A DNA stretch of 64,000 nucleotides from Cognatiluteimonas profundi (GTDB lineage Bacteria > Pseudomonadota > Gammaproteobacteria > Xanthomonadales > Xanthomonadaceae), in the NCBI RefSeq assembly GCF_009792795.1, contig NZ_VKHQ01000009.1, forward strand, positions 377 through 64,376. The letters are read 5' to 3'. Position numbers and translations under genes: made by a program. Positions 1 to 64,000 of this stretch are shown here, one piece after another (position 1 is the first letter of the stretch; each line of letters starts with the position of its first letter). The notes below the pieces were generated by a model. The model was not told the DNA's origin, did no database searches, and was given only the letters and a program-made list of their open reading frames with translations.

Positions 1-127
1 GCAGGGCGGATGAGGGCGCTCCTGATCCATCGACCAACCCCTCTCCCGCAAGCGGGCGAGGGGCTGGTCCGTCGCCACCATGGTTTGCCTCCCACTCACG
101 GGAGAAGGTGCCGAAGGCGGATGAGGG
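1..127. repeat. Intergenic inverted/direct repeat cluster at left edge
   Basis: An imperfect palindrome lies at 34-67 (CCCTCTCCCGC facing GCGGGCGAGGGG). The motif GGCGGATGAGGG occurs twice, at about 5-16 and 116-127, the second time downstream of CGGGAGAAGGTGCCGAAGG. Motifs of this kind are common between genes in Xanthomonadaceae. No convincing reading frame covers 1-373. The frame open from 10 to 381 has no ribosome site and no recognisable protein. Confidence 0.55.
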
Positions 128-373
128 CAACGCCAGCAGCAACCACCCAATCGCTGCGTTGCATTCTTCCCTCGCTCAAACGCATCCCGCGCGCTGAATG
201 GCCGGCGCGCAATTTCCTGCATCCTCAACACCGCTGCCGGCGATTCTTTCGCATGGATTTCCCAGCCGCGATGTCAGGATCACCCTGCGCGTGGATTCCA
301 GCTTTGAGCGATCCGCGCGGACCAACCACACCGATGCCGATGAGCTCGGTGCATTCCGGACGGGAGGATCTTC

Positions 374-844
374 ATGAATAGCGTAATGAGACTGGCCACG
401 GCCTTCGCGGCGGGCGCTGCCGTCATGTACTACCTGGACCCGCAGACGGGTCGCCGCCGCCGCGCCATGGCGCACGACAAGAGCGTCGCCGCCGGTCATG
501 ACGTCAAGGACTTCGCACGCAACAAGGGCAAGCAGGTGGTCGACCACGCGCGCGGCGCCGCAGCGAGGACGCGCGCACAGCTTGCCAATGAATTCGTGGA
601 CGACGATGTGCTGCGCGACCGCGTACGGTCCAGGCTGGGCCACCTGGTCGACCACCCAATCGAGGTGGAAGTCATGGACGGACGCGTGGTCCTGAGCGCC
701 AACATGTCGACCACACGACTCGACGAACTCAGCGATGTCGTCTCCGCCATGCCAGGCGTCGTGCGCGTCGAGAGCCGCCAGACGCCGCCACCGTCACCCG
801 AAAAGACCACGGCCAGTCGGATGGCATCCGATCGGAAGGCCTGA
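374..844 (+). CDS. BON-domain protein with N-terminal hydrophobic segment
   Basis: 156 aa. Residues 5-20 form a hydrophobic, glycine/alanine-rich segment followed by YYLDPQTGRRRR, the pattern of small YtxH-like membrane-anchored envelope proteins. Residues about 76-135 look like one BON domain: DDVLRDRVRSRLG, then a beta-strand pair around VEVMDGRVVLSA and a closing PGVVRVE. BON domains are thought to bind phospholipid or other envelope components and often appear in osmotic-stress proteins. GGGAGGA lies 5 nt before the ATG, which supports this start. The C-terminal tail (from about 138) is proline/lysine rich and probably disordered. The family assignment is fairly secure; the exact role is unknown. 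Confidence 0.8.
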   Translation: MNSVMRLATAFAAGAAVMYYLDPQTGRRRRAMAHDKSVAAGHDVKDFARNKGKQVVDHARGAAARTRAQLANEFVDDDVLRDRVRSRLGHLVDHPIEVEVMDGRVVLSANMSTTRLDELSDVVSAMPGVVRVESRQTPPPSPEKTTASRMASDRKA

Positions 845-893
845 TGTCGCTTCGGCATGCAGGATGGCATTTCGAGTTTGATTGGAGTCGACG

Positions 894-1247
894 ATGAGCA
901 AGCACCAGGGCAGCTGCCACTGCGGCCGGATCGCGTTCGAACTGGACGGCGACGTCACCGAGGCGATCGACTGCAACTGTTCGATGTGCCGTCGTCGCGG
1001 CGGATTGCTGGCGTTCTTCCCGCGCGAGGCGCTGACCTTGACGACGCCGGAAAGCGATTACGCCACCTACCGTTTCAACACCAACCGCCTGGATCACCAT
1101 TTCTGCCCGACCTGCGGCATTGCGCCCTTCAGCGAAGGCGCCGACCCCAGGACCGGTGCCAGGACGGCAGCGGTCAACGTGCGCTGCCTGCCGGACGTCG
1201 ACCTGGCTTCGCTGACGATCAAGCAGGTCGACGGCGCCAGCTTCTGA
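894..1247 (+). CDS. GFA-family (Mss4-like) zinc protein
   Basis: 117 aa from the ATG at 894. GGAG lies 6 nt upstream, which makes this start better than the TTG at 882. Cysteines C8/C10, C27/C29/C32 and C71/C74 match the zinc-binding pattern of the GFA (glutathione-dependent formaldehyde-activating enzyme / CENP-V) fold. C27 and C29 lie in CNCSMC and C71/C74 in CPTC followed by G-I-A-P-F. The founding member promotes S-hydroxymethylglutathione formation, but most short relatives have no assigned substrate, so only the fold is claimed. It follows the BON gene on the same strand after a 49-nt gap and may be co-transcribed with it. Confidence 0.88.
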   Translation: MSKHQGSCHCGRIAFELDGDVTEAIDCNCSMCRRRGGLLAFFPREALTLTTPESDYATYRFNTNRLDHHFCPTCGIAPFSEGADPRTGARTAAVNVRCLPDVDLASLTIKQVDGASF

Positions 1248-1293
1248 TCGCCTCGCGCGTCCCGCGGCGCGGCAATCGGTGATCCCAGTCCCC

Positions 1294-1490
1294 TGTAGGA
1301 GCGGCTTCAGCCGCGACCGCCCGCAAGGCAATTTTGTAGGAGCGACGGAAGTCGCGACGCTCTTCGTAGGAGCGGCGTAAGCCGCGACCGGAAGCCCCGA
1401 ATCCCTGCAGCAGCGGGGCCCCTGTGGGAGCGACGTCAGTCGCGATCGCCTCCCCAAATCCCCTGTGGGAGCGACGTAAGTCGCGATAGC
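1294..1490. repeat. REP-type repeat array, five copies
   Basis: Five copies of a ~25-nt element start at 1294, 1335, 1365, 1423 and 1464, all in the same orientation. Each begins GTAGGAGCG or GTGGGAGCG and continues as an imperfect palindrome. Two types are mixed: GCGGCTTCAGCCGCGA-like and GCGACGTCAGTCGCGA-like. Spacing is irregular (30-58 nt), so this is not a CRISPR. The GTAG/GTGG head plus hairpin is the hallmark of bacterial REP elements mobilised by RAYT transposases; no RAYT gene is in this window. Confidence 0.85.
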
Positions 1491-1776
1491 TACCCCACAC
1501 CCAATCCGCCCAATGCACCAAAAAGGCCCAACGCTCAGGTTCAAACGCTCATGCATGCCCCTTCCCACCTCATGCATGACCCAACCGACCCGCATCGCTG
1601 ACGCTTTTTTCGCCATCGATGACACTTCCAACGTCATCGTTGACCCCGCCAGCCCCAACGCACACCCACGCCGCCTCACGCGACACCCCGCCCACCTCAC
1701 CATTGCACCGCAAAGGTGCAACGTACCCGCTGCAACCCCCAGCGCCCACGCTTCCAGCTGCATCGCCCAAACAAAA
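1491..1776. other. Gene-free stretch
   Basis: No credible gene on either strand. Codon structure, ribosome sites and recognisable protein similarity are all absent. CTCATGCATG occurs twice (about 1549 and 1571). A short GATGAC/GTCATC inverted repeat lies near 1618-1640, without a T-run. Confidence 0.5.
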
Positions 1777-1796
1777 AGCCGCATCGCTGCGGCTTC
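1777..1796 (-). terminator. Intrinsic terminator of the minus-strand gene ending at 1851
   Basis: An 8-bp stem AAGCCGCA/TGCGGCTT closes a TCGC loop. Read on the minus strand it is followed directly by TTTTT (the A-run 1773-1777 on the plus strand). It lies 55 nt downstream of the stop at 1851. Confidence 0.75.
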
Positions 1797-1850
1797 CTGC
1801 CCTCCACATCACCCGGTCGAACGACAACCGGGCGATCCCCATGGTCGTTC

Positions 1851-2321
1851 TCAAGCCCGCGCCGCAGCCTCCACCGTCCGCGCCGCCTTGGCGAAACGCG
1901 TGCCCAGATCCCGGCGCAGCCCTTCCAGCCCCTGGTTCTTCCCCGCGACCTTCAGCAGCGCATAGCCCTGCAGGGCCACGCTCATCGCATCGCTGCCCAG
2001 CGCGATCTCCGTGTCCTCCGCGCGCTCGGACAGGCGCAACAGCCGTTGCACCAGCGGCCGCAAGCGGTCGAGCGCGGCGAGGTCGGACTGCGCCTCGGCC
2101 ACGTTGACGCTCGGCGGCACCACCTGCGGGTTCTGCTTCAGCACACTGATCGTCTGCCGGCAGAACGTCTCCGACTTGTCGCCCATCCGCAACAGCTTGC
2201 GACGCTTGCCGGCGTCCAGCGCGATCAACGACGACAACTGCATTTCCAGGTCGGTCAGGGCACTGTCCGCTGCCGACAGCTGCGCGTCGGACAGGGTGAT
2301 CGATACGAGGTTCTGGCTCAC
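1851..2321 (-). CDS. Conserved-looking helical protein of unknown function
   Basis: 156 aa starting at a GTG (2319-2321), with AAAGGAG about 7 nt upstream. The open frame runs further up to 2465, but that extension is proline/arginine-rich and lacks a ribosome site. The protein is charged and largely helical, without signal peptide, cysteine or membrane segment. Two long helical stretches are plausible (about residues 10-60 and 70-125, the second with a leucine-rich RLRPLVQRLLRLSERAEDT block). I do not recognise a family. It stands alone on its strand with its own terminator. Confidence 0.75.
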   Translation of the reverse strand: MSQNLVSITLSDAQLSAADSALTDLEMQLSSLIALDAGKRRKLLRMGDKSETFCRQTISVLKQNPQVVPPSVNVAEAQSDLAALDRLRPLVQRLLRLSERAEDTEIALGSDAMSVALQGYALLKVAGKNQGLEGLRRDLGTRFAKAARTVEAAARA

Positions 2322-2526
2322 TGCAATCTCCTTTGCATTCCTTGTGATGGCCGGCGCATCCAACCCGAAGGCCTGCGATCCAGCCGATGATGCCCCGCCG
2401 TGTTCCCGTGGCGTCCTGCCCGCAGGCCGACAACGTCGGCGGTGGGGCGGGGCGGAGTGTGGCAAGCCGAAGGAGTCGCCGGTATCGGGGAATTCCTACA
2501 AGGCACCTCGCCGTGCACGTCTCAAG

Positions 2527-2583
2527 GCGCGCGGCGGCGCGGCCAGCTTCATGGGCCAACGACGCTTATGGCGGCGCGGAGCG
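2527..2583 (+). repeat. Composite 57-bp repeat, copy 1
   Basis: Two GC blocks (GCGCGCGGCGGCGCGG and GGCGGCGCGGAGCG) flank a less GC-rich core containing TTCATGG. Related copies lie at 14156-14214 and 14443-14500 (opposite orientation) and 54672-54723. The right end runs directly into a REP palindrome (GCGGCTTACAGCCGCGAG), replacing the REP's usual GTAGG head. Confidence 0.6.
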
Positions 2584-2789
2584 GCTTACAGCCGCGAGCA
2601 TTCGGCATCGGGGAAGCGGCCCTCTGTGGGAGCGACGTCAGTCGCGATAGAACATCCGCAATCCCGCGGGAACGATTCCAGCCGGAATCCTCGCGGCACC
2701 AACCGCGTTGGAAGCCGCCCTTCGTAGGAGCGGCGTAAGCCGCGACCGGAAGCTCCAAAACCCTGCGGGAGCGGCTTCAGCCGCGAGCT
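2577..2789. repeat. REP-type repeats, four copies
   Basis: Copies lie at about 2577-2599, 2625-2650 (GACGTCAGTC type), 2722-2747 and 2764-2789 (GGCTTCAGCC type). They lie between the unknown gene at 1851-2321 and the restriction island. The rest of 2322-2948 shows no supported gene. Confidence 0.8.
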
Positions 2790-2948
2790 CTATGCCCACA
2801 CCAATCTCGCCCCGCGCGACCCCAGCAGGCATGATGTAAAGGTTCGGAACTCGCCAGGGGGCCAGATGACGGTACTCGCCGACCGCGTTGCTCGCTCAAT
2901 CGACGACGCACTCATATCCGACGCCGCCAGCGCAGGGAGTTTTCCCCG

Positions 2949-3797
2949 GTGAGCAATGGAATCAACGCCTTCTTTCGAGACTCCCTCGGCGCCTCACTGG
3001 CTAATAACCGCTGGTCTTGGGGAGGTGTCGACGACGAGCGGCGGCGGGTTTTTCTGCGAGTTTGGCGCGATGAACTGCGAAGGGTCGGGGATGGCGACGC
3101 AATCCAAGTCCTACGCAAGGCGCAGACCAAGGGGCGGCAGGGCTGGAACGAACGGCGAAAGCATATCGAATTGATGCGTTCGGGTTACCAAGCGTTCGGC
3201 GTGATTTGTGATCGAGATGATCCAGATGCAGGCGTTATCAGAGCCTTTGAAGCTAAGTCACTAGTGCGCCTTGCCGATGTTTTCGAGACGGATGATTTCG
3301 TATTCGCGAGGGTCATCGGACATGTTGCAGTAATCGATCTTCCTGGCAAGTCGCCCGGGCAGGCCGACCTCGCGGCAGATTTGCTGGAAGTCATCCAGGC
3401 GCCCATTGGGGAAACGACGCGTGCGGCACTCGTCGCCGCGCGTCTGGGCCAAGGTCGATATCGGCGCGAATTGTTGAAACGCTGGAACGACGCCTGCGCC
3501 GTGACTGGCTGTACCGTGCAGGCGGCCTTGCGGGCATCGCACTGCAAGCCGTGGCGTGAATCAAATAATGAGGAGCGCCTGGATCCGAACAATGGCTTGC
3601 CACTCGTCGCCACACTCGACGCGCTGTTTGATGCCGGGCTGATCGCCTTCGATGGGCACGGTGAAATGCACGTTTCCGCGACTCTGGCCGTGGCGGACCG
3701 TGGCATGCTCGGCTTGCCGATGGCGTTGCGGCAGCGTCCAAAGCCCGCACAAGCCGCCTATCTAGCGCACCACTACGAGCGGGTGTTTGTTTCTTAG
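2949..3797 (+). CDS. HNH endonuclease-signature protein (HNH_2-like)
   Basis: 282 aa from a GTG, with AGGGAG 9 nt upstream. The C-terminal third carries an HNH_2-type nuclease core: C183-AVTG-C188, H198 in ASHCKPW, N214-N215, and D224 in [10 protein letters not shown]. In this family the core binds a metal and cuts DNA. The first ~170 residues show no domain I recognise. The C-terminal pattern (HNH core then a beta-rich tail) is typical of restriction-like proteins found in defence islands. The gap to hsdM is 28 nt on the same strand, so it may be the first gene of the island operon or a separate restriction gene. Function beyond nuclease is inferred. Confidence 0.82.
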
Positions 3798-3825
3798 CTC
3801 AATTGCCTTACGAATCAGGAACGCA

Positions 3826-5670
3826 ATGAACCAAACGTCACTCTCATCTTTCATCTGGTCCGTCGCCGATCTCCTGCGTGGCGACTACAAACAATCCGAA
3901 TATGGCCGGGTCATCCTGCCGTTCACCGTGCTGCGCAGGTTGGATTGCGTACTGGCGCCCACCAAGGCTGCCGTGCTGAAAGAAAAGGCAGCGCGCGAGA
4001 AGGCCGGCGTTGACCCACATCAGTTCCTGCTGCGCAAAGCAGGACAATCGTTCTACAACACATCAGAGATGGACCTGCGCGCACTGCTCGGCGATCAGGA
4101 CCACATTCGTCAGAACTTGTATGCCTACATCCAGGGCTTCTCGCCGGACGCACGCGACATCTTCGAGCGCTTCGACTTCCATACCCAGGTCGAACGACTG
4201 GCCAAGGCCAGCCTGCTGTATCTCGTCACTGAGAAGTTCGCCAACATCGACCTGCACCCGGATCGCGTGGACAACGCCCGGATGGGGCATGTGTTCGAGG
4301 AGCTGATACGCAAGTTCGCCGAACTCTCCAACGAGACCGCCGGTGAGCACTTCACCCCGCGCGAAGTCATCCGTCTGATGGTCAACCTGATCTTCATTGA
4401 AGATGACAGGGAACTCACGCCCGGCAATGCCGTGGTCCGCACGATCTACGACCCCACGGCAGGCACCGGCGGAATGCTGTCGGTGGCGGCCGAATACCTG
4501 CTGGAGCACAACCCCGATGCACGCCTGAGCCTGTTCGGGCAGGAGCTCAACGACGAGTCCTACGCCATCTGCAAGGCCGACATGCTGATCCGCGGGCAAC
4601 CGGTGGAGAACATGGTCGCCGGCAACACCCTTAGCGAGGATGGCTTCCCGCACAGGAAGTTCGATTACATGCTCTCGAATCCGCCGTTCGGCGTGGAATG
4701 GAAGAAGGTCGAGAAGCTCGTGCGCAAGGAGCACGAGGACAAGGGCTTCGACGGCCGCTTCGGCCCCGGGCTACCACGCGTGTCCGATGGTTCGATGTTG
4801 TTCCTGCTGCACCTGCTGTCGAAGATGGCGCCCCTTGTGGACGGTAAGGGCGGCAGTCGCTTCGGCATCGTGCTCAACGGATCGCCGCTGTTTACCGGAG
4901 GCGCGGGGAGCGGAGAGAGCGAGATCAGGCGCTACCTGCTGGAGAACGACCTGGTGGAGGCGATCATCGGTCTGCCCACGGACATGTTCTACAACACTGG
5001 TATCGCCACCTACGTGTGGATCGTGTCCAACAAGAAGCCGGCCGCGCGCAAGGGCTACGTGCAGCTGATCGACGCCGGCAGCTTCTGGCAGAAGATGCGC
5101 AAGAGCCTTGGGAGCAAGCGCAAGGAGATGTCCGACGCGCACATTGCCGACGTGACACGGCTGTTCGGCGACTTCGCGCAAGCCGACCTCGTCACCATGC
5201 TCGACGCCAACGGCAAGGAGACCGCTCGCCGCGTGCTGCGTGACGGCGAAGCTGACCCCAAGGTACCGGCAGGCGGAAAGCTCAAGCGCACGCCGCTATC
5301 GCGCCGCTTCCGCAACGAGGCATTCGGCTATACCACCATCACCGTCGAGCGCCCGCTGCGCGATGCGGCGGGCAGGGTAGTGGTGGGCGCGAAGGGCAAG
5401 GTGAAAGGCAAGCCGCAGCCGGATAGCAGCCTGCGCGATAGCGAGAACGTACCGCTGGGGGAAGACATCGGCGTGTACTTCAAGCGCGAAGTGCTGCCGC
5501 ATGTTCCTGATGCGTGGATCGACGACAGCAAGAGCAAGATTGGCTATGAGATTCCGTTCAATCGGCACTTCTACGTGTTCGAGCCGCCACGTGCGCTGGA
5601 GGAGATCGATGCCGAGTTGAAGGAAACGTCTGCTCACATCATGCGGTTGCTGGAGGAACTGGCGGAATGA
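3826..5670 (+). CDS. hsdM: Type I restriction-modification DNA methyltransferase subunit M
   Basis: 614 aa. The ATG at 3826 is preceded by CAGGA and fits the family N-terminus; the upstream frame extension is not needed. Residues about 5-160 are the helical HsdM N-terminal domain. The SAM-binding motif I, DPTAGTGG, is at 209-216 and the N6-adenine methylase motif NPPF is at 285-288. The enzyme methylates adenine in the target given by HsdS and, with HsdS and HsdR, forms the restriction complex. The C-terminal portion contains a lysine-rich, variable segment (around 520-550). The stop overlaps the hsdS start (ATGA, 5667-5670). Length and motifs are normal, so it should be active. Confidence 0.97.
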
Positions 5671-7007
5671 ATTTCCCGTACTCGAAATATCGCGCCTGCG
5701 AAAACAAGTGGATCGGGGGAATTCCGGCCCATTGGGACGTGGCCAGTCTGAAGTGGGTCAGTAAGCGATATTCGGGAGGAACTCCCGACAAGACGAGACA
5801 CGACTACTGGGAGGATGGAACTATCCCTTGGTTGAACTCTGGCGCAGTCAACGATCAGCGGATCGTTGCACCTTCGGCGTATATAACAGAAGAAGCCTTC
5901 CAGAACAGCAGCGCAAAGTGGATTTCGCCCGGGGCTTTGGTGATGGCGTTGGCGGGACAAGGTAAGACAAAAGGGATGGTTGCGCGGGTGATGTTTGAAA
6001 CTACCTGCAATCAATCCATGGCGGCAATTGTCCCTGATCAGAAGTGCGACGCTCGATTCTTGTTTTGGTGGCTTACAAGCAACTATCAAAACATCAGAAA
6101 TATGGCAGGCGGCGATTTACGAGATGGCCTGAATCTGGAGCTATTGGGCTCTATCCCCTGCCCGTTGCCTACCACCGATGAACAGGCAGCAATAGCGACG
6201 TTCCTCGGCCGCGAAACCGCCAAGATCGATGCGCTAATTGCCGAGCAGGAAAAGCTACTCGTGCTGCTGGCCGAAAAGCGTCAGGCCACCATCTCCCACG
6301 CCGTCACTCGTGGTCTCGATCCTGAAGCCACGATGAAAGATTCCGGTATTAAGTGGTTGGGCAAAGTGCCAGCGCATTGGCGAGTCACGCGACTGAAATA
6401 TGCCGTAGAGCTTATGGTCGATTGCCCGCACGAAACGCCCGTCTATGATTCTGACGGAGCATACAAGGTGATCCGAACCGCTGATGTTAGCGAGGGAGTG
6501 CTAGACGTCCGTTCGATTTATTCGGTGAATGAGTCCGAATACCGGAACCGCATCCGTCGACAAGAGTTGGTTGTAGGAGACATCGTTTATGGTCGCGAAG
6601 GTGAGCGGTGGGGCTTCGCTGCAATGATTCCTCTTAGTGAGACCTTTTGCCTCGGACAACGAATGATGCAGTTCCGTGCGTCGTCTTTAATGTGTCCGGC
6701 CTACCTGATGTGGCAACTCAATTCGCTGTCCACGTATCGGCAGGGGCAGATGGACACAGTGGGAGCAACTTCTCCCCACGTAAACGTAGGAACTATCCAA
6801 AACTACGCCCTAGCCGAACCCCCTATTGGGGAACAGAGAGCTATATCGGCCCATATCGAAGCGGAAGCAGCCAAGTCGGACGCACTTCGGTTGGAAGTCG
6901 GCGAGGTGATTAACTTGCTTAAAGAACGCCGCGGCGCCCTGATCGCCGCCGCCGTCACCGGCAAGATCGACGTGCGTGGTGCTGCGTCGGAGCGGCAGGC
7001 CGCATGA
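5667..7007 (+). CDS. hsdS: Type I restriction-modification specificity subunit S
   Basis: 446 aa. Two target-recognition domains (about 5-180 and 225-405) are each followed by a conserved helical spacer. The first is the segment with [20 protein letters not shown], the second ends with [20 protein letters not shown]. Repeats of W-I/L-G-x-I/V-P-A-H-W open both halves (16-23 and about 229-236), typical of HsdS internal duplication. It reads each half of a bipartite target sequence. The target domains are visibly less GC-rich than the neighbours, as expected for fast-evolving, recombining hsdS modules. Start and stop are both ATGA overlaps with the flanking genes. Confidence 0.95.
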
Positions 7008-7459
7008 CCGCCAAGAGCACCGCCATCGTCGGTTTCCTCGCCAGCCTGCTGCCGCTCTACAACGGCGAGCAACTCAACGGCGTCTGGTGCGCCCGCTCCA
7101 TGCAGGACGGCACCCTGATCCTGCCCGTGGACGAGTCCGGCTGGGACGAGGAGCTCGGAACAGTTCTAGTCCGCTGGCAGGGCGACGTCCAGCGCGAGCA
7201 GCAGGTGGACGGCACGTTCGTCTCCACGCTTGCGCTGGTCCGCTATGTAGAAATGCACCATCTCGGCCAACCGCCCAAGCACCTGGCTTCCGAACTCGAA
7301 CAGATGGCCCAGCATTTTCAATTCAAGACGGGCTGCTCGCTCTACCTGCCTTACGAGAAGCCATCGCCCGATCTGACGGACGCCGTCAGCAAGGCGGTTG
7401 GCCGGATGGGCGAGTCGGCTGTTGTCAATATCCTGATGAAGGCGGTAGGACTCACATGA
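7004..7459 (+). CDS. Unknown protein embedded between hsdS and a DUF262 gene
   Basis: 151 aa, joined to hsdS by ATGA (7004-7007) and to the next gene by ATGA (7456-7459). No signal peptide, membrane span or catalytic motif is evident. Sequence features: an N-terminal helix (TAIVGFLASLLPLY), a central beta-rich part (GTLILPVDESGWDEE, VLVRWQGDV), and a C-terminal helix-rich part ending SAVVNILMKAVGLT. I do not recognise the family. Its position and coupling imply it is made stoichiometrically with the restriction proteins, perhaps as a partner of the downstream DUF262 protein; that is inference. Confidence 0.85.
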   Translation: MTAKSTAIVGFLASLLPLYNGEQLNGVWCARSMQDGTLILPVDESGWDEELGTVLVRWQGDVQREQQVDGTFVSTLALVRYVEMHHLGQPPKHLASELEQMAQHFQFKTGCSLYLPYEKPSPDLTDAVSKAVGRMGESAVVNILMKAVGLT

Positions 7460-9318
7460 AAGCCATCGACGGCAAAGCCCGCACCATCAGCGAGATCCTC
7501 AAGGGCAAGCGCTACGGCATCGACTTCTACCAGCGTGAGTACCGTTGGCAGAAAAAGCAGGTCAAGGAATTGATCGACGATCTCACCGACCAGTTTCTCC
7601 AATCGCATCGCCCGGGCAACCCGCGCAGTGCGGTGGCGAATTACGGTAACTACTTCCTCGGGTCGATCATCCTCAGTGAGCGAGACGGCAAGCAGTTCAT
7701 CGTTGATGGCCAGCAGCGGCTGACTACGATCACCCTGCTGCTGCTCCTGCTGCACCGCAAGCAGGGTGGCCGTCCGGACCGGGTTCATCTGGAAGAGCTG
7801 ATCTACTCCGAGAAGTTCGGTGAGCGGGCCTTCAACATCGCTGTGGAGGACCGCCGCGCCATCATGTCCGCGCTGTTCGCTGGCGAAGTGCCGGATACCA
7901 GCGAGGCCTCCGAGTCGGTTCAGACCATCGTTGCGCGTTACCAGGACCTGGACGAGCTGCTGGAAGATCAGGACGAGGATATCGACGAAGCCACGCTGCC
8001 GTATTTCTGCGACTGGCTCACCGAGAAGGTGCACCTGATCGAGATCAGCGCCGCCTCGGACGAGGACGCCTACACGATCTTCGAGACCATGAACGACCGC
8101 GGCCTGTCGCTGACGCCGCTGGACATGCTCAAGGGCTACCTGCTGGCCAACATCACCGACATCGGTCAGCGCAACGAGGCCGCACGTTTGTGGCGCGAAC
8201 GCATCGAGGCGTTGCGCAAGCTGGGCAAGGATGAGGACACCGATGCGGTCAAGGCGTGGCTGCGCGCGCGTTACGCCAACAGCGTGCGCGAACGTCGTAC
8301 CGGCTCTGAGAACAAGGACTTCGAGCGCATCGGCACCGAGTTCCACCGTTGGTTGGGCGAGCATGCCGCAAAGATTAGCTTGAGGAACGGCGAGGACTTC
8401 TTCCGCTTCATCAATGACGACATGGTGTTCTACACGCGCCAGTACGAGCGCATCCGTCGGGCTTCGCTCAAACCGGTGGAAGGGCTGGAGCCGGTCTATC
8501 ACGTCGCCTGCTTCAACTTCACTCTGCAGTACCCGTTGCTGCTGGCGCCGCTGCTGATCACCGACACGCCCGAGGTCATTAACCGCAAGATCCGCGCGGT
8601 TGCGGTGTTCCTCGACATCCTGCTGGCACGCCGTGCGGTCAACTATCTGAGCATGACCTACGGCGCGATGTCGTACGCCGCTTTCCTGATCATGCGGGAT
8701 ATCCGCGGGCTAGCACTTCCAGAGCTGGTCGACACCTTGAGCAAGCGCCTTGCCGAGCAGGGCTGCGACTTCGACGGCACGCAGGATGGCCGTCGCAACG
8801 GATTCACCGGCTTCGGTCTCAACCAGTGGTCCAAGCGCTACATCAAAGTTTTCCTGGCGCGCATGACAGCGCACTTGGAAACGGCGTCTGGCATCGACAG
8901 CAGTGCTGCGAAGTACCTGGTCGAGGGACGCGGTCGCTACGAGATCGAGCACATCTGGGCTGATCACTTCGCCCGTCACAGGGATGAGTTTCCCTCGCAG
9001 GCTGACTTCTCCGATTACCGCAACCGCTTCGGCGACCTGTTGCTGCTGCCCAAGAGCTTCAACGCCAGCTATGGCGACCTGACCTACGTGCAGAAGCGCA
9101 AGCACTACGTCAGCCAGAACCTGCTGGCATGGTCGTTGCACGAGCAGTGCTACGAGCGCAATCCAGGCTTCCTTGCCTACATCCAAAAGGAAGACCTGCC
9201 GTTTGGGCCGCTGGAGGTGTTCCGCAAGGCGGACGTGGATGCGCGCCATGCGCTGTACCGACAGCTCGCGGATCGGGTGTGGAGTCCGCAGCAATTGGCA
9301 GCCGAGGCGGTGCAATGA
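7456..9318 (+). CDS. DUF262/DUF1524 (GmrSD-like) defence protein
   Basis: 620 aa. The ATG at 7456 overlaps the previous stop, and the long upstream open frame is a shadow of the neighbour. The N-terminal DUF262 (GmrS-type) part contains the NTPase/ParB-like signature DGQQR at 84-88, preceded by GNYFLGSIIL and followed by LTTITLLLLLL. The C-terminal DUF1524 (GmrD, HNH-like nuclease) part contains EIEHIW with H499 and the later RNRFGDLLLLPKSFN and KRKHY. Fusion proteins of this type (GmrSD, BrxU, SspE relatives) restrict phage DNA, often modified DNA. Here the gene sits inside a type I restriction operon between hsdS and hsdR. Both key motifs are intact. Confidence 0.93.
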   Translation: MKAIDGKARTISEILKGKRYGIDFYQREYRWQKKQVKELIDDLTDQFLQSHRPGNPRSAVANYGNYFLGSIILSERDGKQFIVDGQQRLTTITLLLLLLHRKQGGRPDRVHLEELIYSEKFGERAFNIAVEDRRAIMSALFAGEVPDTSEASESVQTIVARYQDLDELLEDQDEDIDEATLPYFCDWLTEKVHLIEISAASDEDAYTIFETMNDRGLSLTPLDMLKGYLLANITDIGQRNEAARLWRERIEALRKLGKDEDTDAVKAWLRARYANSVRERRTGSENKDFERIGTEFHRWLGEHAAKISLRNGEDFFRFINDDMVFYTRQYERIRRASLKPVEGLEPVYHVACFNFTLQYPLLLAPLLITDTPEVINRKIRAVAVFLDILLARRAVNYLSMTYGAMSYAAFLIMRDIRGLALPELVDTLSKRLAEQGCDFDGTQDGRRNGFTGFGLNQWSKRYIKVFLARMTAHLETASGIDSSAAKYLVEGRGRYEIEHIWADHFARHRDEFPSQADFSDYRNRFGDLLLLPKSFNASYGDLTYVQKRKHYVSQNLLAWSLHEQCYERNPGFLAYIQKEDLPFGPLEVFRKADVDARHALYRQLADRVWSPQQLAAEAVQ

Positions 9319-12300
9319 ATAACCTGCACCGGGAGCGCCATTTCGAGCGCGAGATCTGCGAGCACCTCGCGGCCCACGGTTGGCTATATGCCGAAGGCGA
9401 CGCCGCCGGCTACGACCGCCAGCATGCGGTCTACCTGCCGGACCTGCTAGCGTGGATCGAGACGACGCAGCCAGACAGTTGGCAGCGGCTGGCCAAGACG
9501 CACGGTCCGCAGCTGGGCGAGAGACTGGCCGAGCGCATCCGCAAGAATCTCGACGAGCGCGGCACGCTGGACGTACTGCGTCGTGGCGTGGAGATGCTTG
9601 GCCTGAAGGAACCACTGTCGCTGGTGCAATTCAAGCCGGCGCTGGCGATGAATCCATTGATCCAGCAGCACTACGCTGCCAACCGCCTGCGCGTGGTGCG
9701 TCAGGTCAAGCACTCGCTTAACAACCCCCAGGACTGCCTCGACCTTGTGCTGTTCGTCAACGGCATCGCTGTGGCGACAGCAGAACTGAAATCCGATTTC
9801 ACCCAGGGCGTGGGCGATGCGGTCGATCAATACCGCTTTGACCGCCATCCGCAACCCAAAGGCGGCTTGGCCGAGCCGCTGCTCGGGTTCCCGGGTGGCG
9901 CGCTGGTGCACTTCGCGGTCAGCCAGGCCGAAGTGATGATGACCACGCGCCTGTTGGGCGCATCAACGCACTTCCTTCCGTTCAATCGCGGTAACAAAGG
10001 GGCAGCGGGCAACGAGCCAAACCCCAACGGCTTTGCCACCAGCTATCTGTGGGAAGAAGTGTGGGAACGTGAGAGCTGGCTGGAGATTCTCGGCCGCTAC
10101 CTGATCGGCAAGCGCGACGACAAGAAGCAGCTCAAGAGCGTTATCTTCCCGCGCTATCACCAACTCGACGCCACCCGGAAGCTGGTGGCCGACGTGCAGG
10201 CGCAGGGAGCGGGGCAGCGTTATTTGATCCAGCATTCGGCGGGATCTGGCAAGACCAATTCCATCGCCTGGACCGCGCACTTCCTGGCCGACCTGCACGA
10301 CGGCGCGCATCAGAAGCTCTTCGACAGCGTACTGGTGGTGTCCGACCGAAATGTGCTGGATGCGCAGCTGCAGGAGGCGATCTTTGATTTCGAGCGCACC
10401 ACCGGCGTGGTTGCCACCATCACCAGCGAGCACGGCAGCAAGAGCGCGCAGCTGAGCCAGGCGTTGAAGGACGGCAAGAAAATCATCGTCTGCACGATCC
10501 AGACCTTTCCCTTCGCATTGCAGGCCGTGCAGGAACTTGCAGCAACCGAGGGCAAGCGCTTTGCGGTGATCGCCGACGAGGCGCATAGCTCGCAGACCGG
10601 CGAAGCCGCAGCCAAGCTCAAGCAGCTGCTCAGCGCGCAGGAGTTGGCGGAACTGCAGGACGGCGGCGAGATCGATACCGAAACAATCATGGCCGCCAAT
10701 ATGGAAGGGCGGGCGGGCGGTAAGGGCCTGACCTATGTGGCATTCACCGCTACCCCCAAGAGCAAGACGCTCGAGCTGTTCGGCCGCCCCGGCCCGGATG
10801 GATTGCCGCAGGCATTCCATGTGTATTCGATGCGGCAGGCAATCGAGGAGGGATTCATCCTCGACGTGCTGAAGAACTACACACCGTACGACCTTGCGTT
10901 CCGGCTGGCGCACGACGGGCAGGAGATCGACCACAAGCAGGTCGAGCGCAGCGCGGCGATGAAGGGAATCATGCAGTGGGTGCGCCTGCACCCGTACAAC
11001 ATCGCTTCCAAGGTGCAGATCGTTGTCGAGCACTACCGCGAGAACGTTCAGCCGCTGCTGGAGGGCAAGGCCAAGGCGATGGTGGTAGTGGGGTCGCGTC
11101 GCGAAGCGGTGCGCTGGCAGAAGGCGATCCGCGGTTACATCGAGCGGCAGGGTTATCCGCTGGGCGTGCTGGTGGCGTTCTCGGGTGAGATCAACGACCC
11201 CGAGAGTTTCCCGGAATCCGTCACTGAAACCAGCAAGCTGCTCAATCCGGGCTTGAAGGGACAGGACATCCGCGAGGCCTTCGCCAAGCCTGAGTACCAC
11301 CTGCTGTTGGTCGCTAATAAGTTCCAGACCGGCTTTGACCAGCCGCTGCTCTGCGGCATGTACGTGGACAAGATGCTGGGCGGCATCCAGGCCGTCCAGA
11401 CACTCTCACGCCTCAATCGCGCGCATCCGGGCAAGGACACGACCTACATCCTCGACTTCGTCAATGACGCAGCCGAGGTCCTCAAGGCATTCAAGACCTA
11501 CTACGAGACCGCAGAGCTTGAGGCCACGACCGATCCGCACCTGGTCTATGACCTACGCGCCAAGCTGGACGCCTGCGGCCACTACGACACCTTCGAAGTT
11601 GAGCGCGTTGCCAAGGTGGAGACTGATCCCGCCGGCACGCAGGCCCAACTCAGCGCCGCGATCGCTCCAGTCGCCGATCGCCTGCTCAAGCGCTATAAGG
11701 CTGCGCAGCAGGCGAAAACGGCTGCCCAAGCCGATGGTGACGACAAGGCAGAGCAGGCTGCCAAGGACACGCTGGAGGCGCTGGTGCTGTTCAAGAACGA
11801 CATGGGTGCTTATGTCCGCCTCTATGCGTTCCTGTCGCAGATGTTCGATTACGGCAACACTGACATCGAGAAACGTTTCATTTTCTTCAAACGCCTGAGC
11901 CCGCTGCTGGAGTTTGGCCGCGAGCGCGATGAGGTTGATCTGTCCAAGGTTGTGCTGACGCACCACACCCTGCGCAGCAGCGGGAAGCAACTGCTCAATC
12001 TCAATGCCGATGGCAGCTACAAGCTGCAGCCGCTGGAGGCCGTCGGTAGTGGTCACCTGCAGGAAAAACAGCAGGCTTACCTGGCCGAGATCATCGAGAA
12101 GGTCAATGGATTGTTCGAGGGTCAGCTCAGCGACGACGACCAGCTCGTTTACGTCAATGGCGTGCTCAAGGGAAAGCTGCTGGAAAACCAGACCCTAGTG
12201 CAGCAGGCAGCCAGCAACAGCAAAGAGCAGTTTGCCAATTCCCCTGATCTAAAGGATGCGTTGCTGCACGCGATCATGGATGCGCTGGACGCGCACAACA

Positions 12301-12443
12301 CGATGAGCAGCCAGGCATTGGGGTCGGAACGCGTGCGCGATGGGCTGCGGGACATTCTTCTTGGGCCAGCGCAATTGTATGAAGCGTTGCGGTTGCAGGG
12401 GCGACGAGATGCATCCTCATTGCAGGTGCCCAGCCTTCCATGA
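9315..12443 (+). CDS. hsdR: Type I restriction endonuclease/translocase subunit R
   Basis: 1042 aa from the ATG at 9315, overlapping the preceding stop. The N-terminal nuclease domain carries the PD-(D/E)xK signature around DLVLFVNGIAVATAELK (E157, K159). The superfamily 2 motor follows: Walker A GSGKT with K313, then DEAH at 421-424, and FTATP downstream; a second RecA-like lobe contains the LNRAHPGKD region. The C-terminal ~200 residues are helical and should dock onto the methylase core. It translocates DNA and cleaves unmodified DNA far from the target. The stop overlaps the next gene by ATGA (12440-12443). No truncation or missing residue was seen. Confidence 0.97.
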   Translation: MNNLHRERHFEREICEHLAAHGWLYAEGDAAGYDRQHAVYLPDLLAWIETTQPDSWQRLAKTHGPQLGERLAERIRKNLDERGTLDVLRRGVEMLGLKEPLSLVQFKPALAMNPLIQQHYAANRLRVVRQVKHSLNNPQDCLDLVLFVNGIAVATAELKSDFTQGVGDAVDQYRFDRHPQPKGGLAEPLLGFPGGALVHFAVSQAEVMMTTRLLGASTHFLPFNRGNKGAAGNEPNPNGFATSYLWEEVWERESWLEILGRYLIGKRDDKKQLKSVIFPRYHQLDATRKLVADVQAQGAGQRYLIQHSAGSGKTNSIAWTAHFLADLHDGAHQKLFDSVLVVSDRNVLDAQLQEAIFDFERTTGVVATITSEHGSKSAQLSQALKDGKKIIVCTIQTFPFALQAVQELAATEGKRFAVIADEAHSSQTGEAAAKLKQLLSAQELAELQDGGEIDTETIMAANMEGRAGGKGLTYVAFTATPKSKTLELFGRPGPDGLPQAFHVYSMRQAIEEGFILDVLKNYTPYDLAFRLAHDGQEIDHKQVERSAAMKGIMQWVRLHPYNIASKVQIVVEHYRENVQPLLEGKAKAMVVVGSRREAVRWQKAIRGYIERQGYPLGVLVAFSGEINDPESFPESVTETSKLLNPGLKGQDIREAFAKPEYHLLLVANKFQTGFDQPLLCGMYVDKMLGGIQAVQTLSRLNRAHPGKDTTYILDFVNDAAEVLKAFKTYYETAELEATTDPHLVYDLRAKLDACGHYDTFEVERVAKVETDPAGTQAQLSAAIAPVADRLLKRYKAAQQAKTAAQADGDDKAEQAAKDTLEALVLFKNDMGAYVRLYAFLSQMFDYGNTDIEKRFIFFKRLSPLLEFGRERDEVDLSKVVLTHHTLRSSGKQLLNLNADGSYKLQPLEAVGSGHLQEKQQAYLAEIIEKVNGLFEGQLSDDDQLVYVNGVLKGKLLENQTLVQQAASNSKEQFANSPDLKDALLHAIMDALDAHNTMSSQALGSERVRDGLRDILLGPAQLYEALRLQGRRDASSLQVPSLP

Positions 12444-12856
12444 AGACATCGCTCACCGAAGCATTTGCCAAATTCGGCGCGACGTTGCGGAATCCGCAAT
12501 GGTCCGTAAGCGCCTGGGCACCAGACGGATCGCTCGTCGTCAGTCTTTGGGCGCATCACACGCGGCGGAACGCGCCGCCCGGCACCATGGAATTCGAGGA
12601 TCGACTCGATCGGTGGAGCGGACCTGGGAACGGCGAGTTACGCAGGAACGTTCTGCTCGCGCATCAGCAGCAGTCGCCTGTCAGGCTGGTGCTGGTCCGA
12701 ACCGTTGAGACTGGCCGGGTGCAGGCTGGGGAAGATGCAAGCAAGATCCCCAAGACCTTCGCGGCACGGGAAGACCTGATAGGCAAGGTCATACGTGCTG
12801 ACGATGTCGGCTTTGTGATTCAGTTTTGCGAGATTGGTGCTTCCCAATGTCAATGA
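12440..12856 (+). CDS. Unknown protein downstream of hsdR
   Basis: 138 aa, starting in the hsdR stop codon (ATGA). It opens with a helix (KTSLTEAFAKFGATLRN), then a beta-rich middle (WSVSAWAPDGSLVVSLWAHH) and a basic/hydrophobic core (SPVRLVLVRTVETGRV); the last third contains KTFAAREDLIGKVIRADD. No catalytic motif or membrane segment is evident. Small genes of this kind trail type I restriction operons in other bacteria, but I do not recognise a named family. The junction to the next tiny gene is again ATGA (12853-12856). Confidence 0.8.
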   Translation: MKTSLTEAFAKFGATLRNPQWSVSAWAPDGSLVVSLWAHHTRRNAPPGTMEFEDRLDRWSGPGNGELRRNVLLAHQQQSPVRLVLVRTVETGRVQAGEDASKIPKTFAAREDLIGKVIRADDVGFVIQFCEIGASQCQ

Positions 12857-12981
12857 ACGACGAGAGCGAAAGGTTCGGGCGAGGGATCGATTTTGCAATC
12901 GATCTGATCATGTTGCCGTTTCGTGTGATGTTCTGGTTTTTGGCAGTGACCTTGCGGACTATTTTCAGGCTCAAGTCATGA
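12853..12981 (+). CDS. Tiny membrane protein 1 of the restriction operon
   Basis: 42 aa from the ATG at 12853, which overlaps the preceding stop. An alternative in-frame ATG lies at 12847. An acidic/polar N-terminus (MNDESERFGRG) is followed by one hydrophobic aromatic-rich stretch (about residues 13-35, with DLIMLPF and VMFWFLAVTL) and a basic end (RTIFRLKS), giving a predicted single membrane span with the basic end inside. It is shorter than automated gene callers usually accept. Support comes from the unbroken ATGA coupling on both sides and the clear membrane-protein composition. Family unknown. Confidence 0.65.
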   Translation: MNDESERFGRGIDFAIDLIMLPFRVMFWFLAVTLRTIFRLKS

Positions 12982-13121
12982 ACAGGCTGGGTTTCCTTGT
13001 TTTCGTTCTCGGATTTGTTGTCGGCAGCTGGGCGATTTCGTTGGTGGGCTTCCTCATCTATGAATTTTCTCGCCCGATCGCATTGCTGGCGTTCTTCAGT
13101 TCAGGTAGGCGTGGCGGATAG
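12978..13121 (+). CDS. Tiny membrane protein 2 of the restriction operon
   Basis: 47 aa. Its ATG overlaps the stop of the preceding tiny gene (ATGA 12978-12981). Almost the entire chain is hydrophobic: LGFLVFVLGFVVGSWAISLV and then PIALLAFF, with a short basic tail (SGRRGG). It could cross the membrane once or as a hairpin. It is the last gene of the island; a REP element begins 45 nt later. The pair of hydrophobic mini-proteins recalls effector or toxin-like membrane peptides seen in abortive-infection systems, but no family was recognised. Confidence 0.65.
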   Translation: MNRLGFLVFVLGFVVGSWAISLVGFLIYEFSRPIALLAFFSSGRRGG

Positions 13122-13165
13122 ATGGGGCTTGGGTGAGTGGCTTCGGCCGACTCCCACGAGAGCAG

Positions 13166-13232
13166 GGGCTCGCGGCTGAAGCCGCTCCCACAAGTCCCTG
13201 CTGAAGATCGCGACTCACGTCGCTCGCACAGG
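13166..13232. repeat. REP-type repeats, two copies
   Basis: Two elements in reverse orientation compared with the first array: one of GGCTGAAGCC type (13166-13195) and one of GACTCACGTC type (13207-13232). They close the right border of the restriction island. Confidence 0.75.
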
Positions 13233-13274
13233 GGTCGGTCCAGCGTCAGCGCGAGACATCCAGAACGACGTGCC

Positions 13275-13967
13275 ATGACAAAGCCGATCACCCTCACGAT
13301 CGATGGCGGACAAACCGTCTCCGCCCTATTGCTGACACCCCCCAACCCCCACGCCTGCTACATCCTCGCCCACGGTGCAGGCACCGGCATGACGCATCCC
13401 TTCATGACCGCCGTCGCCACCGGCTTGGCTTCGCGTGGCATCGCTACGCTGCGTTACCAGTTCCCCTACATGGAGCGCGGTTCGCGTCGACCCGATACGC
13501 CACGCGTCGCGCACGCCACCGTGCGTGCGGCCGTTGAGGAAGCTGGGCGTCGGTTGCCCGGGTTGCCGCTGCTGGCCGGTGGCAAATCCTTCGGCGGTCG
13601 CATGACGTCGCAGGCGCAGGCGGAATCGCCGTTGCCGGGCGTGCAGGGCCTGGTGTTCTTTGGGTTTCCTTTGCATGCGGCTGGCAAGCCGTCGGACGAG
13701 CGTGCTGCGCATCTGTCGGATGTGGGGGTGCCGATGTTGTTTTTGCAGGGGATGCGGGACGCGCTGGCGGATACGGGGTTGCTGAAGTCAGTGGTGAAGC
13801 GGCTTGGGAAGCTGGCGACGCTGCATTTGGTTCCGGATGCGGATCACTCGTTCCATGTGCCTGCACGGTCCGGGCGCACGGATGCGGAGGTGATGGGGGA
13901 GATGCTGGATGTTGTGGCGCGGTGGGGTGGTCGTTTCGTCGGTTGGGGAAAGAGCTCGCGGCTGTAA
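13275..13967 (+). CDS. Alpha/beta hydrolase of the KANL3/Tex30-like group
   Basis: 230 aa from the ATG at 13275. The frame is open further upstream, but that part translates REP sequence. An oxyanion-type motif LAHGAGTGMTHPF is at 32-43, and the nucleophile elbow GGKSFGG places S105. D162 (in LQGMRDALAD) and H191 (in DADHSFH) complete a plausible triad. The arrangement matches small cytosolic serine hydrolases related to dienelactone hydrolases; the substrate is unknown. The last codons (GKSSRL, stop TAA) are encoded by the first part of a REP element, so the C-terminus has been set by a repeat insertion. Confidence 0.88.
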   Translation: MTKPITLTIDGGQTVSALLLTPPNPHACYILAHGAGTGMTHPFMTAVATGLASRGIATLRYQFPYMERGSRRPDTPRVAHATVRAAVEEAGRRLPGLPLLAGGKSFGGRMTSQAQAESPLPGVQGLVFFGFPLHAAGKPSDERAAHLSDVGVPMLFLQGMRDALADTGLLKSVVKRLGKLATLHLVPDADHSFHVPARSGRTDAEVMGEMLDVVARWGGRFVGWGKSSRL

Positions 13968-14460
13968 GCCGCTCCTACGAAGGGCTCGGAGTTCGTTCGT
14001 TGGTGTGGTTGTTATCGCGACTGACGTCGCTCCCACAAAGACCTGGTTGGTGGCGGGAGATGCCGGTGCTACAGGATGGGCGAAGAGCTCGCGGCTATAA
14101 GCCGCTCCTACGAAGGGTTGGGGGATTGTCGCTGGGTTGCTGTCGCGACTTCCGTCGCTGCGCGCCGCCTCAGCGCTTGGCAGCCATGAATGTTCGGCGC
14201 GCCGTCGCGCGCGCTGAATCGGTTGCTGTGGTGATGCGAGTCTTACGGTCGCGGCTTACGCCGCTCCTACGAAGATCCAGGGCTCGCGGCTGACGCCGCT
14301 TCTACGGGCGACGCGGGTGGCGTCCCTACTTCCGTCGCTCCCACAAGGGCCGAGTGATTCGGCATTGCGCAGAGCTCGCGGCTGAAGCCGCTCCCACAGG
14401 GGTGGTCAATCCGCAATGAGCGAATGTGGTCGCGGCTGAAGGCGCTCCGCGCCGCCTCGG
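13952..14460. repeat. REP-dense intergenic region, about nine copies
   Basis: Copies, mostly in reverse orientation, lie near 13952, 14014, 14085, 14141, 14247, 14281, 14329, 14373 and 14429. GGCTGTAAGCC-type and GACTGACGTC-type elements alternate. Two copies of the composite 57-bp repeat are interspersed. The region between the hydrolase stop (13967) and 14528 contains no supported gene. Confidence 0.85.
14156..14214 (-). repeat. Composite 57-bp repeat, copy 2
   Basis: Reverse orientation: CGCTGCGCGCCGCC at the left, CGCGCCGTCGCGCGC at the right, with CCATGAATG in the core. A REP half (TCGCGACTTCCGTCGC) is fused to its left end. Confidence 0.6.
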
Positions 14461-14500
14461 CAATTGGTAACCCTGAACGTTCGCCGCGCCGCCGCGCGCC
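14443..14500 (-). repeat. Composite 57-bp repeat, copy 3
   Basis: Same layout as copy 2: CGCTCCGCGCCGCC, a core with CCCTGAACG, then CGCGCCGCCGCGCGCC. It is again fused to a REP half (GTCGCGGCTGAAGGCGC) on the left, so the repeat and the REP junction recur as a unit. Confidence 0.6.
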
Positions 14501-14527
14501 TTGGGAGTCGTTGCAGAAGGGCCGGTA

Positions 14528-15253
14528 CTAGACAAGCATCCGCTTGTCGTGCAGGCGCCCGTAGAGAGGACGGCAGGTTTCCGCGACATCAGCGGCTTCG
14601 CCGGACAGTTGCACGTCACGCGCGACCGGCGCCTCGAACCCCGTTGACTCCCACACATGCGCATACCAGTGCGGGGCCCAGATGCCGTCGCTGTCGCGCG
14701 GGCCCTTGGGCCAATGCAGCATGCGGTCGGTGAAGTCGATGCCGAGCCAGTCGCACAGCGCGCGCAGGTGGCCTTCGGGATTGCGCAGGAAATCCCCGGC
14801 GTCGATGATCGGCGGGGGCACGCCGGCCGCGCTGAGTTCGTCGTATAGGGCGACCTGCTGCGGCAGGCCGATGTCATCGGCGGTGACGGTGGCGCGCGAC
14901 TTGATGTAGGACGCGACGACGTCGCGCGGGTCGCGGATCAGCAGCACGTTGCGCAGTTGCGCGATCCAGCCGTGGTCGATGTGCGGCAGCAGGTGGTGGG
15001 TCATGTGTTTCTGGTACCAGACCGGCGCGCCACCGGGGGCGGGGCCGAGCAGGGTGGCGACGACGCGCTGCCAGTCGGTCTCCCCGGTGGCGATGACCTC
15101 ATCGCGCCCGGGATGGTCCAGGCCGGTGTGCGCCAGGTAGTGCGCGTACAGCGGTTCGTCGCTGACCGCGCAGTCGCCGCGGTTCTCCCAGGCCCGCATC
15201 ATCGCGGTGGAAATGTTGCGCGGGCCGGACCACATGGCGATGCGCAGGGTCAT
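14528..15253 (-). CDS. Sulfotransferase-like P-loop protein
   Basis: 241 aa. The N-terminus MWSGPRNISTAMMRAW (7-22) matches the 5'-phosphosulfate-binding loop of PAPS sulfotransferases, and RDPRDVVASYIKSR in the first half matches the 3'-phosphate site. The fold is that of the sulfotransferase/P-loop family; the acceptor is unknown. It begins inside the stop codon of the upstream aminotransferase gene (ATGA, 15250-15253), so the two are translated together. This pairing suggests an amino-acid-derived acceptor or intermediate, which is inference. Confidence 0.85.
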   Translation of the reverse strand: MTLRIAMWSGPRNISTAMMRAWENRGDCAVSDEPLYAHYLAHTGLDHPGRDEVIATGETDWQRVVATLLGPAPGGAPVWYQKHMTHHLLPHIDHGWIAQLRNVLLIRDPRDVVASYIKSRATVTADDIGLPQQVALYDELSAAGVPPPIIDAGDFLRNPEGHLRALCDWLGIDFTDRMLHWPKGPRDSDGIWAPHWYAHVWESTGFEAPVARDVQLSGEAADVAETCRPLYGRLHDKRMLV

Positions 15254-16194
15254 CGTGGTGACACCGTCGCGCGGGCAGTGACGTCGCGCGCGACCAGGGC
15301 CTGGTACAGCGCCTGCAGGCGTTCGACCATCGGGCCGCGTGCCGTGCCACGCTCGCCGATCCTGCGTCCGTCGATCGTGTGCACCGGCACCACGCCGGCG
15401 AAGGTGCCGGTGACGAAGGCTTCATCGCTTCCGTAGACGTCGGTGAGGCTGAAGGACTTCTCGAACACGGGGATGCCGTTGTCGCGGCACAGCGCGATGA
15501 CATTGGCGCGGGTGATGCCGCCCAGGCAGTACTGGCCGGTCGAGGTCCACACCTCGCCCTTGCGCACGATGAAGAAGTGCGTGGAGTTGCAGGTGGCGAC
15601 GAAGCCGTGCGGGTCCAGCATCAGCGCTTCGTCCGCGCCGGCGGTGGTGGCCTGGATGCAGGCGGTGATGCAGTTGAGCTTGCTGTGCGAGTTGAGCTTG
15701 GGATCCTGCACGTCGGGCGCGCCACGGCGCACGTGCACGGTGAACAGCGTGAGGCCGCGTTCGGCGGTCTCGGGCGATGCGGTCTTGTATTCGGGGATGA
15801 TGACGATGGTGGCCGGGCCGACGACGACGCGCGGATCCTGGTAGGGCGTGCGCTTGACGCCGCGCGTGACCATCAGCCGCACGTGCACGCCGTCGCCGTG
15901 CATGCCGTTGGCATCGAGCGTGTCGAGGATGGCGCGCGTCAGCTGCGCGCGGTCGAGGCCGATGTCGAGCATCAGTGCCTTCGCGCCTTCGTACAGGCGG
16001 TCGAGGTGCGCGTCGAGGAACAGCGGTTGGCCGCCGACCACGCGGAAGCCTTCCCACACGCCATCGCCGAGGACGAAGCCGCTGTCGAAGACGGACACCA
16101 CGGCTTGTTCGCGCGGTTTCAGCACGCCGTTGACCGAGATCAGGATGTCGGCATTGCGCGGATCGTCGGCGGAATGCTGGGTGCCTTGCGTCAT
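15250..16194 (-). CDS. Class IV aminotransferase (branched-chain/D-amino-acid type)
   Basis: 314 aa from the ATG at 16194 (GGAG upstream); the open frame extends far upstream without a gene-like sequence. Features of the PLP fold-type IV family: VSVFDSGFVLGDGVWEG near the start, the probable PLP lysine in NSHSKLNCITACIQ, EALMLDPHGFVATCNSTHFF, and GGITRANVIALCRDNGI; the end contains EAFVTGTFAGVVPV. These enzymes move the amino group between branched-chain or D-amino acids and 2-oxo acids. The sequence alone does not separate IlvE-like from D-amino-acid transaminase function. It is the first gene of a two-gene operon with a sulfotransferase-like gene. Confidence 0.9.
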   Translation of the reverse strand: MTQGTQHSADDPRNADILISVNGVLKPREQAVVSVFDSGFVLGDGVWEGFRVVGGQPLFLDAHLDRLYEGAKALMLDIGLDRAQLTRAILDTLDANGMHGDGVHVRLMVTRGVKRTPYQDPRVVVGPATIVIIPEYKTASPETAERGLTLFTVHVRRGAPDVQDPKLNSHSKLNCITACIQATTAGADEALMLDPHGFVATCNSTHFFIVRKGEVWTSTGQYCLGGITRANVIALCRDNGIPVFEKSFSLTDVYGSDEAFVTGTFAGVVPVHTIDGRRIGERGTARGPMVERLQALYQALVARDVTARATVSPR

Positions 16195-16383
16195 GGGGAG
16201 CTCCGGTGGCTGGGGGAGATGGTAGCCGCTGTGCCCTGCGTCGAGCCGGTGCGGTGCGTCAATTGCCCAGGATGACCGCCGCTCGCGCGGTGGCCCGCCT
16301 GCCACGGGGCGGTGCGACCGGGTGACACTGCTGTTCATCGTTGATCGGTAGCATCGAACGATCGTTTCACACAGAGGTCCACC

Positions 16384-16650
16384 ATGTCCGATGAATCCCC
16401 AAAGACCCCGCTGGACCACATCACCGACACCCTGTCGCAGCTCAAGGAGATGCGGCACTACTCCAGGAACAACGTCGAGCTGCTGACCACCCAGTGGCTG
16501 ATGTTCGACGGCGAACTGTCCGAGCTCGGCCGGGCGGACAAGATCGAAGACCTGATGGTCCGCCAGGGCGAACTGCACGATTCGCTGGAAACGGTCATCA
16601 CCAACCTGGAAGAACTGCAGGTCGAGTTGCGGCCCCCGTCGGAGGAGTGA
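16384..16650 (+). CDS. Small acidic helical protein
   Basis: 88 aa, AGAGG upstream of the ATG. The sequence is acidic and almost wholly helical, with heptad-like spacing (LSQLKEMRHYSRNNVELL, LEELQVEL) suggesting a coiled coil or helical bundle. No family is recognised. It stands alone, divergent from the aminotransferase gene. Confidence 0.7.
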   Translation: MSDESPKTPLDHITDTLSQLKEMRHYSRNNVELLTTQWLMFDGELSELGRADKIEDLMVRQGELHDSLETVITNLEELQVELRPPSEE

Positions 16651-16942
16651 CGCGTCGCGTGATGCAGTCGCGGACGTGCGTCGCGTCAGGCCAGCAGTGC
16701 GGCGCCTCGGGTTGGAACCGGATCCTCGCGGAGGGGGGGATGGTCGGCCACATGGCCGATCACCCGCATCGATCCCCGGCAGGTGCTGGCGTGACGCCCG
16801 ACGCCTATTCCAGGCTGGGCCGATGAACGGTCCTGGAGACTGCCGAGGCTGGGTGGGGCGATCCGACGCGGTGGATGAACGGCGGCCTGCGATGCATTCA
16901 GCTGTGACCACCCCATCACCTCTGCGGGGCCACGGTCGAGCG
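16651..16942. other. Gene-free stretch with a palindrome
   Basis: No gene is supported here. A near-perfect palindrome, TCGGCCACATGGCCGA, lies near 16744-16759 and could be an operator or simply a hairpin. Confidence 0.35.
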
Positions 16943-17185
16943 ATGAACAGCGGAATCAACGTCATGCACATCGGCAAGATCCTCCATATCAGCTCGCGCG
17001 GCCGCATCCAGGTGCAGATCCCCGGGCGCATCGTCCATGCGCAGATCATCAGTGGCGGCGGTCAGTGCGGCGACGATGTCGAGGGCTACATGAAGCCCGG
17101 ACTGTGTACCTGGATGAACTCCCTGCATCGCCGCATGATCGTCGACGTGGAGTCACCGCAATCCCTCGAGCCGGTCGCCGCCTGA
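16943..17185 (+). CDS. Small protein of unknown function (uncertain)
   Basis: 80 aa from ATG 16943, or 73 aa from ATG 16964. The chain alternates strands and basic residues (GKILHISSRGRIQVQIPGRI, VHAQIISGGG) and ends LHRRMIVDVESPQSLEPVAA. Two cysteines are present and no known motif. The codon pattern looks coding and the frame ends just before a pair of hairpins, which supports it moderately. Confidence 0.45.
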   Translation: MNSGINVMHIGKILHISSRGRIQVQIPGRIVHAQIISGGGQCGDDVEGYMKPGLCTWMNSLHRRMIVDVESPQSLEPVAA

Positions 17186-17194
17186 CATCGACGC

Positions 17195-17247
17195 TGCGAT
17201 CCCGTTGAGGGGATCGCATCTGGTCGACTCGCCGCCGATCGGCGAGT
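17195..17247. terminator. Two adjacent hairpins between convergent genes
   Basis: A 9-bp stem TGCGATCCC/GGGATCGCA (17195-17218) and an 8-bp stem ACTCGCCG/CGGCGAGT (17227-17247) lie between the plus-strand frame ending at 17185 and the minus-strand gene ending at 17273. Neither has a clear T-run, so intrinsic termination is only a possibility. Confidence 0.4.
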
Positions 17248-17272
17248 GACCGTATCGCCAGGGCAGTCGATC

Positions 17273-17737
17273 TCAGCGCGACAGCGCCTGCATCAACTCC
17301 TGCTTGCGCGCCTGCATGCGCTGGCCAAGATCCGCCAGCGTGTCCTTGTCCAGCAGTTCCCTGGCGCGCGGGAACATCTCCTTCTCTTCCTCGTCGGCGT
17401 GGTGCTCGATGAGCTCCTTCAGCACCTTGGCGCGGCCACCGAACTGGTCGGAGCTGACGTCGGTCCTGAGCAGGTCGGGCAGCACGAGGCCGCCGGCGGC
17501 GCGGTGTTCCTCCTTGGCCTCGAAGAACATTTCGGCGTCGTCACCTTTCTTTCCGGCCTGCTTGAATGCGGGATAGAAGATCTCCTCCTCGATCGTCGTG
17601 TGGACTTCGATCTCGGTGGCGATCTTCGCCAGCAGTTCGGCGCGGCCCTTCTGCGCGCGATTGGTGGTGTCGGTCAGCTCGGTCAACAGCGCCTTCACTT
17701 TCTTGTGGTCGTCCTTGAGCAGGCTGATCGCGTCCAT
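17273..17737 (-). CDS. Hemerythrin HHE-domain protein (internal start)
   Basis: 154 aa from the internal ATG at 17737. GGAG lies 5 nt upstream (GGAGACGACATG), an unusually good site inside a longer frame. Iron-ligand pattern: H in LLKDDHKKV, H-x3-E in VHTTIEEEIFYPAF, H in EEHRAA, then HH in IEHHADEEEKEMFP. Such proteins bind a di-iron centre and sense or store oxygen, NO or iron. Free-standing relatives have about this length. It may be made separately even if read-through fusion product also occurs. Confidence 0.72.
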   Translation of the reverse strand: MDAISLLKDDHKKVKALLTELTDTTNRAQKGRAELLAKIATEIEVHTTIEEEIFYPAFKQAGKKGDDAEMFFEAKEEHRAAGGLVLPDLLRTDVSSDQFGGRAKVLKELIEHHADEEEKEMFPRARELLDKDTLADLGQRMQARKQELMQALSR

Positions 17738-19594
17738 GTCGTCTCCGTCGGGTTTTGAGGCGGGCAGGGTCGCGGAAGCGGGCGCATTGCGGCGTGAAAG
17801 CCGCGGATCGCGCGTTGATGGATGTGCAGGTCTGTCAGGATTCCGCTTACGAGCCAGCGTCGCCGACGGGCCACCACGTGACGCCGCCTGCACGCGTAGT
17901 GGTGCTGCCGTCCTCCGCGTCGGCGTCGGCGCATGCTGCCGCAACCAGATCCCCATTTCGTCGGCCGTCATCGGCCTGGCGACGTGGTGGCCCTGGATGC
18001 TGTCGCACTGCGGAAGGAAGAACGCCGCCTGCGTGGCGGATTCGACGCGCTCGGCGATCACGCGGATGCCGAGGTTGTGGCCGAGTTCGATGATGGCGGT
18101 CGCGATCGCGCGGCTGCGCGGATCCGTGGGCAGGTCGGGCAGGTAGCGCAGGTCCAGTTTGACGCTGCTGATGGGCAGCTCGAACAGGTGCTGCAGCGAG
18201 AGCCCGCCACTACCCAGGTCGTCGATCACGATCGCCACGCCGCGCTCGTGCAGGGCGAGCAACTGGCTGGCGTCGAATCCGCCCGTGAGTTGCGACTCGG
18301 GGATGTCGATCTCCAGTTGCGACGGCTCCATGTTCACTTTTGCCAGCAGGTTGGACACACGCTCGGCGAAGCGCCAGTCGGTGTATTCGACGCGGCTGAA
18401 GTTGTTGCTCAGCCGCAGCTCGGGCCATCCCCGTTGTTGCCACAGGCGCACATGGCGCAGCGCTTCGATGAAGGCCCACAGGCCCAGGCGCCGCATGCGG
18501 CCGGTTTCGGTCGCCAGCGCGATGACTTCGGTGATGGAATAGTCCCTGAAGAACGGATCGGAGCAGCGCAGCAGGGCCTCGATCGCAACGGGCTTGCCCG
18601 TGGTCGCATCGATGCGAGGCTGGTAGCGCATCGAGAACGCGCGGTGCTTGATGGCGCTGCGCAGCTGCGCGTATTCGAGGCTGCGCAGGTGGGCCCTGGC
18701 GTCCATGCCGGCGGTATAGAAGCGGTAGGCGCCGCGGCCTTCGTCCTTGGCGCGGTACAGGGCGACATCGGCCTTGGCGAACAGTTCCTTCAGCTCGCTG
18801 GCGTCCTGCGGGAACACGCTGATGCCGATGCTGACGCCGACATGGATCTCATGCTGGTCGATCAGGAACGGCCGGGACAGCGTCTCGACCAGTTTTTCCG
18901 CAACCATGCCGCCGTCTTCGGTATGCGTGGTATCGGGCATGAGCACGGCGAACTCGTCGCCACCCAGGCGCGCGATGAAATCGCTGTCTCGCACGACCGC
19001 GCGCATGCGGTGTGCCGCCTGCTGCAGCAGCGCGTCGCCGAAGGCGTGGCCGAGGTTGTCGTTGACGTGCTTGAAATGGTCCAGGTCCAGCAGCATCAGC
19101 AGCAGCGGTTGGCCGTGACGCTCGGCGGAGGCGCGCATGTGCACGAAGGTGTTGTTGAACTCGGTGCGATTGGCCAGGCCGGTCAGGCCGTCTTCCAGCG
19201 CCAGCCGCGAGGTGGCATCGCCGGAGCGCTTCTCCTCGGTCGCATCGCGCAGGATCTTCAGGTAGCCCAGTTGCGTGCCGTCGCGCGTGTGGACCGGATA
19301 CAGCATGCCGTCCGCCCAGATCAGCGAGCCGTCCTTGCGCACGTGCCAGCGGAAATCGCCGGCGCAACCGCCACGCAGCGCACGCGACATTTCCTTCTGC
19401 GGGATGTCGCGCGCCAGGTCGTCCGGTGGGAACAGCACGCGCATGTTGGTGCCGACGATTTCTGCGCTGTCGTACTGGAAGATGCGCTCCGCACCGCGGT
19501 TCCACAGCGCGATGTTGCCGTCCAGGTCGGTGACGATGATCCCGTGCCGCGTCGGGCTGTCCACGATCGCCTGCAGGAATTCATTGCCATCCAT
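17273..19594 (-). CDS. PAS-GGDEF-EAL protein, frame open into a hemerythrin module
   Basis: 773 aa if read as one frame. A PAS domain (about 1-120) is followed by GGDEF (about 130-290, RLGGDEFAVL intact, catalytic for c-di-GMP synthesis) and EAL (about 310-560). The EAL half keeps EALLR, an asparagine-containing strand, VKLD and ERVE, but DDLGSGGLSL deviates from the usual DDFGTG, so phosphodiesterase activity may be weak. After EAL, about 60 proline/arginine-rich residues resemble translated intergenic DNA and lead in frame into a hemerythrin domain that has its own ribosome site. The original arrangement was probably two genes, with the EAL stop lost. No transmembrane segment, so cytosolic. 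Confidence 0.8.
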   Translation of the reverse strand: MDGNEFLQAIVDSPTRHGIIVTDLDGNIALWNRGAERIFQYDSAEIVGTNMRVLFPPDDLARDIPQKEMSRALRGGCAGDFRWHVRKDGSLIWADGMLYPVHTRDGTQLGYLKILRDATEEKRSGDATSRLALEDGLTGLANRTEFNNTFVHMRASAERHGQPLLLMLLDLDHFKHVNDNLGHAFGDALLQQAAHRMRAVVRDSDFIARLGGDEFAVLMPDTTHTEDGGMVAEKLVETLSRPFLIDQHEIHVGVSIGISVFPQDASELKELFAKADVALYRAKDEGRGAYRFYTAGMDARAHLRSLEYAQLRSAIKHRAFSMRYQPRIDATTGKPVAIEALLRCSDPFFRDYSITEVIALATETGRMRRLGLWAFIEALRHVRLWQQRGWPELRLSNNFSRVEYTDWRFAERVSNLLAKVNMEPSQLEIDIPESQLTGGFDASQLLALHERGVAIVIDDLGSGGLSLQHLFELPISSVKLDLRYLPDLPTDPRSRAIATAIIELGHNLGIRVIAERVESATQAAFFLPQCDSIQGHHVARPMTADEMGIWLRQHAPTPTRRTAAPLRVQAASRGGPSATLARKRNPDRPAHPSTRDPRLSRRNAPASATLPASKPDGDDMDAISLLKDDHKKVKALLTELTDTTNRAQKGRAELLAKIATEIEVHTTIEEEIFYPAFKQAGKKGDDAEMFFEAKEEHRAAGGLVLPDLLRTDVSSDQFGGRAKVLKELIEHHADEEEKEMFPRARELLDKDTLADLGQRMQARKQELMQALSR

Positions 19595-19745
19595 GTGCGC
19601 TGGCTCCGGGCTGACCGCCTAGCCATACGCGACCGGATGCGACCCGGACGTGAAGGTGTCATTCAGCCAGCGGCACCCACAGCCATGGCCGTCGTGCCGT
19701 GCCTGTGTGTCCGCGCGCGGACGTGCCCGCAGCAGCGGGCGAACG

Positions 19746-20294
19746 TCAGTCGGGCATCAACGCGTATCCGCGCAACTGCAGGTTGGCGATGGTCATCATC
19801 GCGGCGACGTCGCGCCGCACGCTGGGGGTGACATCTTCGGCGGGGATCTTCATGCCGTGCAAGGCCTGGCTGCAGACGCTGACGACGACACCCGCCGCAC
19901 GCAGGCGCTCGACCAGCGGCAGGTTGGGATTGCCGTTGCCCTTGCTGCCCGTGCGCGCGACGTAGGCCTTGTCGGACAGTGCGATCACTGTCGCCGGCCC
20001 ACTGATCACGGCGACGATGTCGCCCGGTTTTGGCTGCACGCCATCGGCGGCGAGCAGGTTGACGAAGCGCGCCACCCTTTCGAGCGACGGATCCACCTTG
20101 TCGGGCGCATCCGCGCCGCGGGTGACGGCGAAGACCACCCGATACCGCAGCGCGTGATCGGCGTGCTCGGAGGCGCCAGTCGTCGTTGCGATGGCACCAA
20201 AGTCCCGCACGCCGACCGGCTGTGCGGCCATGGCGGTGGTCGGCAGGATCATGGCGAGCAACCAGGCGCTGGCACTACGTTTCATGGATGTCAT
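19746..20294 (-). CDS. Exported DsrE-family protein
   Basis: 182 aa with an N-terminal signal peptide (MKRSASAWLLAMILPTTAMA, cut near AMA-AQ). The mature part has the DsrE/DsrF-like fold: FVNLLAADGV, DIVAVISGPATVIAL, and a single conserved cysteine in VVVSVCSQALHGM, which in relatives takes part in sulfur transfer. Periplasmic DsrE proteins have unclear roles. Start choice between 20294 and the ATG three codons later is open. Confidence 0.85.
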   Translation of the reverse strand: MTSMKRSASAWLLAMILPTTAMAAQPVGVRDFGAIATTTGASEHADHALRYRVVFAVTRGADAPDKVDPSLERVARFVNLLAADGVQPKPGDIVAVISGPATVIALSDKAYVARTGSKGNGNPNLPLVERLRAAGVVVSVCSQALHGMKIPAEDVTPSVRRDVAAMMTIANLQLRGYALMPD

Positions 20295-20448
20295 GGCGGT
20301 CGAATCCCTGTTGGGTTGATGAGGCAGCGCGACGGGACCTGCGACTGCGACCCGGCAGCGGGTGCCGTCCAGTCACGCCAGCCGTGCGCAGGTTGGATGG
20401 GCGTGGACGCCAGCAAAGCCTAGCGCACCCCGCGGCGCTGCGTGGCGG

Positions 20449-21297
20449 TCACCGTGGCCCGAAGATCAGCGTCATCTCGCTGTCGGGCGGCATGCCCGAG
20501 CGACGCTGCACGAGCCCCTGCGCATCGCGGAACAGGATGCCCGGTGTGCCCTGGAAACCAAGCTGTGTCATCAGTGTTTCATTGGCGTCGAGTGCGGCAC
20601 GGATGTCAGCCGGGATCGTGGCGACGGGAGCGATGCCGCCGGCCTCCCGGTTGCGTTCGTTGCGCGCAAGCGCGGCGGCCGGCGAGGCTGCGCTCAGGAT
20701 GGCGGCCGCCTTGGTCGCACTGTCCGGACGAATCACGCCGACCATCACATGCCGCAGCTGGACCTTGCCCGCGTCGACCCACGGGCGCGCATTCTCCCAG
20801 AGCCGGTTGCAGTAGGGACAGTTGGGATCGGTGAAGACATACACCACGCGCGGCGCATCGGCCTTGCCATCCGCGACCCAGCGACTCTTCTCCAGTTGGG
20901 TCCAGATGCGTTTCGACATCGGCGCGGCGACCAGGCGCTGCACTGCATCGGCGCCAGCGTCGTTGCCCTTGGCGTCGAGCAGGGTGCCGACGAGGGCGTG
21001 CTGCCCGTCGGCGGTCACGTACACGGCCAGCGGTTGCTGCCCTGCGACGCCGGCGTAGCCGCGCAGGCCCGACGGTGCAGCGAACTCCCCCAATACCTCG
21101 AAACCTTTCGCCTCGATTGCCGCCAGCACCGGCGGCCGGGCGGTCGTGGTCGGCGACGGGGATGGCGCTTGTGCCGGTGGCACGGTCGCATCGGCCTGGG
21201 GGGAGCGGGGCGTCTCGCCCGCCTGGCTGCAGCCGGCAACGCCAAGCAACAACAGGCAGGCCAGCAGCGGCCCCTGGGACAGGTGGGAACGGATCAT
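20449..21297 (-). CDS. dsbG: DsbC/DsbG-like thiol:disulfide lipoprotein
   Basis: 282 aa. A lipoprotein signal precedes C23 (GVAGC), so it is probably anchored in the periplasm. A proline/threonine-rich linker (about 30-55) leads to a DsbC/G-type N-terminal dimerisation region and a thioredoxin fold with C160-PYC-C163 in FTDPNCPYC and the cis-Pro region near FQGTPGILF. DsbG-type proteins isomerise disulfides or protect cysteines from oxidation. The usual soluble DsbG lacks a lipid anchor, so the anchored form is a mild oddity. It overlaps the TlpA-like gene by ATGA (21294-21297). Confidence 0.85.
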   Translation of the reverse strand: MIRSHLSQGPLLACLLLLGVAGCSQAGETPRSPQADATVPPAQAPSPSPTTTARPPVLAAIEAKGFEVLGEFAAPSGLRGYAGVAGQQPLAVYVTADGQHALVGTLLDAKGNDAGADAVQRLVAAPMSKRIWTQLEKSRWVADGKADAPRVVYVFTDPNCPYCNRLWENARPWVDAGKVQLRHVMVGVIRPDSATKAAAILSAASPAAALARNERNREAGGIAPVATIPADIRAALDANETLMTQLGFQGTPGILFRDAQGLVQRRSGMPPDSEMTLIFGPR

Positions 21298-22142
21298 CGG
21301 TTGGCCTTTTGCGTGTGGGTCGGGAACGCTCGTCGCGAGCTGGATGTGAGTTCGTCGAGTCGCTTTGTCAGGGTGGCATCCGACAGCTCGCCCATGTGGG
21401 TGTCGACCAGGCGGCCGGCGCTGTCGAAAAACAAGGTCGTTGGCAAGGCCTGGGATCCGGCGTCGCGCATCACGGACGAGGATCCATCCAGCAGCACGTT
21501 GCGTGGTGCCAGATGAACGTTGTCGAGGTAGGCGCGCACGTCGGCAGCGGATTCGCCTTCGTTGACGAAGGCGATGTGCACGTCCGCACGTGCGGCCTGC
21601 GCGCGGACGAGCACCGGCATTTCGCGCCGGCACGGTGGGCACCAGGTTGCCCACAGATTGACCACGACTGGTTTTCCGGACAGCGCCTGCAATGTCGTCG
21701 AGGTGCCGTCGAGGGCTTGCAGTTGGCGCACCGGCAGCGGTGGCGCCGAGGCCTGCATCAACGCCAGCATGCCGGCCAGGATCGCGTAGGCGGCCACGCC
21801 CGCGCTGATCCCCCAGGCGAGCGGACGCCGCAGCGCAGGGCTGCGATACATCCGCCACGCGGCCAGTCCGGCGGCGGTGGCGATGCCGGCCCACACGGTG
21901 TAACCGCCATCTCCAAGGCGGATGATCGACCACGGTCCAGCCACGTATTGCGGCCACCACTGCAGCACGAACACCAGCCGCGCGACGATGAGGCCGGCGA
22001 TGGCCATGTCGGTCAATGGCGACAACGTCGGCAGCTTCGCAGCGGTCCAGCGGCGCGCGACCCAGCGGGCGACGACAGCAGCGACGGCCAGCGACAGGAA
22101 GAGCAGTACGGCGGTGACCGGCCACGGACCGATGCTGGTCAT
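21294..22142 (-). CDS. Membrane-anchored TlpA-like thioredoxin with multi-span N-terminus
   Basis: 282 aa. About four hydrophobic segments occupy residues 8-130 (AVLLFLSLAVAAVVA, MAIAGLIVARLVFVL, YTVWAGIATAAGLAA, GVAAYAILAGMLALM), resembling the membrane part of prolipoprotein diacylglyceryl transferase-like proteins. A periplasmic thioredoxin domain follows, with C168-PPC-C171 (WATWCPPCRREM) and cis-Pro in QALPTTLFF. It should carry reductant or oxidising power to the DsbG-like partner encoded next. It is divergent from the response-regulator gene starting at 22366, so the two-component system might control it (inferred). Confidence 0.85.
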   Translation of the reverse strand: MTSIGPWPVTAVLLFLSLAVAAVVARWVARRWTAAKLPTLSPLTDMAIAGLIVARLVFVLQWWPQYVAGPWSIIRLGDGGYTVWAGIATAAGLAAWRMYRSPALRRPLAWGISAGVAAYAILAGMLALMQASAPPLPVRQLQALDGTSTTLQALSGKPVVVNLWATWCPPCRREMPVLVRAQAARADVHIAFVNEGESAADVRAYLDNVHLAPRNVLLDGSSSVMRDAGSQALPTTLFFDSAGRLVDTHMGELSDATLTKRLDELTSSSRRAFPTHTQKANR

Positions 22143-22365
22143 GGCGTGCCCGCGGCGAGGTCACGCGAAGAGGGCGGCACGCAACGCAGCGCGCCAGGGT
22201 CTGTGTGATTCATCGGCACCATCCTGCGGGAGCGCGATTAACTGGGGATTAAGTCCTCCGCGCATCGTGTCCGGGCGGGATGCTGGTGCCGAGGCAGGCC
22301 GCGCGGCGGTTTGGCAACCGCCATGGCCTGGGGTAGCGTGCCCGCAGGTTGCAGGTGGAATGTCG

Positions 22366-23031
22366 ATGCGGGTGCTGGTGGTCGAGGACGATGAACTGAT
22401 CGCGCGCGGGATCGTGTCGGGCCTGCGCGCGCACGGCCTGACGGCCGACCACGTTGGTTCCGCGTCGCAGGCGGCGTCGTCGCTGCGCAGCGGGCATTGC
22501 GATGTGATGGTGCTCGACCTCGGCTTGCCCGATGCCGACGGCATGGACTTCCTCGCCCGACTGCGTGCGGGTGGGGAGACGGTGCCGGTGTTGTTGCTCA
22601 CCGCGCGCGATGCCGTGGAGGATCGCATCGCAGGATTGCACGGCGGTGCCGACGACTACATGGTCAAGCCGTTCGATCTTGGCGAGCTGGTGGCGCGGCT
22701 GCACGCGCTGGTCCGACGCGCCGCGGGTCGCAGCGTGAACCGCATCGAATCCGGCGCACTGGCGCTCGACCCGGCCAGCGGCCAGGCGTGGCTGCATGGC
22801 GAGGCGGTCGAGCTGTCGCGCCGCGAAACCGAGTTGCTCGCCACGTTGATGCAGGCCGGCGGGCGTTGCCTGTCGGGCGAGCAGATCAAGGACAGCCTCT
22901 ACGGTTTCGGCCAGGACGTCGGCAGCAATGCGATCAACGTCCACATCCACAACCTGCGGCAGAAGCTCGGGCCGGCGGTGATCGAGACCGTGCGCGGACT
23001 GGGCTATCGCTTTGGGCGGGCTCCCCGGTGA
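22366..23031 (+). CDS. OmpR-family response regulator (QseB/PmrA-like)
   Basis: 221 aa. The ATG at 22366 is better placed behind AGGTGGA than the ATG at 22360. The receiver has D8, D9, phosphoacceptor D51 (VMVLDLGLP), T79 and K101. The winged-helix DNA-binding domain covers about 125-218 (NAINVHIHNLRQKLG, TVRGLGYRF). Its stop overlaps the kinase start (GTGA). Divergent from the tlpA/dsbG pair. Confidence 0.95.
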   Translation: MRVLVVEDDELIARGIVSGLRAHGLTADHVGSASQAASSLRSGHCDVMVLDLGLPDADGMDFLARLRAGGETVPVLLLTARDAVEDRIAGLHGGADDYMVKPFDLGELVARLHALVRRAAGRSVNRIESGALALDPASGQAWLHGEAVELSRRETELLATLMQAGGRCLSGEQIKDSLYGFGQDVGSNAINVHIHNLRQKLGPAVIETVRGLGYRFGRAPR

Positions 23032-24359
23032 GCCTGCGACTGCGGCTGGTACTGACGATCGGAATCGCGCTGGCGCTGCTGTGGGGCGTCGCGGCGGCCT
23101 GGATGCTGCGCGACCTGGATCGCAATCTCCAGCGCACGCTCGACGAGCGCCTGGCGATGTCGGCACGCATGGTCTCGGGGCTGCTGGAGCAGGCGCGCGT
23201 CGGGGAAGCGAACGCATCGCCGTTTGCGATCCGCGATGTGGTGACGGTGCCGGGACGGCGCGGGATTGCCTGCCAGGTGCGCTCGCTGCGCGGTGAAGTC
23301 ATGGCGACCACGCAGGGCGCGTCGCGCGCGCTGATGGCGGCGCATGCGCCCGGTTACGCCACCCGGACACTGGACGGCGCGCAATGGCGCACCTACACAT
23401 TGCAGGCCAACGGCCTGAGCATCACCACCGCCGACAGCCTGAACGAGCGCGCGGGACTGGGTCGCCGGATTGCACTCGCCGCCGGGATTCCTTTCCTCAT
23501 TGCCGCCGTCGGCGGATTGCTCGCCTTGTGGTTCGGGGCCGGGCGCGGACTGGCGCCGCTGGGCCGATTGCGGCAGACACTCGCGGTGCGCGCACCGGAT
23601 TCCATCGATCCGCTCGACGCCGGGACGCTGCCCCTCGAACTGCGTCCGCTGGTTGACGCACTCAACCACCACCTGCAACGCGTCGCGCAGGCGGTCCTGC
23701 ACGAACGCCACTTCACCAGCCATGCCGCGCACGAATTGCGCACGCCGTTGACGGCGATCGACACCCATCTGCAGGTGGCGTGCCTCACGACCGGCGAGGA
23801 TGCGGAACGCGCATTGGACGACGCCCGTGAGGGAGTGCGCCGCATGCGCGCGACGCTGGACCAGCTGCTGATGCTGGCGCGCGTGGAAGGACAGGCGCGG
23901 TTCGACGCAGGCGAGCCCGTCGCCGCACGCGAGATCCTTGAGCGCGTCGTTGCCGCCAGCGGAGAGGATGCGCGCGGGCGACTGGATTGCTCGGACCGGT
24001 CGGGAGATGCGCTGTTGTCAGTGCCGGGCCCGCTCGCATTCGCGGCCGTGCGCAACCTGGTCGACAACGCGCTGCGGTATTCGCCGCCAGGCAGTCGCGT
24101 GGACCTTGCCATCGATGCCGACGACACGTCGGTGCGCTTCGCGGTGCTGGACCAGGGCGCCGGGCTCCATCCGGGCGAGCAGGCCGATGCCGTTCGCAGG
24201 TTCTGGAGGGGACGCTCGGCGACGCCCGGCGGAAGCGGCCTTGGCCTGGCAATCGTCGCGGCCATCGCGGAACGCTACGAGGGCCGGTTCACGCTGCGCG
24301 CGAATGCACCGGTCGGAACGGTTGCGGAGCTGGTCCTGCCACGTGCACCGCTGGCGTGA
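23028..24359 (+). CDS. Sensor histidine kinase (QseC-like)
   Basis: 443 aa from a GTG overlapping the regulator's stop. Transmembrane segments at 8-26 and about 145-168 bracket a ~115-residue periplasmic sensor. The phosphoacceptor H235 lies in SHAAHELRTPLTAI, the N-box in NLVDNALRYSPPGS and the G-box in GGSGLGLAIV. It phosphorylates the adjacent regulator. The sensor region has no motif that names the ligand. The gene ends 3 nt before a UvrA fragment. Confidence 0.95.
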   Translation: MSLRLRLVLTIGIALALLWGVAAAWMLRDLDRNLQRTLDERLAMSARMVSGLLEQARVGEANASPFAIRDVVTVPGRRGIACQVRSLRGEVMATTQGASRALMAAHAPGYATRTLDGAQWRTYTLQANGLSITTADSLNERAGLGRRIALAAGIPFLIAAVGGLLALWFGAGRGLAPLGRLRQTLAVRAPDSIDPLDAGTLPLELRPLVDALNHHLQRVAQAVLHERHFTSHAAHELRTPLTAIDTHLQVACLTTGEDAERALDDAREGVRRMRATLDQLLMLARVEGQARFDAGEPVAAREILERVVAASGEDARGRLDCSDRSGDALLSVPGPLAFAAVRNLVDNALRYSPPGSRVDLAIDADDTSVRFAVLDQGAGLHPGEQADAVRRFWRGRSATPGGSGLGLAIVAAIAERYEGRFTLRANAPVGTVAELVLPRAPLA

Positions 24360-24362
24360 CCC

Positions 24363-24641
24363 ACCACCGGCCTGCATCCGCTGGATGTCGACCGGTTGAT
24401 GGTGCAGCTGCACGGGCTGGTCGATGCCGGCAACACCGTGGTTGTGGTCGCGCACGAACTGCGCGTGATCGCCGATGCCGACTGGGTGATCGACATCGGC
24501 CCCAGCGCGGGCGAGGAGGGCGGCCGGATCGTGGCGACCGGCACGCCGCGCCAGGTTGCGGCGGCGAACGACAGCCGCACCGCGCCCTATCTGCGCAAGG
24601 TGCTGGCGAATGCTGGACGCAGCGCGCCTGACAGTGCGTAA
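24363..24641 (+). pseudogene. C-terminal remnant of a UvrA-type excinuclease ATPase
   Basis: The translation from 24363 begins TTGLHPLDV, the D-loop region after the Walker B of UvrA, and continues [31 protein letters not shown] and TAPYLRKVL to a stop at 24641: the last ~92 residues of a UvrA protein. The other ~90% of the gene is missing. The HELRVI/SRTAPYL wording is nearer to the second UvrA paralogue (UvrA2 type) than to housekeeping UvrA. Only the C-terminal helix-strand half of the ABC domain could be made, so it is non-functional as a nuclease subunit. Confidence 0.85.
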
Positions 24642-24671
24642 TCCAATCCCGACCGACCAAGGAGAACGACC

Positions 24672-24914
24672 ATGGATCCAGCCATCACCCAGGGAATGGC
24701 GGGCGTGAGCCTGGCGATCGTGCTGTTCGGCATGCTGCTGGCGATCCTCTGGATCCTGGTGCCCTTCGCCATCTTCGGCATCAAGCCTTTGTTGCGCCGC
24801 TTGATCGGCCACATGGAAACCATCGAGAAGCAGAACGCCGACGTGCTGGTCGCGCTGCGGGATTTGCGCCACGTGCCGCCGGTCGTGGTGCGGGACGACC
24901 ACCCGATGCTGTAG
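24672..24914 (+). CDS. Small single-pass membrane protein
   Basis: 80 aa with a strong AAGGAGA site before the ATG. One long hydrophobic span (about 11-36, VSLAIVLFGMLLAILWILVP), then a cytosolic helix with basic and polar residues (KPLLRRLIGHMETIEKQNAD). No family name; short one-span helical proteins of this design are often oligomeric. Confidence 0.75.
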   Translation: MDPAITQGMAGVSLAIVLFGMLLAILWILVPFAIFGIKPLLRRLIGHMETIEKQNADVLVALRDLRHVPPVVVRDDHPML

Positions 24915-24980
24915 CGCGGGCATTGCATCGTGGCAGCTTCCCCGGCGCGGGGGGCTGCCGCCGCCGCGACACGTCGATGG

Positions 24981-25520
24981 CTACGCCACCGGCACGCACC
25001 ACAGCGACAACGATCCCAGGGCCGCGCCGATCGCGCTGGCGGCCAGCACATCCGATGGATAGTGCAGTCCGAGCACGATGCGCGACAGCGCGATGCTGGC
25101 CGTCAATGGAACCAGCACCCATGCCAATGACGGGTAGTGGCCCAGCGCCACGACGGTGAAGGCGACGGCGTGCAACGTATGCCCGGAGGGAAAGCTGAAC
25201 TCGTCCAGCGGCGCGACCCAGGCGTGGATGCGCAGGTGCGACGCAAACGGTCGCGGACGCCGCGTCCATCGCTTCAGCGTCTTGTACAGCGTGAGTCCAA
25301 TGACACCGGTGGCCGCGATCTGCGCGGACACGGCAACGCCATGCATGCCGTCGAGCAGGACGAGCATGCCCATCAGCACGTACCAGGCCGCGCCGTCGCC
25401 GAGTCGACTGGTGGTCGCGAAGAACAGGCGGATGCCTTGTCGCGAACACAGGCCGTTGACGCGCACGCACCAGGCGGCTTCGACGGACAGCGGAGCCTCA
25501 GGCCCGTGCAAGCGCGACAT
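24981..25520 (-). CDS. PAP2-family membrane phosphatase
   Basis: 179 aa from the ATG at 25520 (GGAG 7 nt upstream). The three phosphatase motifs are present: KRWTRRPRP, FPSGHTLHA and SRIVLGLHYPSD, with about five membrane segments. Such enzymes dephosphorylate lipid phosphates or undecaprenyl pyrophosphate at the outer face of the inner membrane. It overlaps the 3' end of the upstream glycosyltransferase gene by 23 nt and probably shares its transcript. Confidence 0.9.
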   Translation of the reverse strand: MSRLHGPEAPLSVEAAWCVRVNGLCSRQGIRLFFATTSRLGDGAAWYVLMGMLVLLDGMHGVAVSAQIAATGVIGLTLYKTLKRWTRRPRPFASHLRIHAWVAPLDEFSFPSGHTLHAVAFTVVALGHYPSLAWVLVPLTASIALSRIVLGLHYPSDVLAASAIGAALGSLSLWCVPVA

Positions 25521-26643
25521 CGGGCATCTCCGTCCCGCCCAGCGCCTGCAGCAGTTGGTCGAAGTCGGCGGCCACCTGCTCCGGTCCGAGGCGTAGCACC
25601 GCCTGGCGCGCGGCCATCGCCATGCCGCCGCGAAGCACCGGTTCGCTCGCCAGTCGCACGCAAGCCGATACGAACGCGTCCTCGTCGCCGTCGCTGACGG
25701 CCGCGCCATGGACGCCATCGCGGATGGCTTCGCGCGCAGCGCCACGGTCGAAGGCGATGGTGGCGATGCCGCTGGCCATTGCCTCCAGCGTCACGTTGCC
25801 GAAGGTCTCCGTCCGGCTCGGGAACAGGAAGATGTCCGCGCTGGCGAAATGTCGTGCGAGGTCCTCATCGCGGCGGATGCCGCAGAAGATGAAGTCGGGA
25901 TTGTCGCGGGCCAGTTGCAACCTCGCCGGTCCGTCCCCGACGAGGACGAACCGGGCATCGGGTCGCGTGGCCTGCAACGTCCGGAAGGCGCGCACGGCCA
26001 GTGCGAGGTTCTTTTCCGGGGCCAGCCGGCCGACGTGGATCACCGCCAGGGCGTCCGCGCCGACGCCCCAGCTGTCGCGCGTTGCCTGGTCGCGACGCGC
26101 GGGATGGAACAGCCGTGTGTCGACCGCACGCGACAGTCGCACGGGGTTGGCGAAGCCGGCATCGCGCAGGAAATCCTGCAGCTCCTGCGTGGGGACGAGC
26201 GTCGCCTGTCCCTGGTTGTGGAAGCGGCGCATCCAGTGCATCGCGACGGGCTGCAGCAGGGGCAGCCCGTAGCTGCGCATGTACTGGTCGTAGCGCGTAT
26301 GGAAACCGGTGGCCACCGGAATGCCCAGGTGCCTGGCCGCCCGCATCGCCGACCATCCGAGCGGGCCTTCGGTGGCGATGTAGACCGCGTCCGGTGGCGC
26401 TGCCTGCCATGCCGCCAGCAGCGCGCGTGCTGCAGGCAGTCCAAAGCGCAGGCCCGGATAGCGGGGCAGGCCAAGGCCCCGGACCAGCAGTTCCAACGGG
26501 CGGGGCTCGCACGCATCCTGGCGGGGCCTGGCGACCAGCACGTCGTGCCCACGCGCCCGCAGCCCGTCTTCCAGCGCCTGCACGGTCAAGGCAACGCCGT
26601 TGATCTCCGGGGGATAGGTCTCGGTAACGATCGCGTAGCGCAT
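25498..26643 (-). CDS. GT4-family glycosyltransferase
   Basis: 381 aa. N-terminus YAIVTETYPPEINGVALTVQ carries the typical GT4 acceptor loop, and the C-terminal half contains LVGDGPAR, FPSRTETFGNVTLEAMASG (E-x7-E) and the nucleotide-sugar pocket. Closest by style to lipid-head-group sugar transferases (such as MgtA/PimB-like enzymes). Together with the PAP2 phosphatase and the divergent GT4 gene it suggests glycolipid synthesis, an inference. Confidence 0.92.
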   Translation of the reverse strand: MRYAIVTETYPPEINGVALTVQALEDGLRARGHDVLVARPRQDACEPRPLELLVRGLGLPRYPGLRFGLPAARALLAAWQAAPPDAVYIATEGPLGWSAMRAARHLGIPVATGFHTRYDQYMRSYGLPLLQPVAMHWMRRFHNQGQATLVPTQELQDFLRDAGFANPVRLSRAVDTRLFHPARRDQATRDSWGVGADALAVIHVGRLAPEKNLALAVRAFRTLQATRPDARFVLVGDGPARLQLARDNPDFIFCGIRRDEDLARHFASADIFLFPSRTETFGNVTLEAMASGIATIAFDRGAAREAIRDGVHGAAVSDGDEDAFVSACVRLASEPVLRGGMAMAARQAVLRLGPEQVAADFDQLLQALGGTEMPDVALARA

Positions 26644-26785
26644 CGGTCGGCTTCCGTTTCGAGCAATCCTGTCAGCGCCGGATGAAATCGCGGTGTCAGC
26701 AAGGTGACGGAATCAAGACGGTGCCGCGTTCGATGGCCACGTGGCTGACAACGCACTGTCATGCGCGGCCGGTAGCGTCGCCGGC

Positions 26786-28048
26786 ATGGACATCCTCATG
26801 CTGTCGGACGTGTATTTCCCGCGGGTCAATGGCGTGTCGACGTCGATCCGCACGTTCGTGAAATCGCTGCTGGCGATGGGGCATCGGGTCACGCTGGTGG
26901 CGCCGGACTATGGTGTCGACAGCGGGCAGCAAGGGCACGACCGCGAGTTCGGCGACGGTTTCGAAGTGATCCGCCTGCCGGCGCGCACGGTGTTCTTCGA
27001 TCCCGAGGATCGACTGATCAAGTCGAGCGCACTGCGCGAGGTGCTGCCGCGGCTGGCGCGCCGGCACTGGGACATCATCCATGTGCATACGCCTTTCGCC
27101 ACGCATCGGCTGGGCGTGCGCCTGGCAAGGTCGCGCCGCATTCCGCTGGTCGAGACCTACCACACGTATTTCGAGGAATACATCGCGCATTACCTGCCAT
27201 GGCTGGCGCCAGCCGTGTTGCGGAAGATCGCGCGCGGGCTCTCGCGGCGCATCTGCCATGCGGTCGACCACCTGATCGTGCCGACGCAGGAAATGGACGA
27301 CGTCCTGCGTGGTTACGGCGTGCGCACACCCGCCACCGTGATCCCGACGGGCCTGGACCTTGCCGAATTCACCGGCGGCAGCGGCAGCAATTTCCGGTTC
27401 CGCCACGGGATCGATCCCCTGCGTCCGACGATCGTGACCATCAGCCGGCTCGCGATCGAGAAGAACATCGCGTTCCTGTTGCGGGTTGCCCGCGTCCTGG
27501 TCACGAGCTTTCCGGCGCTGTTGTTCGTCGTCGCCGGAGAAGGTCCCGATGCGCAGCGACTGCGGCAACTGGCCGAGCTGCTGGGGCTGGAGCGACACGT
27601 CCTGTTCCTCGGCAACCTGGATCGGCAGTCCGAACTGCTGGACTGCTACCGCGCGGCGAATGCATTCGTGTTCGCGTCACCGACCGAGACCCAGGGGCTC
27701 GTGCTGATGGAGGCCATGGCGCTGGGAGCACCGATCGTGTCGACTGCCGTGATGGGCACGGCGACCGTCCTGCGCGGCGCCAAGAGCGCGCTCACCAGCC
27801 CCGAGGCGGTCACGGAGTTCGCCGACTGTGTCGCGCGGGTGCTGCGCGACCAGCAGTTGCAGGCGTCGCTGTCCGCAGCAGGCCCGCGCGATGCACGACG
27901 CTGGGCGATCGAGGGACTGATGCCGGGGGTCGTCGCCCTGTACGAGGGGCTGGCGGATCGGGCCGCGTACGCGCCCGCGGCATGCACTGCGCAGGCGCGG
28001 CCGGTGCCTCAGGTGCGCCAGCCGGCCCAAGGGAGTCGGGGATCCTGA
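26786..28048 (+). CDS. GT4-family glycosyltransferase, divergent partner
   Basis: 420 aa from the ATG at 26786. DILMLSDVYFPRVNGVSTS opens the fold. HVHTPFATH and TYHTYFEEY lie in the first Rossmann half, and SPTETQGLVLMEAMALG in the second. Same general type as the neighbour but clearly diverged, so not a recent duplicate. A 142-nt divergent spacer separates the two genes. Confidence 0.92.
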   Translation: MDILMLSDVYFPRVNGVSTSIRTFVKSLLAMGHRVTLVAPDYGVDSGQQGHDREFGDGFEVIRLPARTVFFDPEDRLIKSSALREVLPRLARRHWDIIHVHTPFATHRLGVRLARSRRIPLVETYHTYFEEYIAHYLPWLAPAVLRKIARGLSRRICHAVDHLIVPTQEMDDVLRGYGVRTPATVIPTGLDLAEFTGGSGSNFRFRHGIDPLRPTIVTISRLAIEKNIAFLLRVARVLVTSFPALLFVVAGEGPDAQRLRQLAELLGLERHVLFLGNLDRQSELLDCYRAANAFVFASPTETQGLVLMEAMALGAPIVSTAVMGTATVLRGAKSALTSPEAVTEFADCVARVLRDQQLQASLSAAGPRDARRWAIEGLMPGVVALYEGLADRAAYAPAACTAQARPVPQVRQPAQGSRGS

Positions 28049-28193
28049 ATAGGGGGCGCGGTCGATCCGCGTGACGCCCGCGTCGCCTTGCTCGCTTGTG
28101 TGCCGCGACCTTCGCATGGTCGTGAAGTCATCCCTTGTTAAGGTTGCCGTCGTTGGAGGACGACCGTCGTCGTCCATTCGTCAAGGAGCGGCG

Positions 28194-28955
28194 ATGATTT
28201 CGCACCATGACCAATGCGTGTTCGTGCATGTCCCGAAATGCGCGGGCCAGAGCATCGAGAGCTTCTTCATCAAGCGGGTCGGGCTGAGCTGGGAGCAGCG
28301 GGCTCCGCTGTTGCTGCGCCCGAACCACAACCCCGAGCTGGGGCCGCCGCGCCTGGCGCACCTGAAGGCGCGCGAGTACGTGGAGAAGAAGTGGCTGACG
28401 CAGCAGCAGTTCGACACCTACTACCGGTTCGCCTTCGTGCGGAATCCATGGGATCGGACGGCGTCGTTCTATCGGACCGGATACGACCGGGTGTGCTCAT
28501 TCTCGCGTTTCGTGCGGTTCCAGCTGCCGCGGCTGATGGAACGCAAGCCATGGTTCTTCGGTCCCCAGGCGGACTACCTCCACGACGACGACGGCAGGCT
28601 GCTGGTCGATTTCGTGGGGCGATACGAGCGCCTGGCGGCGGATTTCGGGCAGGTGTGCAAGCAGCTCGACATCCCGGACGCCACCTTGCCGCACGCCAAC
28701 GACTCGAACCACGGCATCGGGCGCATCGCCCGCTGGTTGCGGCGGCGACCGCGGCCCTACACGGACATGTACGACTCGCGCAGCAGGACCGCCATCGCGC
28801 GGCTGTACGGCGACGACGTCGATGCGTTCAAGTACCGGTTCCATGAGGACCGCGGGTTGGCATTGCAGCGGACGCCGCGGGCCGAAGCAGACGGTCAACC
28901 AGCGGCGCCGCCGCCGCTGGCTGCCAGCGCCGTCGACACACGCCTGGCCACTTGA
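28194..28955 (+). CDS. Sulfotransferase family 2 domain protein
   Basis: 253 aa from the ATG at 28194, with AAGGAG upstream. HVPKCAGQSIESFF (near 12-25) is the 5'-phosphosulfate loop and VRNPWDRTASFYR (about 81-93) the 3' loop. A Golgi-type/bacterial sulfotransferase of this kind sulfates carbohydrates or lipids. The last 30 residues are alanine/proline-rich. It follows the glycosyltransferase gene after a 145-nt gap and could modify the same glycan, which is inferred. Confidence 0.85.
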   Translation: MISHHDQCVFVHVPKCAGQSIESFFIKRVGLSWEQRAPLLLRPNHNPELGPPRLAHLKAREYVEKKWLTQQQFDTYYRFAFVRNPWDRTASFYRTGYDRVCSFSRFVRFQLPRLMERKPWFFGPQADYLHDDDGRLLVDFVGRYERLAADFGQVCKQLDIPDATLPHANDSNHGIGRIARWLRRRPRPYTDMYDSRSRTAIARLYGDDVDAFKYRFHEDRGLALQRTPRAEADGQPAAPPPLAASAVDTRLAT

Positions 28956-28986
28956 CGCGAGCCAACGCCGGATACGCGGATTCCCC

Positions 28987-29016
28987 AAAAAAAGAGGGAC
29001 GGCCGAAGCCGTCCCC
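28987..29016 (-). terminator. Intrinsic terminator of the fasciclin gene
   Basis: An 8-bp stem GGGACGGC/GCCGTCCC closes a CGAA loop (TTCG on the minus strand, a very stable tetraloop). On the minus strand it is followed by CTCTTTTTTT. It lies 46 nt after the stop at 29062. Confidence 0.9.
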
Positions 29017-29061
29017 CACGTCAACCCTGGCGACGACGAGAACGTCAGGGCATCAGGGCGT

Positions 29062-29724
29062 TCAGGGCATCAGGACCTTGTCGATGACGTGGATCACGCC
29101 ATTGCTCTGCATGACATCGGCAATCGTCACCATCGCAACGTTGCCCTTGCTGTCGGTGAGCGCGATGCCACCGTCGCGTTCGCTTGCGGTCAGGGTTTCG
29201 CCCTGCACGGTCTTGAGCTCGGCCTTGCCGCCGCCCGCGGCGATCTGCGCCTTGAGCGTGGCGGCATCCACCGCGCCGGGGACCACGTGATAGGTCAGCA
29301 CCTTGGTCAGGTCGGCCTTATTTTCAGGCTTGAGCAGTCCGTCGACCGTACCGGCCGGCAACGCCGCGAAGGCCTCGTTGGTCGGCGCGAAGACGGTGAA
29401 CGGGCCCGGACCCTTGAGCGTGTCGACGAGTCCCGCAGCCTTGACCGCTGCCACCAGCGTGGTGTGGTCCTTCGAGTTGACGGCATTGTCGATGATGTCC
29501 TTGTCGGCAGACATCGCCGCGCCGCCGACCATCGGGTTGCCAGCCGGCGCTGCGGCGTCGGAGGCCATTGCATCCGATGCCATCGCGCCGGGCGACGTGG
29601 TGTCGGCGGGCTGGTCGGCCGGGATCGCGGACGAATCGGCGACCGGCGCGGTCGCTTCGGGTTTGTTGCAGGCGGTCAGGGCGCAGGTGGCGACCAGCGC
29701 CAGCGAAAGCAGTGAAGTCTTCAT
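29062..29724 (-). CDS. Fasciclin-domain lipoprotein A
   Basis: 220 aa. Lipoprotein signal ending LTAC (C19), an alanine/proline/threonine-rich spacer (about 20-80), then one FAS1 domain (about 85-220) with TVFAPTNEAFAALP, LTYHVVPGAV and IHVIDKVLMP. FAS1 domains mediate adhesion or bind carbohydrate. It is nearly identical in layout to the next gene upstream, so they are a tandem duplicate. Divergent from an ECF sigma gene. Confidence 0.93.
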   Translation of the reverse strand: MKTSLLSLALVATCALTACNKPEATAPVADSSAIPADQPADTTSPGAMASDAMASDAAAPAGNPMVGGAAMSADKDIIDNAVNSKDHTTLVAAVKAAGLVDTLKGPGPFTVFAPTNEAFAALPAGTVDGLLKPENKADLTKVLTYHVVPGAVDAATLKAQIAAGGGKAELKTVQGETLTASERDGGIALTDSKGNVAMVTIADVMQSNGVIHVIDKVLMP

Positions 29725-29779
29725 CTGGAATCCTCGGTGTATGGGTATCGGTGGTGGGTAATGGATGGCGTCGCCGTGC

Positions 29780-30367
29780 TTACGGCATCAGCACGCTGTC
29801 GACGACATGGATGACGCCGTTCTTCTGGTAGACGTCGGCGGTGGTGACGGTGGACGTGTGGCCCTTGGTGTCGGTCAGCACGACCAAGCCGCCCTGCATG
29901 CCGACCTTGAGCGGTTCGCCCTGCACGGTGGTCAGCGTGGCGCTGCCACCGCCGGCGCGGATCCGCTCGGCGAGCGCCGCACTGTCCAGGCGACCCGACA
30001 CCACGTGGTAGGTCAGGATCTTCGACAGGGTGGCCTTGTTTTCGGGCTTGAGCAGCGTGTCGACGGTGCCCGCCGGCAGCGCGGCGAACGCCGCATTGGT
30101 CGGGGCGAATACGGTGAACGGACCCGGGCCCTTGAGCGTGTCGACCAAGCCGGCGGCCTGGACCGCCGCGACGAGGGTCGTGTGGTCCTTCGAATTCACC
30201 GCGTTGTCGATGATGTCCTTGCTGGCGTACATCGGTGCGCCACCGACGATTGGATTGGCCGGCATGGCGATCGCGGTGTCGCCATGGCTGGCCATGGACG
30301 GGTTGCTCATGCAGGCGCTCAGTGCGATGGCACTCAGCACGGCCAGCGCCACGGGTTTGATGCTCAT
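29780..30367 (-). CDS. Fasciclin-domain lipoprotein B
   Basis: 195 aa. Lipobox LSAC (C19), a short spacer, then a FAS1 domain with the same core words as lipoprotein A (FTVFAPTNAAFAALPAGTVD, LTYHVVSGRL, IHVVDSVLMP). The two FAS1 domains share long identical blocks, which points to an old tandem duplication. A 55-nt gap separates the genes, so both may be on one message. It is divergent from the ECF sigma gene over 185 nt. Confidence 0.93.
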   Translation of the reverse strand: MSIKPVALAVLSAIALSACMSNPSMASHGDTAIAMPANPIVGGAPMYASKDIIDNAVNSKDHTTLVAAVQAAGLVDTLKGPGPFTVFAPTNAAFAALPAGTVDTLLKPENKATLSKILTYHVVSGRLDSAALAERIRAGGGSATLTTVQGEPLKVGMQGGLVVLTDTKGHTSTVTTADVYQKNGVIHVVDSVLMP

Positions 30368-30552
30368 TGGGTCGATCTCCGGAAGATGAAAAGGGACGCC
30401 CTGACTGGCAGGGTCAAGGGCCTATACGGGCCGGGGAGCCGGCCGGATGCAGATTTTTTTGCGGCGGGTTCGCACGCGTGCGGGTGAGTTCGCATACGCT
30501 CTGCCCTGGATCCGGGTCGCGCGACGTGCGCGGCCCATCGGCAGGGGACGGC

Positions 30553-31128
30553 ATGGCCAGTGCGGTGGCAGTCGCTGACGCGGATTCCGCCGCCCTGGCG
30601 GATGGCCTGCTGGCGCGCGTGGCCGGCGGCGACGAGCAGGCCTTCGAGGCGCTGTACCGGCTGGCGTCCGCACGCCTGCTCGGCATCGCGATGCGGGTGC
30701 TGGGCGATCGCGCCGAGGCCGAGGATGTCCTGCAGGATGCCTTCGTCGCGATCTGGGGCAAGGCTGCGCAATTCGATGCACGACGCGCGGGCGCCATGAC
30801 GTGGCTCGGCACGATCGTGCGCAATCGCGCGATCGACCGGTTGCGCGCCATGCCATCGCCGGCGCTGCGCGCGCCCGTTGAGCTGACGGAGACCATCGCC
30901 GATGCAGGTCCGACCCCGGCCGCGGAAGCCGATGCGCACAGCGATCGCGTGCGCCTGGACGACTGCCTCGGACGGCTGGAACCACGCGGGCAGACATTGA
31001 TCCGCACGGCCTTCTTCGAAGGTGCGACCTACGACGAACTGGCGACGCGCACCGGCTCGCCATTGGGTTCGGTCAAGAGCTGGATCCGGCGCGGGCTGCT
31101 GCAGTTGCGGGAGTGCCTGGATCGATGA
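30553..31128 (+). CDS. ECF sigma factor (SigK-like)
   Basis: 191 aa from ATG 30553 (AGGGG upstream). Region 2 has FEALYRLASARLLGIAMRVL, EDVLQDAFVAIW and WLGTIVRNRAIDRLR; region 4 has EGATYDELATRTG and GSVKSWIRRGLLQLREC. It is paired with an anti-sigma gene by a 4-nt ATGA overlap, and a fasciclin lipoprotein lies divergently upstream, the arrangement of the SigK/RskA/fasciclin module. Confidence 0.93.
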   Translation: MASAVAVADADSAALADGLLARVAGGDEQAFEALYRLASARLLGIAMRVLGDRAEAEDVLQDAFVAIWGKAAQFDARRAGAMTWLGTIVRNRAIDRLRAMPSPALRAPVELTETIADAGPTPAAEADAHSDRVRLDDCLGRLEPRGQTLIRTAFFEGATYDELATRTGSPLGSVKSWIRRGLLQLRECLDR

Positions 31129-31892
31129 GCGCCGGACACGACGACACGACATCGATGCTGCCGCCAGGCGACGAACTGCTGGCCGGCGAATACGTCCTCG
31201 GCGTCCTCGACGCCGACATGCGTCGCCAGGTGGAGCAGCGCATGCGCGGCGATGCCGGCTTCGCGCGGCAGGTTGCCGCATGGGAAACGCGCCTCGCGCC
31301 CCTGCTGTCCGAAGCAATGGCGATGGAGCCATCCGCGCATGTCTGGCCGCGCATCCGCACCACGCTCGGCTGGCCTTCCGTGCAGCCTGCGCGCAGGGGT
31401 GTCTGGAACAATGCAGGCTTCTGGCGCGCGGCGACGGGCCTGGCGATTGCGGCGGGCGTCGCAGCCGTCGTCATCGGCCTGCGTACGCCGACGCCGATTG
31501 CGCCACCCGGCGTGCCGGTCGTGGTGCAGGTGCCGACGACCGGGGAGCAGGCCGCCAAACCGGTGGTCGTGCTGGCCCGCGCCAATGGCAGCACTGGCTG
31601 GCTGGCGACGGTCGATCCCTCGCGCACCAGCATCCTGATGGTGCCGGTGCCGACGCCACTGGATCCGTCGGGCCGCGTCGACGAGCTGTGGATCATCCCG
31701 CCAGGCGAGGCGCCGCAATCGCTGGGCTTCGTCTCCAATGAAAAGGCGCACACGATCAAGATCCCGCCCGCGAGCCGTCGTGCGCTGCAAGCCGGCGCGA
31801 CGCTGGCGGTCACGCTGGAACCGCAGGCCGGCATTCCGCATGCCGCGCCCAGCGGCCCGGTCGTGGCCAAGGGCGATATCGCAAGTATCTGA
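31125..31892 (+). CDS. Anti-sigma-K-like membrane protein (RskA-type)
   Basis: 255 aa. The cytosolic N-terminus contains GDELLAGEYVLGVLD, the typical RskA-type sigma-binding helix. One transmembrane span is at about 102-119. The periplasmic C-terminal domain (about 125-255) has the RskA fold, with DELWIIPPGEAPQSLGF. It holds the sigma factor until a signal triggers proteolysis. Start ATG 31125 overlaps the sigma stop. Confidence 0.92.
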   Translation: MSAGHDDTTSMLPPGDELLAGEYVLGVLDADMRRQVEQRMRGDAGFARQVAAWETRLAPLLSEAMAMEPSAHVWPRIRTTLGWPSVQPARRGVWNNAGFWRAATGLAIAAGVAAVVIGLRTPTPIAPPGVPVVVQVPTTGEQAAKPVVVLARANGSTGWLATVDPSRTSILMVPVPTPLDPSGRVDELWIIPPGEAPQSLGFVSNEKAHTIKIPPASRRALQAGATLAVTLEPQAGIPHAAPSGPVVAKGDIASI

Positions 31893-32081
31893 CGCGCATC
31901 TCGCGCGAAGGTGCCGCGCCCGCCGCCGATCCGGTCGGCGCACGCATGCGCGCCAGGCATCGCGCGTTCGTCTCGGCGCAAGCCAGGGCAGTGGTGACGC
32001 GTGCCAACGCTGGCTTGCGCCGAAGCAGTGGAGGTTGTCAGCGTGGCGACGGTCGACCGACCGCGCGCCGCGTTGCAGCCC

Positions 32082-32330
32082 TCAGGTGCGGAACTGGTGG
32101 AAGACCGGGTTTTCCTCGAGCACGCCGTCGGCATCGAGGATGGCGTACTTGCGGGTGTCCGGGTCGTACAGCACGACGAGCGATGACTTGCCCGGCATCT
32201 GCCGTATGAACTTCAAGTCCCAGCCGAAGCGCTCCAGCGTGTTGTACACCACCAGTTGCGCCTCGTTGAGGTGCCGTTTGAGTTCGCGTGATGTTGCGCG
32301 CGCCTGCAGGCGCCGGTCCGACGTGTCCAT
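32082..32330 (-). CDS. Small conserved-looking protein
   Basis: 82 aa from ATG 32330 with GGGGAT upstream. Ordered elements: a basic N-terminal helix (RELKRHLNEAQLVVYNTLER), then GWDLKFIRQMPGKSSLVV and DPDTRKYAILDADG, giving an alpha/beta mini-domain. I do not recognise it. A 130-nt gap separates it from the kinase gene upstream on the same strand. Confidence 0.7.
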   Translation of the reverse strand: MDTSDRRLQARATSRELKRHLNEAQLVVYNTLERFGWDLKFIRQMPGKSSLVVLYDPDTRKYAILDADGVLEENPVFHQFRT

Positions 32331-32459
32331 GGCAGATCCCCCCGAAAGTGCCGGGATGGAGGATACCCGCAAAGCGCAGGTGCAGCGAGCGAGGACGACG
32401 AGCGGTTGGGACGGCGGCGTGGAGGGCGTTTATCGCGGAGCCCGTGGTCCATCAAGGGG

Positions 32460-33638
32460 TCAGGAGAGCGCCGCCTGCTCGAGCCGATCCGCGATCTCTT
32501 CCGCGCTCGGCATGGAATGCCGCGGCAGGTCGATGGTGAAGACGCAGCCATGTCCTGGACGATCGCGCACGCCGAGGCGACCGTGGTTCGCTTCGACGCT
32601 GCGGCGCGAAATCGACAAGCCGAGCCCCAGTCCACTCTTGTCGGCATCGCTCTGGATGAACGGCGCGAACAACGACTCGGCGTCACCCGGCGGCAGGCCG
32701 CCGCAGTGATCCTTGACGTCGATGAGGATGCGGTCTGCCACGGCATAGGCGTGCAACGTCACCTCGCTGCCGGGGTGGGTGAACTTGAAGGCGTTCTGCA
32801 GCAGGTTGCCGACCGCCGAAAACAGCAGGTCGCGATCGGCATCGACGGCCAGGCCGGGATCGACGTCGGAGACCAGCAACACGCAGCCCTTGACCTCCGC
32901 TTCGAGTTCACCGGCGGATTTCAACTCGGAAATGAAGTTGGCGAGCGAAAACAGCTGGTGCTGCACGACAACACCGGCGCTGATGCGGACTTCGGCCAGC
33001 GAGCGGTCGATGAGGTTGCGCAGGCTGACGAGGCTGCGATCGAGCACGGCGCCGGTGGCGCTCGCAAGACCGACGCTGCCCGACTTGATCACGGTCAGCG
33101 CGAGGGTCGCGGTGCTCAGGTGGTTGCGCAGCTCGTGTGCGAAATCGCCAAGGCGCTCGTTGAGTGCGTCCGCCTGGCGGTCGGCGACTACGAAGTCGCG
33201 CTGGTAGCCGTACTCGGTGAGCGCATTGGCAATGGCGTTGTCCAGGCAGCGATTGAGCGTGCGGAATTCGTCGACCTTGATCGGTGCGTCCCGCTCGAAC
33301 GCCAGGTCGGTGATCGACTGGCACAGGTCGCCGTAGTCGTGGACGAGCTCTTCGACGGTGAATCCGTGCTGCATCATTTCGCGGCCGTGCGCGGCGGCGG
33401 ATTCGCCCATCTCCGACAACGCCGGTTTGCCGCCACCGGTCGGTCCGGAAACTTCGCGACTACGCATGGGCTCCGCGCTCTGCTCGACCTGCAGGGTCTT
33501 GATCAGCTGCTCGAGGAAAACGCTGATGCCATGATCGAGTTCGCGCGTGGTCGAGCCGGGCAGCGCACGCGCGGCGACCTTGGCCCGGCAACGGGCGATG
33601 AGTTCGGTGCGGTTGCCCGCCAGGAAGAGATGCATCAT
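32460..33638 (-). CDS. Soluble sensor histidine kinase
   Basis: 392 aa, no transmembrane segment. An N-terminal helical sensor (about 1-155) is followed by the phosphoacceptor motif FAHELRNHLSTA and the ATPase domain (NLLQNAFKFTHPGS, then DKSGLGLGLSISRR). The proline usual after HELRN is a histidine here. No response regulator is adjacent, so it is an orphan kinase; the N-terminal region resembles RsbR-type co-antagonist domains only in being helical, so no input is claimed. Confidence 0.9.
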   Translation of the reverse strand: MMHLFLAGNRTELIARCRAKVAARALPGSTTRELDHGISVFLEQLIKTLQVEQSAEPMRSREVSGPTGGGKPALSEMGESAAAHGREMMQHGFTVEELVHDYGDLCQSITDLAFERDAPIKVDEFRTLNRCLDNAIANALTEYGYQRDFVVADRQADALNERLGDFAHELRNHLSTATLALTVIKSGSVGLASATGAVLDRSLVSLRNLIDRSLAEVRISAGVVVQHQLFSLANFISELKSAGELEAEVKGCVLLVSDVDPGLAVDADRDLLFSAVGNLLQNAFKFTHPGSEVTLHAYAVADRILIDVKDHCGGLPPGDAESLFAPFIQSDADKSGLGLGLSISRRSVEANHGRLGVRDRPGHGCVFTIDLPRHSMPSAEEIADRLEQAALS

Positions 33639-33748
33639 GGCTTCACGTTACGCTGACGGCGGATCAGGACCCGTGACATGCGCGCAAACGGCTCTGCGCC
33701 GCCATCGAGGCTGTTCATGAAGCACCGGACTGCGCAAAACGGCAGGGG

Positions 33749-36280
33749 CTAACCCTGCAGCTCGCGCAGGACGACGTTCGGGGGCACATCGACCACGCGC
33801 CGGGTGGCGACCAGCCCGGCGACCAGCGCGGCGAGCATGCCGATGCCGCCGCCGACCACGGCGAGCGTCCAGTTGGGCGTCCATGGCAGGTCGAAGACAC
33901 GGTCGGCGACGACGCCCGACAGGACCGACGCGGCGATGGCGGCGACGAGACCGGACAGCAAACCAATCGCGGCGAATTCCGATGCCTGCGCCATGCGCAG
34001 CTGCCGCCGGCTGCCGCCCAGCACGCGCATCACGCCGCCTTCGAGCAGGCGCTCGTCCTGGCTGGCGCTGATCGCGGCCAGCAGTACCAGCACGCCGGCT
34101 GCGAGCGAGAACCAGAACACCACCTGCACGACCTTCGACACCTGGTCGCCGGTGTTGCGCACCTGCTGCAGCACGGCCTCGATGTCGATCACCGAGACGT
34201 TGGGGAATCGCTCGACCAGTGCCGCGGTGAAACGCGTGTCGCCAGGCGGCACCTTGACCGCGGTGACGTAGCTGGCCGGATAGGCATCCAGTGCGCCGGG
34301 TGATGCGATGACGAAGAAGTTGGGCTTGAAGCTTTCCCAGTCGACGGTGCGGATGCTGGTGATCGGCGCCTCGAAGCGTTGCCCGGCGATGTCGAAGGCG
34401 ATGCGGTCGCCGAGCTTCCAGCCCAGCGATTCGGCAAAGCGCTGCTCCACCGAGATCTGTGGCGTGCGCAAACGCGTCGCTGGCCAGAATCTGCCGGCAA
34501 CGATGCTGTTGTCGGCGCGCAACGTCGATGCCGTCGACAGGTTGAACTCGCGGTCGGCACGCCGCGATGGCCCCGGGCCGGCATCGTCGTCGTTGTCGCG
34601 CCGTAGCGTCTGCGCGGTGACGGGCGTGCCGTTGCGCGACAGCAGGCGGCCACGCACCATCGGGAACAACACCGCGGGCTGCAGGTGCTGCGAGGCGACG
34701 AACGCCTGCACCGGCTGCACCTGGCCTGCCTGCACGTTGATCAGGAAGCGGTTCGGTGCATCCTGCGCGAGCGACAGCTGCCAGCGATCGAGCAGGTCGG
34801 TGCGCACGAAGCCGAGCAGCAGCAATGCCATCAATCCCAGGCCCAGCGCCGACACCTGCGCGATGCTGGTGCCGGGACGTCGGCTGACGTTGGCCAGGCC
34901 GTAGCGCAGGCTGCCGCGCAGGCGCGGACGCAGCCGTCGCACGACCAGGATCAGCAGCCAGGCGAGCAGGGCCAGCACCGCGAGCGTGGCCGCGATGCCG
35001 AGCAGCATGGCGCCGCCGAGCGCGGCGGATCCCGCCTTCCACCACAGCAGCGCGGCCATGCCGCCGAAGCCTGCGAGCGCGACCAGCCATGCACTGGGCT
35101 CGGTGGTGTCGAGGTCGCGACGCAACACGCGCAATGCCGACACGCGGCGCAGGGCGAGCACCGGTGGCGTTGCGAATGCGAGCAGCACGACCATGCCCAC
35201 GCACAGTCCCTGCCATGCGGGCATCCAGCCCGCAGCGGGGATCGACAGCTTCAGCAGCCGTGCCAGCCAGTCGGCAACGGCCCATTGCAGCGCGAAGGCG
35301 ATGGCCACGCCGATCACGCTGGCAATGAGCCCGAGGAAGACCATCTCGCCCACATGGATGCCCACCAGCGTGCGCTGGCTCGCGCCCAGGCAGCGCATCA
35401 CCGCGGCGCCGGACAGATGGCGCTCGCTGTGGCGTCGCGCCGCCATCGCCACCGCGACTGCTGCCAGCACGACCGAGACGAGTGCGGCGAGGCCGAGGAA
35501 GCGCCCGGCGCGATCCAGTGCCGAGCGGATCTCGGGATTGGCCTGGCCGGCGGTTTCCAGGCGCTGTCCGCGCGCGAGGTTGGCCTTCGCGATGTCGACG
35601 AAGCGTTCCACGTCGCCGGCATCGCCGACCACCATCAGCCGATAGCCGACGCGGCTGCCTTCCTGCACCAGGCCGGTCGCGGCCAAATCATCGGTGTTGA
35701 GGAACACGCGCGGGGCGACGTTGAAGTAATCCAGCGCGGCGCTGGGTTCCTTCAGCACGATGGCATCGAGGCGCAACGTCGACGTCCCCAGCGCGATGCT
35801 GTCGCCGATGCTTGCGCCCAGCGTGGCCGCGCCGGCGCGGCTCATCCACACCGTCCCGCGCGCCGGACGCGTGGCCGCGTCGCGCTCGGTGCCGTCCGCC
35901 CCAAGAAGGCGGAAGCTGCCGCGCAGCGGGTAGCCGTCGCCCAGCGCGTGCAGTTCGCCCAGACGCAGGCGCGCATCCTCGCCGCTGCCGACGCGGACCA
36001 TGCTGTCCAGTTCGATCTCGTCGGCACGCCGCAACCCGGGTGCCGTTGCAGCCTTGCGGATGACGCCGGCGATCGGCGCGTCGGCGCGCAGCACCGCATC
36101 ACCGCCCATGAGCTGGTTGGCCTGGATCAGCAGTGCGCGGTTGGCGCGGTCGGTGATGAAGCCGACCGCCGTCACCGCGACCACGGCGAGCATCAGTGCC
36201 GCGAGCAGGATGCGGATGTCGCCGGCCTTGAGGTCGCGACGCAGTTGCCGCCACGCCAGCCGCAGGATCTGCGGTTTCAT
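33749..36280 (-). CDS. ybbP: FtsX-like ABC permease (YbbP-type)
   Basis: 843 aa from the ATG at 36280, which overlaps the ATPase gene stop (ATGA). One N-terminal membrane segment (ILLAALMLAVVAVTAVGFIT), a large periplasmic part, three more spans near 270-400, further spans, a second periplasmic part and three C-terminal spans ending before VPPNVVLRELQG. Two FtsX-like cores make this a YbbP-type permease. Next to a LolD/YbbA-type ATPase and a divergent TesA-like gene, it repeats the E. coli tesA/ybbA/ybbP order. Substrate unknown; probably envelope lipid or lipoprotein handling. Confidence 0.92.
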   Translation of the reverse strand: MKPQILRLAWRQLRRDLKAGDIRILLAALMLAVVAVTAVGFITDRANRALLIQANQLMGGDAVLRADAPIAGVIRKAATAPGLRRADEIELDSMVRVGSGEDARLRLGELHALGDGYPLRGSFRLLGADGTERDAATRPARGTVWMSRAGAATLGASIGDSIALGTSTLRLDAIVLKEPSAALDYFNVAPRVFLNTDDLAATGLVQEGSRVGYRLMVVGDAGDVERFVDIAKANLARGQRLETAGQANPEIRSALDRAGRFLGLAALVSVVLAAVAVAMAARRHSERHLSGAAVMRCLGASQRTLVGIHVGEMVFLGLIASVIGVAIAFALQWAVADWLARLLKLSIPAAGWMPAWQGLCVGMVVLLAFATPPVLALRRVSALRVLRRDLDTTEPSAWLVALAGFGGMAALLWWKAGSAALGGAMLLGIAATLAVLALLAWLLILVVRRLRPRLRGSLRYGLANVSRRPGTSIAQVSALGLGLMALLLLGFVRTDLLDRWQLSLAQDAPNRFLINVQAGQVQPVQAFVASQHLQPAVLFPMVRGRLLSRNGTPVTAQTLRRDNDDDAGPGPSRRADREFNLSTASTLRADNSIVAGRFWPATRLRTPQISVEQRFAESLGWKLGDRIAFDIAGQRFEAPITSIRTVDWESFKPNFFVIASPGALDAYPASYVTAVKVPPGDTRFTAALVERFPNVSVIDIEAVLQQVRNTGDQVSKVVQVVFWFSLAAGVLVLLAAISASQDERLLEGGVMRVLGGSRRQLRMAQASEFAAIGLLSGLVAAIAASVLSGVVADRVFDLPWTPNWTLAVVGGGIGMLAALVAGLVATRRVVDVPPNVVLRELQG

Positions 36281-37017
36281 GTCGTCGGCACGCCAACGAG
36301 CCGACCGCCATCCAGCCGGATGATGCGGCTGCAGCGCGACGCCAGGGGTTCGTCGTGCGTGACCAGCACCAGTGTGGTCCCGGCGTCGGCATTGAGCGCG
36401 AACAGCAACTCGATGATCGCCTGCCCGGTGACGGTGTCCAGGTTGCCGGTGGGCTCGTCGGCGAACAACAGCGAGGGTTGCGTCACGAAGGCACGCGCGA
36501 GCGCGACGCGTTGCTGCTCGCCACCGGAGAGTTGCTTGGGATAGTGGCCCAGCCGCTCGCCAAGGCCGACCTTCTGCAGGATCGCGCGCGCCGGCGACTC
36601 GGCATCGGCATCGCCGCGCAGCTCCAGCGGCAGCATCACGTTTTCCAGCGCGGTCAGGGACGGCAGCAACTGGAAGCTCTGGAACACGAAACCGACTTTC
36701 TCTCCGCGCACGCGCGCACGCCCGTCCTCGTCGAGCGTGGACATCGGCGCGCCATCGAGCAGCACGGTGCCGCTGCTGGGCGTGTCGAGGCCGGCCATCA
36801 GCGCCAGCAGGGTGCTCTTGCCCGAGCCGGAGGCACCGACGACGGCGACGGTATCGCCGCGTCGAATGTCGAAGCCGACGCCATCCAGGATGGTCAGCTC
36901 GCCCGTGGGCAGTGGCACGCGCTTGCCAAGGTCGTGGACCTGCAGGGTCACGGGACGCACGGCCTGGGGCGGGAGGTGGCATTCGGCTTGCATGCGGACC
37001 GGCTCGACCTTATCCAT
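36277..37017 (-). CDS. ybbA: ABC transporter ATPase (YbbA/LolD-like)
   Basis: 246 aa. Walker A GASGSGKST at 61-69, Q-loop FVFQSFQLLPS, signature LSGGEQQR, Walker B LLFADEPTGNLD, and the switch histidine in LVTHDE. Acts as the motor for the adjacent FtsX-like permease. Alternative start ATG 36993 would trim 8 residues. Divergent from tesA. Confidence 0.95.
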   Translation of the reverse strand: MDKVEPVRMQAECHLPPQAVRPVTLQVHDLGKRVPLPTGELTILDGVGFDIRRGDTVAVVGASGSGKSTLLALMAGLDTPSSGTVLLDGAPMSTLDEDGRARVRGEKVGFVFQSFQLLPSLTALENVMLPLELRGDADAESPARAILQKVGLGERLGHYPKQLSGGEQQRVALARAFVTQPSLLFADEPTGNLDTVTGQAIIELLFALNADAGTTLVLVTHDEPLASRCSRIIRLDGGRLVGVPTT

Positions 37018-37109
37018 GGAGCAGGGGCCGCTGGGTCAGGGTCATCGGGGATCGCCTTCATCGCAGGTTGCTGGAAGGGCCGGCACTGTCGCTGGCCCAG
37101 GAGAATTGC

Positions 37110-37802
37110 ATGACGTCATTCAATGCGGCTTCCAGGCACCGCCTTCAATGGGTCCCCACGCGGGCGCTCATGCTGGCCGTGCTGCTGCTGGCCAGCGTGG
37201 CCCAGGCAAGGCCGGCGTCCGCCGGACCTGCAACCAGGCCTTCGGTCACCGCGAGCCGCACGGTGCTGGTCCTCGGCGACTCGCTGTCGGCGGGCTATGG
37301 GCTGGAGGCGAACCAGGGCTGGGTGCCGTTGACCGCGCAGCGCGTGGCGCAGACCAGGCCGGGCTGGCGGCTGGTCAATGCCAGCATCAGCGGGGAAACC
37401 AGCGATGGCGGCGCGGCGCGCGTGGTCGATGCGGTGGTGCGGCTGCGACCGGCGGTGGTGGTGATCGAACTGGGTGCCAACGATGGCCTGCGTGGCCTGC
37501 CGCTGCGCCAGACCCGCCACAACCTGGCGTACATGATCGGCGCCGCGCAGGCGGTCGAGGCGAAGGTGCTGCTGGTCGGCATGCGCCTGCCGCCCAACTA
37601 CGGCCCGGAGTACACGCGCGACTTCGAGGCCATCTACCGCGACCTCGCCCGCCAATTCCACACCGCGCTGGTGCCCTTCCTGCTGGCGCCGATCGCGCAT
37701 GACGCGACCGCCTTCCAGGCCGACGACATGCATCCGGTCGCGCGCGTACAGCCGTTGTTGCGCGATCACGTCTGGAAGGCGCTGGGGCCGCTGCTGGACT
37801 AG
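37110..37802 (+). CDS. tesA: Periplasmic SGNH esterase/thioesterase (TesA-like)
   Basis: 230 aa from the ATG at 37110 with CAGGAG upstream. Signal peptide (ALMLAVLLLASVAQA). GDSLSAGYG places nucleophile S58; GAND includes N124, and D205/H208 (DDMHP) complete the triad. Multifunctional acyl-CoA thioesterase I/lysophospholipase/arylesterase in the family. The neighbourhood with ybbA-ybbP is conserved in other gammaproteobacteria, which supports the assignment. Confidence 0.93.
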   Translation: MTSFNAASRHRLQWVPTRALMLAVLLLASVAQARPASAGPATRPSVTASRTVLVLGDSLSAGYGLEANQGWVPLTAQRVAQTRPGWRLVNASISGETSDGGAARVVDAVVRLRPAVVVIELGANDGLRGLPLRQTRHNLAYMIGAAQAVEAKVLLVGMRLPPNYGPEYTRDFEAIYRDLARQFHTALVPFLLAPIAHDATAFQADDMHPVARVQPLLRDHVWKALGPLLD

Positions 37803-37923
37803 ACGTCCAAGCGGAACCCCGGTCACGGCGCCCATGACTTCCGGGGGTCGTTGTCCCTTGCGGCGGCGGGCACCATCGGCTGCCGGCCAGCTGCTGGCAC
37901 CTCCCTTGACCTGAAGGATTCAC

Positions 37924-40572
37924 ATGCGTCGATCCCTGGCGACAGCCCTTTCGCTTGCCATCGCTTCCGTGTCGCTGGCAGCCGCCGCCCAGGCAGCGCA
38001 GACCACCACCCAGCTGCCGCGCAACGTGCGTCCGACGCACTACGACGTGGCCGTGGTGCCGCATGCGCAATCGATGGATTTCGACGGCACGGTGGCCATC
38101 GACATCGATGTGCTGACGCCGACGAAGACAATCGTTCTCAACGCCGAAAACCTGGCGTTCTCGAAGGTCGCGCTGGTCGGCAAGTCGGGCAAGGCGTGGA
38201 AGTCGGGCAAGGTCCGCGCGCCCAAGGTGACGGTGGATGCCGGCAACCAGACGGCGACCTTCACGTTCGCCGAGATGCTGCCCGTGGGCTCCTATCGGCT
38301 GGACATGCGCTACACGGGCAAGATCGGCACGCAGGCCAACGGCCTGTTCGCACTGGATTACGACACCACGGCGGGCAGGCAGCGCGCGCTGTACACGCAG
38401 TTCGAGAATTCCGACGCACGCCGCTTCATCCCTTCGTGGGACGAACCGGACTACAAGGCGACCTTCAACCTGCAGGCGACGGTGCCCTCCGCGCAGATGG
38501 CGGTCAGCAACATGCCGGCGGCCGAAACCACCGCGCTGGGCAATGGACTGACGCGGGTGCGGTTCGCGCCGTCGCCGAAGATGTCCACCTACCTGCTGTT
38601 CTTCTCGGTCGGTGACTTCGACCGCGCGACGCTGCGCTCGGGCAAGACCGAAGTCGGCGTCGTCGCGCGCAAGGGCTCCGCCCCGCAGGCACGATTCGCG
38701 CTGGAATCGGCGCGCGACATCCTGCAGGAATACAACGAGTACTTCGCCACGCCCTATCCGCTGCCCAAGCTCGACAACATCGCCGCGCCGGGTAGCAGCC
38801 AGTTCTTCGGCGCGATGGAAAACTGGGGCGCGATCTTCACCTTCGAGCACACGCTGCTGCTCGATCCGGCGATCGCGACCGAAGCCGATCGCCAGCGCGT
38901 GTTCGAAGTCGCCGCGCACGAGATGGCGCACCAGTGGTTCGGCGACCTGGTGACGATGCGCTGGTGGGATGACATCTGGCTCAACGAAGGTTTCGCCAGC
39001 TGGATGGAAGGCCGCACGACGGCGAAGCTGCATCCCGAATGGCACACCGAGCTGGACGACGTGCAGTCGCGCGAGGGCGCCATGGCGCGCGATGCGGTCG
39101 CCAGCACCCATCCGGTCGTGCAGCACGTGGAGACCGTCGAACAGGCCAGCCAGGCCTTTGACGCGATCACGTATTCCAAGGGCGCGGCGGTGATCCGCAT
39201 GCTCGAGCGCTACGTCGGCGCGGATGCCTGGCGTACCGGCGTGCGCCACTACATGCGCGACCACGCCTACGGCAACACGGTGTCCGACGATTTCTGGCGC
39301 GAAGTGCAGACTGCCGCCGGCAAGCCGATCATGGACATCGCACACGACTTCACCCTGCAGCCGGGCGTGCCGCTGATCCGCGTCGAGTCGGCGACATGCA
39401 ACGGTGGCCAGACCACGTTGCAGCTCACCCAGGGCGAATTCACCCGCGATCGCCCCGACAAGCAGCCGCTCAGCTGGCGCGTGCCGGTGATCGCGCAGGT
39501 GCCCGGCCACGAGGCCGCAAGGACGCTCGTCACCGACCGCCGCGGCTCGCTGGTCGTGCCGGGTTGCGGTGCTGTCGTGGCCAACGCGGGGCAGGGCGGC
39601 TATTACCACACCTTCTACGCGCCAGCCCTGTTCGACACGCTGCGCGGGCAGTTCGCGCAGTTGGCGACGATCGACCAGCTCGGCGTGATGGCCGATGCCT
39701 GGGCGCTGGGACTGGCCGGGCTGCAGCCTGCCTCCGATTACCTCGCACTCGTCGCGGCGACGCCGGTGCAGGCCGATCCCGCCGTCTGGGGCGACATCGC
39801 CGGCAGCCTGCAGTCGCTCGATGCGTACTACGGCGCGGATACGCCGGAGCGGGCGCGCTTCCGCCAGTTCGCCGCCGGTCGACTCGCACCGGAACTGGCG
39901 CGCATCGGCTGGCAGGAGCGCGCCAGCGACACGGCACCGGTCCGCATCCTGCGCACGCAGCTGATCGACGCGCTGTCGACGCTCGACGACGCATCCGTCA
40001 TCGCCGAAGCGCGCCGACGTTACGCCGCGCAGGCCGGCGATCCGACAGCCATGCCGCCTGAGTTGCGCAAGACGGTGCTCGCGGTGGTGGCGCGCCATGC
40101 CGACGCAGCGACCTGGGACCAGCTGCATGCAGCGGCCCGGAAAGAGACGACGCCATTGGTGAAGGACGAGCTCTACGGCCTGCTGTCGTCCACCCAGGAT
40201 CCGTCGCTGGCATCACGCGCGCTCGAGCTGGCGCTGACCGACGAACCCGGCGCGACCAACAGCGCGGGAATGATCTCGCGCGTGTCGCGGCTGCATCCGG
40301 ACCTGGCCTTCGACTTCGCGGTCGCCCATCGCGAGCAGGTGGATGCGCGGGTGGACTCGACGTCGAGCAGCCGTTATTACCCGGGCCTGGCCGGCAATTC
40401 GCTGGACAAGGCGATGGTCGGCAAGCTCAAGGCCTACGCCGACGCCCATATCGCCGCCGGATCGCGGCGTGCCACCGACACTGCCATCGCCAACATCGTC
40501 TATCGCAGCCAGGTGCACGACACGCGCCTGCCGGCGATCGACGCATGGCTGCAGGCGCGCACGCAGCAGTAA
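37924..40572 (+). CDS. M1-family metallopeptidase, exported aminopeptidase
   Basis: 882 aa. Signal peptide (LSLAIASVSLAAAAQA). The substrate-anchoring motif GAMEN at 296-300 and the zinc site HEMAH at 332-336 plus E355 (in NEGFAS) are intact. A beta-sandwich precedes and a long helical C-terminal domain (about 480-880) follows, as in PepN/ERAP-type enzymes. GAAGGA precedes the ATG. Likely processes peptides in the periplasm or outside the cell. Followed by a bidirectional terminator. Confidence 0.95.
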   Translation: MRRSLATALSLAIASVSLAAAAQAAQTTTQLPRNVRPTHYDVAVVPHAQSMDFDGTVAIDIDVLTPTKTIVLNAENLAFSKVALVGKSGKAWKSGKVRAPKVTVDAGNQTATFTFAEMLPVGSYRLDMRYTGKIGTQANGLFALDYDTTAGRQRALYTQFENSDARRFIPSWDEPDYKATFNLQATVPSAQMAVSNMPAAETTALGNGLTRVRFAPSPKMSTYLLFFSVGDFDRATLRSGKTEVGVVARKGSAPQARFALESARDILQEYNEYFATPYPLPKLDNIAAPGSSQFFGAMENWGAIFTFEHTLLLDPAIATEADRQRVFEVAAHEMAHQWFGDLVTMRWWDDIWLNEGFASWMEGRTTAKLHPEWHTELDDVQSREGAMARDAVASTHPVVQHVETVEQASQAFDAITYSKGAAVIRMLERYVGADAWRTGVRHYMRDHAYGNTVSDDFWREVQTAAGKPIMDIAHDFTLQPGVPLIRVESATCNGGQTTLQLTQGEFTRDRPDKQPLSWRVPVIAQVPGHEAARTLVTDRRGSLVVPGCGAVVANAGQGGYYHTFYAPALFDTLRGQFAQLATIDQLGVMADAWALGLAGLQPASDYLALVAATPVQADPAVWGDIAGSLQSLDAYYGADTPERARFRQFAAGRLAPELARIGWQERASDTAPVRILRTQLIDALSTLDDASVIAEARRRYAAQAGDPTAMPPELRKTVLAVVARHADAATWDQLHAAARKETTPLVKDELYGLLSSTQDPSLASRALELALTDEPGATNSAGMISRVSRLHPDLAFDFAVAHREQVDARVDSTSSSRYYPGLAGNSLDKAMVGKLKAYADAHIAAGSRRATDTAIANIVYRSQVHDTRLPAIDAWLQARTQQ

Positions 40573-40590
40573 CGGCGGCAGCGCAACATG

Positions 40591-40619
40591 AAAACGCCGG
40601 GCTCCTGTCCCGGCGTTTT
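40591..40619. terminator. Bidirectional intrinsic terminator
   Basis: An 11-bp stem AAAACGCCGGG/CCCGGCGTTTT closes a CTCCTGT loop. Flanking A- and T-runs allow use from both strands, between the convergent M1 peptidase and catalase genes. Confidence 0.92.
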
Positions 40620-40672
40620 CATTTGACGAATCGTGCGCGGGCGACCGACCTCGCGCCCATTGCATCGAGTGG

Positions 40673-42796
40673 CTAGGCGAGCGTCCGCAGCTTGGGCTCG
40701 CGCGCCCATTGCCGCGTCATCGCGGCCTTGACGAAGGCCTTCGCGTCCCCTGCATCGACGATGCCCGCATCCTTCGCGATGCCGGCCGCCGACAACACCG
40801 CCTGCGCGCCGGCAGTGGCGGCAATGGCCTTGAGGTGGCCGAACGCATCGCGCACGAAGTCGACCGCGGCCGCTTCGCCTGCAAGACGCTTGCCCGCGGC
40901 ATCCGACAGGACCAGCGCGACAGCATCGAACAGCACGGACGGCGTACCGGCGAGTTGGCCATCGGCGGGCTGCTTCCTGCGATCGGACAGCGTCGCCCCG
41001 CCGACCTTGGGCGCGATGAGCTTGACCGTGGCGCCGGCGCCTTCGATCGCCTTGCGCAGCGCCGCGACGACCGTCGCATCCGAGCCGTCGTCGATGAGGA
41101 TGCCGACGGCGCGACCCTCGAGCGTCGGCTTCATCCTGCCGATGATCTGCAGCGCGGGTGATGGCGGCAGGTCGAGCACGGCGGCCGCGGATTTCTGCGC
41201 GGGCGGCAGCTTGGCCAGGCCGAGCCCGTTGGCGACGCGCTGGGCGAGGTCGTCGTCGATGTTGCGCAGATGGCCGACGATCGCCTCGCGCACATGCAGG
41301 GTTTCGACCTTGGACAATTCGAACACCAGCGCCGACGCCATGTGCGACTGTTCGATGGCGGTCTGGCTGCGGAAGAACTGCCGCGCCTGGCTGTAGTGGT
41401 CGGCGAACGTGTCGTAGCGGATGCGGCCTTTGGATTCGTCGTCCGCCGGTTCGGCGAAGCTGCGGAATCCGGATGGCGTCCCGCGCGCGGAATCCGGATC
41501 GAGTGAGCTGGGCTCGTAGTTGACGCGGCCCTTGGGTTGCTGCATCTGCATGTGGCCGTCGCGCTGCTGGTTGGCGAACGGGCACTTGGGCGCATTGATC
41601 GGGATCTGGTGGAAGTTGGGCCCGCCCAGGCGCGACAGCTGCGTATCCAGGTAGGAGAACAACCGCCCCTGCAGCAGCGGATCGTTGCTGAAGTCGATGC
41701 CCGGCACGATGTTGGCCGGGCAGAACGCAACCTGCTCGGTCTCGGCGAAGAAGTTGTCCGGCCAGCGGTCGAGGACCATGCGGCCGATGACGGTGAGTGG
41801 CACGAGTTCTTCCGGGATCAGCTTGGTCGCGTCGAGGTGGTCGAACGGAAAGGCGTCGGCCTGCTCCTGGGTGAACAGCTGCACGGCAAGATCCCATTCG
41901 GGGAACGCGCCAGCCTGGATCGCCTCGAACAGGTCGCGACGGTGGAAGTCGTTGTCGGCGGCCTGGAGTTTCAACGCCTCGTCCCACACCGTCGACTGCA
42001 GCCCGAGCTTCGGGCGCCAGTGGAACTTCACGAACGTCGAGCGGCCCTTGGCGTCGAGCAGGCGGAAGCTGTGGATGCCGAAGCCCTCGATCATGCGCAG
42101 CGATCGCGGGATCGCGCGGTCGCTCATCGCCCACATGATCATGTGCATCGATTCGGGCGTGAGCGAGATGAAGTCCCAGAACGTGTCGTGCGCGCTGCCG
42201 GCCTGCGGGAAGCCGCGGTCGGGTTCCATCTTCACGGCATGCACGAGGTCCGGGAATTTCATCGCATCCTGGATGAAGAACACCGGGATGTTGTTGCCGA
42301 CCAGGTCGAAGTTGCCCTGCTGCGTGTAGAACTTCACCGCGAATCCGCGCACGTCGCGTGGCGTATCGACCGAACCCGCACCACCGGCGACGGTCGAGAA
42401 CCGGGTGAAGACCGGCGTCCGGGTGCCGACTTCGTTGAAGAGGTTGGCCGTGGTGTACTTCGACAGCGACCTGGTCAGCTCGAAGTATCCATGCGCGGCC
42501 GAGCCACGCGCATGCACGATGCGCTCGGGAATGCGCTCGTGGTCGAAGTGCGTGATCTTCTCGCGCAGGACGAAGTCCTCGAGCAGGGTCGGCCCGCGTG
42601 GCGTCGCGCGCAGCGAGTTCTGGTTGTCCGAGACCGGGATGCCCTGGTTGGTGGTCAGCACGGGGTGCGCGCCACCGGCAAGCTGGTGCAGCTCATCGGC
42701 ATTGCCGCGTGACTCGCGCCCAGCTTGAGGTCTTGCCGTCGTGGCAGCAGCCTTCGCTGGCGGAAGGGATTTGCCGGGTTTCCTGCTGGCTGCCAT
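40673..42796 (-). CDS. katE: Large-subunit catalase (HPII type)
   Basis: 707 aa from ATG 42796 (GGAG 7 nt upstream). Basic N-terminal extension, then the catalase core with distal H95 (ERIVHARG), the asparagine-containing strand around [10 protein letters not shown] and the proximal-tyrosine helix [16 protein letters not shown]-terminal flavodoxin-like domain (about 555-700) marks it as the large HPII class. Protects against hydrogen peroxide; such enzymes are often stationary-phase controlled, although no promoter was identified here. Confidence 0.97.
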
Positions 42797-42937
42797 CGGA
42801 CCGCTCCATGGGTGGTTGGGAGACGCGCGATCAACGCGTTCCCCATGCTGGGCGCCGTGCCGTGAATGGCCTGTCGTGCTGCTGCCCGCAGCCGCCGGCG
42901 GTCTACCATGTGCGACTCCGCTGGACGCGCGACTGCC

Positions 42938-43390
42938 ATGACCCAACCCCCATACCAGCTCCGCCGGCTCGATCACGTGGTTTTGCGCGTGCGCGACCTG
43001 GCGGCGATGCAGGCGTTCTACTGCGATGTGCTGGGCTGCAGCGTGGAGCGGCGCCAGGACGAGCTTGGCCTGTTGCAACTGCGCGCCGGCGAGTCATTGA
43101 TCGACCTGGTCACGGTCACGGTCGACGGCCGGATCGGACGCGCGGGTGGCGCGGCACCGGGCGATGAGGGACGCAACATGGATCATTTCTGCCTGCAGGT
43201 CGCACCCTTCGACCGCGACGCGATCCTTGCCCACCTGGAGGCGCACGGCGTGCGCATCGGCGACTTCGGCTCGCGCTACGGCGCGCAGGGCGAAGGGCCC
43301 TCGCAATACCTGTTCGACCCGGAAGGCAACCTGGTGGAGCTCAAAGGTCCGCCGGCTGCACCCGTTCCCGGCGAGGTCTCACCCGCCTGA
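42938..43390 (+). CDS. VOC-superfamily (glyoxalase-like) protein
   Basis: 150 aa from ATG 42938. The opening [20 protein letters not shown] and C-terminal [14 protein letters not shown] give the two halves of a VOC metal-binding domain, with likely ligands H17 and E in NLVELK. The group includes glyoxalase I, dioxygenases and resistance proteins; no substrate can be read from the sequence. The stop overlaps the ATG of the exporter by 1 nt, so the pair is translationally coupled. Confidence 0.88.
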
Positions 43391-44673
43391 TGGATTCCAC
43401 ACGCACCGACCCGCAGCGCGGCATTTCCATGCCGCGCCTGGCCCTGCTGCTGGGCGGACTGGCGATGTTCGGTCCGTTCTCGATCGACACGATCTTCCCG
43501 GCCTTCCCGCAGATCGGCGGGCAACTGGGCGCGAACCCGCTGGCGATGCAGCAGACCATCAGCGTGTACCTGATCGCGTATGCGTTGATGAGCGTCGTGC
43601 ACGGGCCCTTGTCCGACGCGATCGGCCGACGGCGCGTGATCCTCGGCGGGCTGGCGGTCTTCGTGCTGGCGTCGGTCGGTTGTGCGCTGTCGCGCGACCT
43701 GCCGACCTTGCTGGCATTCCGCGCGCTGCAAGGCCTGTCCGCGGGCGTCGGCCTGATCGTCGGACGTGCGGTGATCCGCGACCTGCTGCACGGCGACGAC
43801 GCGCAGCGCCTGATGAGCCAGGTGTCGATGATCTTCGGCATCGCGCCCGCCATCGCCCCGGTGATCGGCGGCTGGATCCTGGGCTGGCAGCGCTGGCCGA
43901 TGATCTTCTGGTTCCTGGTGCTGTTCTCGACGGTGCTGTGGTTCGCGACGTGGTTTGGGTTGCCGGAGACGCATCCGCCGGCAGTGCGCACGTCGATGCA
44001 TCCCAGGCGCCTGCTCGACACCTACAAGGAGATCTTCCTCAATCCGCGCTTCCAGCGATTGTCGGCGGCCGGCGCGTTCAACTTCGGCGCGTTGTTCCTC
44101 TACATCGCGTCGGCGCCAGCCTTCGTGCTCGGCATCCTGCACCTGGGCCAGCGTCGGCTGCATAACGACGAGTTCGCCTGGTTCTTCGTGCCGATGATCA
44201 GCGGGATGATGCTGGGTGCGTTCGTGTCCGGCCGCACCGCCGGACGCATGAGCGGTCGCCGGCAGAGCACGCTCGGATTCGCCTGCTGCGGCATCGCGGT
44301 CACCGCGAACGTCGTCTACAATCTGCTGGTGCCGGTGCCGACTGTCCCGTGGGCGGTGCTGCCGATGATGCTCAATGCATTCGGCATCGCGCTGGTGTTC
44401 CCGATCCTGACGCTCGCGATCCTGGACATGTACCCGCGCCAGCGCGGCGCGGCGTCATCGCTGCAGGCGTTCACCAGCCTGGTGTCGAATGCCTTGATCG
44501 CCGGCGTACTGTCGCCGTGGCTCAGTCGCGTGCCGCTGCACCTGGCGCTGGGCACGGCCGTCTTCGCCTTCCTGGGCTGGGCGTTCTGGCGCTGGGAGAT
44601 CCACACCGGGCATCGCATCCCGAATGCGCCGGCATCCACGCTGCCCGCGATCGAGCCGACCGACGAGATGTAG
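43390..44673 (+). CDS. Bcr/CflA-family multidrug efflux MFS transporter
   Basis: 427 aa, about 12 hydrophobic segments. Signature RGPLSDAIGRR-like loop (GPLSDAIGRRRVILGG), a second-half counterpart, and FGPFSIDTIFPAFPQI near the start, typical of the DHA1 Bcr/CflA subfamily. Exports small drugs with proton antiport. Coupled to the VOC gene, which may act on the same compound (inference). Confidence 0.94.
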   Translation: MDSTRTDPQRGISMPRLALLLGGLAMFGPFSIDTIFPAFPQIGGQLGANPLAMQQTISVYLIAYALMSVVHGPLSDAIGRRRVILGGLAVFVLASVGCALSRDLPTLLAFRALQGLSAGVGLIVGRAVIRDLLHGDDAQRLMSQVSMIFGIAPAIAPVIGGWILGWQRWPMIFWFLVLFSTVLWFATWFGLPETHPPAVRTSMHPRRLLDTYKEIFLNPRFQRLSAAGAFNFGALFLYIASAPAFVLGILHLGQRRLHNDEFAWFFVPMISGMMLGAFVSGRTAGRMSGRRQSTLGFACCGIAVTANVVYNLLVPVPTVPWAVLPMMLNAFGIALVFPILTLAILDMYPRQRGAASSLQAFTSLVSNALIAGVLSPWLSRVPLHLALGTAVFAFLGWAFWRWEIHTGHRIPNAPASTLPAIEPTDEM

Positions 44674-44688
44674 TCCGGCGGCTCGCGA

Positions 44689-45996
44689 TCAGGCCTGCGG
44701 CTGGGCGCGCACTCGCCACCGGCGCCATGCATGGATCGGCAGGCCGGCGAGGATGAGGGCGCCGCCCCACAACAGCGATTCGCGGCCGGTGCCGACCAGT
44801 GCGTAGAGGCTGTAGACCAGTGCGAGTGCGGCAACGACACGCCCGCCGCCATCGCCACGTCGCAACCAGGCGGCGGCACTGACGACATAGGGCAGCAGCG
44901 TCGCCGCCGTCGACAGCAGGATCGAGAACGTGAACAGCTGCACCAGCGAGTGGCTGTAGTTGGACAGCACCAGCACCGATGCCAGCGTGCTGCTCACCAC
45001 GACGCCGAACACCGGCGTGCCACCCTTGTCCAGGCGCGTGAACCGTCGCGGCAACAGGCCGTCGCTGGCTGCGGCGTAGGGCACCTGCGCGGAGACCAAT
45101 ACCCAGCCATTGAGGGCGCCGAAGCACGACACCGCGGCGACGATGGCGATGCCGATGCCCGCCGCCGGACCCCACAGGCTGCGCGCGGCTTCGGCCATTG
45201 GCGCCTGCGAGTTGCGCACGACATCGGCGGGCAGCAGGCCGAGCACGGCCGTGCACGCAAGGATGGTGGCAAAGCCGGCCAGCAGTGTCCCGAGCAGCGT
45301 CGCGCGCGGGATCGTGCGTTGTGCGTCGCGGATCGAGCCTGCCGGCACGGTGGCGGCTTCCAGCCCGAGGAAGGCCCACAACGTCAGCGCCACCGTTGCC
45401 TGCACCGCATCGCGCAGCGGCTGCCCGCTGGGATTGAATGGCCGGTAGTGGCTGCCATCGACGAACCACAGCGCGATGCCGCCGAACAGCAACAGTGGCA
45501 CCAGCTTCAGCACGGTGGTGACGACCTGCATGCGTCCGGCATCGCGCACACCGGCAAGGTTGACCGCGCTGCACACCCACAACGCGGCGAGTGCGCAGCC
45601 GGCCGCGCGCAGCGGAGTGGCGGTCAGCGGCGGCCAGATCGCGCCCATGCTGCCGGAGAACGCGACCGCGATCGCCGCATTGGCGCACCAGATCGATACC
45701 CAGTAGCTCCACGCGACCACGAACGCAGCCGTCTCGCCGAACCCTTCGCGCGCGAATGCATACGGTCCCCCGGTTCGTGGCCACTTCGCGGACAGGCGCG
45801 AAAAGGTCAACGCCAGCAGCACCGCGCCCAACAGGGTGACGCCCCAGCCGAGCAGGCTCGCCGCACCGAATGGCGCCAGCGATGCCGGCAGCAGGAACAC
45901 ACCCGAGCCGATCATGCTGCCGATGACGAGCGCGGTCGCGGACCACAGGCCGAGCGGGCGGGCTGCGGTTTCGTTCGACACGGCGGACTGACTCAT
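44689..45996 (-). CDS. APC-family amino-acid permease
   Basis: 435 aa from ATG 45996, about 12 hydrophobic segments. GSMIGSGVFLLPASL in segment 1 is the APC substrate motif, followed by SAKWPRTGGPYAFAREGFG. Similar overall to YjeH/AdiC-like transporters. It sits 50 nt downstream of the Rieske oxygenase gene and could import its substrate. The REP pair in the gap might form a hairpin in the mRNA between the two. Confidence 0.9.
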   Translation of the reverse strand: MSQSAVSNETAARPLGLWSATALVIGSMIGSGVFLLPASLAPFGAASLLGWGVTLLGAVLLALTFSRLSAKWPRTGGPYAFAREGFGETAAFVVAWSYWVSIWCANAAIAVAFSGSMGAIWPPLTATPLRAAGCALAALWVCSAVNLAGVRDAGRMQVVTTVLKLVPLLLFGGIALWFVDGSHYRPFNPSGQPLRDAVQATVALTLWAFLGLEAATVPAGSIRDAQRTIPRATLLGTLLAGFATILACTAVLGLLPADVVRNSQAPMAEAARSLWGPAAGIGIAIVAAVSCFGALNGWVLVSAQVPYAAASDGLLPRRFTRLDKGGTPVFGVVVSSTLASVLVLSNYSHSLVQLFTFSILLSTAATLLPYVVSAAAWLRRGDGGGRVVAALALVYSLYALVGTGRESLLWGGALILAGLPIHAWRRWRVRAQPQA

Positions 45997-46033
45997 GCGG
46001 GCTGCATCCTGTTCGCGGCGATGATGCTGCGGT

Positions 46034-46108
46034 TGTGGGGGCGACGTCAGTCGCGATCGGGGTGCGGCGGGTGGGCGGTATCCATCGCGACTGACGTCGC
46101 GCCCACAG
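46034..46108. repeat. Inverted REP pair over the 3' end of the Rieske gene
   Basis: Two GACGTCAGTC-type elements in inverted orientation (about 46034-46059 and 46083-46107) match over 22 nt with one mismatch and can form a long hairpin. The stop of the Rieske gene (46047) lies inside the left arm, so its last ~20 codons are REP-derived. Confidence 0.8.
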
Positions 46109-47228
46109 GAGCCAGTGAACCGGCATCGCGATACGCGCGGCGCAACAGTTCCTGGAAATGATGCACGGCGCTCTCGCGCAGGGGATTGAGGCGTCCGGCG
46201 ACATACGAGCCCGACGCGAGGCCGCGCTGGACGTCCATGCAGATGCCGAGGTCTTCCCTCTGCACCAGGTCGCTGAAGGCAAGGTCGGCGTCGCGTCGCG
46301 CGCGTCCCGCGTCGGATTCGTCGACCGGGTAATAGAAATCGAACTCGATCCGGCAACGGTCCACCGCCAGCGGCACCACGCGGTTGGTCTGCAGGCGTCC
46401 GGGCAGGATGTTGAGCATGGTGTTCGGCCACAGCCAGTAGTACAGCGCATCGCCATTGCCGTACAGGCAGGGACTACTCTCCAGCGGACTCCACTGCAAC
46501 GAGTGCAGTTCCGCGATTTCGGTGACGTAGCTGCGGTAATCGAGCATCCGGTTGAGCTCCGGATGCACGTGCGGGACGTGGTAGCCCTCCAGGTAATTGT
46601 CGACATAGACCTTCCAGTTGCAGGCCAGGTCATAGCCGACACGATGGTGGTGGCCGTAGTCGGCCAGTCCGCTCTGGGCACCGATGCGGGCATCGATGCC
46701 GGCGACGAGCGCGTCGAACGACGCCGCGTCGGCGTCGACGGCCGCGAACACCAGTCCCTGCCACGTGCGCACCTGCAATTGCGGAAGGCGGACCTGGGCC
46801 ACGTCGAAGTCCGGCGTGGCGGACATCTCCGGCGCCGACTTCAATTGCCCGTCCAGTGCGTAGGTCCAGCCGTGGTAGCGACAGCGCAATGATTTCGCGG
46901 CCAGCCCGTCGCATTGGGCGATCGGTCCAGCGCGATGCCGGCACACGTTATGGAACACGCGGATGTCGCCAGGACCGCCCGCGCCATCGGCGCCGCGCAC
47001 GGCCAGCACGGGCAGGCCGGCGAAATCGGCGATGACGTGATCGCCCGGTTCGCGCAGCTGGCACACGTGCGCAACGAGCTGCCAGCCGCGGTCGAAGATC
47101 GCGCGACGCTCGAGCGCGGGCATCGCCGAATCGACGTAGTAGTGCGCGGGCAGGGCGGTTGCATGGTCGAGCGGCTGCGGCGCGAGGTCGCGGCGGGAGG
47201 TGGTGTCGTTCATGGGCCGGGTATCCAT
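46047..47228 (-). CDS. Rieske-type ring-hydroxylating/choline-monooxygenase-like oxygenase
   Basis: 393 aa (or 388 from the ATG at 47213). Rieske cluster ligands C96-R-H98 and C116-RY-H119, then a mononuclear iron site within NYLEGYHVPHVHPEL. No ferredoxin or reductase gene is adjacent. The layout, with YHVPHVHPEL, resembles choline/carnitine monooxygenase alpha subunits. The C-terminus (VGATSVAMDTAHPPHPDRD) is encoded by a REP pair rather than by ancestral sequence. Located upstream of an amino-acid permease on the same strand. Confidence 0.85.
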   Translation of the reverse strand: MDTRPMNDTTSRRDLAPQPLDHATALPAHYYVDSAMPALERRAIFDRGWQLVAHVCQLREPGDHVIADFAGLPVLAVRGADGAGGPGDIRVFHNVCRHRAGPIAQCDGLAAKSLRCRYHGWTYALDGQLKSAPEMSATPDFDVAQVRLPQLQVRTWQGLVFAAVDADAASFDALVAGIDARIGAQSGLADYGHHHRVGYDLACNWKVYVDNYLEGYHVPHVHPELNRMLDYRSYVTEIAELHSLQWSPLESSPCLYGNGDALYYWLWPNTMLNILPGRLQTNRVVPLAVDRCRIEFDFYYPVDESDAGRARRDADLAFSDLVQREDLGICMDVQRGLASGSYVAGRLNPLRESAVHHFQELLRRAYRDAGSLAPVGATSVAMDTAHPPHPDRD

Positions 47229-47337
47229 CGATTACGGGCGCGATCCGCGTCCATCCGCTCGCGACCAGCGTGCCGAACAGCGCAGTCGGCGCGCAAGCCG
47301 GATGACGCCGCCGCAGGCTGGCCGCGTCCGGCGCCGG

Positions 47338-49374
47338 TCACTCGCGCTTGGCCGGTGCGGGCGTCCGGGCCGGTGCCGGTTTCGTGGTCGAAGTCGGTGC
47401 TCCCGGAGCCGCAGCCACCGGTGTCGGATCCCAGCCACACATCTGGCCTTCGTTCTGCTGCTTCAGCCAGTCCTGCAGCGGAGCGAAATACTCGAGCATC
47501 GGCGCGGCATCCATCGACTCCCCGCCGGTGAGCTGCTTGAGCGTCTGTTGCCACGGCTGGCTTGCGCCGCGCGACAACATCGCCAGGTATTTCTGGCCGG
47601 CGGCCTTGCTGCCGTAGAAGCTGCAGGCATACAGCGGTCCCTTGTAGCCCGATGCGTCGCACAGCGCCTTGTAGAACTGGAATTCCAGGATGTCGGCAAG
47701 GAAGTACCGCATGTACGGCGTATTGCCCGCGACGTGGTATTTGGCGCCGGGATCGAAGTCTTCCTCGCCACGCGGCTGCACCGGGGCGACGCCCTGGTAC
47801 CTGGCCTTCAGCGCCCACCAGCTTGCGTTGTAGGACTCCGGTTTGATCGACCCGTCGAACACGCCCCAGCGCCAGCGATCGATCATCATGCCGAATGGAA
47901 GGAAGGCGACCTTCGCCAGCGCCATGCGCATCTGCGCATTGACCAGTGCTTCGTGCGATTGCGGCTGGGGATCGACCAGGCCCACCGACTGCAGGTAGTC
48001 GGGCGTCATCCCCAGCACGATCGTGTCGCCGATCGCCTCGTGGACGCCGTCGTGCGCGCCCTGCTGGAAGATCGGCGGCAGCTTGTTGTACGCCAGGTAG
48101 TAATAGACGTGCCCGAGCTCGTGGTAGATCGTGGTGAACGATTCCTCGTTGGGCTCCATGCAGGTCTTCGTGCGCACATCGCCGGCCATGTTCATGTCCC
48201 AGGCACTGGCATGGCAGACCACGTCACGGTCGCGCGGCTTGATGAACTGCGACTTCGTCCAGTAGCTGGCGGGCAGCTTCTGCATGCCCAGCGACGTGTA
48301 GAAATCCTGTGCGCGGGTCGCCATCTGCCGTGCGGTGTCCAACTGCGCGGCGCGCTCGATCTCCACCAGTTCCGACGGGCCGGGAGCCCCGGCGTGGCTG
48401 GCCAGCCCGCTGCTGTAGTTCTGCTGGTACTGGCGCTGCAGCGCGCCGGTGATGTCCAGGCTGCTGGCGCCCGGGTAGGGCTGCAGGAGATCCCACAGGT
48501 TGCTCCAGTCCTGCTGCCACATGTTGCCCATCAGGTGCGCCGGCAGCATGCGCCCGGCGACTTCGCCGTGCTCCTTGCCGTACTTCGCATCCAGCTTGGT
48601 GCGCGCGTAGCAGTGCAACTGCTCGTAGAGCGGCTTGACCTGGCCCCAGAGGCGGTCGGTCTCGCTGGCGATGCGTTGCGGCGGCATGTCGTAGCCCGAA
48701 CGCCAGACCTCACCGGCATCGGCGAAGCCCATGTCCTTGGCGCCTTCATTGACCAGTTCGACGAAGCGCACGTAATCCTTGCGCATGGGTGGTGCGATCG
48801 TGTGCCAGCCGTTCCAGGCATCGAGTTGCGCGTCGTAATCGCGGTTGCCGCGCAGCACGTTCTCCAGGTCGCCGAGCGTCCTGCAGCTGGCCGCGTCGCC
48901 CGGCGTCCGGCAGTACTTGCCGGCGCCGTACATGCCTTCCATCTTGCTGGCGATGCGCGTCAGTTCGGCAAGGCGCTGCGGATCGTGGGGCGCCGGCATG
49001 GACGTCATCAGCTTCAACAGCATGATCGAGCGCGCCGTCGCCGCCGACATCGGGCGACCTTCGTACTGGCGCGCCTGCTCGATCCAGCCATTGAGCTGCG
49101 TCAGCCAGCGTTCGTTGGCCTTCGCCGCGACCAGTTCGCTGTCGTCGCTGATGTAGGTCGAGGAGATCCACTGCGCCGCGCTGAGCTCGGCGTAGGACGC
49201 GCGGAACTCGTTGTTGACGCGCGCGATGAACTGATCAGGCGTCTCGTTGGCCGGCGCTGTCGTGGCAGTGGCCGAGGTCGCGGGCGCCGAAGGCGATGGC
49301 GTGCGCTTGCAGGACGACAGGGACAGGACGCTGGCAGCAGCGGCGAGCACGAACAGGACGTGGCGAGGCTTCAC
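47338..49374 (-). CDS. M2-family peptidyl-dipeptidase (ACE-like) lipoprotein
   Basis: 678 aa from a GTG at 49374 with AAGGGA upstream. Lipobox LSSC about 20 residues in. The zinc site HELGH is at 418-422 (TIYHELGHVYYYL), with downstream E in VHEAIGDT as third ligand. Similar in size to bacterial ACE homologues that release C-terminal dipeptides. A proline/alanine/lysine-rich tail (about the last 25 residues) is probably disordered. The alternative upstream start at 49410 adds 12 residues without a ribosome site. Confidence 0.93.
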   Translation of the reverse strand: MKPRHVLFVLAAAASVLSLSSCKRTPSPSAPATSATATTAPANETPDQFIARVNNEFRASYAELSAAQWISSTYISDDSELVAAKANERWLTQLNGWIEQARQYEGRPMSAATARSIMLLKLMTSMPAPHDPQRLAELTRIASKMEGMYGAGKYCRTPGDAASCRTLGDLENVLRGNRDYDAQLDAWNGWHTIAPPMRKDYVRFVELVNEGAKDMGFADAGEVWRSGYDMPPQRIASETDRLWGQVKPLYEQLHCYARTKLDAKYGKEHGEVAGRMLPAHLMGNMWQQDWSNLWDLLQPYPGASSLDITGALQRQYQQNYSSGLASHAGAPGPSELVEIERAAQLDTARQMATRAQDFYTSLGMQKLPASYWTKSQFIKPRDRDVVCHASAWDMNMAGDVRTKTCMEPNEESFTTIYHELGHVYYYLAYNKLPPIFQQGAHDGVHEAIGDTIVLGMTPDYLQSVGLVDPQPQSHEALVNAQMRMALAKVAFLPFGMMIDRWRWGVFDGSIKPESYNASWWALKARYQGVAPVQPRGEEDFDPGAKYHVAGNTPYMRYFLADILEFQFYKALCDASGYKGPLYACSFYGSKAAGQKYLAMLSRGASQPWQQTLKQLTGGESMDAAPMLEYFAPLQDWLKQQNEGQMCGWDPTPVAAAPGAPTSTTKPAPARTPAPAKRE

Positions 49375-49406
49375 GGCGGATCCCTTGACAGCGCGACAGC
49401 GCTTGT

Positions 49407-49994
49407 TCATCGCAGGCTAGTGCTGGCTGCCGGTGGGTGCAAGTCAGGGAGCGATCCGGGAACGACCAGCCTGCGGCGGACATCGAGCAGGCCGCGATCG
49501 ACCAGCCATTTCCAGGCAGATTCGGCATCCGTGCCCACGTAGGCGCGCGCGCTCCCGAGCCGGAAGGTGTAGCCCCACGCATCCATGTCCGCCAGGACGC
49601 GATCGGCACCGACACCGGGCAGGGCATCGCCGAGCAGGGACTGCAGCACGCAGACCGCGTCTTCCTCGGCGATGGAATCGGTGGCGTCGGTATGCACGAC
49701 GGCGCGTCGAGCGGGGTCCAGCACGATCAGGTGCGAGGCTTCGTGCAACAGCGAATGCACCGGTGTGTCGCTGCGCGCGTGGACCGTCGCGCCGATGATC
49801 CCGGCTTCGGGTTCGCCCCAGTAGCTGCCCGGGATCGGCGCGCCGTCAGCGACCAGTTGCAGCCGCAGGCCGTAGTGCGTCAGCAGGGAGGCGACATCGT
49901 CGAAGGCGATGTCGCGCAGCAACAGCACGGAGCCGTTTGTGGAAGCGGCTTCAGCCGCGAGCTTTTCGTCGATCATGGAAGAGCTCGCGGCCAC
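49407..49994 (-). CDS. HExxH-containing protein of unknown function
   Basis: 195 aa if started at 49994; starts at ATG 49976 or GTG 49928 are also possible. Core motif LLHEASHLIVLD gives H84-E85-x2-H88, a zinc-protease-like pattern, with a later acidic stretch DATDSIAEEDAV that could supply a third ligand. The first ~20 residues (DEKLAAEAASTN) are translated from a REP element, so the true N-terminus may be at VLLLRDIAF. Conserved cytosolic metal-site protein of unknown role. Confidence 0.75.
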   Translation of the reverse strand: MAASSSMIDEKLAAEAASTNGSVLLLRDIAFDDVASLLTHYGLRLQLVADGAPIPGSYWGEPEAGIIGATVHARSDTPVHSLLHEASHLIVLDPARRAVVHTDATDSIAEEDAVCVLQSLLGDALPGVGADRVLADMDAWGYTFRLGSARAYVGTDAESAWKWLVDRGLLDVRRRLVVPGSLPDLHPPAASTSLR

Positions 49995-50007
49995 CAGCCG
50001 CTCCCGT
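49938..50007. repeat. Inverted REP pair at a gene 5' end
   Basis: GGCTTCAGCC-type element (49938-49962) and an inverted degenerate partner (49981-50007) lie between minE and the HExxH gene. They overlap the possible N-terminal codons of the latter. Confidence 0.75.
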
Positions 50008-50016
50008 GAACAGCCG

Positions 50017-50277
50017 TCAGGCCGCGGAGGCGCGGTCGGGCAGCGACACCGAGATATCCAGCATGTCGTGGTCGCCTTCCTTGACCAGGTCGACCTTGAC
50101 CGCGTCGACGTCGACGTTGACGTACTTGCGGATCACTTCCAGCAATTCCCGGCGCAGCAGGGGCAGGTAATCGGGTCCGCCGAACGCGCTGCGTTCCTGC
50201 GCGATGATGATGCGCAGCCGGTCCTTCGCGATGTTGGCGGTGTTCTTCTTGACCTTGAGGAAATCGAACAGGCCCAT
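50017..50277 (-). CDS. minE: Cell-division topological specificity factor MinE
   Basis: 86 aa. N-terminal [20 protein letters not shown] is the membrane-targeting/MinD-binding part, followed by [12 protein letters not shown] and the dimerisation strands [13 protein letters not shown]. It drives MinCD oscillation. Gap to minD is 2 nt. Confidence 0.98.
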
Positions 50278-50279
50278 GC

Positions 50280-51089
50280 TCAGCCCCCGAAGAGCTTGCT
50301 GAAGAAGCCCTTCTTCTCGACCTCGGTGAACCGCATCGGCCTTGTTTCGCCCATCAGCCGGGCGACCGCGTCGTCGTAGGCCTGGCCCGCGGGCGATTCC
50401 ATGTCCAGGATCACCGGCTCGCCCTTGTTGGAGGCGTTCAACACGTCGCCGGATTCGGGGATCACGCCGATGGTCTTGAGGCCAAGGACTTCCTCGACGT
50501 CGGTGATCGACAGCATTTCGCCGCCTTCGACGCGTGTGGGGCTGTAGCGCGTCAGCAGCAGGTATTCCTTGACCCGCTCGCCGTTCTCGGCGCGGCGGGT
50601 CTTGCTCGCCAGCAGCCCGAGGATGCGGTCGGAGTCGCGCACCGACGACACTTCGGGATTGACCACGACGACGGCCTGGTCGGCGAAATACATCGCCAGG
50701 AACGCGCCTTTCTCGATGCCAGCGGGCGAATCGCAGACGATGTATTCGAAACCGTCGGCGGCGAGGTCATCGAGCACCTTCTGCACGCCTTCCTTGGTCA
50801 GCGCGTCCTTGTCGCGCGTCTGCGAGGCGGCCAGCACGAACAGGTTGTCGAAGCGCTTGTCCTTGATCAGCGATTGCCGAAGCGTCGCTTCCCCGTGGAT
50901 CACGTTGACGAAGTCGTACACCACGCGGCGCTCGCAACCCATGATCAGGTCCAGGTTGCGCAGTCCGACGTCGAAGTCGATCACGCAGACCTTCTTGCCG
51001 TGCCGCGCCAGGCCACATGCCAGGCTTGCGCTGGTGGTGGTCTTTCCGACGCCGCCCTTGCCCGAGGTGACAACGATTATTTCGGCCAA
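50280..51089 (-). CDS. minD: Septum-site-determining ATPase MinD
   Basis: 269 aa. Deviant Walker [12 protein letters not shown] at 8-18, [14 protein letters not shown], and a C-terminal amphipathic membrane helix ([10 protein letters not shown]). The start codon is TTG (51087-51089) with AAGGAG 7 nt upstream, unusual for a housekeeping gene but well placed. Binds MinC and the membrane. Confidence 0.98.
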
Positions 51090-51118
51090 AACAGTTCTCC
51101 TTGGTGGGGCTGTCGCGC

Positions 51119-51922
51119 TCAGTCGAGCGCGGCGATGTTCAGTTGGTCTTTGTCGAGCCAGATCTGGACTGCCTTGCCGCGCAGTTCCATGGGGATGTCT
51201 TCCAGCACCTTGTAGTGCCCGGCGACCGCGACCAGTTCGGCGTGGAATTCGCGACAGAAGATGCGCGCCTTGCCGTTGCCCTGCGCGCCAGCCAGCGCGC
51301 GTCCGCGCAGTGCGCCATAGATGTGGATCGAGCCATCCGCGATGACCTCGGCGCCGGCGCCGACGGAGGTGACGACGGTGAGGTCGCGGTTTTCGGCGTA
51401 GACCTGCTGGCCCGAGCGCACCGGAGCGGTCTGGACCAGTCCGGGTTCGCCGCCAGCCGGCTTCGCGGGCGCAGTCGACGCTTTTGTGGGAGCGGCTTCC
51501 GCCGCGAGCTCTTTGGGCATCGGCTTCGCGGCGGAAGCCGCTCCCACGGGAGCCTCGCTTCCCATCGGCTCGTACTGCGCGCGGAATTTCGCCAGCAGCG
51601 GCAAGCCCAGCTGCACCGCGAGTTGTTCGTTGTCGCTGCTGCCGTAGGCAAGGGCGACCGGCAGCACGCCGGCATCGCGCAATGCATCGAGCAGCGCGCG
51701 CGCGATCGCGACATCGGGCGTGCCGGGAAGCCCGCCGAAATCGACGACCACGGCGGCGCGGGCAAACAGCTTGGGCGCGCGGGCGACGCGATCGCGCATC
51801 TCCGCGCCAAGCTTGCCGACATCCAGCGTGCGCACGCGCAGGTTGGCGATGCCGACCTGGCCGATCTTGAGTTCGCCGGCAGGCTCGTAGTCGACGACGC
51901 AGGCTGTGGGAGTCGACGCCAC
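51119..51922 (-). CDS. minC: Septum-site-determining protein MinC with REP-encoded linker
   Basis: 267 aa from a GTG at 51922, 1 nt after the GNAT stop. The N-terminal FtsZ-inhibitory domain (about 5-115) and C-terminal beta-helix domain (about 160-265, RSGQQVYAENRDLTVV, ADGSIHIYGALRGRALAGA) are normal. The interdomain linker contains an in-frame pair of inverted REP elements (51486-51547), encoding VGAASAAKP and ELAAEAAPT; the linker is otherwise known to be tolerant and flexible. FtsZ inhibitor of the Min system. Confidence 0.96.
   Translation of the reverse strand: MASTPTACVVDYEPAGELKIGQVGIANLRVRTLDVGKLGAEMRDRVARAPKLFARAAVVVDFGGLPGTPDVAIARALLDALRDAGVLPVALAYGSSDNEQLAVQLGLPLLAKFRAQYEPMGSEAPVGAASAAKPMPKELAAEAAPTKASTAPAKPAGGEPGLVQTAPVRSGQQVYAENRDLTVVTSVGAGAEVIADGSIHIYGALRGRALAGAQGNGKARIFCREFHAELVAVAGHYKVLEDIPMELRGKAVQIWLDKDQLNIAALD
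51486..51547. repeat. Perfect 22-bp inverted REP pair inside minC
   Basis: Arms at 51486-51507 (GTGGGAGCGGCTTCCGCCGC...) and 51526-51547 are exact reverse complements over 22 bp with an 18-nt loop, so the DNA or RNA can form a strong hairpin. It lies in the part of minC encoding the interdomain linker and keeps the reading frame. Confidence 0.93.
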
Positions 51923-51923
51923 G

Positions 51924-52541
51924 TCAGGTCCCCGTGGCCCGCTGCGGTGCGACGCTGGCCAGTGCGCGTGGCTGGGTGATCCAGTCCACGTCCGGCAATT
52001 GCGCGCCATAGGTCTCGCGGATCCACGGATAGCTGCACAACTCCTTCATCAGCATCGCCGCGCGCCGCCCTGCGTCGCTGTCCCCGGGAGCGTCGCGCAT
52101 GACGCGCTGCCCGATCTCGCGGAAACCGAAGCTGCCATGGAAGAGCAGGGCGGGATCGCTGCCCGACTCCAGGAAGACTTCGCAGGCCATCTGCGGGTAG
52201 CGCAACTCGGCATAGCTCTGGACGTCGGCGTAGAACGCGCGGCCGACGCCGCCGCCGCGGCGACGGCTGGCCACCGCGATGCGATCGATGTAGAAGAAAT
52301 GCGGGTGGCGTTCGCGGAACCAGTGGAAGTTGCCGCTGTCGTGCCCGGCATCCGAGCCAAAACCGATCAGGAAGCCAGCCAGCGCGCCATCACGCTCGGC
52401 GATACGGAAATATTCTGCTTCGGAATGGAAACGGCGCAGTCGGGCCGCATCGAGCGGCAGGATCGCGGGACCGGCGGCGTTGTTGAGTGCAAGGACGGAA
52501 TCCAGCTCGTGCTCGCGCACGTCGCGGATGACTATCGACAT
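51924..52541 (-). CDS. GNAT-family acetyltransferase
   Basis: 205 aa from ATG 52541 (GGGAG upstream). Acetyl-CoA motif IDRIAVASRRRGGGVGRAFY (R-x-x-G-x-G/A type) and later FHGSFGFREIGQRV. Substrate unknown. It is the first gene of the minCDE transcript, with a 1-nt gap to minC, a placement worth checking in relatives. Confidence 0.9.
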   Translation of the reverse strand: MSIVIRDVREHELDSVLALNNAAGPAILPLDAARLRRFHSEAEYFRIAERDGALAGFLIGFGSDAGHDSGNFHWFRERHPHFFYIDRIAVASRRRGGGVGRAFYADVQSYAELRYPQMACEVFLESGSDPALLFHGSFGFREIGQRVMRDAPGDSDAGRRAAMLMKELCSYPWIRETYGAQLPDVDWITQPRALASVAPQRATGT

Positions 52542-52715
52542 TCCGGGCTCCCGTCGGCTCGAATCAGCATGAATCCCACGATGCGCTGCCACGGCGGCGC
52601 GAGGTGATTATCGCATGACGAACCCGGCCCGGGCGACGCGCTGGCGGCCCGCCGGCACATGCGCCCATGACTTTCGTCGGGCTACTCGCGCCGTCCTTTG
52701 CGCCTAAGATGCGGG

Positions 52716-53960
52716 ATGTTCGCGCGCCTGAACCATAGCCGTCTGCTGCGCTACGCTGGCCTGTTCACATGGGCGGTGATCGGGATGCCGTTGCTGCTGC
52801 TCTCGCTGATGCCTTCCGAAGGCGCGCTGGCGGAGGATGGCGCCGTCACGGCCCATATCGACTGGCAGGCGTGGCTGGCCTATGCCGCCTTCGGGATCAG
52901 TTATGGGTGGCTGACGCGCGGACTGGGGACGAGGCGGGTCCGTGCCTTCGACTACGTGCTGCTGATGGTCCTGACCGGCAGCGCCATCGCCATCAGCTAC
53001 TTCAGCGCCAGCGGGCTGGGCAGCATCCTGCTGATGGTCGCGGCCTGCGTGCTGCCGTGGCTGCTCGCCCTGCCGGTCGGCGTGGCATGGCTGGTGTTGA
53101 GCGAATTCCTCGTCGTGCCGGTCTACATGCGCTGGCTGGACATGTCCTGGCTCGAGGCGCTGATGCAGTCGCTGCTGTACGCGGGGTTTTCGGGCTTCGT
53201 CTTCGTCACCAGCCTGGTCGCGCGGCAACAGGCGCAGGCGCGTGAAGAACAGCGCCAGCTGAATGCCGAATTGCGTGCAACCCGCGCCCTGCTGGCCGAG
53301 AGCGCGCGCATCAACGAGCGCACGCGTATCTCCCGAGAGTTGCATGACCTGCTCGGACACCACCTGACGGCGTTGAGCCTGAACCTGGAGGTCGCCGGAC
53401 ACCTGATCGATGGCAAGGCGCAGGAGCACGTCAACCAGGCGCACACGCTCGCCAAGCTGCTGCTCAGCGACGTCCGCGAGGCGGTGAGCCACCTGCGCGA
53501 CGCCGATGCGATCGACATGGCGGCGACGCTGCTGCCGCTGGCCGACCATGTCGCCGGCCTGGACATCAAGATGGAAATGCCGCAGCCCTTCCGGCTCGAC
53601 GATCCGGAGCGCGCGCACGTGCTGCTGCGCTGCACGCAGGAAATCATCACCAATGCGGTGCGCCATGCGCAGGCGCGGACGTTGTGGCTGCATTACCGCC
53701 AGGACGGCCGCATGGTCCGCGTGCACGCCCATGACGATGGTCGCGGGGCGGACGTCGCCAGCGTCGGCAACGGGTTGCGCGGCATGCGCGAGCGTCTGGC
53801 CGCCTACGGTGGCCGCGTCGACATCCAGGCCGCTCCGGGTCGAGGTTTCTCGCTGGACATCCAGCTGCCGCTGGACGATGGGGTCGCGGTGGGCGACTCC
53901 CAGGCGCAACCGGCACCTGATCCGGCGATGGCTGGCCTGGCGACGGGCACCCAAGTCTGA
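52716..53960 (+). CDS. NarL-type sensor histidine kinase (DesK-like)
   Basis: 414 aa. About five hydrophobic segments (residues 10-150), then a coiled coil (ARQQAQAREEQRQLNAELRA), HisKA_3 phosphoacceptor H210 in SRELHDLLGHHLTAL, and an ATPase domain with EIITNAVRHAQA and GNGLRGMRERLAAYGG. Works with the adjacent regulator. The C-terminal ~25 residues are alanine/proline-rich. Confidence 0.94.
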   Translation: MFARLNHSRLLRYAGLFTWAVIGMPLLLLSLMPSEGALAEDGAVTAHIDWQAWLAYAAFGISYGWLTRGLGTRRVRAFDYVLLMVLTGSAIAISYFSASGLGSILLMVAACVLPWLLALPVGVAWLVLSEFLVVPVYMRWLDMSWLEALMQSLLYAGFSGFVFVTSLVARQQAQAREEQRQLNAELRATRALLAESARINERTRISRELHDLLGHHLTALSLNLEVAGHLIDGKAQEHVNQAHTLAKLLLSDVREAVSHLRDADAIDMAATLLPLADHVAGLDIKMEMPQPFRLDDPERAHVLLRCTQEIITNAVRHAQARTLWLHYRQDGRMVRVHAHDDGRGADVASVGNGLRGMRERLAAYGGRVDIQAAPGRGFSLDIQLPLDDGVAVGDSQAQPAPDPAMAGLATGTQV

Positions 53961-54009
53961 TGAACACCACCCACCCGTTACCCACCAGCGTTCTCCATGG
54001 AGCCATTGC

Positions 54010-54651
54010 ATGATCCGAATCTGTCTGGTCGACGATCAAACGCTGGTGCGCCAGGGCATCCGGTCCCTGTTGGCGCTCGCCGAGGGCATTGAGGTCATCG
54101 CGGAAGCCGGCGACGGCAAGCAGGCCGTCGAACTGATCCCGCAGGTCAAGCCCGACGTGGTGCTGATGGACATGCGCATGCCGGCGATGTCCGGGCTGGA
54201 GGCATTGCAGGCGCTGGCCCGCATGGGCGAACTGCCGCCGACGATCATCCTGACCACGTTCGACGACGACCAACTGGTACTGGCAGGCCTGAAGGCCGGG
54301 GCCAAGGGCTACCTGCTCAAGGACGTCTCGCTCGAGCAGCTTGTCGGCGCGATCCAGGTGGTCGCCGCGGGCGGCTCGCTGGTGCAGCCAGCGGTGACCC
54401 AGCGCCTGCTCTCGGGCCTGGAGCACATGCGCAACGACTTCGTCAGCCTGGACCGGCCCGATCCGCTGACCGATCGCGAAACCGAAATATTGCGGCTGAT
54501 GGCCTCGGGGTTTTCCAACAAGGAAATCGCCAATTCACTGGGCGTGGCGGAAGGTACGATCAAGAACCACGTGTCCAACATCCTGTCCAAGCTCGGAGTG
54601 CGGGATCGGACGAGGGCAGTGTTGAAGGCGTTCGAACTGCAGTTGGTCTAA
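54010..54651 (+). CDS. NarL/LuxR-family response regulator
   Basis: 213 aa from ATG 54010. Receiver with D8, D9 and phosphoacceptor D54 (VLMDMRMP), and a LuxR-type helix-turn-helix (LTDRETEILRLMASGFSNKE, AEGTIKNHVSNILSKLGV). Preceded by the kinase gene with a 49-nt gap. The last 96 coding nt exist a second time downstream (54722-54817). Confidence 0.95.
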   Translation: MIRICLVDDQTLVRQGIRSLLALAEGIEVIAEAGDGKQAVELIPQVKPDVVLMDMRMPAMSGLEALQALARMGELPPTIILTTFDDDQLVLAGLKAGAKGYLLKDVSLEQLVGAIQVVAAGGSLVQPAVTQRLLSGLEHMRNDFVSLDRPDPLTDRETEILRLMASGFSNKEIANSLGVAEGTIKNHVSNILSKLGVRDRTRAVLKAFELQLV

Positions 54652-54671
54652 GGCTGGAAGCGAGTCTCGCT

Positions 54672-54723
54672 GCGCGCGGCGGCGCGTTCATTGGCTCGGC
54701 AAGCGGAGATCCTCGCGGCGCGG
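54672..54723 (+). repeat. Composite ~57-bp repeat, copy 4
   Basis: GCGCGCGGCGGCGCG, core with TTCATTGG, then CTCGCGGCGCGG. It sits between the response-regulator stop and the duplicated gene tail; its right end abuts the first base of the duplicate. Confidence 0.55.
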
Positions 54724-55012
54724 CACGATCAAGAACCACGTGTCCAACATCCTGTCCAGGCTGGGCGTCCGCGACCGCACGCGCGCGGTGCTGAAGGCGT
54801 TCGAACTGCAGCTGGTCCAGGCGCCTGCGGGCGGATTGCCGTCGGCGGCACTGCGAGGCGGTTTGTTCCGCCCTGGCGGGGTGTCGGTGCGGTGTCGGCC
54901 CAGCGGGGCAGCAGCCGAATGCGCGCGGCGGCCCACCCCGCGATCGGCGTTCCGGGTCCCTCGCGGCGCTCCCGAGCCGGTTGCGCTGCCGTGCGGCGCG
55001 TCCACGGGATGA
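54722..55012 (+). pseudogene. Duplicated 3' tail of the response-regulator gene
   Basis: From 54722 the translation GTIKNHVSNILSRLGVRDRT runs to the end of the LuxR DNA-binding helix, 32 residues differing from the intact gene at one (K to R), then continues into 65 unrelated residues to a stop at 55012. About a dozen nucleotide changes separate the copies, nearly all silent, with the fragment more GC-rich at third positions. It lacks the receiver and most of the helix-turn-helix, so it should be inactive. The rest of 54652-55096 holds no supported gene. Confidence 0.85.
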
Positions 55013-55096
55013 TGTCGTTGGCAGGTTTGCCGGAGGCGCGCTACGATGGCAGGTCTACGCCCCGGCCCAGCCAGGGGTGGGCCCGGAGAACATTGA

Positions 55097-56182
55097 ATGA
55101 CCCGTTTGATCGAAGTGCTGATTTCCCTTGCGATTGTCCTTGCGCTGTTCCTGGTGATCGGCCTCGTGCTGCCCTCCAGCCGCCATCTGAACGAGAAGGT
55201 CGAGACCAATCGCAAGTTGACGATTGTCTACGACACCCTCGACAGCCTGCGCCGCTTCAAGGACTGGAACCCGCTGGTGCTGCGCGATCCGAAGATGCAG
55301 CTGACGTTCTCCGGCCCGGCTTCCGGCGTCGGTGCGCGCATGGATTACGTCTCCAAGGAGCCATCCGTCGGCAGCGGCAGCTGGAAAATCGTTGCCGACG
55401 ATCCCGGCAAGAGCATCACCTACGCGATCACCAACACCCAGCGCGGCGACAACAAGCGCACGGTGTTCAGCTTCCGCCCGACCGGCCACCTTGGCCGCAA
55501 CGTGGAAATCTCGCAGCGCTACGACGTCGATTACGGCTGGGACCTGATGGGTCGCTATGCCGGCATGTACGTCGCGCGCCATGTGGGTGACGACATCAAG
55601 ATGGGCCTTGAGCGCCTGTCCAACATGCTGGCCTCGGTGCCCAACGTCGACTACCGCGTGCAGGGCACCAAGCTGGCCAACCTGCGTGCGGTCGACATGC
55701 CCGCTGAAAACCTCCTGGTGGTGAACGCCGGCTCGATCGAGCGCAACAACGACAAGATCGAAGCGTCGATGAAGGCCAACATGGAGTGGATCAAGCGCAC
55801 CATGGAAGCCAACGGCCTCGTCGCCGCCGGTCCGATGCGCATCATCTCGACTGAACTGGGTCGCGAGTCCTACACGTTCGACGTCACCCAGCCGGTGCAA
55901 AAGGCCGGTGAGACTGCCGTTGCAGGAGCTGCGCCCGCGCAGCTGGCCGGCCTCAAGCTGCAGGGCCCCGTCAAGTACGTGCAGACCAAGCCTCGTCGGG
56001 CCGCGACCGCCTCCTACACCGGCTACATGGCCGAACTGGAGAACGTGCGCAATGCACTGCGCGCGTGGGCGTTGACGCAGGGTTACGAGCCGACCGATCG
56101 TCCGTACGAGGTCTACAAGAACGGCATCGACCAGGCGTTCACCGAGAATGGCCAGTTCGATGTCTACTGGGACCTCAAATAA
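55097..56182 (+). CDS. SRPBCC-family protein with GyrI-like C-terminal domain
   Basis: 361 aa with a GGAG site 8-9 nt upstream. An N-terminal membrane anchor (IEVLISLAIVLALFLVIGLV) is followed by a START/SRPBCC-type lipid-binding fold (about 30-180) and a C-terminal effector-binding-like domain (about 200-360, ATASYTGYMAELENVRNAL). Cavity-type lipid or small-molecule binder; role unknown. A terminator-like hairpin follows. Confidence 0.85.
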   Translation: MTRLIEVLISLAIVLALFLVIGLVLPSSRHLNEKVETNRKLTIVYDTLDSLRRFKDWNPLVLRDPKMQLTFSGPASGVGARMDYVSKEPSVGSGSWKIVADDPGKSITYAITNTQRGDNKRTVFSFRPTGHLGRNVEISQRYDVDYGWDLMGRYAGMYVARHVGDDIKMGLERLSNMLASVPNVDYRVQGTKLANLRAVDMPAENLLVVNAGSIERNNDKIEASMKANMEWIKRTMEANGLVAAGPMRIISTELGRESYTFDVTQPVQKAGETAVAGAAPAQLAGLKLQGPVKYVQTKPRRAATASYTGYMAELENVRNALRAWALTQGYEPTDRPYEVYKNGIDQAFTENGQFDVYWDLK

Positions 56183-56206
56183 CCCCTGATTGCAGGATGT
56201 TTCCCG

Positions 56207-56233
56207 GAACGCCGCGTCCCTGACGCGGCGTTC
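56207..56233 (+). terminator. Probable terminator hairpin
   Basis: An 11-bp stem GAACGCCGCGT/ACGCGGCGTTC with a CCCTG loop, 24 nt after the SRPBCC stop. Only a weak T-rich tail follows. Confidence 0.65.
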
Positions 56234-56259
56234 TGCCTTCAGCCGACCACGGACCGCAC

Positions 56260-56631
56260 ATGGCAGCGCCATTCCCGCCGATCCCTCGCCCGAACGCATG
56301 GCTGGCCGCAAGCGGTGCGCTGTTGGCGGCGATCTCGGTGGCGCTGGCCGCCTATGCATCCCACGCAATGCAGGGCCCGGCGCAGGCCAGGCTGCAATTG
56401 GCGGCGGTGTTCGCCTTCGGACATGGGCTGGCGCTGGCGGCCCTCGCTCCGTCGATGCCGCGCGGGCTGGGGCAGGTGGCGCTGGCCGCACTGGCCGCCG
56501 GGGTTTTGCTGTTTTCCGGAAGCCTCGCCGGCGCGGCGCTGGCGCAATGGCCGACGACCCTCGCACCGCTTGGCGGCATGCTGATGATCGGTGCCTGGCT
56601 GGCATTGGCGTTTGCCTTCCTGCGCCGATAG
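56260..56631 (+). CDS. DUF423 membrane protein
   Basis: 123 aa with four hydrophobic segments and the family wording GALLAAISVALAAYASHAM at the start, then FGHGLALAAL and LLFSGSLAGAALA. Small inner-membrane proteins of unknown function. A 10-nt gap separates it from the glycosylase gene, so the two are co-transcribed. Confidence 0.9.
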   Translation: MAAPFPPIPRPNAWLAASGALLAAISVALAAYASHAMQGPAQARLQLAAVFAFGHGLALAALAPSMPRGLGQVALAALAAGVLLFSGSLAGAALAQWPTTLAPLGGMLMIGAWLALAFAFLRR

Positions 56632-56641
56632 GACACGACCC

Positions 56642-57316
56642 ATGCCTCGCCACCAGCGCGGATTCGATACGCAAGCCGCACATGCGCACCTGGTGCGGAG
56701 CGACCGCAAGCTCGGCAAATGGATGCGCACGATCGGACCCATCGAAGCCGATGCGCGCTGGCGCAAACCGTTCGATCCCGTCGATGCGCTGGCGCGCGCG
56801 ATCCTCTACCAGCAACTCAGCGGCAAGGCCGCGGCGACGATTGTTGGTCGCGTGGAAATCGCCATCGGCAGCGACCGCTTCCACTGCGACACGCTGGCGC
56901 GCTGCGACGACGCCACGATCCGCGCGTGCGGCGTATCGGGAAACAAGCTGCTGGCGCTGCGCGACCTGGCCCTGCGCGAATCGGCGGGACAGGTGCCCAC
57001 GTTGCGCCGGATGTCGACCATGGACAACGACGCCATCATCGCGGCGCTCGTGCCCATCCGCGGCATCGGTCGCTGGACGGTCGAGATGATGCTGATGTTC
57101 CGGCTCGGTCGTCCCGACGTATTGCCCGTCGATGACCTGGGCATCCGCAAGGGCGCGCAGGCCGTCGACAAGGCCGACGACATGCTGGCGCCCAAGGCGT
57201 TGCTGGAGCGCGGTGAATGCTGGGGACCGTATCGCAGCTACGCCAGCTTCTACCTGTGGCGCATTGCCGATGCGGCAAGCGGCCAGAAAGCGGCGGTCAA
57301 GCGCTCGCAGGAATAA
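56642..57316 (+). CDS. DNA-3-methyladenine glycosylase II (AlkA-type)
   Basis: 224 aa from ATG 56642. The HhH-GPD core is clear: ILYQQLSGKAAATIVGR, VSGNKLLALRDLA, then the hairpin IRGIGRWTVEMMLMF and catalytic D in LPVDDLGIRKG. Removes alkylated bases. Its 3' end overlaps the convergent M15 gene by 20 nt. Confidence 0.94.
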   Translation: MPRHQRGFDTQAAHAHLVRSDRKLGKWMRTIGPIEADARWRKPFDPVDALARAILYQQLSGKAAATIVGRVEIAIGSDRFHCDTLARCDDATIRACGVSGNKLLALRDLALRESAGQVPTLRRMSTMDNDAIIAALVPIRGIGRWTVEMMLMFRLGRPDVLPVDDLGIRKGAQAVDKADDMLAPKALLERGECWGPYRSYASFYLWRIADAASGQKAAVKRSQE

Positions 57317-58121
57317 TCGCGGCGCGCCCGGCGGCGGCCGGTTGCCAGCACCAATGCCAGGGTTCGTAGACGATGCCGTGCGGGTTGTCGCGCGGATAAC
57401 TCATGGCGAATCCGTGCCCGCCGGCATTGGCCGCCAGCCAGCCGAATGCAGCGGTGCCTTCGAAGGATTCCTCGGCGGCAGGTTCGCCGGGTGCGCTGAT
57501 GTCCAATGCGCGCCCCGAATGGTGTTCGCTGTAACCCGGCGCTGCGTTGACGGCGAGGATGGCGTCGACGTCGAGCCCGCGTGCGCGCTTGCGCTCGAAG
57601 ATTCCCAGCTGGTAATCGTGGCTGCGATAACCCGAGATCGCTTCGAGCAGCACGCCGTCACGCAGGGCGGCCTGGCGCAGCCGCATCCAGGCATTGGCGG
57701 CATCGGCCTGCAGCCATAGCGCGCGTCGGTAGCGGTCGAATCCTGCCAACGCAAGCCAATGGGGCTCGGCGACCAGTTCCAGGCCGCTGCGTGCGCCATA
57801 GCCTTCGTCCAAGCCGATCGCCGCGAGGCGTTCCTGCAGTCGATGCAGGGGCAGGATGTCGGCGGCATGCAGGCGCGACGGCATTGGCATGCGTTGCCGC
57901 AGTGCGGTCGTCGCGTCATCGATGCCGGGTTCGCGTTCCAGAAGCGGAGCCAGCGCCTGCAGGCCTTCCGCAAGCTCGGCGGCCAGGAAGCGTCCGTCAC
58001 GCTTGCGCCGCAACACATGGCGCGCGCGTGCCAGGATCCGGGCATCACGGTTGCTGCGCGCGCGCAACAAGCCGGCCGGCCAGATTTCGATGTGCGGCGT
58101 GTTGACCAGGATGCGCTGCAT
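57297..58121 (-). CDS. M15B-type D-Ala-D-Ala carboxypeptidase-like
   Basis: 274 aa. Active-site features: ISGYRSHDYQ, the zinc pattern SEHHSGRALDIS (S-x-H-x2-G-x-A-x-D) and the final EPWHWCW (E-x-x-H). Works on peptidoglycan stem peptides or related dipeptides. No signal peptide is visible, unusual for a wall-acting enzyme; the first ~120 residues form an extra N-terminal domain. Confidence 0.88.
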   Translation of the reverse strand: MQRILVNTPHIEIWPAGLLRARSNRDARILARARHVLRRKRDGRFLAAELAEGLQALAPLLEREPGIDDATTALRQRMPMPSRLHAADILPLHRLQERLAAIGLDEGYGARSGLELVAEPHWLALAGFDRYRRALWLQADAANAWMRLRQAALRDGVLLEAISGYRSHDYQLGIFERKRARGLDVDAILAVNAAPGYSEHHSGRALDISAPGEPAAEESFEGTAAFGWLAANAGGHGFAMSYPRDNPHGIVYEPWHWCWQPAAAGRAAIIPASA

Positions 58122-58222
58122 GTGGGCAGGTTACCGGTCGCAGGCGCTTGTCGTCATCCTGCGCAACGAAGCGACTCGTCGAGCCATGCACGCTGACATG
58201 CCGGCGGCAAGCAGACGGTCGG

Positions 58223-58402
58223 TCACAGCGGCTTCTTCAGGTACAGCTGCACGGGTGCGAAGCGCTGCGACTGGATGGCAGCGACCAGCTCCCAGCCCTG
58301 CTGGCCGAGCTGGTTCAGGCGTTCCTGCGCCGCCTTGCTGGTGGCGCCGAGGAAACTCGGCCCGACCTGCACCACCTGGTAACTCCATCGCTCATTGGCC
58401 AT
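58223..58402 (-). CDS. DUF4177-type small protein
   Basis: 59 aa: the sequence includes [27 protein letters not shown] and ends [11 protein letters not shown], the recognisable DUF4177 pattern (E-Y-x-V then G-W-E-L-V). ATG 58402 lies 11 nt inside the end of the ribbon-helix-helix gene. Last gene of the SPFH cluster. Function unknown. Confidence 0.82.
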
Positions 58403-58589
58403 CGTCTTTCTCCGGGAGGTCGTCGGTCGTGGTGCCGGGCGATTTCAGTCGCCCGGCCTTGCGCAGCGCATCGCGCAGCAGGTATTCGATCTGTGCATTG
58501 AGGCTGCGCAATTCATCGTCCGCCCAGCGCTGCGCCGCCGCCAGGACGTCGGCGTTGATGCGCAGCGGATAGGCTTTCTTGTCAGCCAT
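58392..58589 (-). CDS. Arc-like ribbon-helix-helix protein
   Basis: 65 aa. [20 protein letters not shown], then [18 protein letters not shown], typical of Arc/MetJ-type DNA-binding proteins: a beta-strand followed by two helices. Its ATG overlaps the stop of a 23-codon frame (TGATG). Could autoregulate the SPFH operon; this is inference. Confidence 0.85.
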
Positions 58590-58660
58590 CAGCCGCGTCG
58601 ACGCCTGCGCGTGGTGATGGCGACGGCGATGACGGGCAGCGCGATGAAGGAGGCAGCCAT
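58589..58660 (-). CDS. Tiny hydrophobic-basic peptide in the SPFH operon
   Basis: 23 aa: [15 protein letters not shown] followed by TT and a run of five arginines. GAGG lies about 8 nt before the ATG; the start is 10 nt after the SPFH stop and the stop overlaps the next ATG. A short membrane span with a positive tail fits a membrane-embedded mini-protein. Support is positional only. Confidence 0.45.
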
Positions 58661-58670
58661 CGTGGCCGCC

Positions 58671-59555
58671 TCAGTACAGCGTGCCGGCGTTGACGACCGG
58701 CTGCGTCGCGCGCTCGCTGCACAGCACCACCAGCAGGTTGCTGACCATCTGCGCCTTGCGCTCCTCGTCCAGGTGCACGGTGCCGTTCTTCTCCAGTTCG
58801 GCCAGGGCCATTTCGACCATGCCGACGGCGCCCGCCACGATCCGCGTGCGCGCGCCGATGATCGCGTTGGCCTGCTGCCGCTGCAGCATCGCCTGGGCGA
58901 TTTCGGGCGCGTAGGCGAGGTGGCTGATGCGCGCATCCAGCACCTGCACGCCGGCGTCGGCCAGGCGTTCCTGCAGTTCGTCCTTCAGGTGCCTGGAGAC
59001 CTCGGTCGCGTGGCTGCGCAGGGCCAGCTGGCCGTCCTCATGCTGGTCGTAGGGATAGCTGGTGGCCATCGTGCGCAGCGCGGATTCGGACTGGATGTGC
59101 ACGAAACTTTCGTAATCGTCGACGTTGTAGACGGCTTCCGCCGAGTCGACGACCTGCCAGACGATGACGGCGGCGATCTCGATCGGACTGCCATCGAGTT
59201 CGTTGACCTTGAGCTTGCCGCTCTCGAAGTTGCGCACGCGCTGGCTGACCTTCCTCTTGACGTAGAAGGGGTTGTTCCAGCGCAGGCCGTTGTCCTTGAC
59301 CGTGCCGACGTACTTGCCGAACAGGCTGAGCACCGCGGCCTGGTTGGGCTGCACCGTGTACAGGCCGACCAGGCTGAGGAAGGCCAGGGCGCCGATGACC
59401 AGCCCGCCCAGGATCCGGACCCAGGCGCCGCTCCCGGCCACGGCCGGATCCAGGTTGATCCCCGAGACCAGCAGCCAGGCAGCGATGACGGCCACGACGA
59501 GCACGCCCAGCAGGAACGGAAGGCCGGGGGCCGAGCGAACGGGATTCTCTTTCAT
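58671..59555 (-). CDS. SPFH-domain (band-7/stomatin-like) membrane protein
   Basis: 294 aa from ATG 59555. Two membrane segments (about 15-35 and 50-70), then a band-7 domain ([38 protein letters not shown]) and a helical C-terminal part. Such proteins form membrane microdomains and scaffold proteases. First gene of a cluster with three tiny genes. Confidence 0.93.
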
Positions 59556-59663
59556 GGCGCGCCTATGCAGGGGTGACGGCAAATCGCCGTCAGCATGTGA
59601 TATCAAAATGATATCAATCTCGCAAGCGTCTTTCGACAAGCGGCATCGCGCCGCGGGGCGGGC

Positions 59664-60581
59664 TCAGGGATTCAGGTACAGCAGCGGGGCGGGGCTGTGC
59701 TCACCGGTGGCATAGAGGCCACGGCCGTCCGTCGACCATGCCAGGGCCTCGGCCTGGGGCAGCCAGGGCAGGTGGTGGACCTGCGGCGCGTTGGCCACCG
59801 CCTGCGACCAGCTGCCCCGGCGCGGTCGTGCGTACAGCAGCACGTCGGAATAGGTCAGCACCGCGAACGTCCGGCCGTCGGGCGAGATATCCGCCGCCGT
59901 GACCTGGTTGCGAATCCGTGCCATGTGCCGGTTCTCGCGCAGGGATTCGGCGTCGGGCTCTGGTACTCCAGCGAGGAAGCCAACCCGCCGTGCCACCTGC
60001 AGGACTCCGGGCTGCGGCCGCAGGGGCAGGACGAACAGCTCCGGTGGGCGGCGTCGCTTCGACACCAGCAGGATCTGGCCGCTCGCCGCGTCGACCGCGA
60101 CCGCCTCGCAGTCGCGCGGACCATCGGGCCATCGGAACGCGATCGACCAGGCCGGCCGCGCATGGCCGTCCACCAGCCTGCGCGGCTCCTCGACGACGTG
60201 CAGCTGCAAGGTCCTGCGCAGGCCGCCGTTGTCGCCGGTGTCGGCGATCAGCAGGTAGTGCCTGCCCTGCAGGTCGAAGGCAGCCAGGTCTTCCCAGTCG
60301 GTGTTGAGGACGTTGTCGATGCGCAAGGTCGCATGCAGGCTTCCGCGGTTGCCGATGGCGTACAGCGCGGCGGCATTGCCACCATCGTTGAGCGTCCACA
60401 GCGTGTCGGCATGCGTGCGCGATGCCGCCATCCCGCTGACTTCATCCAGCTGCGGCGCCAGGATCAGGCCCGACAACTGCGCGAATGGCGGCGCCTGCTC
60501 GCATCCGGCGACGGCCAGCAACACGCCCAGCAGCGGCGACAGGAGCGACAGGGGGACTCGACGGGCCATTGCGACGAGCAT
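59664..60581 (-). CDS. Lipoprotein with propeller-like repeats
   Basis: 305 aa, or 301 from the ATG at 60569. Lipobox AVAGC. Repeating blade-like words (TLWTLNDGGNAAALYAI, HYLLIADTGDN, TFAVLTYSDVLLYAR, GRGLYATGEH) suggest a beta-propeller. Located next to purT but divergently transcribed. Function unknown. Confidence 0.8.
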   Translation of the reverse strand: MLVAMARRVPLSLLSPLLGVLLAVAGCEQAPPFAQLSGLILAPQLDEVSGMAASRTHADTLWTLNDGGNAAALYAIGNRGSLHATLRIDNVLNTDWEDLAAFDLQGRHYLLIADTGDNGGLRRTLQLHVVEEPRRLVDGHARPAWSIAFRWPDGPRDCEAVAVDAASGQILLVSKRRRPPELFVLPLRPQPGVLQVARRVGFLAGVPEPDAESLRENRHMARIRNQVTAADISPDGRTFAVLTYSDVLLYARPRRGSWSQAVANAPQVHHLPWLPQAEALAWSTDGRGLYATGEHSPAPLLYLNP

Positions 60582-60652
60582 GGCATGGCGGCGGCGACCG
60601 ACGAAAGCGCGCGGCGCCGGTAAACTGGCGACTGGTCCACTGAAGTATCGGC

Positions 60653-61858
60653 ATGATCACCATCGGCACCCCCCTCTCCACAGGGGCGACGCGCGTCCTG
60701 CTGCTCGGTTCCGGCGAATTGGGCAAGGAAGTCGCGATCGAACTGCAGCGGCTGGGCGTGGAAGTCATCGCCGCCGATCGTTATGCCGACGCCCCGGCCA
60801 TGCAGGTGGCGCACCGCAGTCATGTGCTGGACATGCTCGATGGCGACGCGATCCGCGCCCTGGTCGCGCTGGAGCAGCCGCACGTGATCGTGCCGGAGAT
60901 CGAGGCGATCCATACGCAGACGCTGGTCGCGCTGGAGCGCGAGTTCGAAGCCGCTGGCAGCACCACGCGCATCATCCCGACCGCGCGCGCCGCATGGCTG
61001 ACGATGGACCGCGAAGGCATCCGCAAGCTGGCCGCCGAAACGCTCGGACTGCCCGTGTCGCCGTATCGATTCGTCGACAGCATCGACGACTACCGCCGGG
61101 CCGTCGGCGATATCGGCCTGCCGTGCGTGGTCAAGCCGGTGATGTCATCGTCCGGCCACGGCCAGAGCCTCGTGCGTGGCGAAGGCGACGTCGATGCGGC
61201 GTGGGACTACGCGCAGACCGGCGGTCGTGCCGGCGCCGGCCGCGTGATCGTCGAGGGTTTCATCGACTTCGACTACGAGATCACGCTGCTGACGGTGCGG
61301 CACACCGGGGGCACGCTGTTCTGCGATCCCATCGGGCACCTGCAGCGCGACGGCGATTACCGCGAGAGCTGGCAGCCGCAGCCGATGTCCACCCGCGCGC
61401 TCGCGCTGGCGCAGGGCATCGCGCGCCAGGTCACCGACGCGCTCGGCGGCTGGGGCGTGTTCGGCGTCGAGCTGTTCATCAAGGGCGACGATGTCTGGTT
61501 TTCGGAAGTGTCGCCGCGGCCGCACGATACCGGCCTGGTCACGCTGATTTCGCAGGACCTGAGCGAATTCGCCCTGCATGCGCGCGCGATCCTCGGCCTG
61601 CCGATTCCCGGCGTGCGCCAGTTGGGGCCGTCGGCGTCCTGCGCGCTGCTTGCGCAAGGCCACGGCGTGCCGGTATTCGGCAACGTGCAGGCGGCGTTGC
61701 AGCAGCCCGACACCGCGCTGCGCCTGTTCGGCAAACCGCGCGTGGCTGGCCATCGCCGCGTCGGCGTGACCCTGTCGCGTGCCGACGACATCGAGGCGGC
61801 ACGGCGCGTCGCGCGCGAATCCGCCGCGGCGCTCACGATCGAACTGCGCGACGCCTGA
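60653..61858 (+). CDS. purT: Formate-dependent GAR formyltransferase PurT
   Basis: 401 aa. ATP-grasp enzyme: [20 protein letters not shown] at the start, [14 protein letters not shown] as the ATP loop, [17 protein letters not shown] and [19 protein letters not shown] in the active site. Converts GAR to FGAR using formate and ATP in purine synthesis. Length and motifs are complete. Confidence 0.98.
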
Positions 61859-61899
61859 GATCATGCGCTCCGCCGCAAACCAACAACGGGATCCAGGCA

Positions 61900-62343
61900 A
61901 TGAATGAAGCCAACGGCTACGCCGTGTTTTTCTTCCCGCAGGCGCTCGAGGCGCTGGGCGAGGCGATCAAGCCCTATCTGCAGGAAGGCGCGATCGGCGC
62001 GCACGTGCTGTGCAATGCGATCGACACGTCGGGATCGCTGATCGAAATGACGATGCGCGGCAACACCGGCGATAGCAAGCTGGTGGTGCTCGAACTGATG
62101 GTGCCGGTCTCGATGGTGCGGATGATCGTCTCGACCCAGAGCGATGAACTGTTCGGATTCGGCCCACGCCTGGCGATCGATCCGCTGGTGGTGTTGCCGG
62201 CGGCCGGTGCGGCAACGGCAGCCGTGGAGGCTCCTGCGGCGGCGGCTGCATCGGCAGGCGTGCAAGGCCAGTCCGGCCAGCCGCCGGTGGCGTCTACGCC
62301 AGCCGCTTCGACAGGCGACGGAGACGATTCGCCGGAAGGCTGA
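61900..62343 (+). CDS. Unknown protein with disordered alanine-rich tail
   Basis: 147 aa. Ordered N-terminal ~105 residues ([60 protein letters not shown]) and a tail of alanine, proline, glycine and acidic residues. No recognised family. Downstream of purT after 41 nt; its end overlaps the convergent bpt gene by 50 nt. Confidence 0.78.
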
Positions 62344-63139
62344 TGCCCCCCGGCGCCGGCAGCAACTGGCCGTCGGCATCGAACTGCAGCGGCCGCCACG
62401 CGCGGCCGTCGTAGCCTTCCAGCGCTGAATACCGCCGTTTGTAGTCCATCTTGCGATGGCCGGCGATCCAGTAGCCCAGGTACAGGTGTTCGCGCCCGTC
62501 GCGCCTGGCCCAGTCGATCTGCTGCAGGATCGCCAGTGTCCCCAGGCCCCGTGCCGCGTATGCCGGGTCGTAGAAGGTGTAGACGGCCGACAGCGCGCCG
62601 TCCACGAGGTCTGTGACGGCGACCGCGAGCAACTGGTGGGACGCGATGTCGCGCAACTCCAGGAATCGGCTGTCCGACCAGTCGCCGATCAGGAACTGGT
62701 CGAACTCGGCGGCGCCGTGTCCATCCATGCCGCCATCGCGATGACGCGTGCCCAGGTAGCGCTGGTACAGGGCGAAGTGTTCGTCGGTGCGCCGCGCAGG
62801 CAGGACGCGTGCCTCCACGTCGACGTTGCGCGACAGGCAGCGGCGCTGGCTGCGATCCGGCACGAACCGCGACACGGCGATGCGCACCGCCATGCAGGCG
62901 TGGCAGTGCTGGCATTGCGGGCGATAGACCAGGTCGCCGGAGCGGCGGAATCCCCATTCCAGCGCCCGCGGATACAGCCGCGGCAAGCGTGGATCGCGCG
63001 GATCGATGACCAGGTCGCGGGCGCTGCGTTCGGGCCAGTAGCCGCAGGGATGTTCCGCGGTCTGGAACAGGCGCAGGTCCTCGGCGTCGGATTGACGCCC
63101 GGCCTGCCCGTCGTCGTCCTTCAGCGGATCGGTGCCCAT
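62294..63139 (-). CDS. bpt: Aspartate/glutamate leucyltransferase (N-end rule)
   Basis: 281 aa. N-terminal [15 protein letters not shown] and [16 protein letters not shown] form the cysteine-rich arginyltransferase-like start, with a GNAT-type C-terminal half ([35 protein letters not shown]). Transfers leucine from its tRNA to N-terminal Asp/Glu, marking proteins for ClpAP. Typical for proteobacteria; length normal. Confidence 0.96.
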
Positions 63140-63214
63140 GGCCGCAGCATAGCGCCGGCGGTTGCGCGCGGCGTGTGCACGGCTGCCGGCGATCCCGAAG
63201 TCACCGGCATGGCG

Positions 63215-63976
63215 TCACTGATAAGGTTCGACCACCCGCCAGCCCGTGCCTTCGGGACGAACGTCGTAGTGGTGGGTGGCGATCACGGTGGCGCCGCGAC
63301 GACGCGACAACTGGATCGTGCCGGTCGTACCAGTCTTCCGGTACGCCGTGATGGCCAGCGCCAGTTGCTGCGGGTTGGCCGGACAGCGCGAGGCCGGCAC
63401 CACCACGCCTGCGGGAGCGCGAAGGGCGCCCAGCAATGACGGCGAAGGATCGTGCCCGTCGACCGACAGGCAGATCGTCTGCCCGGCATGGCTGGGCAGC
63501 TCTCCCGACAGCACGGCGACGGCCAGTGCGTCGGGCGTCGCCGAGTCGCCCGCCGGCAGCGCTACCGGGCCCACCGTGGGCGTGCGCATGGACAGGAAGG
63601 CGAGAACCATGACAACGGCGATCACCACCAGCAGCCCGATCTTCAGCCGGAAGGCGCGCTTCCTGCCGGGCTCGATGATGGCTTCGGGCGTTTCCGTGCG
63701 GAACGCCGGCAGCGTGTAGCCGGTTTCGCCGCGGGTGCTGTCGAGCAGTCCCGCCGCACGCAGGATCTCGCGCGCAGCCGGCTGGTCCTCGGACTTGACG
63801 ATCCACACGGCGGGGATCGGATCGACGCGGACGTGGTCGCGATAGCTGAAATCGCCGCGCAGGCCACCCTTGTATGAGCGGCCGTGGGTGATGCGCGCAT
63901 CGATCCCGGCATCGCGCAGCAGCTTGGCGACGCGCTCGACGTTCTCCATGCGCGGGCTGCTGAAGACCTGCCTCAT
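63215..63976 (-). CDS. DUF2007-like membrane protein
   Basis: 253 aa. An N-terminal alpha/beta DUF2007-type domain (about 1-70, RMENVERVAKLLRDAGIDAR) is followed by one transmembrane span (FRLKIGLLVVIAVVMVLAFL) and a periplasmic domain of ~120 residues with two cysteines. Xanthomonads have similar proteins once labelled 'pathogenicity-like', but function is not established. Start is 24 nt from the window edge, so the upstream context is unseen. Confidence 0.8.
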   Translation of the reverse strand: MRQVFSSPRMENVERVAKLLRDAGIDARITHGRSYKGGLRGDFSYRDHVRVDPIPAVWIVKSEDQPAAREILRAAGLLDSTRGETGYTLPAFRTETPEAIIEPGRKRAFRLKIGLLVVIAVVMVLAFLSMRTPTVGPVALPAGDSATPDALAVAVLSGELPSHAGQTICLSVDGHDPSPSLLGALRAPAGVVVPASRCPANPQQLALAITAYRKTGTTGTIQLSRRRGATVIATHHYDVRPEGTGWRVVEPYQ

Positions 63977-64000
63977 GCCGACGTGCCCGTAGCCTTTCCG

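Follow-up and report, generated by a model that had tools for sequence, protein, structure and literature searches.

REPs within genes were described by Di Nocera et al. (2013), whose text reports that more than half of them are dimers or groups coding for 20 to 30 residues and proposes that they form flexible linkers; the targets include RNA helicases and tRNA synthetases, and in recB the genes of X. campestris and X. oryzae carry different REPs at nearly the same position (PMC3733652). The main text of that paper does not mention minC; its gene list is Additional file 3. In titles and abstract openings, mostly of non-subscription literature, we found no report of a repeat in minC. Here we describe an inverted pair of REPs lying in frame within minC, in a stretch of 64 kb that was analysed as a whole (the window), and compare it with the minC linkers of relatives and with other genes.

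An inverted repeat in the minC reading frame

The source genome (G000) comprises 2.71 Mb in 19 contigs, and the nearest named minC relatives that we found are Lysobacter and Luteimonas. In the window, minC is followed by minD and then minE. The features of the locus are as follows.

51119–51922, reverse strand: minC, 267 aa, GTG start at 51922, stop included; Pfam MinC_N at residues 17–88 and MinC_C at 165–263
51425–51571, reverse strand: interdomain linker E118–A166, 49 aa, defined by alignment; AlphaFold2 pLDDT below 50 at residues 114–135 and 137–150
51526–51547, reverse strand: first REP arm in coding order, GTGGGAGCGGCTTCCGCCGCGA, encoding VGAASAA
51508–51525, reverse strand: 18-nt loop separating the arms, a multiple of 3
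51486–51507, reverse strand: second REP arm, exact reverse complement of the first, encoding AAEAAP(T)
50280–51089, reverse strand: minD, an open reading frame with MinD/ParA-family Pfam matches
50017–50277, reverse strand: minE, an open reading frame with a Pfam MinE match

An earlier note on this DNA had reported 22-nt arms that are exact reverse complements around an 18-nt loop, and both arms were confirmed at the coordinates above. The minC frame runs unbroken through them, and the insert corresponds to residues 126–146 (VGAASAAKPMPKELAAEAAPT, 21 residues), between MinC_N and MinC_C. The AlphaFold2 model of MinC (39-row alignment) has a mean pLDDT of 79.8, and the linker is simple in composition. 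Within the window the pair is the longest perfect inverted repeat (22 nt, with gaps of up to 60 nt allowed); the runner-up, of 17 nt at 46041–46100, is also a REP pair. When the codons of minC were shuffled (n = 30), no inverted repeat exceeded 11 nt.

The arms belong to a resident REP family

Both arms read GTGGGAG-CGGC-TTCC-GCCG-CGA, so that each unit consists of a GTRG tag and a short stem-loop palindrome. Genome-wide, 40 sites matched the arm with at most three mismatches, compared with 4 for the reversed pattern, and a degenerate REP pattern found 56 sites against 0 in the control. The exact TTCC arm occurs in minC only, and five exact TTCA copies lie elsewhere. The minC arms are thus members of the multicopy GTRG-tagged REP family of this genome, and the earlier description of a mobile-type repeat, in frame in a flexible interdomain linker, holds. 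REPs usually lie outside genes and the minC copy does not, although intragenic REPs have also been published (PMC3733652). Among the 30 of 40 matches that were inspected, the minC pair was the only clear intragenic case. One further site in an open frame (L042) is of ambiguous coding status; the other translated sites lie, by eye, upstream of a probable start codon, and L049, with three mismatches and no partner, was treated as a chance match.

Six resident REP pairs of the genome were inspected and had loops of 32, 13, 23, 23, 12 and 12 nt. In the window itself, same-orientation REP clusters and one inverted REP pair are found at 1295–2786, 13170–14397 and 46035–46106. A single REP arm also lies at 49939–49960, at the 5′ end of the open reading frame after minE, where its coding status depends on the start codon.

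The genome has three matches to PF01797 (Y1 transposase). One of them (C15:420618–420842) is flanked on both sides by GTAG REPs (C15:420292–421072) and is likely a RAYT unit. PF01797 was present in 12 of 16 genomes and gave no match in G001, G003, G005 and G006. REP copies occur without a PF01797 match in G001, G005 and G006; G005 is 76% complete.

REP pairs in the minC linkers of relatives

We compared MinC among relatives, as the earlier note had proposed. In a first set, 71 of 73 MinC_C-matching genomes were analysed (G086 and G095 were left out); in a wider set of 291 matching genomes, 30 loci and 60 more from the listed rows were read, a sample that leans to the nearest relatives. Removal of 42 duplicates (identical in the last 360 nt) from 241 loci left 199 distinct minC genes. 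The inverted-repeat score of the linker was 5–13 in 190 of the 199, which therefore had no detected strong repeat (score of 14 or more), and 14–25 in the other nine. We also looked for the insert residues in MinC of distant lineages without REP sequence and found none. All nine strong linker repeats contain REP arms, of six types.

Window minC pair: arm type GCGGC-TTCC
G005 pair: arm type GCGAC-GGAA
G004 and G007 pairs: arm type GCGGC-GGAA
G001 pair (Luteimonas lumbrici, by identical minC end): arm type GCCGCC-AY
Luteimonas gilva, G020 and L108 pairs: arm type GGGGC-TTCA
G015 pair (Lysobacter sp. CFH 32150, by identical minC end): arm type GCGAC-TTCA

The pairs at L006 and L108 are probably one insertion. 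A tenth pair (L209, in G111) is decaying and scores 13. An eleventh (L010, in G030) has decayed; within its left arm, at locus position 1414, the minC frame meets a TAA. Either minC of G030 is split by this stop or the assembly, which is fragmented and 89% complete, is wrong; such REP copies may therefore not always be benign. No pair was found in the minC linkers of G006 and G008, from the same genus as the window.

For the first ten pairs, the similarity to REPs exceeded that of 40 synonymous recodings with z of 5.0 to 7.5 (197 of the 199 linkers tested). Weaker REP-like remnants were seen at L217, L083, L143, L201 and L210 (z of 4.7, 4.6, 3.7, 2.9 and 2.5); they are not secure, because L026, L244 and L089, judged by eye not to be REPs, score z of 4.6, 3.7 and 3.4 in the same test. 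L026 was left uncounted since its two 'arms' overlap, and L013 was rejected as a pair because, with an inverted-repeat score of 13, it has no REP arms. One record, L141, is titled Bacillus subtilis and has a Stenotrophomonas-like minC; it is probably mislabelled or contaminated.

The left arms of the intact pairs start within linker residues 7–11, at offsets of 18, 21, 24 and 30 nt, the last being common to G001, G004 and G007. Linkers with a pair are 44–56 aa long (mean 49.3, 10 rows) and those without have a mean of 44.5 aa, a median of 45 and a range of 25–65 (172 rows); in the same genus, linkers without an intact pair measure 47, 49 and 53 aa (G006, G008 and G002). Because the linkers that bear a pair are barely longer, there is no simple 20-residue gain over present-day sisters. 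The insert size given previously therefore stands in part: the 21 residues encoded by the pair fit it, whereas a net lengthening by some 20 is not borne out. A clean empty site was sought among the relatives and none was found; the sister linkers differ too much.

Between G000 and G005, 7 of 110 and 7 of 101 residues of the two MinC domains differ, and 41 of 48 and 30 of 38 nucleotide differences fall at third positions (71 of 86 together). Judged from these sequences, MinC itself looks functional. REP arms lie in frame in the minC linker of several lineages, with the MinC domains conserved.

Arm type and REP copy number

The minC REP type is clearly multicopy in five genomes. For the GCCGCC type, G001 gave 36 matches, including two in minC, and the seven congeners searched gave 0. 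GCGGCGGAAGCCGC occurs 30 times in G004, 11 times in G007 and 0 times in the window genome, and GGGGCTTCAGCCCC occurs 18 times in G020 and 60 times in Luteimonas gilva; of the eight genomes of the window genus searched for the latter, seven had 0 copies and the eighth had 1. In G100, the genome of L108, there are three copies of GGGGCTTCAGCCCC, two of them 3 nt apart like its minC pair.

Some counts speak against the reading that we favour below. Only one of the three G100 copies lies outside a pair of the minC type. In G005, four copies of GCGACGGAAGTCGC were found, none of them at minC, where the arm departs from this sequence at a single base. The arm of G015 was seen in minC only, among the 99 matches listed for that genome. 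As the arms of the window genome and of G015 were seen in minC only, these two lack an exact match to a present multicopy type. In G020, a resident pair (L189) has a 3-nt loop, as does the minC pair, which suggests that a REP pair may move as a unit.

Reading frame of the arms

All nine minC pairs, which are not all independent, use the same frame, reading V-G/E-A in the left arm and ending in A-P in the right arm. Their loops measure 3–30 nt and are all multiples of 3, compared with two of the six resident pairs inspected in the window genome. Alternative frames of the arms are often open, but they give Trp, Arg, Leu or Phe; the frame used encodes V-G-A-A-x-A-A ... A-A-x-A-A-P-T.

REPs in MetG and other genes

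For MetG, 57 of the 60 genomes searched had a match, and the best 30 loci were read. The linker before the tRNA-binding domain holds an in-frame REP pair or single arm, of several types, in 8 of the 30 (L339–L368): five have pairs (G015, G020 and G028, with diverged ones in G030 and G019) and three have single arms (G001, G004 and G007). MetG of the window genome has neither a pair nor an arm. A wider gene screen accepted a site only if each side of it showed a long, coding-like open frame, which makes its counts lower limits. In G001, 30 of the 36 REP matches were read and at least 8 of these 30 lie inside five genes, one of which is MinC; in Luteimonas gilva, 30 of 60 matches were read and at least 3 lie in genes, MinC again among them. 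The other hosts are as follows.

G001, DEAD-box helicase: in-frame REP between the dimerisation and DbpA domains
G001, protein with a CAF17 C-terminal barrel, which we take to be YgfZ: in-frame REP; left arm at L289 in another frame
G001, MetG: in-frame REP before the tRNA-binding domain
G001, 2-oxoacid dehydrogenase acyltransferase: in-frame REP between the E3-binding and catalytic domains
Luteimonas gilva, MetH: in-frame REP inside the activation domain (Pfam), not in a linker
Luteimonas gilva, ABC ATPase, ABC-F-like: in-frame REP between two domains

The in-gene REP loci include L284, L289 and L302 in G001 and L313 and L338 in Luteimonas gilva. By eye, the open frames at L285 and L308 of G001 were judged spurious, and L311, L323, L326 and L337 of Luteimonas gilva lie upstream of the start and were rejected as in-gene sites. 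From the translations, read by eye, all 8 gene cases agree in the frame of the right arm; a left arm is present in 6 of them, 5 of which agree in its frame. The CAF17-type left arm and the MetH copy within a domain speak against our favoured reading. These findings, MetG included, rule out that REP insertion is unique to minC.

Distribution on the tree

We built a FastTree phylogeny from the MinC domains and MinD, excluding the linker, with 182 of the 199 rows (17 short or distant rows, L010 among them, were omitted). Presence of the ten pairs required 6 changes, and REP type as the state required 8; random placements (n = 200) required at least 8, with a mean of 9.85. Since 6 changes lie below the random range, the pair carriers are clustered, but they do not form one clade. 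With the five remnants added to the ten pairs, 10 changes were needed against a random mean of 14.65. Such change counts do not separate gain from loss. G000 and G005 are sisters with weak support (61); the codon position and the 18-nt loop length are common to their pairs and the arms are different. The loop of G000 resembles that of G001 (P = 0.006, uncorrected, the best of 28 pairs compared). In the linker of G001 there is, besides the pair at 30, a second GTGGGAG tag at offset 6.

Origin and history of the linker pairs

We consider it reasonably probable that a resident REP pair was copied into codons of the MinC linker, and that this was separately repeated across the family with each lineage's REP type. 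In this account, a head-to-head, REPIN-like pair of GTRG-tagged REPs would have entered the codons of a disordered linker and would now be translated; a RAYT-type transposase is the candidate copying agent. Copies would survive where one frame per arm and a loop that is a multiple of 3 yield small, Ala-rich residues like those of an ordinary linker, and the same event would have occurred several times in the minC linker of the family, as well as in metG and some other genes. The linker pair is presumably neutral and subject to later decay. Probably, then, resident REP pairs land in this linker again and again, last there as long as their frame is benign, and afterwards decay. Points against this account are that linkers bearing a pair are hardly longer, that no clean empty site turned up, that the G030 copy has a stop codon, and that G001, G003, G005 and G006 gave no PF01797 match. 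This differs from the one-off 'domesticated' repeat that had been proposed, which does not agree with several REP types in the same linker across lineages, some decaying and one with a stop codon, nor with similar copies in metG and other genes.

An alternative that we think rather doubtful, yet worth weighing, is a single old REP insertion in the linker of the family ancestor, with arms later replaced at the site through gene conversion with resident REPs, or made alike by replication template switching, and with loss or decay elsewhere. It would account for left arms that all start at residues 7–11 and for the alike loops of G000 and G001; the G000 and G005 pairs, at one codon with an 18-nt loop in both and arms changed symmetrically, and the 30-nt offset shared by G001, G004 and G007 also leave room for it. 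The REP-like remnants in other genera (L217, L083, L143, L201 and L210), whose left part lies at the very start of the linker in all five, and the broken G030 copy, one more decayed pair, point the same way. In coding DNA, homogenised arms and inverted spacers have been reported as products of template switching (PMC8604942), and the TTCC and GGAA loops are inversions of that kind. Against this, intact pairs start at four different offsets, which together with the second tag of G001, a sign of layering, favours repeated insertion; sisters of REP carriers (L085, L127 and L132; L120 and L125) have no clear REP signal, and the remnants are insecure given the scores of L026, L244 and L089. On balance we favour separate insertions over the overwriting of a single old one.

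Two further readings fare worse. A selected regulatory hairpin that adjusts the translation of minC, the decay of its mRNA or the minCDE ratio, a role of the kind that the earlier note had raised, would suit the perfect arms in the window and the very stable fold predicted for the mRNA segment in isolation (−69.1 kcal mol−1, z = −8.2, with 0 of 200 shuffles as stable). We regard it as very unlikely. The patchy occurrence among minC genes, the decay of some copies and the unrelated host genes of the same elements argue against a specific minC role. Furthermore, positions 51100–52000 match no Rfam family at the gathering threshold, and a hairpin in the middle of a gene would be opened by translating ribosomes. 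Chance formation of a palindrome in a GC-rich Ala/Pro linker, for which its simple composition might speak, is refuted for practical purposes by the 11-nt maximum of the codon shuffles and by the match of the arms to a multicopy family.

Recurrent copying of resident REPs into the linker can be extended to a broader proposal, which we hold tentatively, at somewhat below even confidence: interdomain linkers of core proteins of the family (MinC, MetG and others) would be standing addresses for resident REPs, re-seeded by each lineage's current REP type, with old copies melting into Ala/Pro/Glu/Lys linker. If true, a mobile repeat would be a continuing source of disordered linker sequence. The minC linker offers a well-sampled example of mobile repeats as an apparent recurring source of coding sequence for the same protein linkers, filtered by their reading frame. 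It makes two questions testable: whether selfish repeats make up part of the disordered linkers in bacteria, and whether REPs come in as pairs or are replaced at the site.

Comparison with known systems

The palindromic elements of Rickettsia are probably mostly unrelated in sequence to the minC REP. By description they are alike, being palindromes within coding genes that the protein tolerates, in a different group of organisms (Ogata 2000, as cited in PMC6649704). In nematomorph mitochondria, the subject of the citing paper, coding palindromes are also perfect inverted repeats inside genes for which template switching is discussed; there the arms encode conserved residues, and the text available explains them otherwise than by an inserted repeat family (PMC6649704). 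With the REPINs and REP-RAYT systems as outlined in PMC3116915 and PMC2817692, our locus has in common an inverted multicopy REP pair and a genome with PF01797 matches, one of them flanked by REPs; it differs in that the minC pair sits inside a gene, and the role of a RAYT is that of a candidate. The closest likeness is to the intragenic GTAG-type REPs, in-frame singles and dimers inside genes, as set out in the main text of PMC3733652; here one linker was followed over 199 genes, REP types were set against copy number and the frame was compared. In-frame intragenic REPs are already known, and the minC case adds one more of that kind. What goes furthest beyond the known is that the same linkers are repeatedly occupied by locally common REP types.
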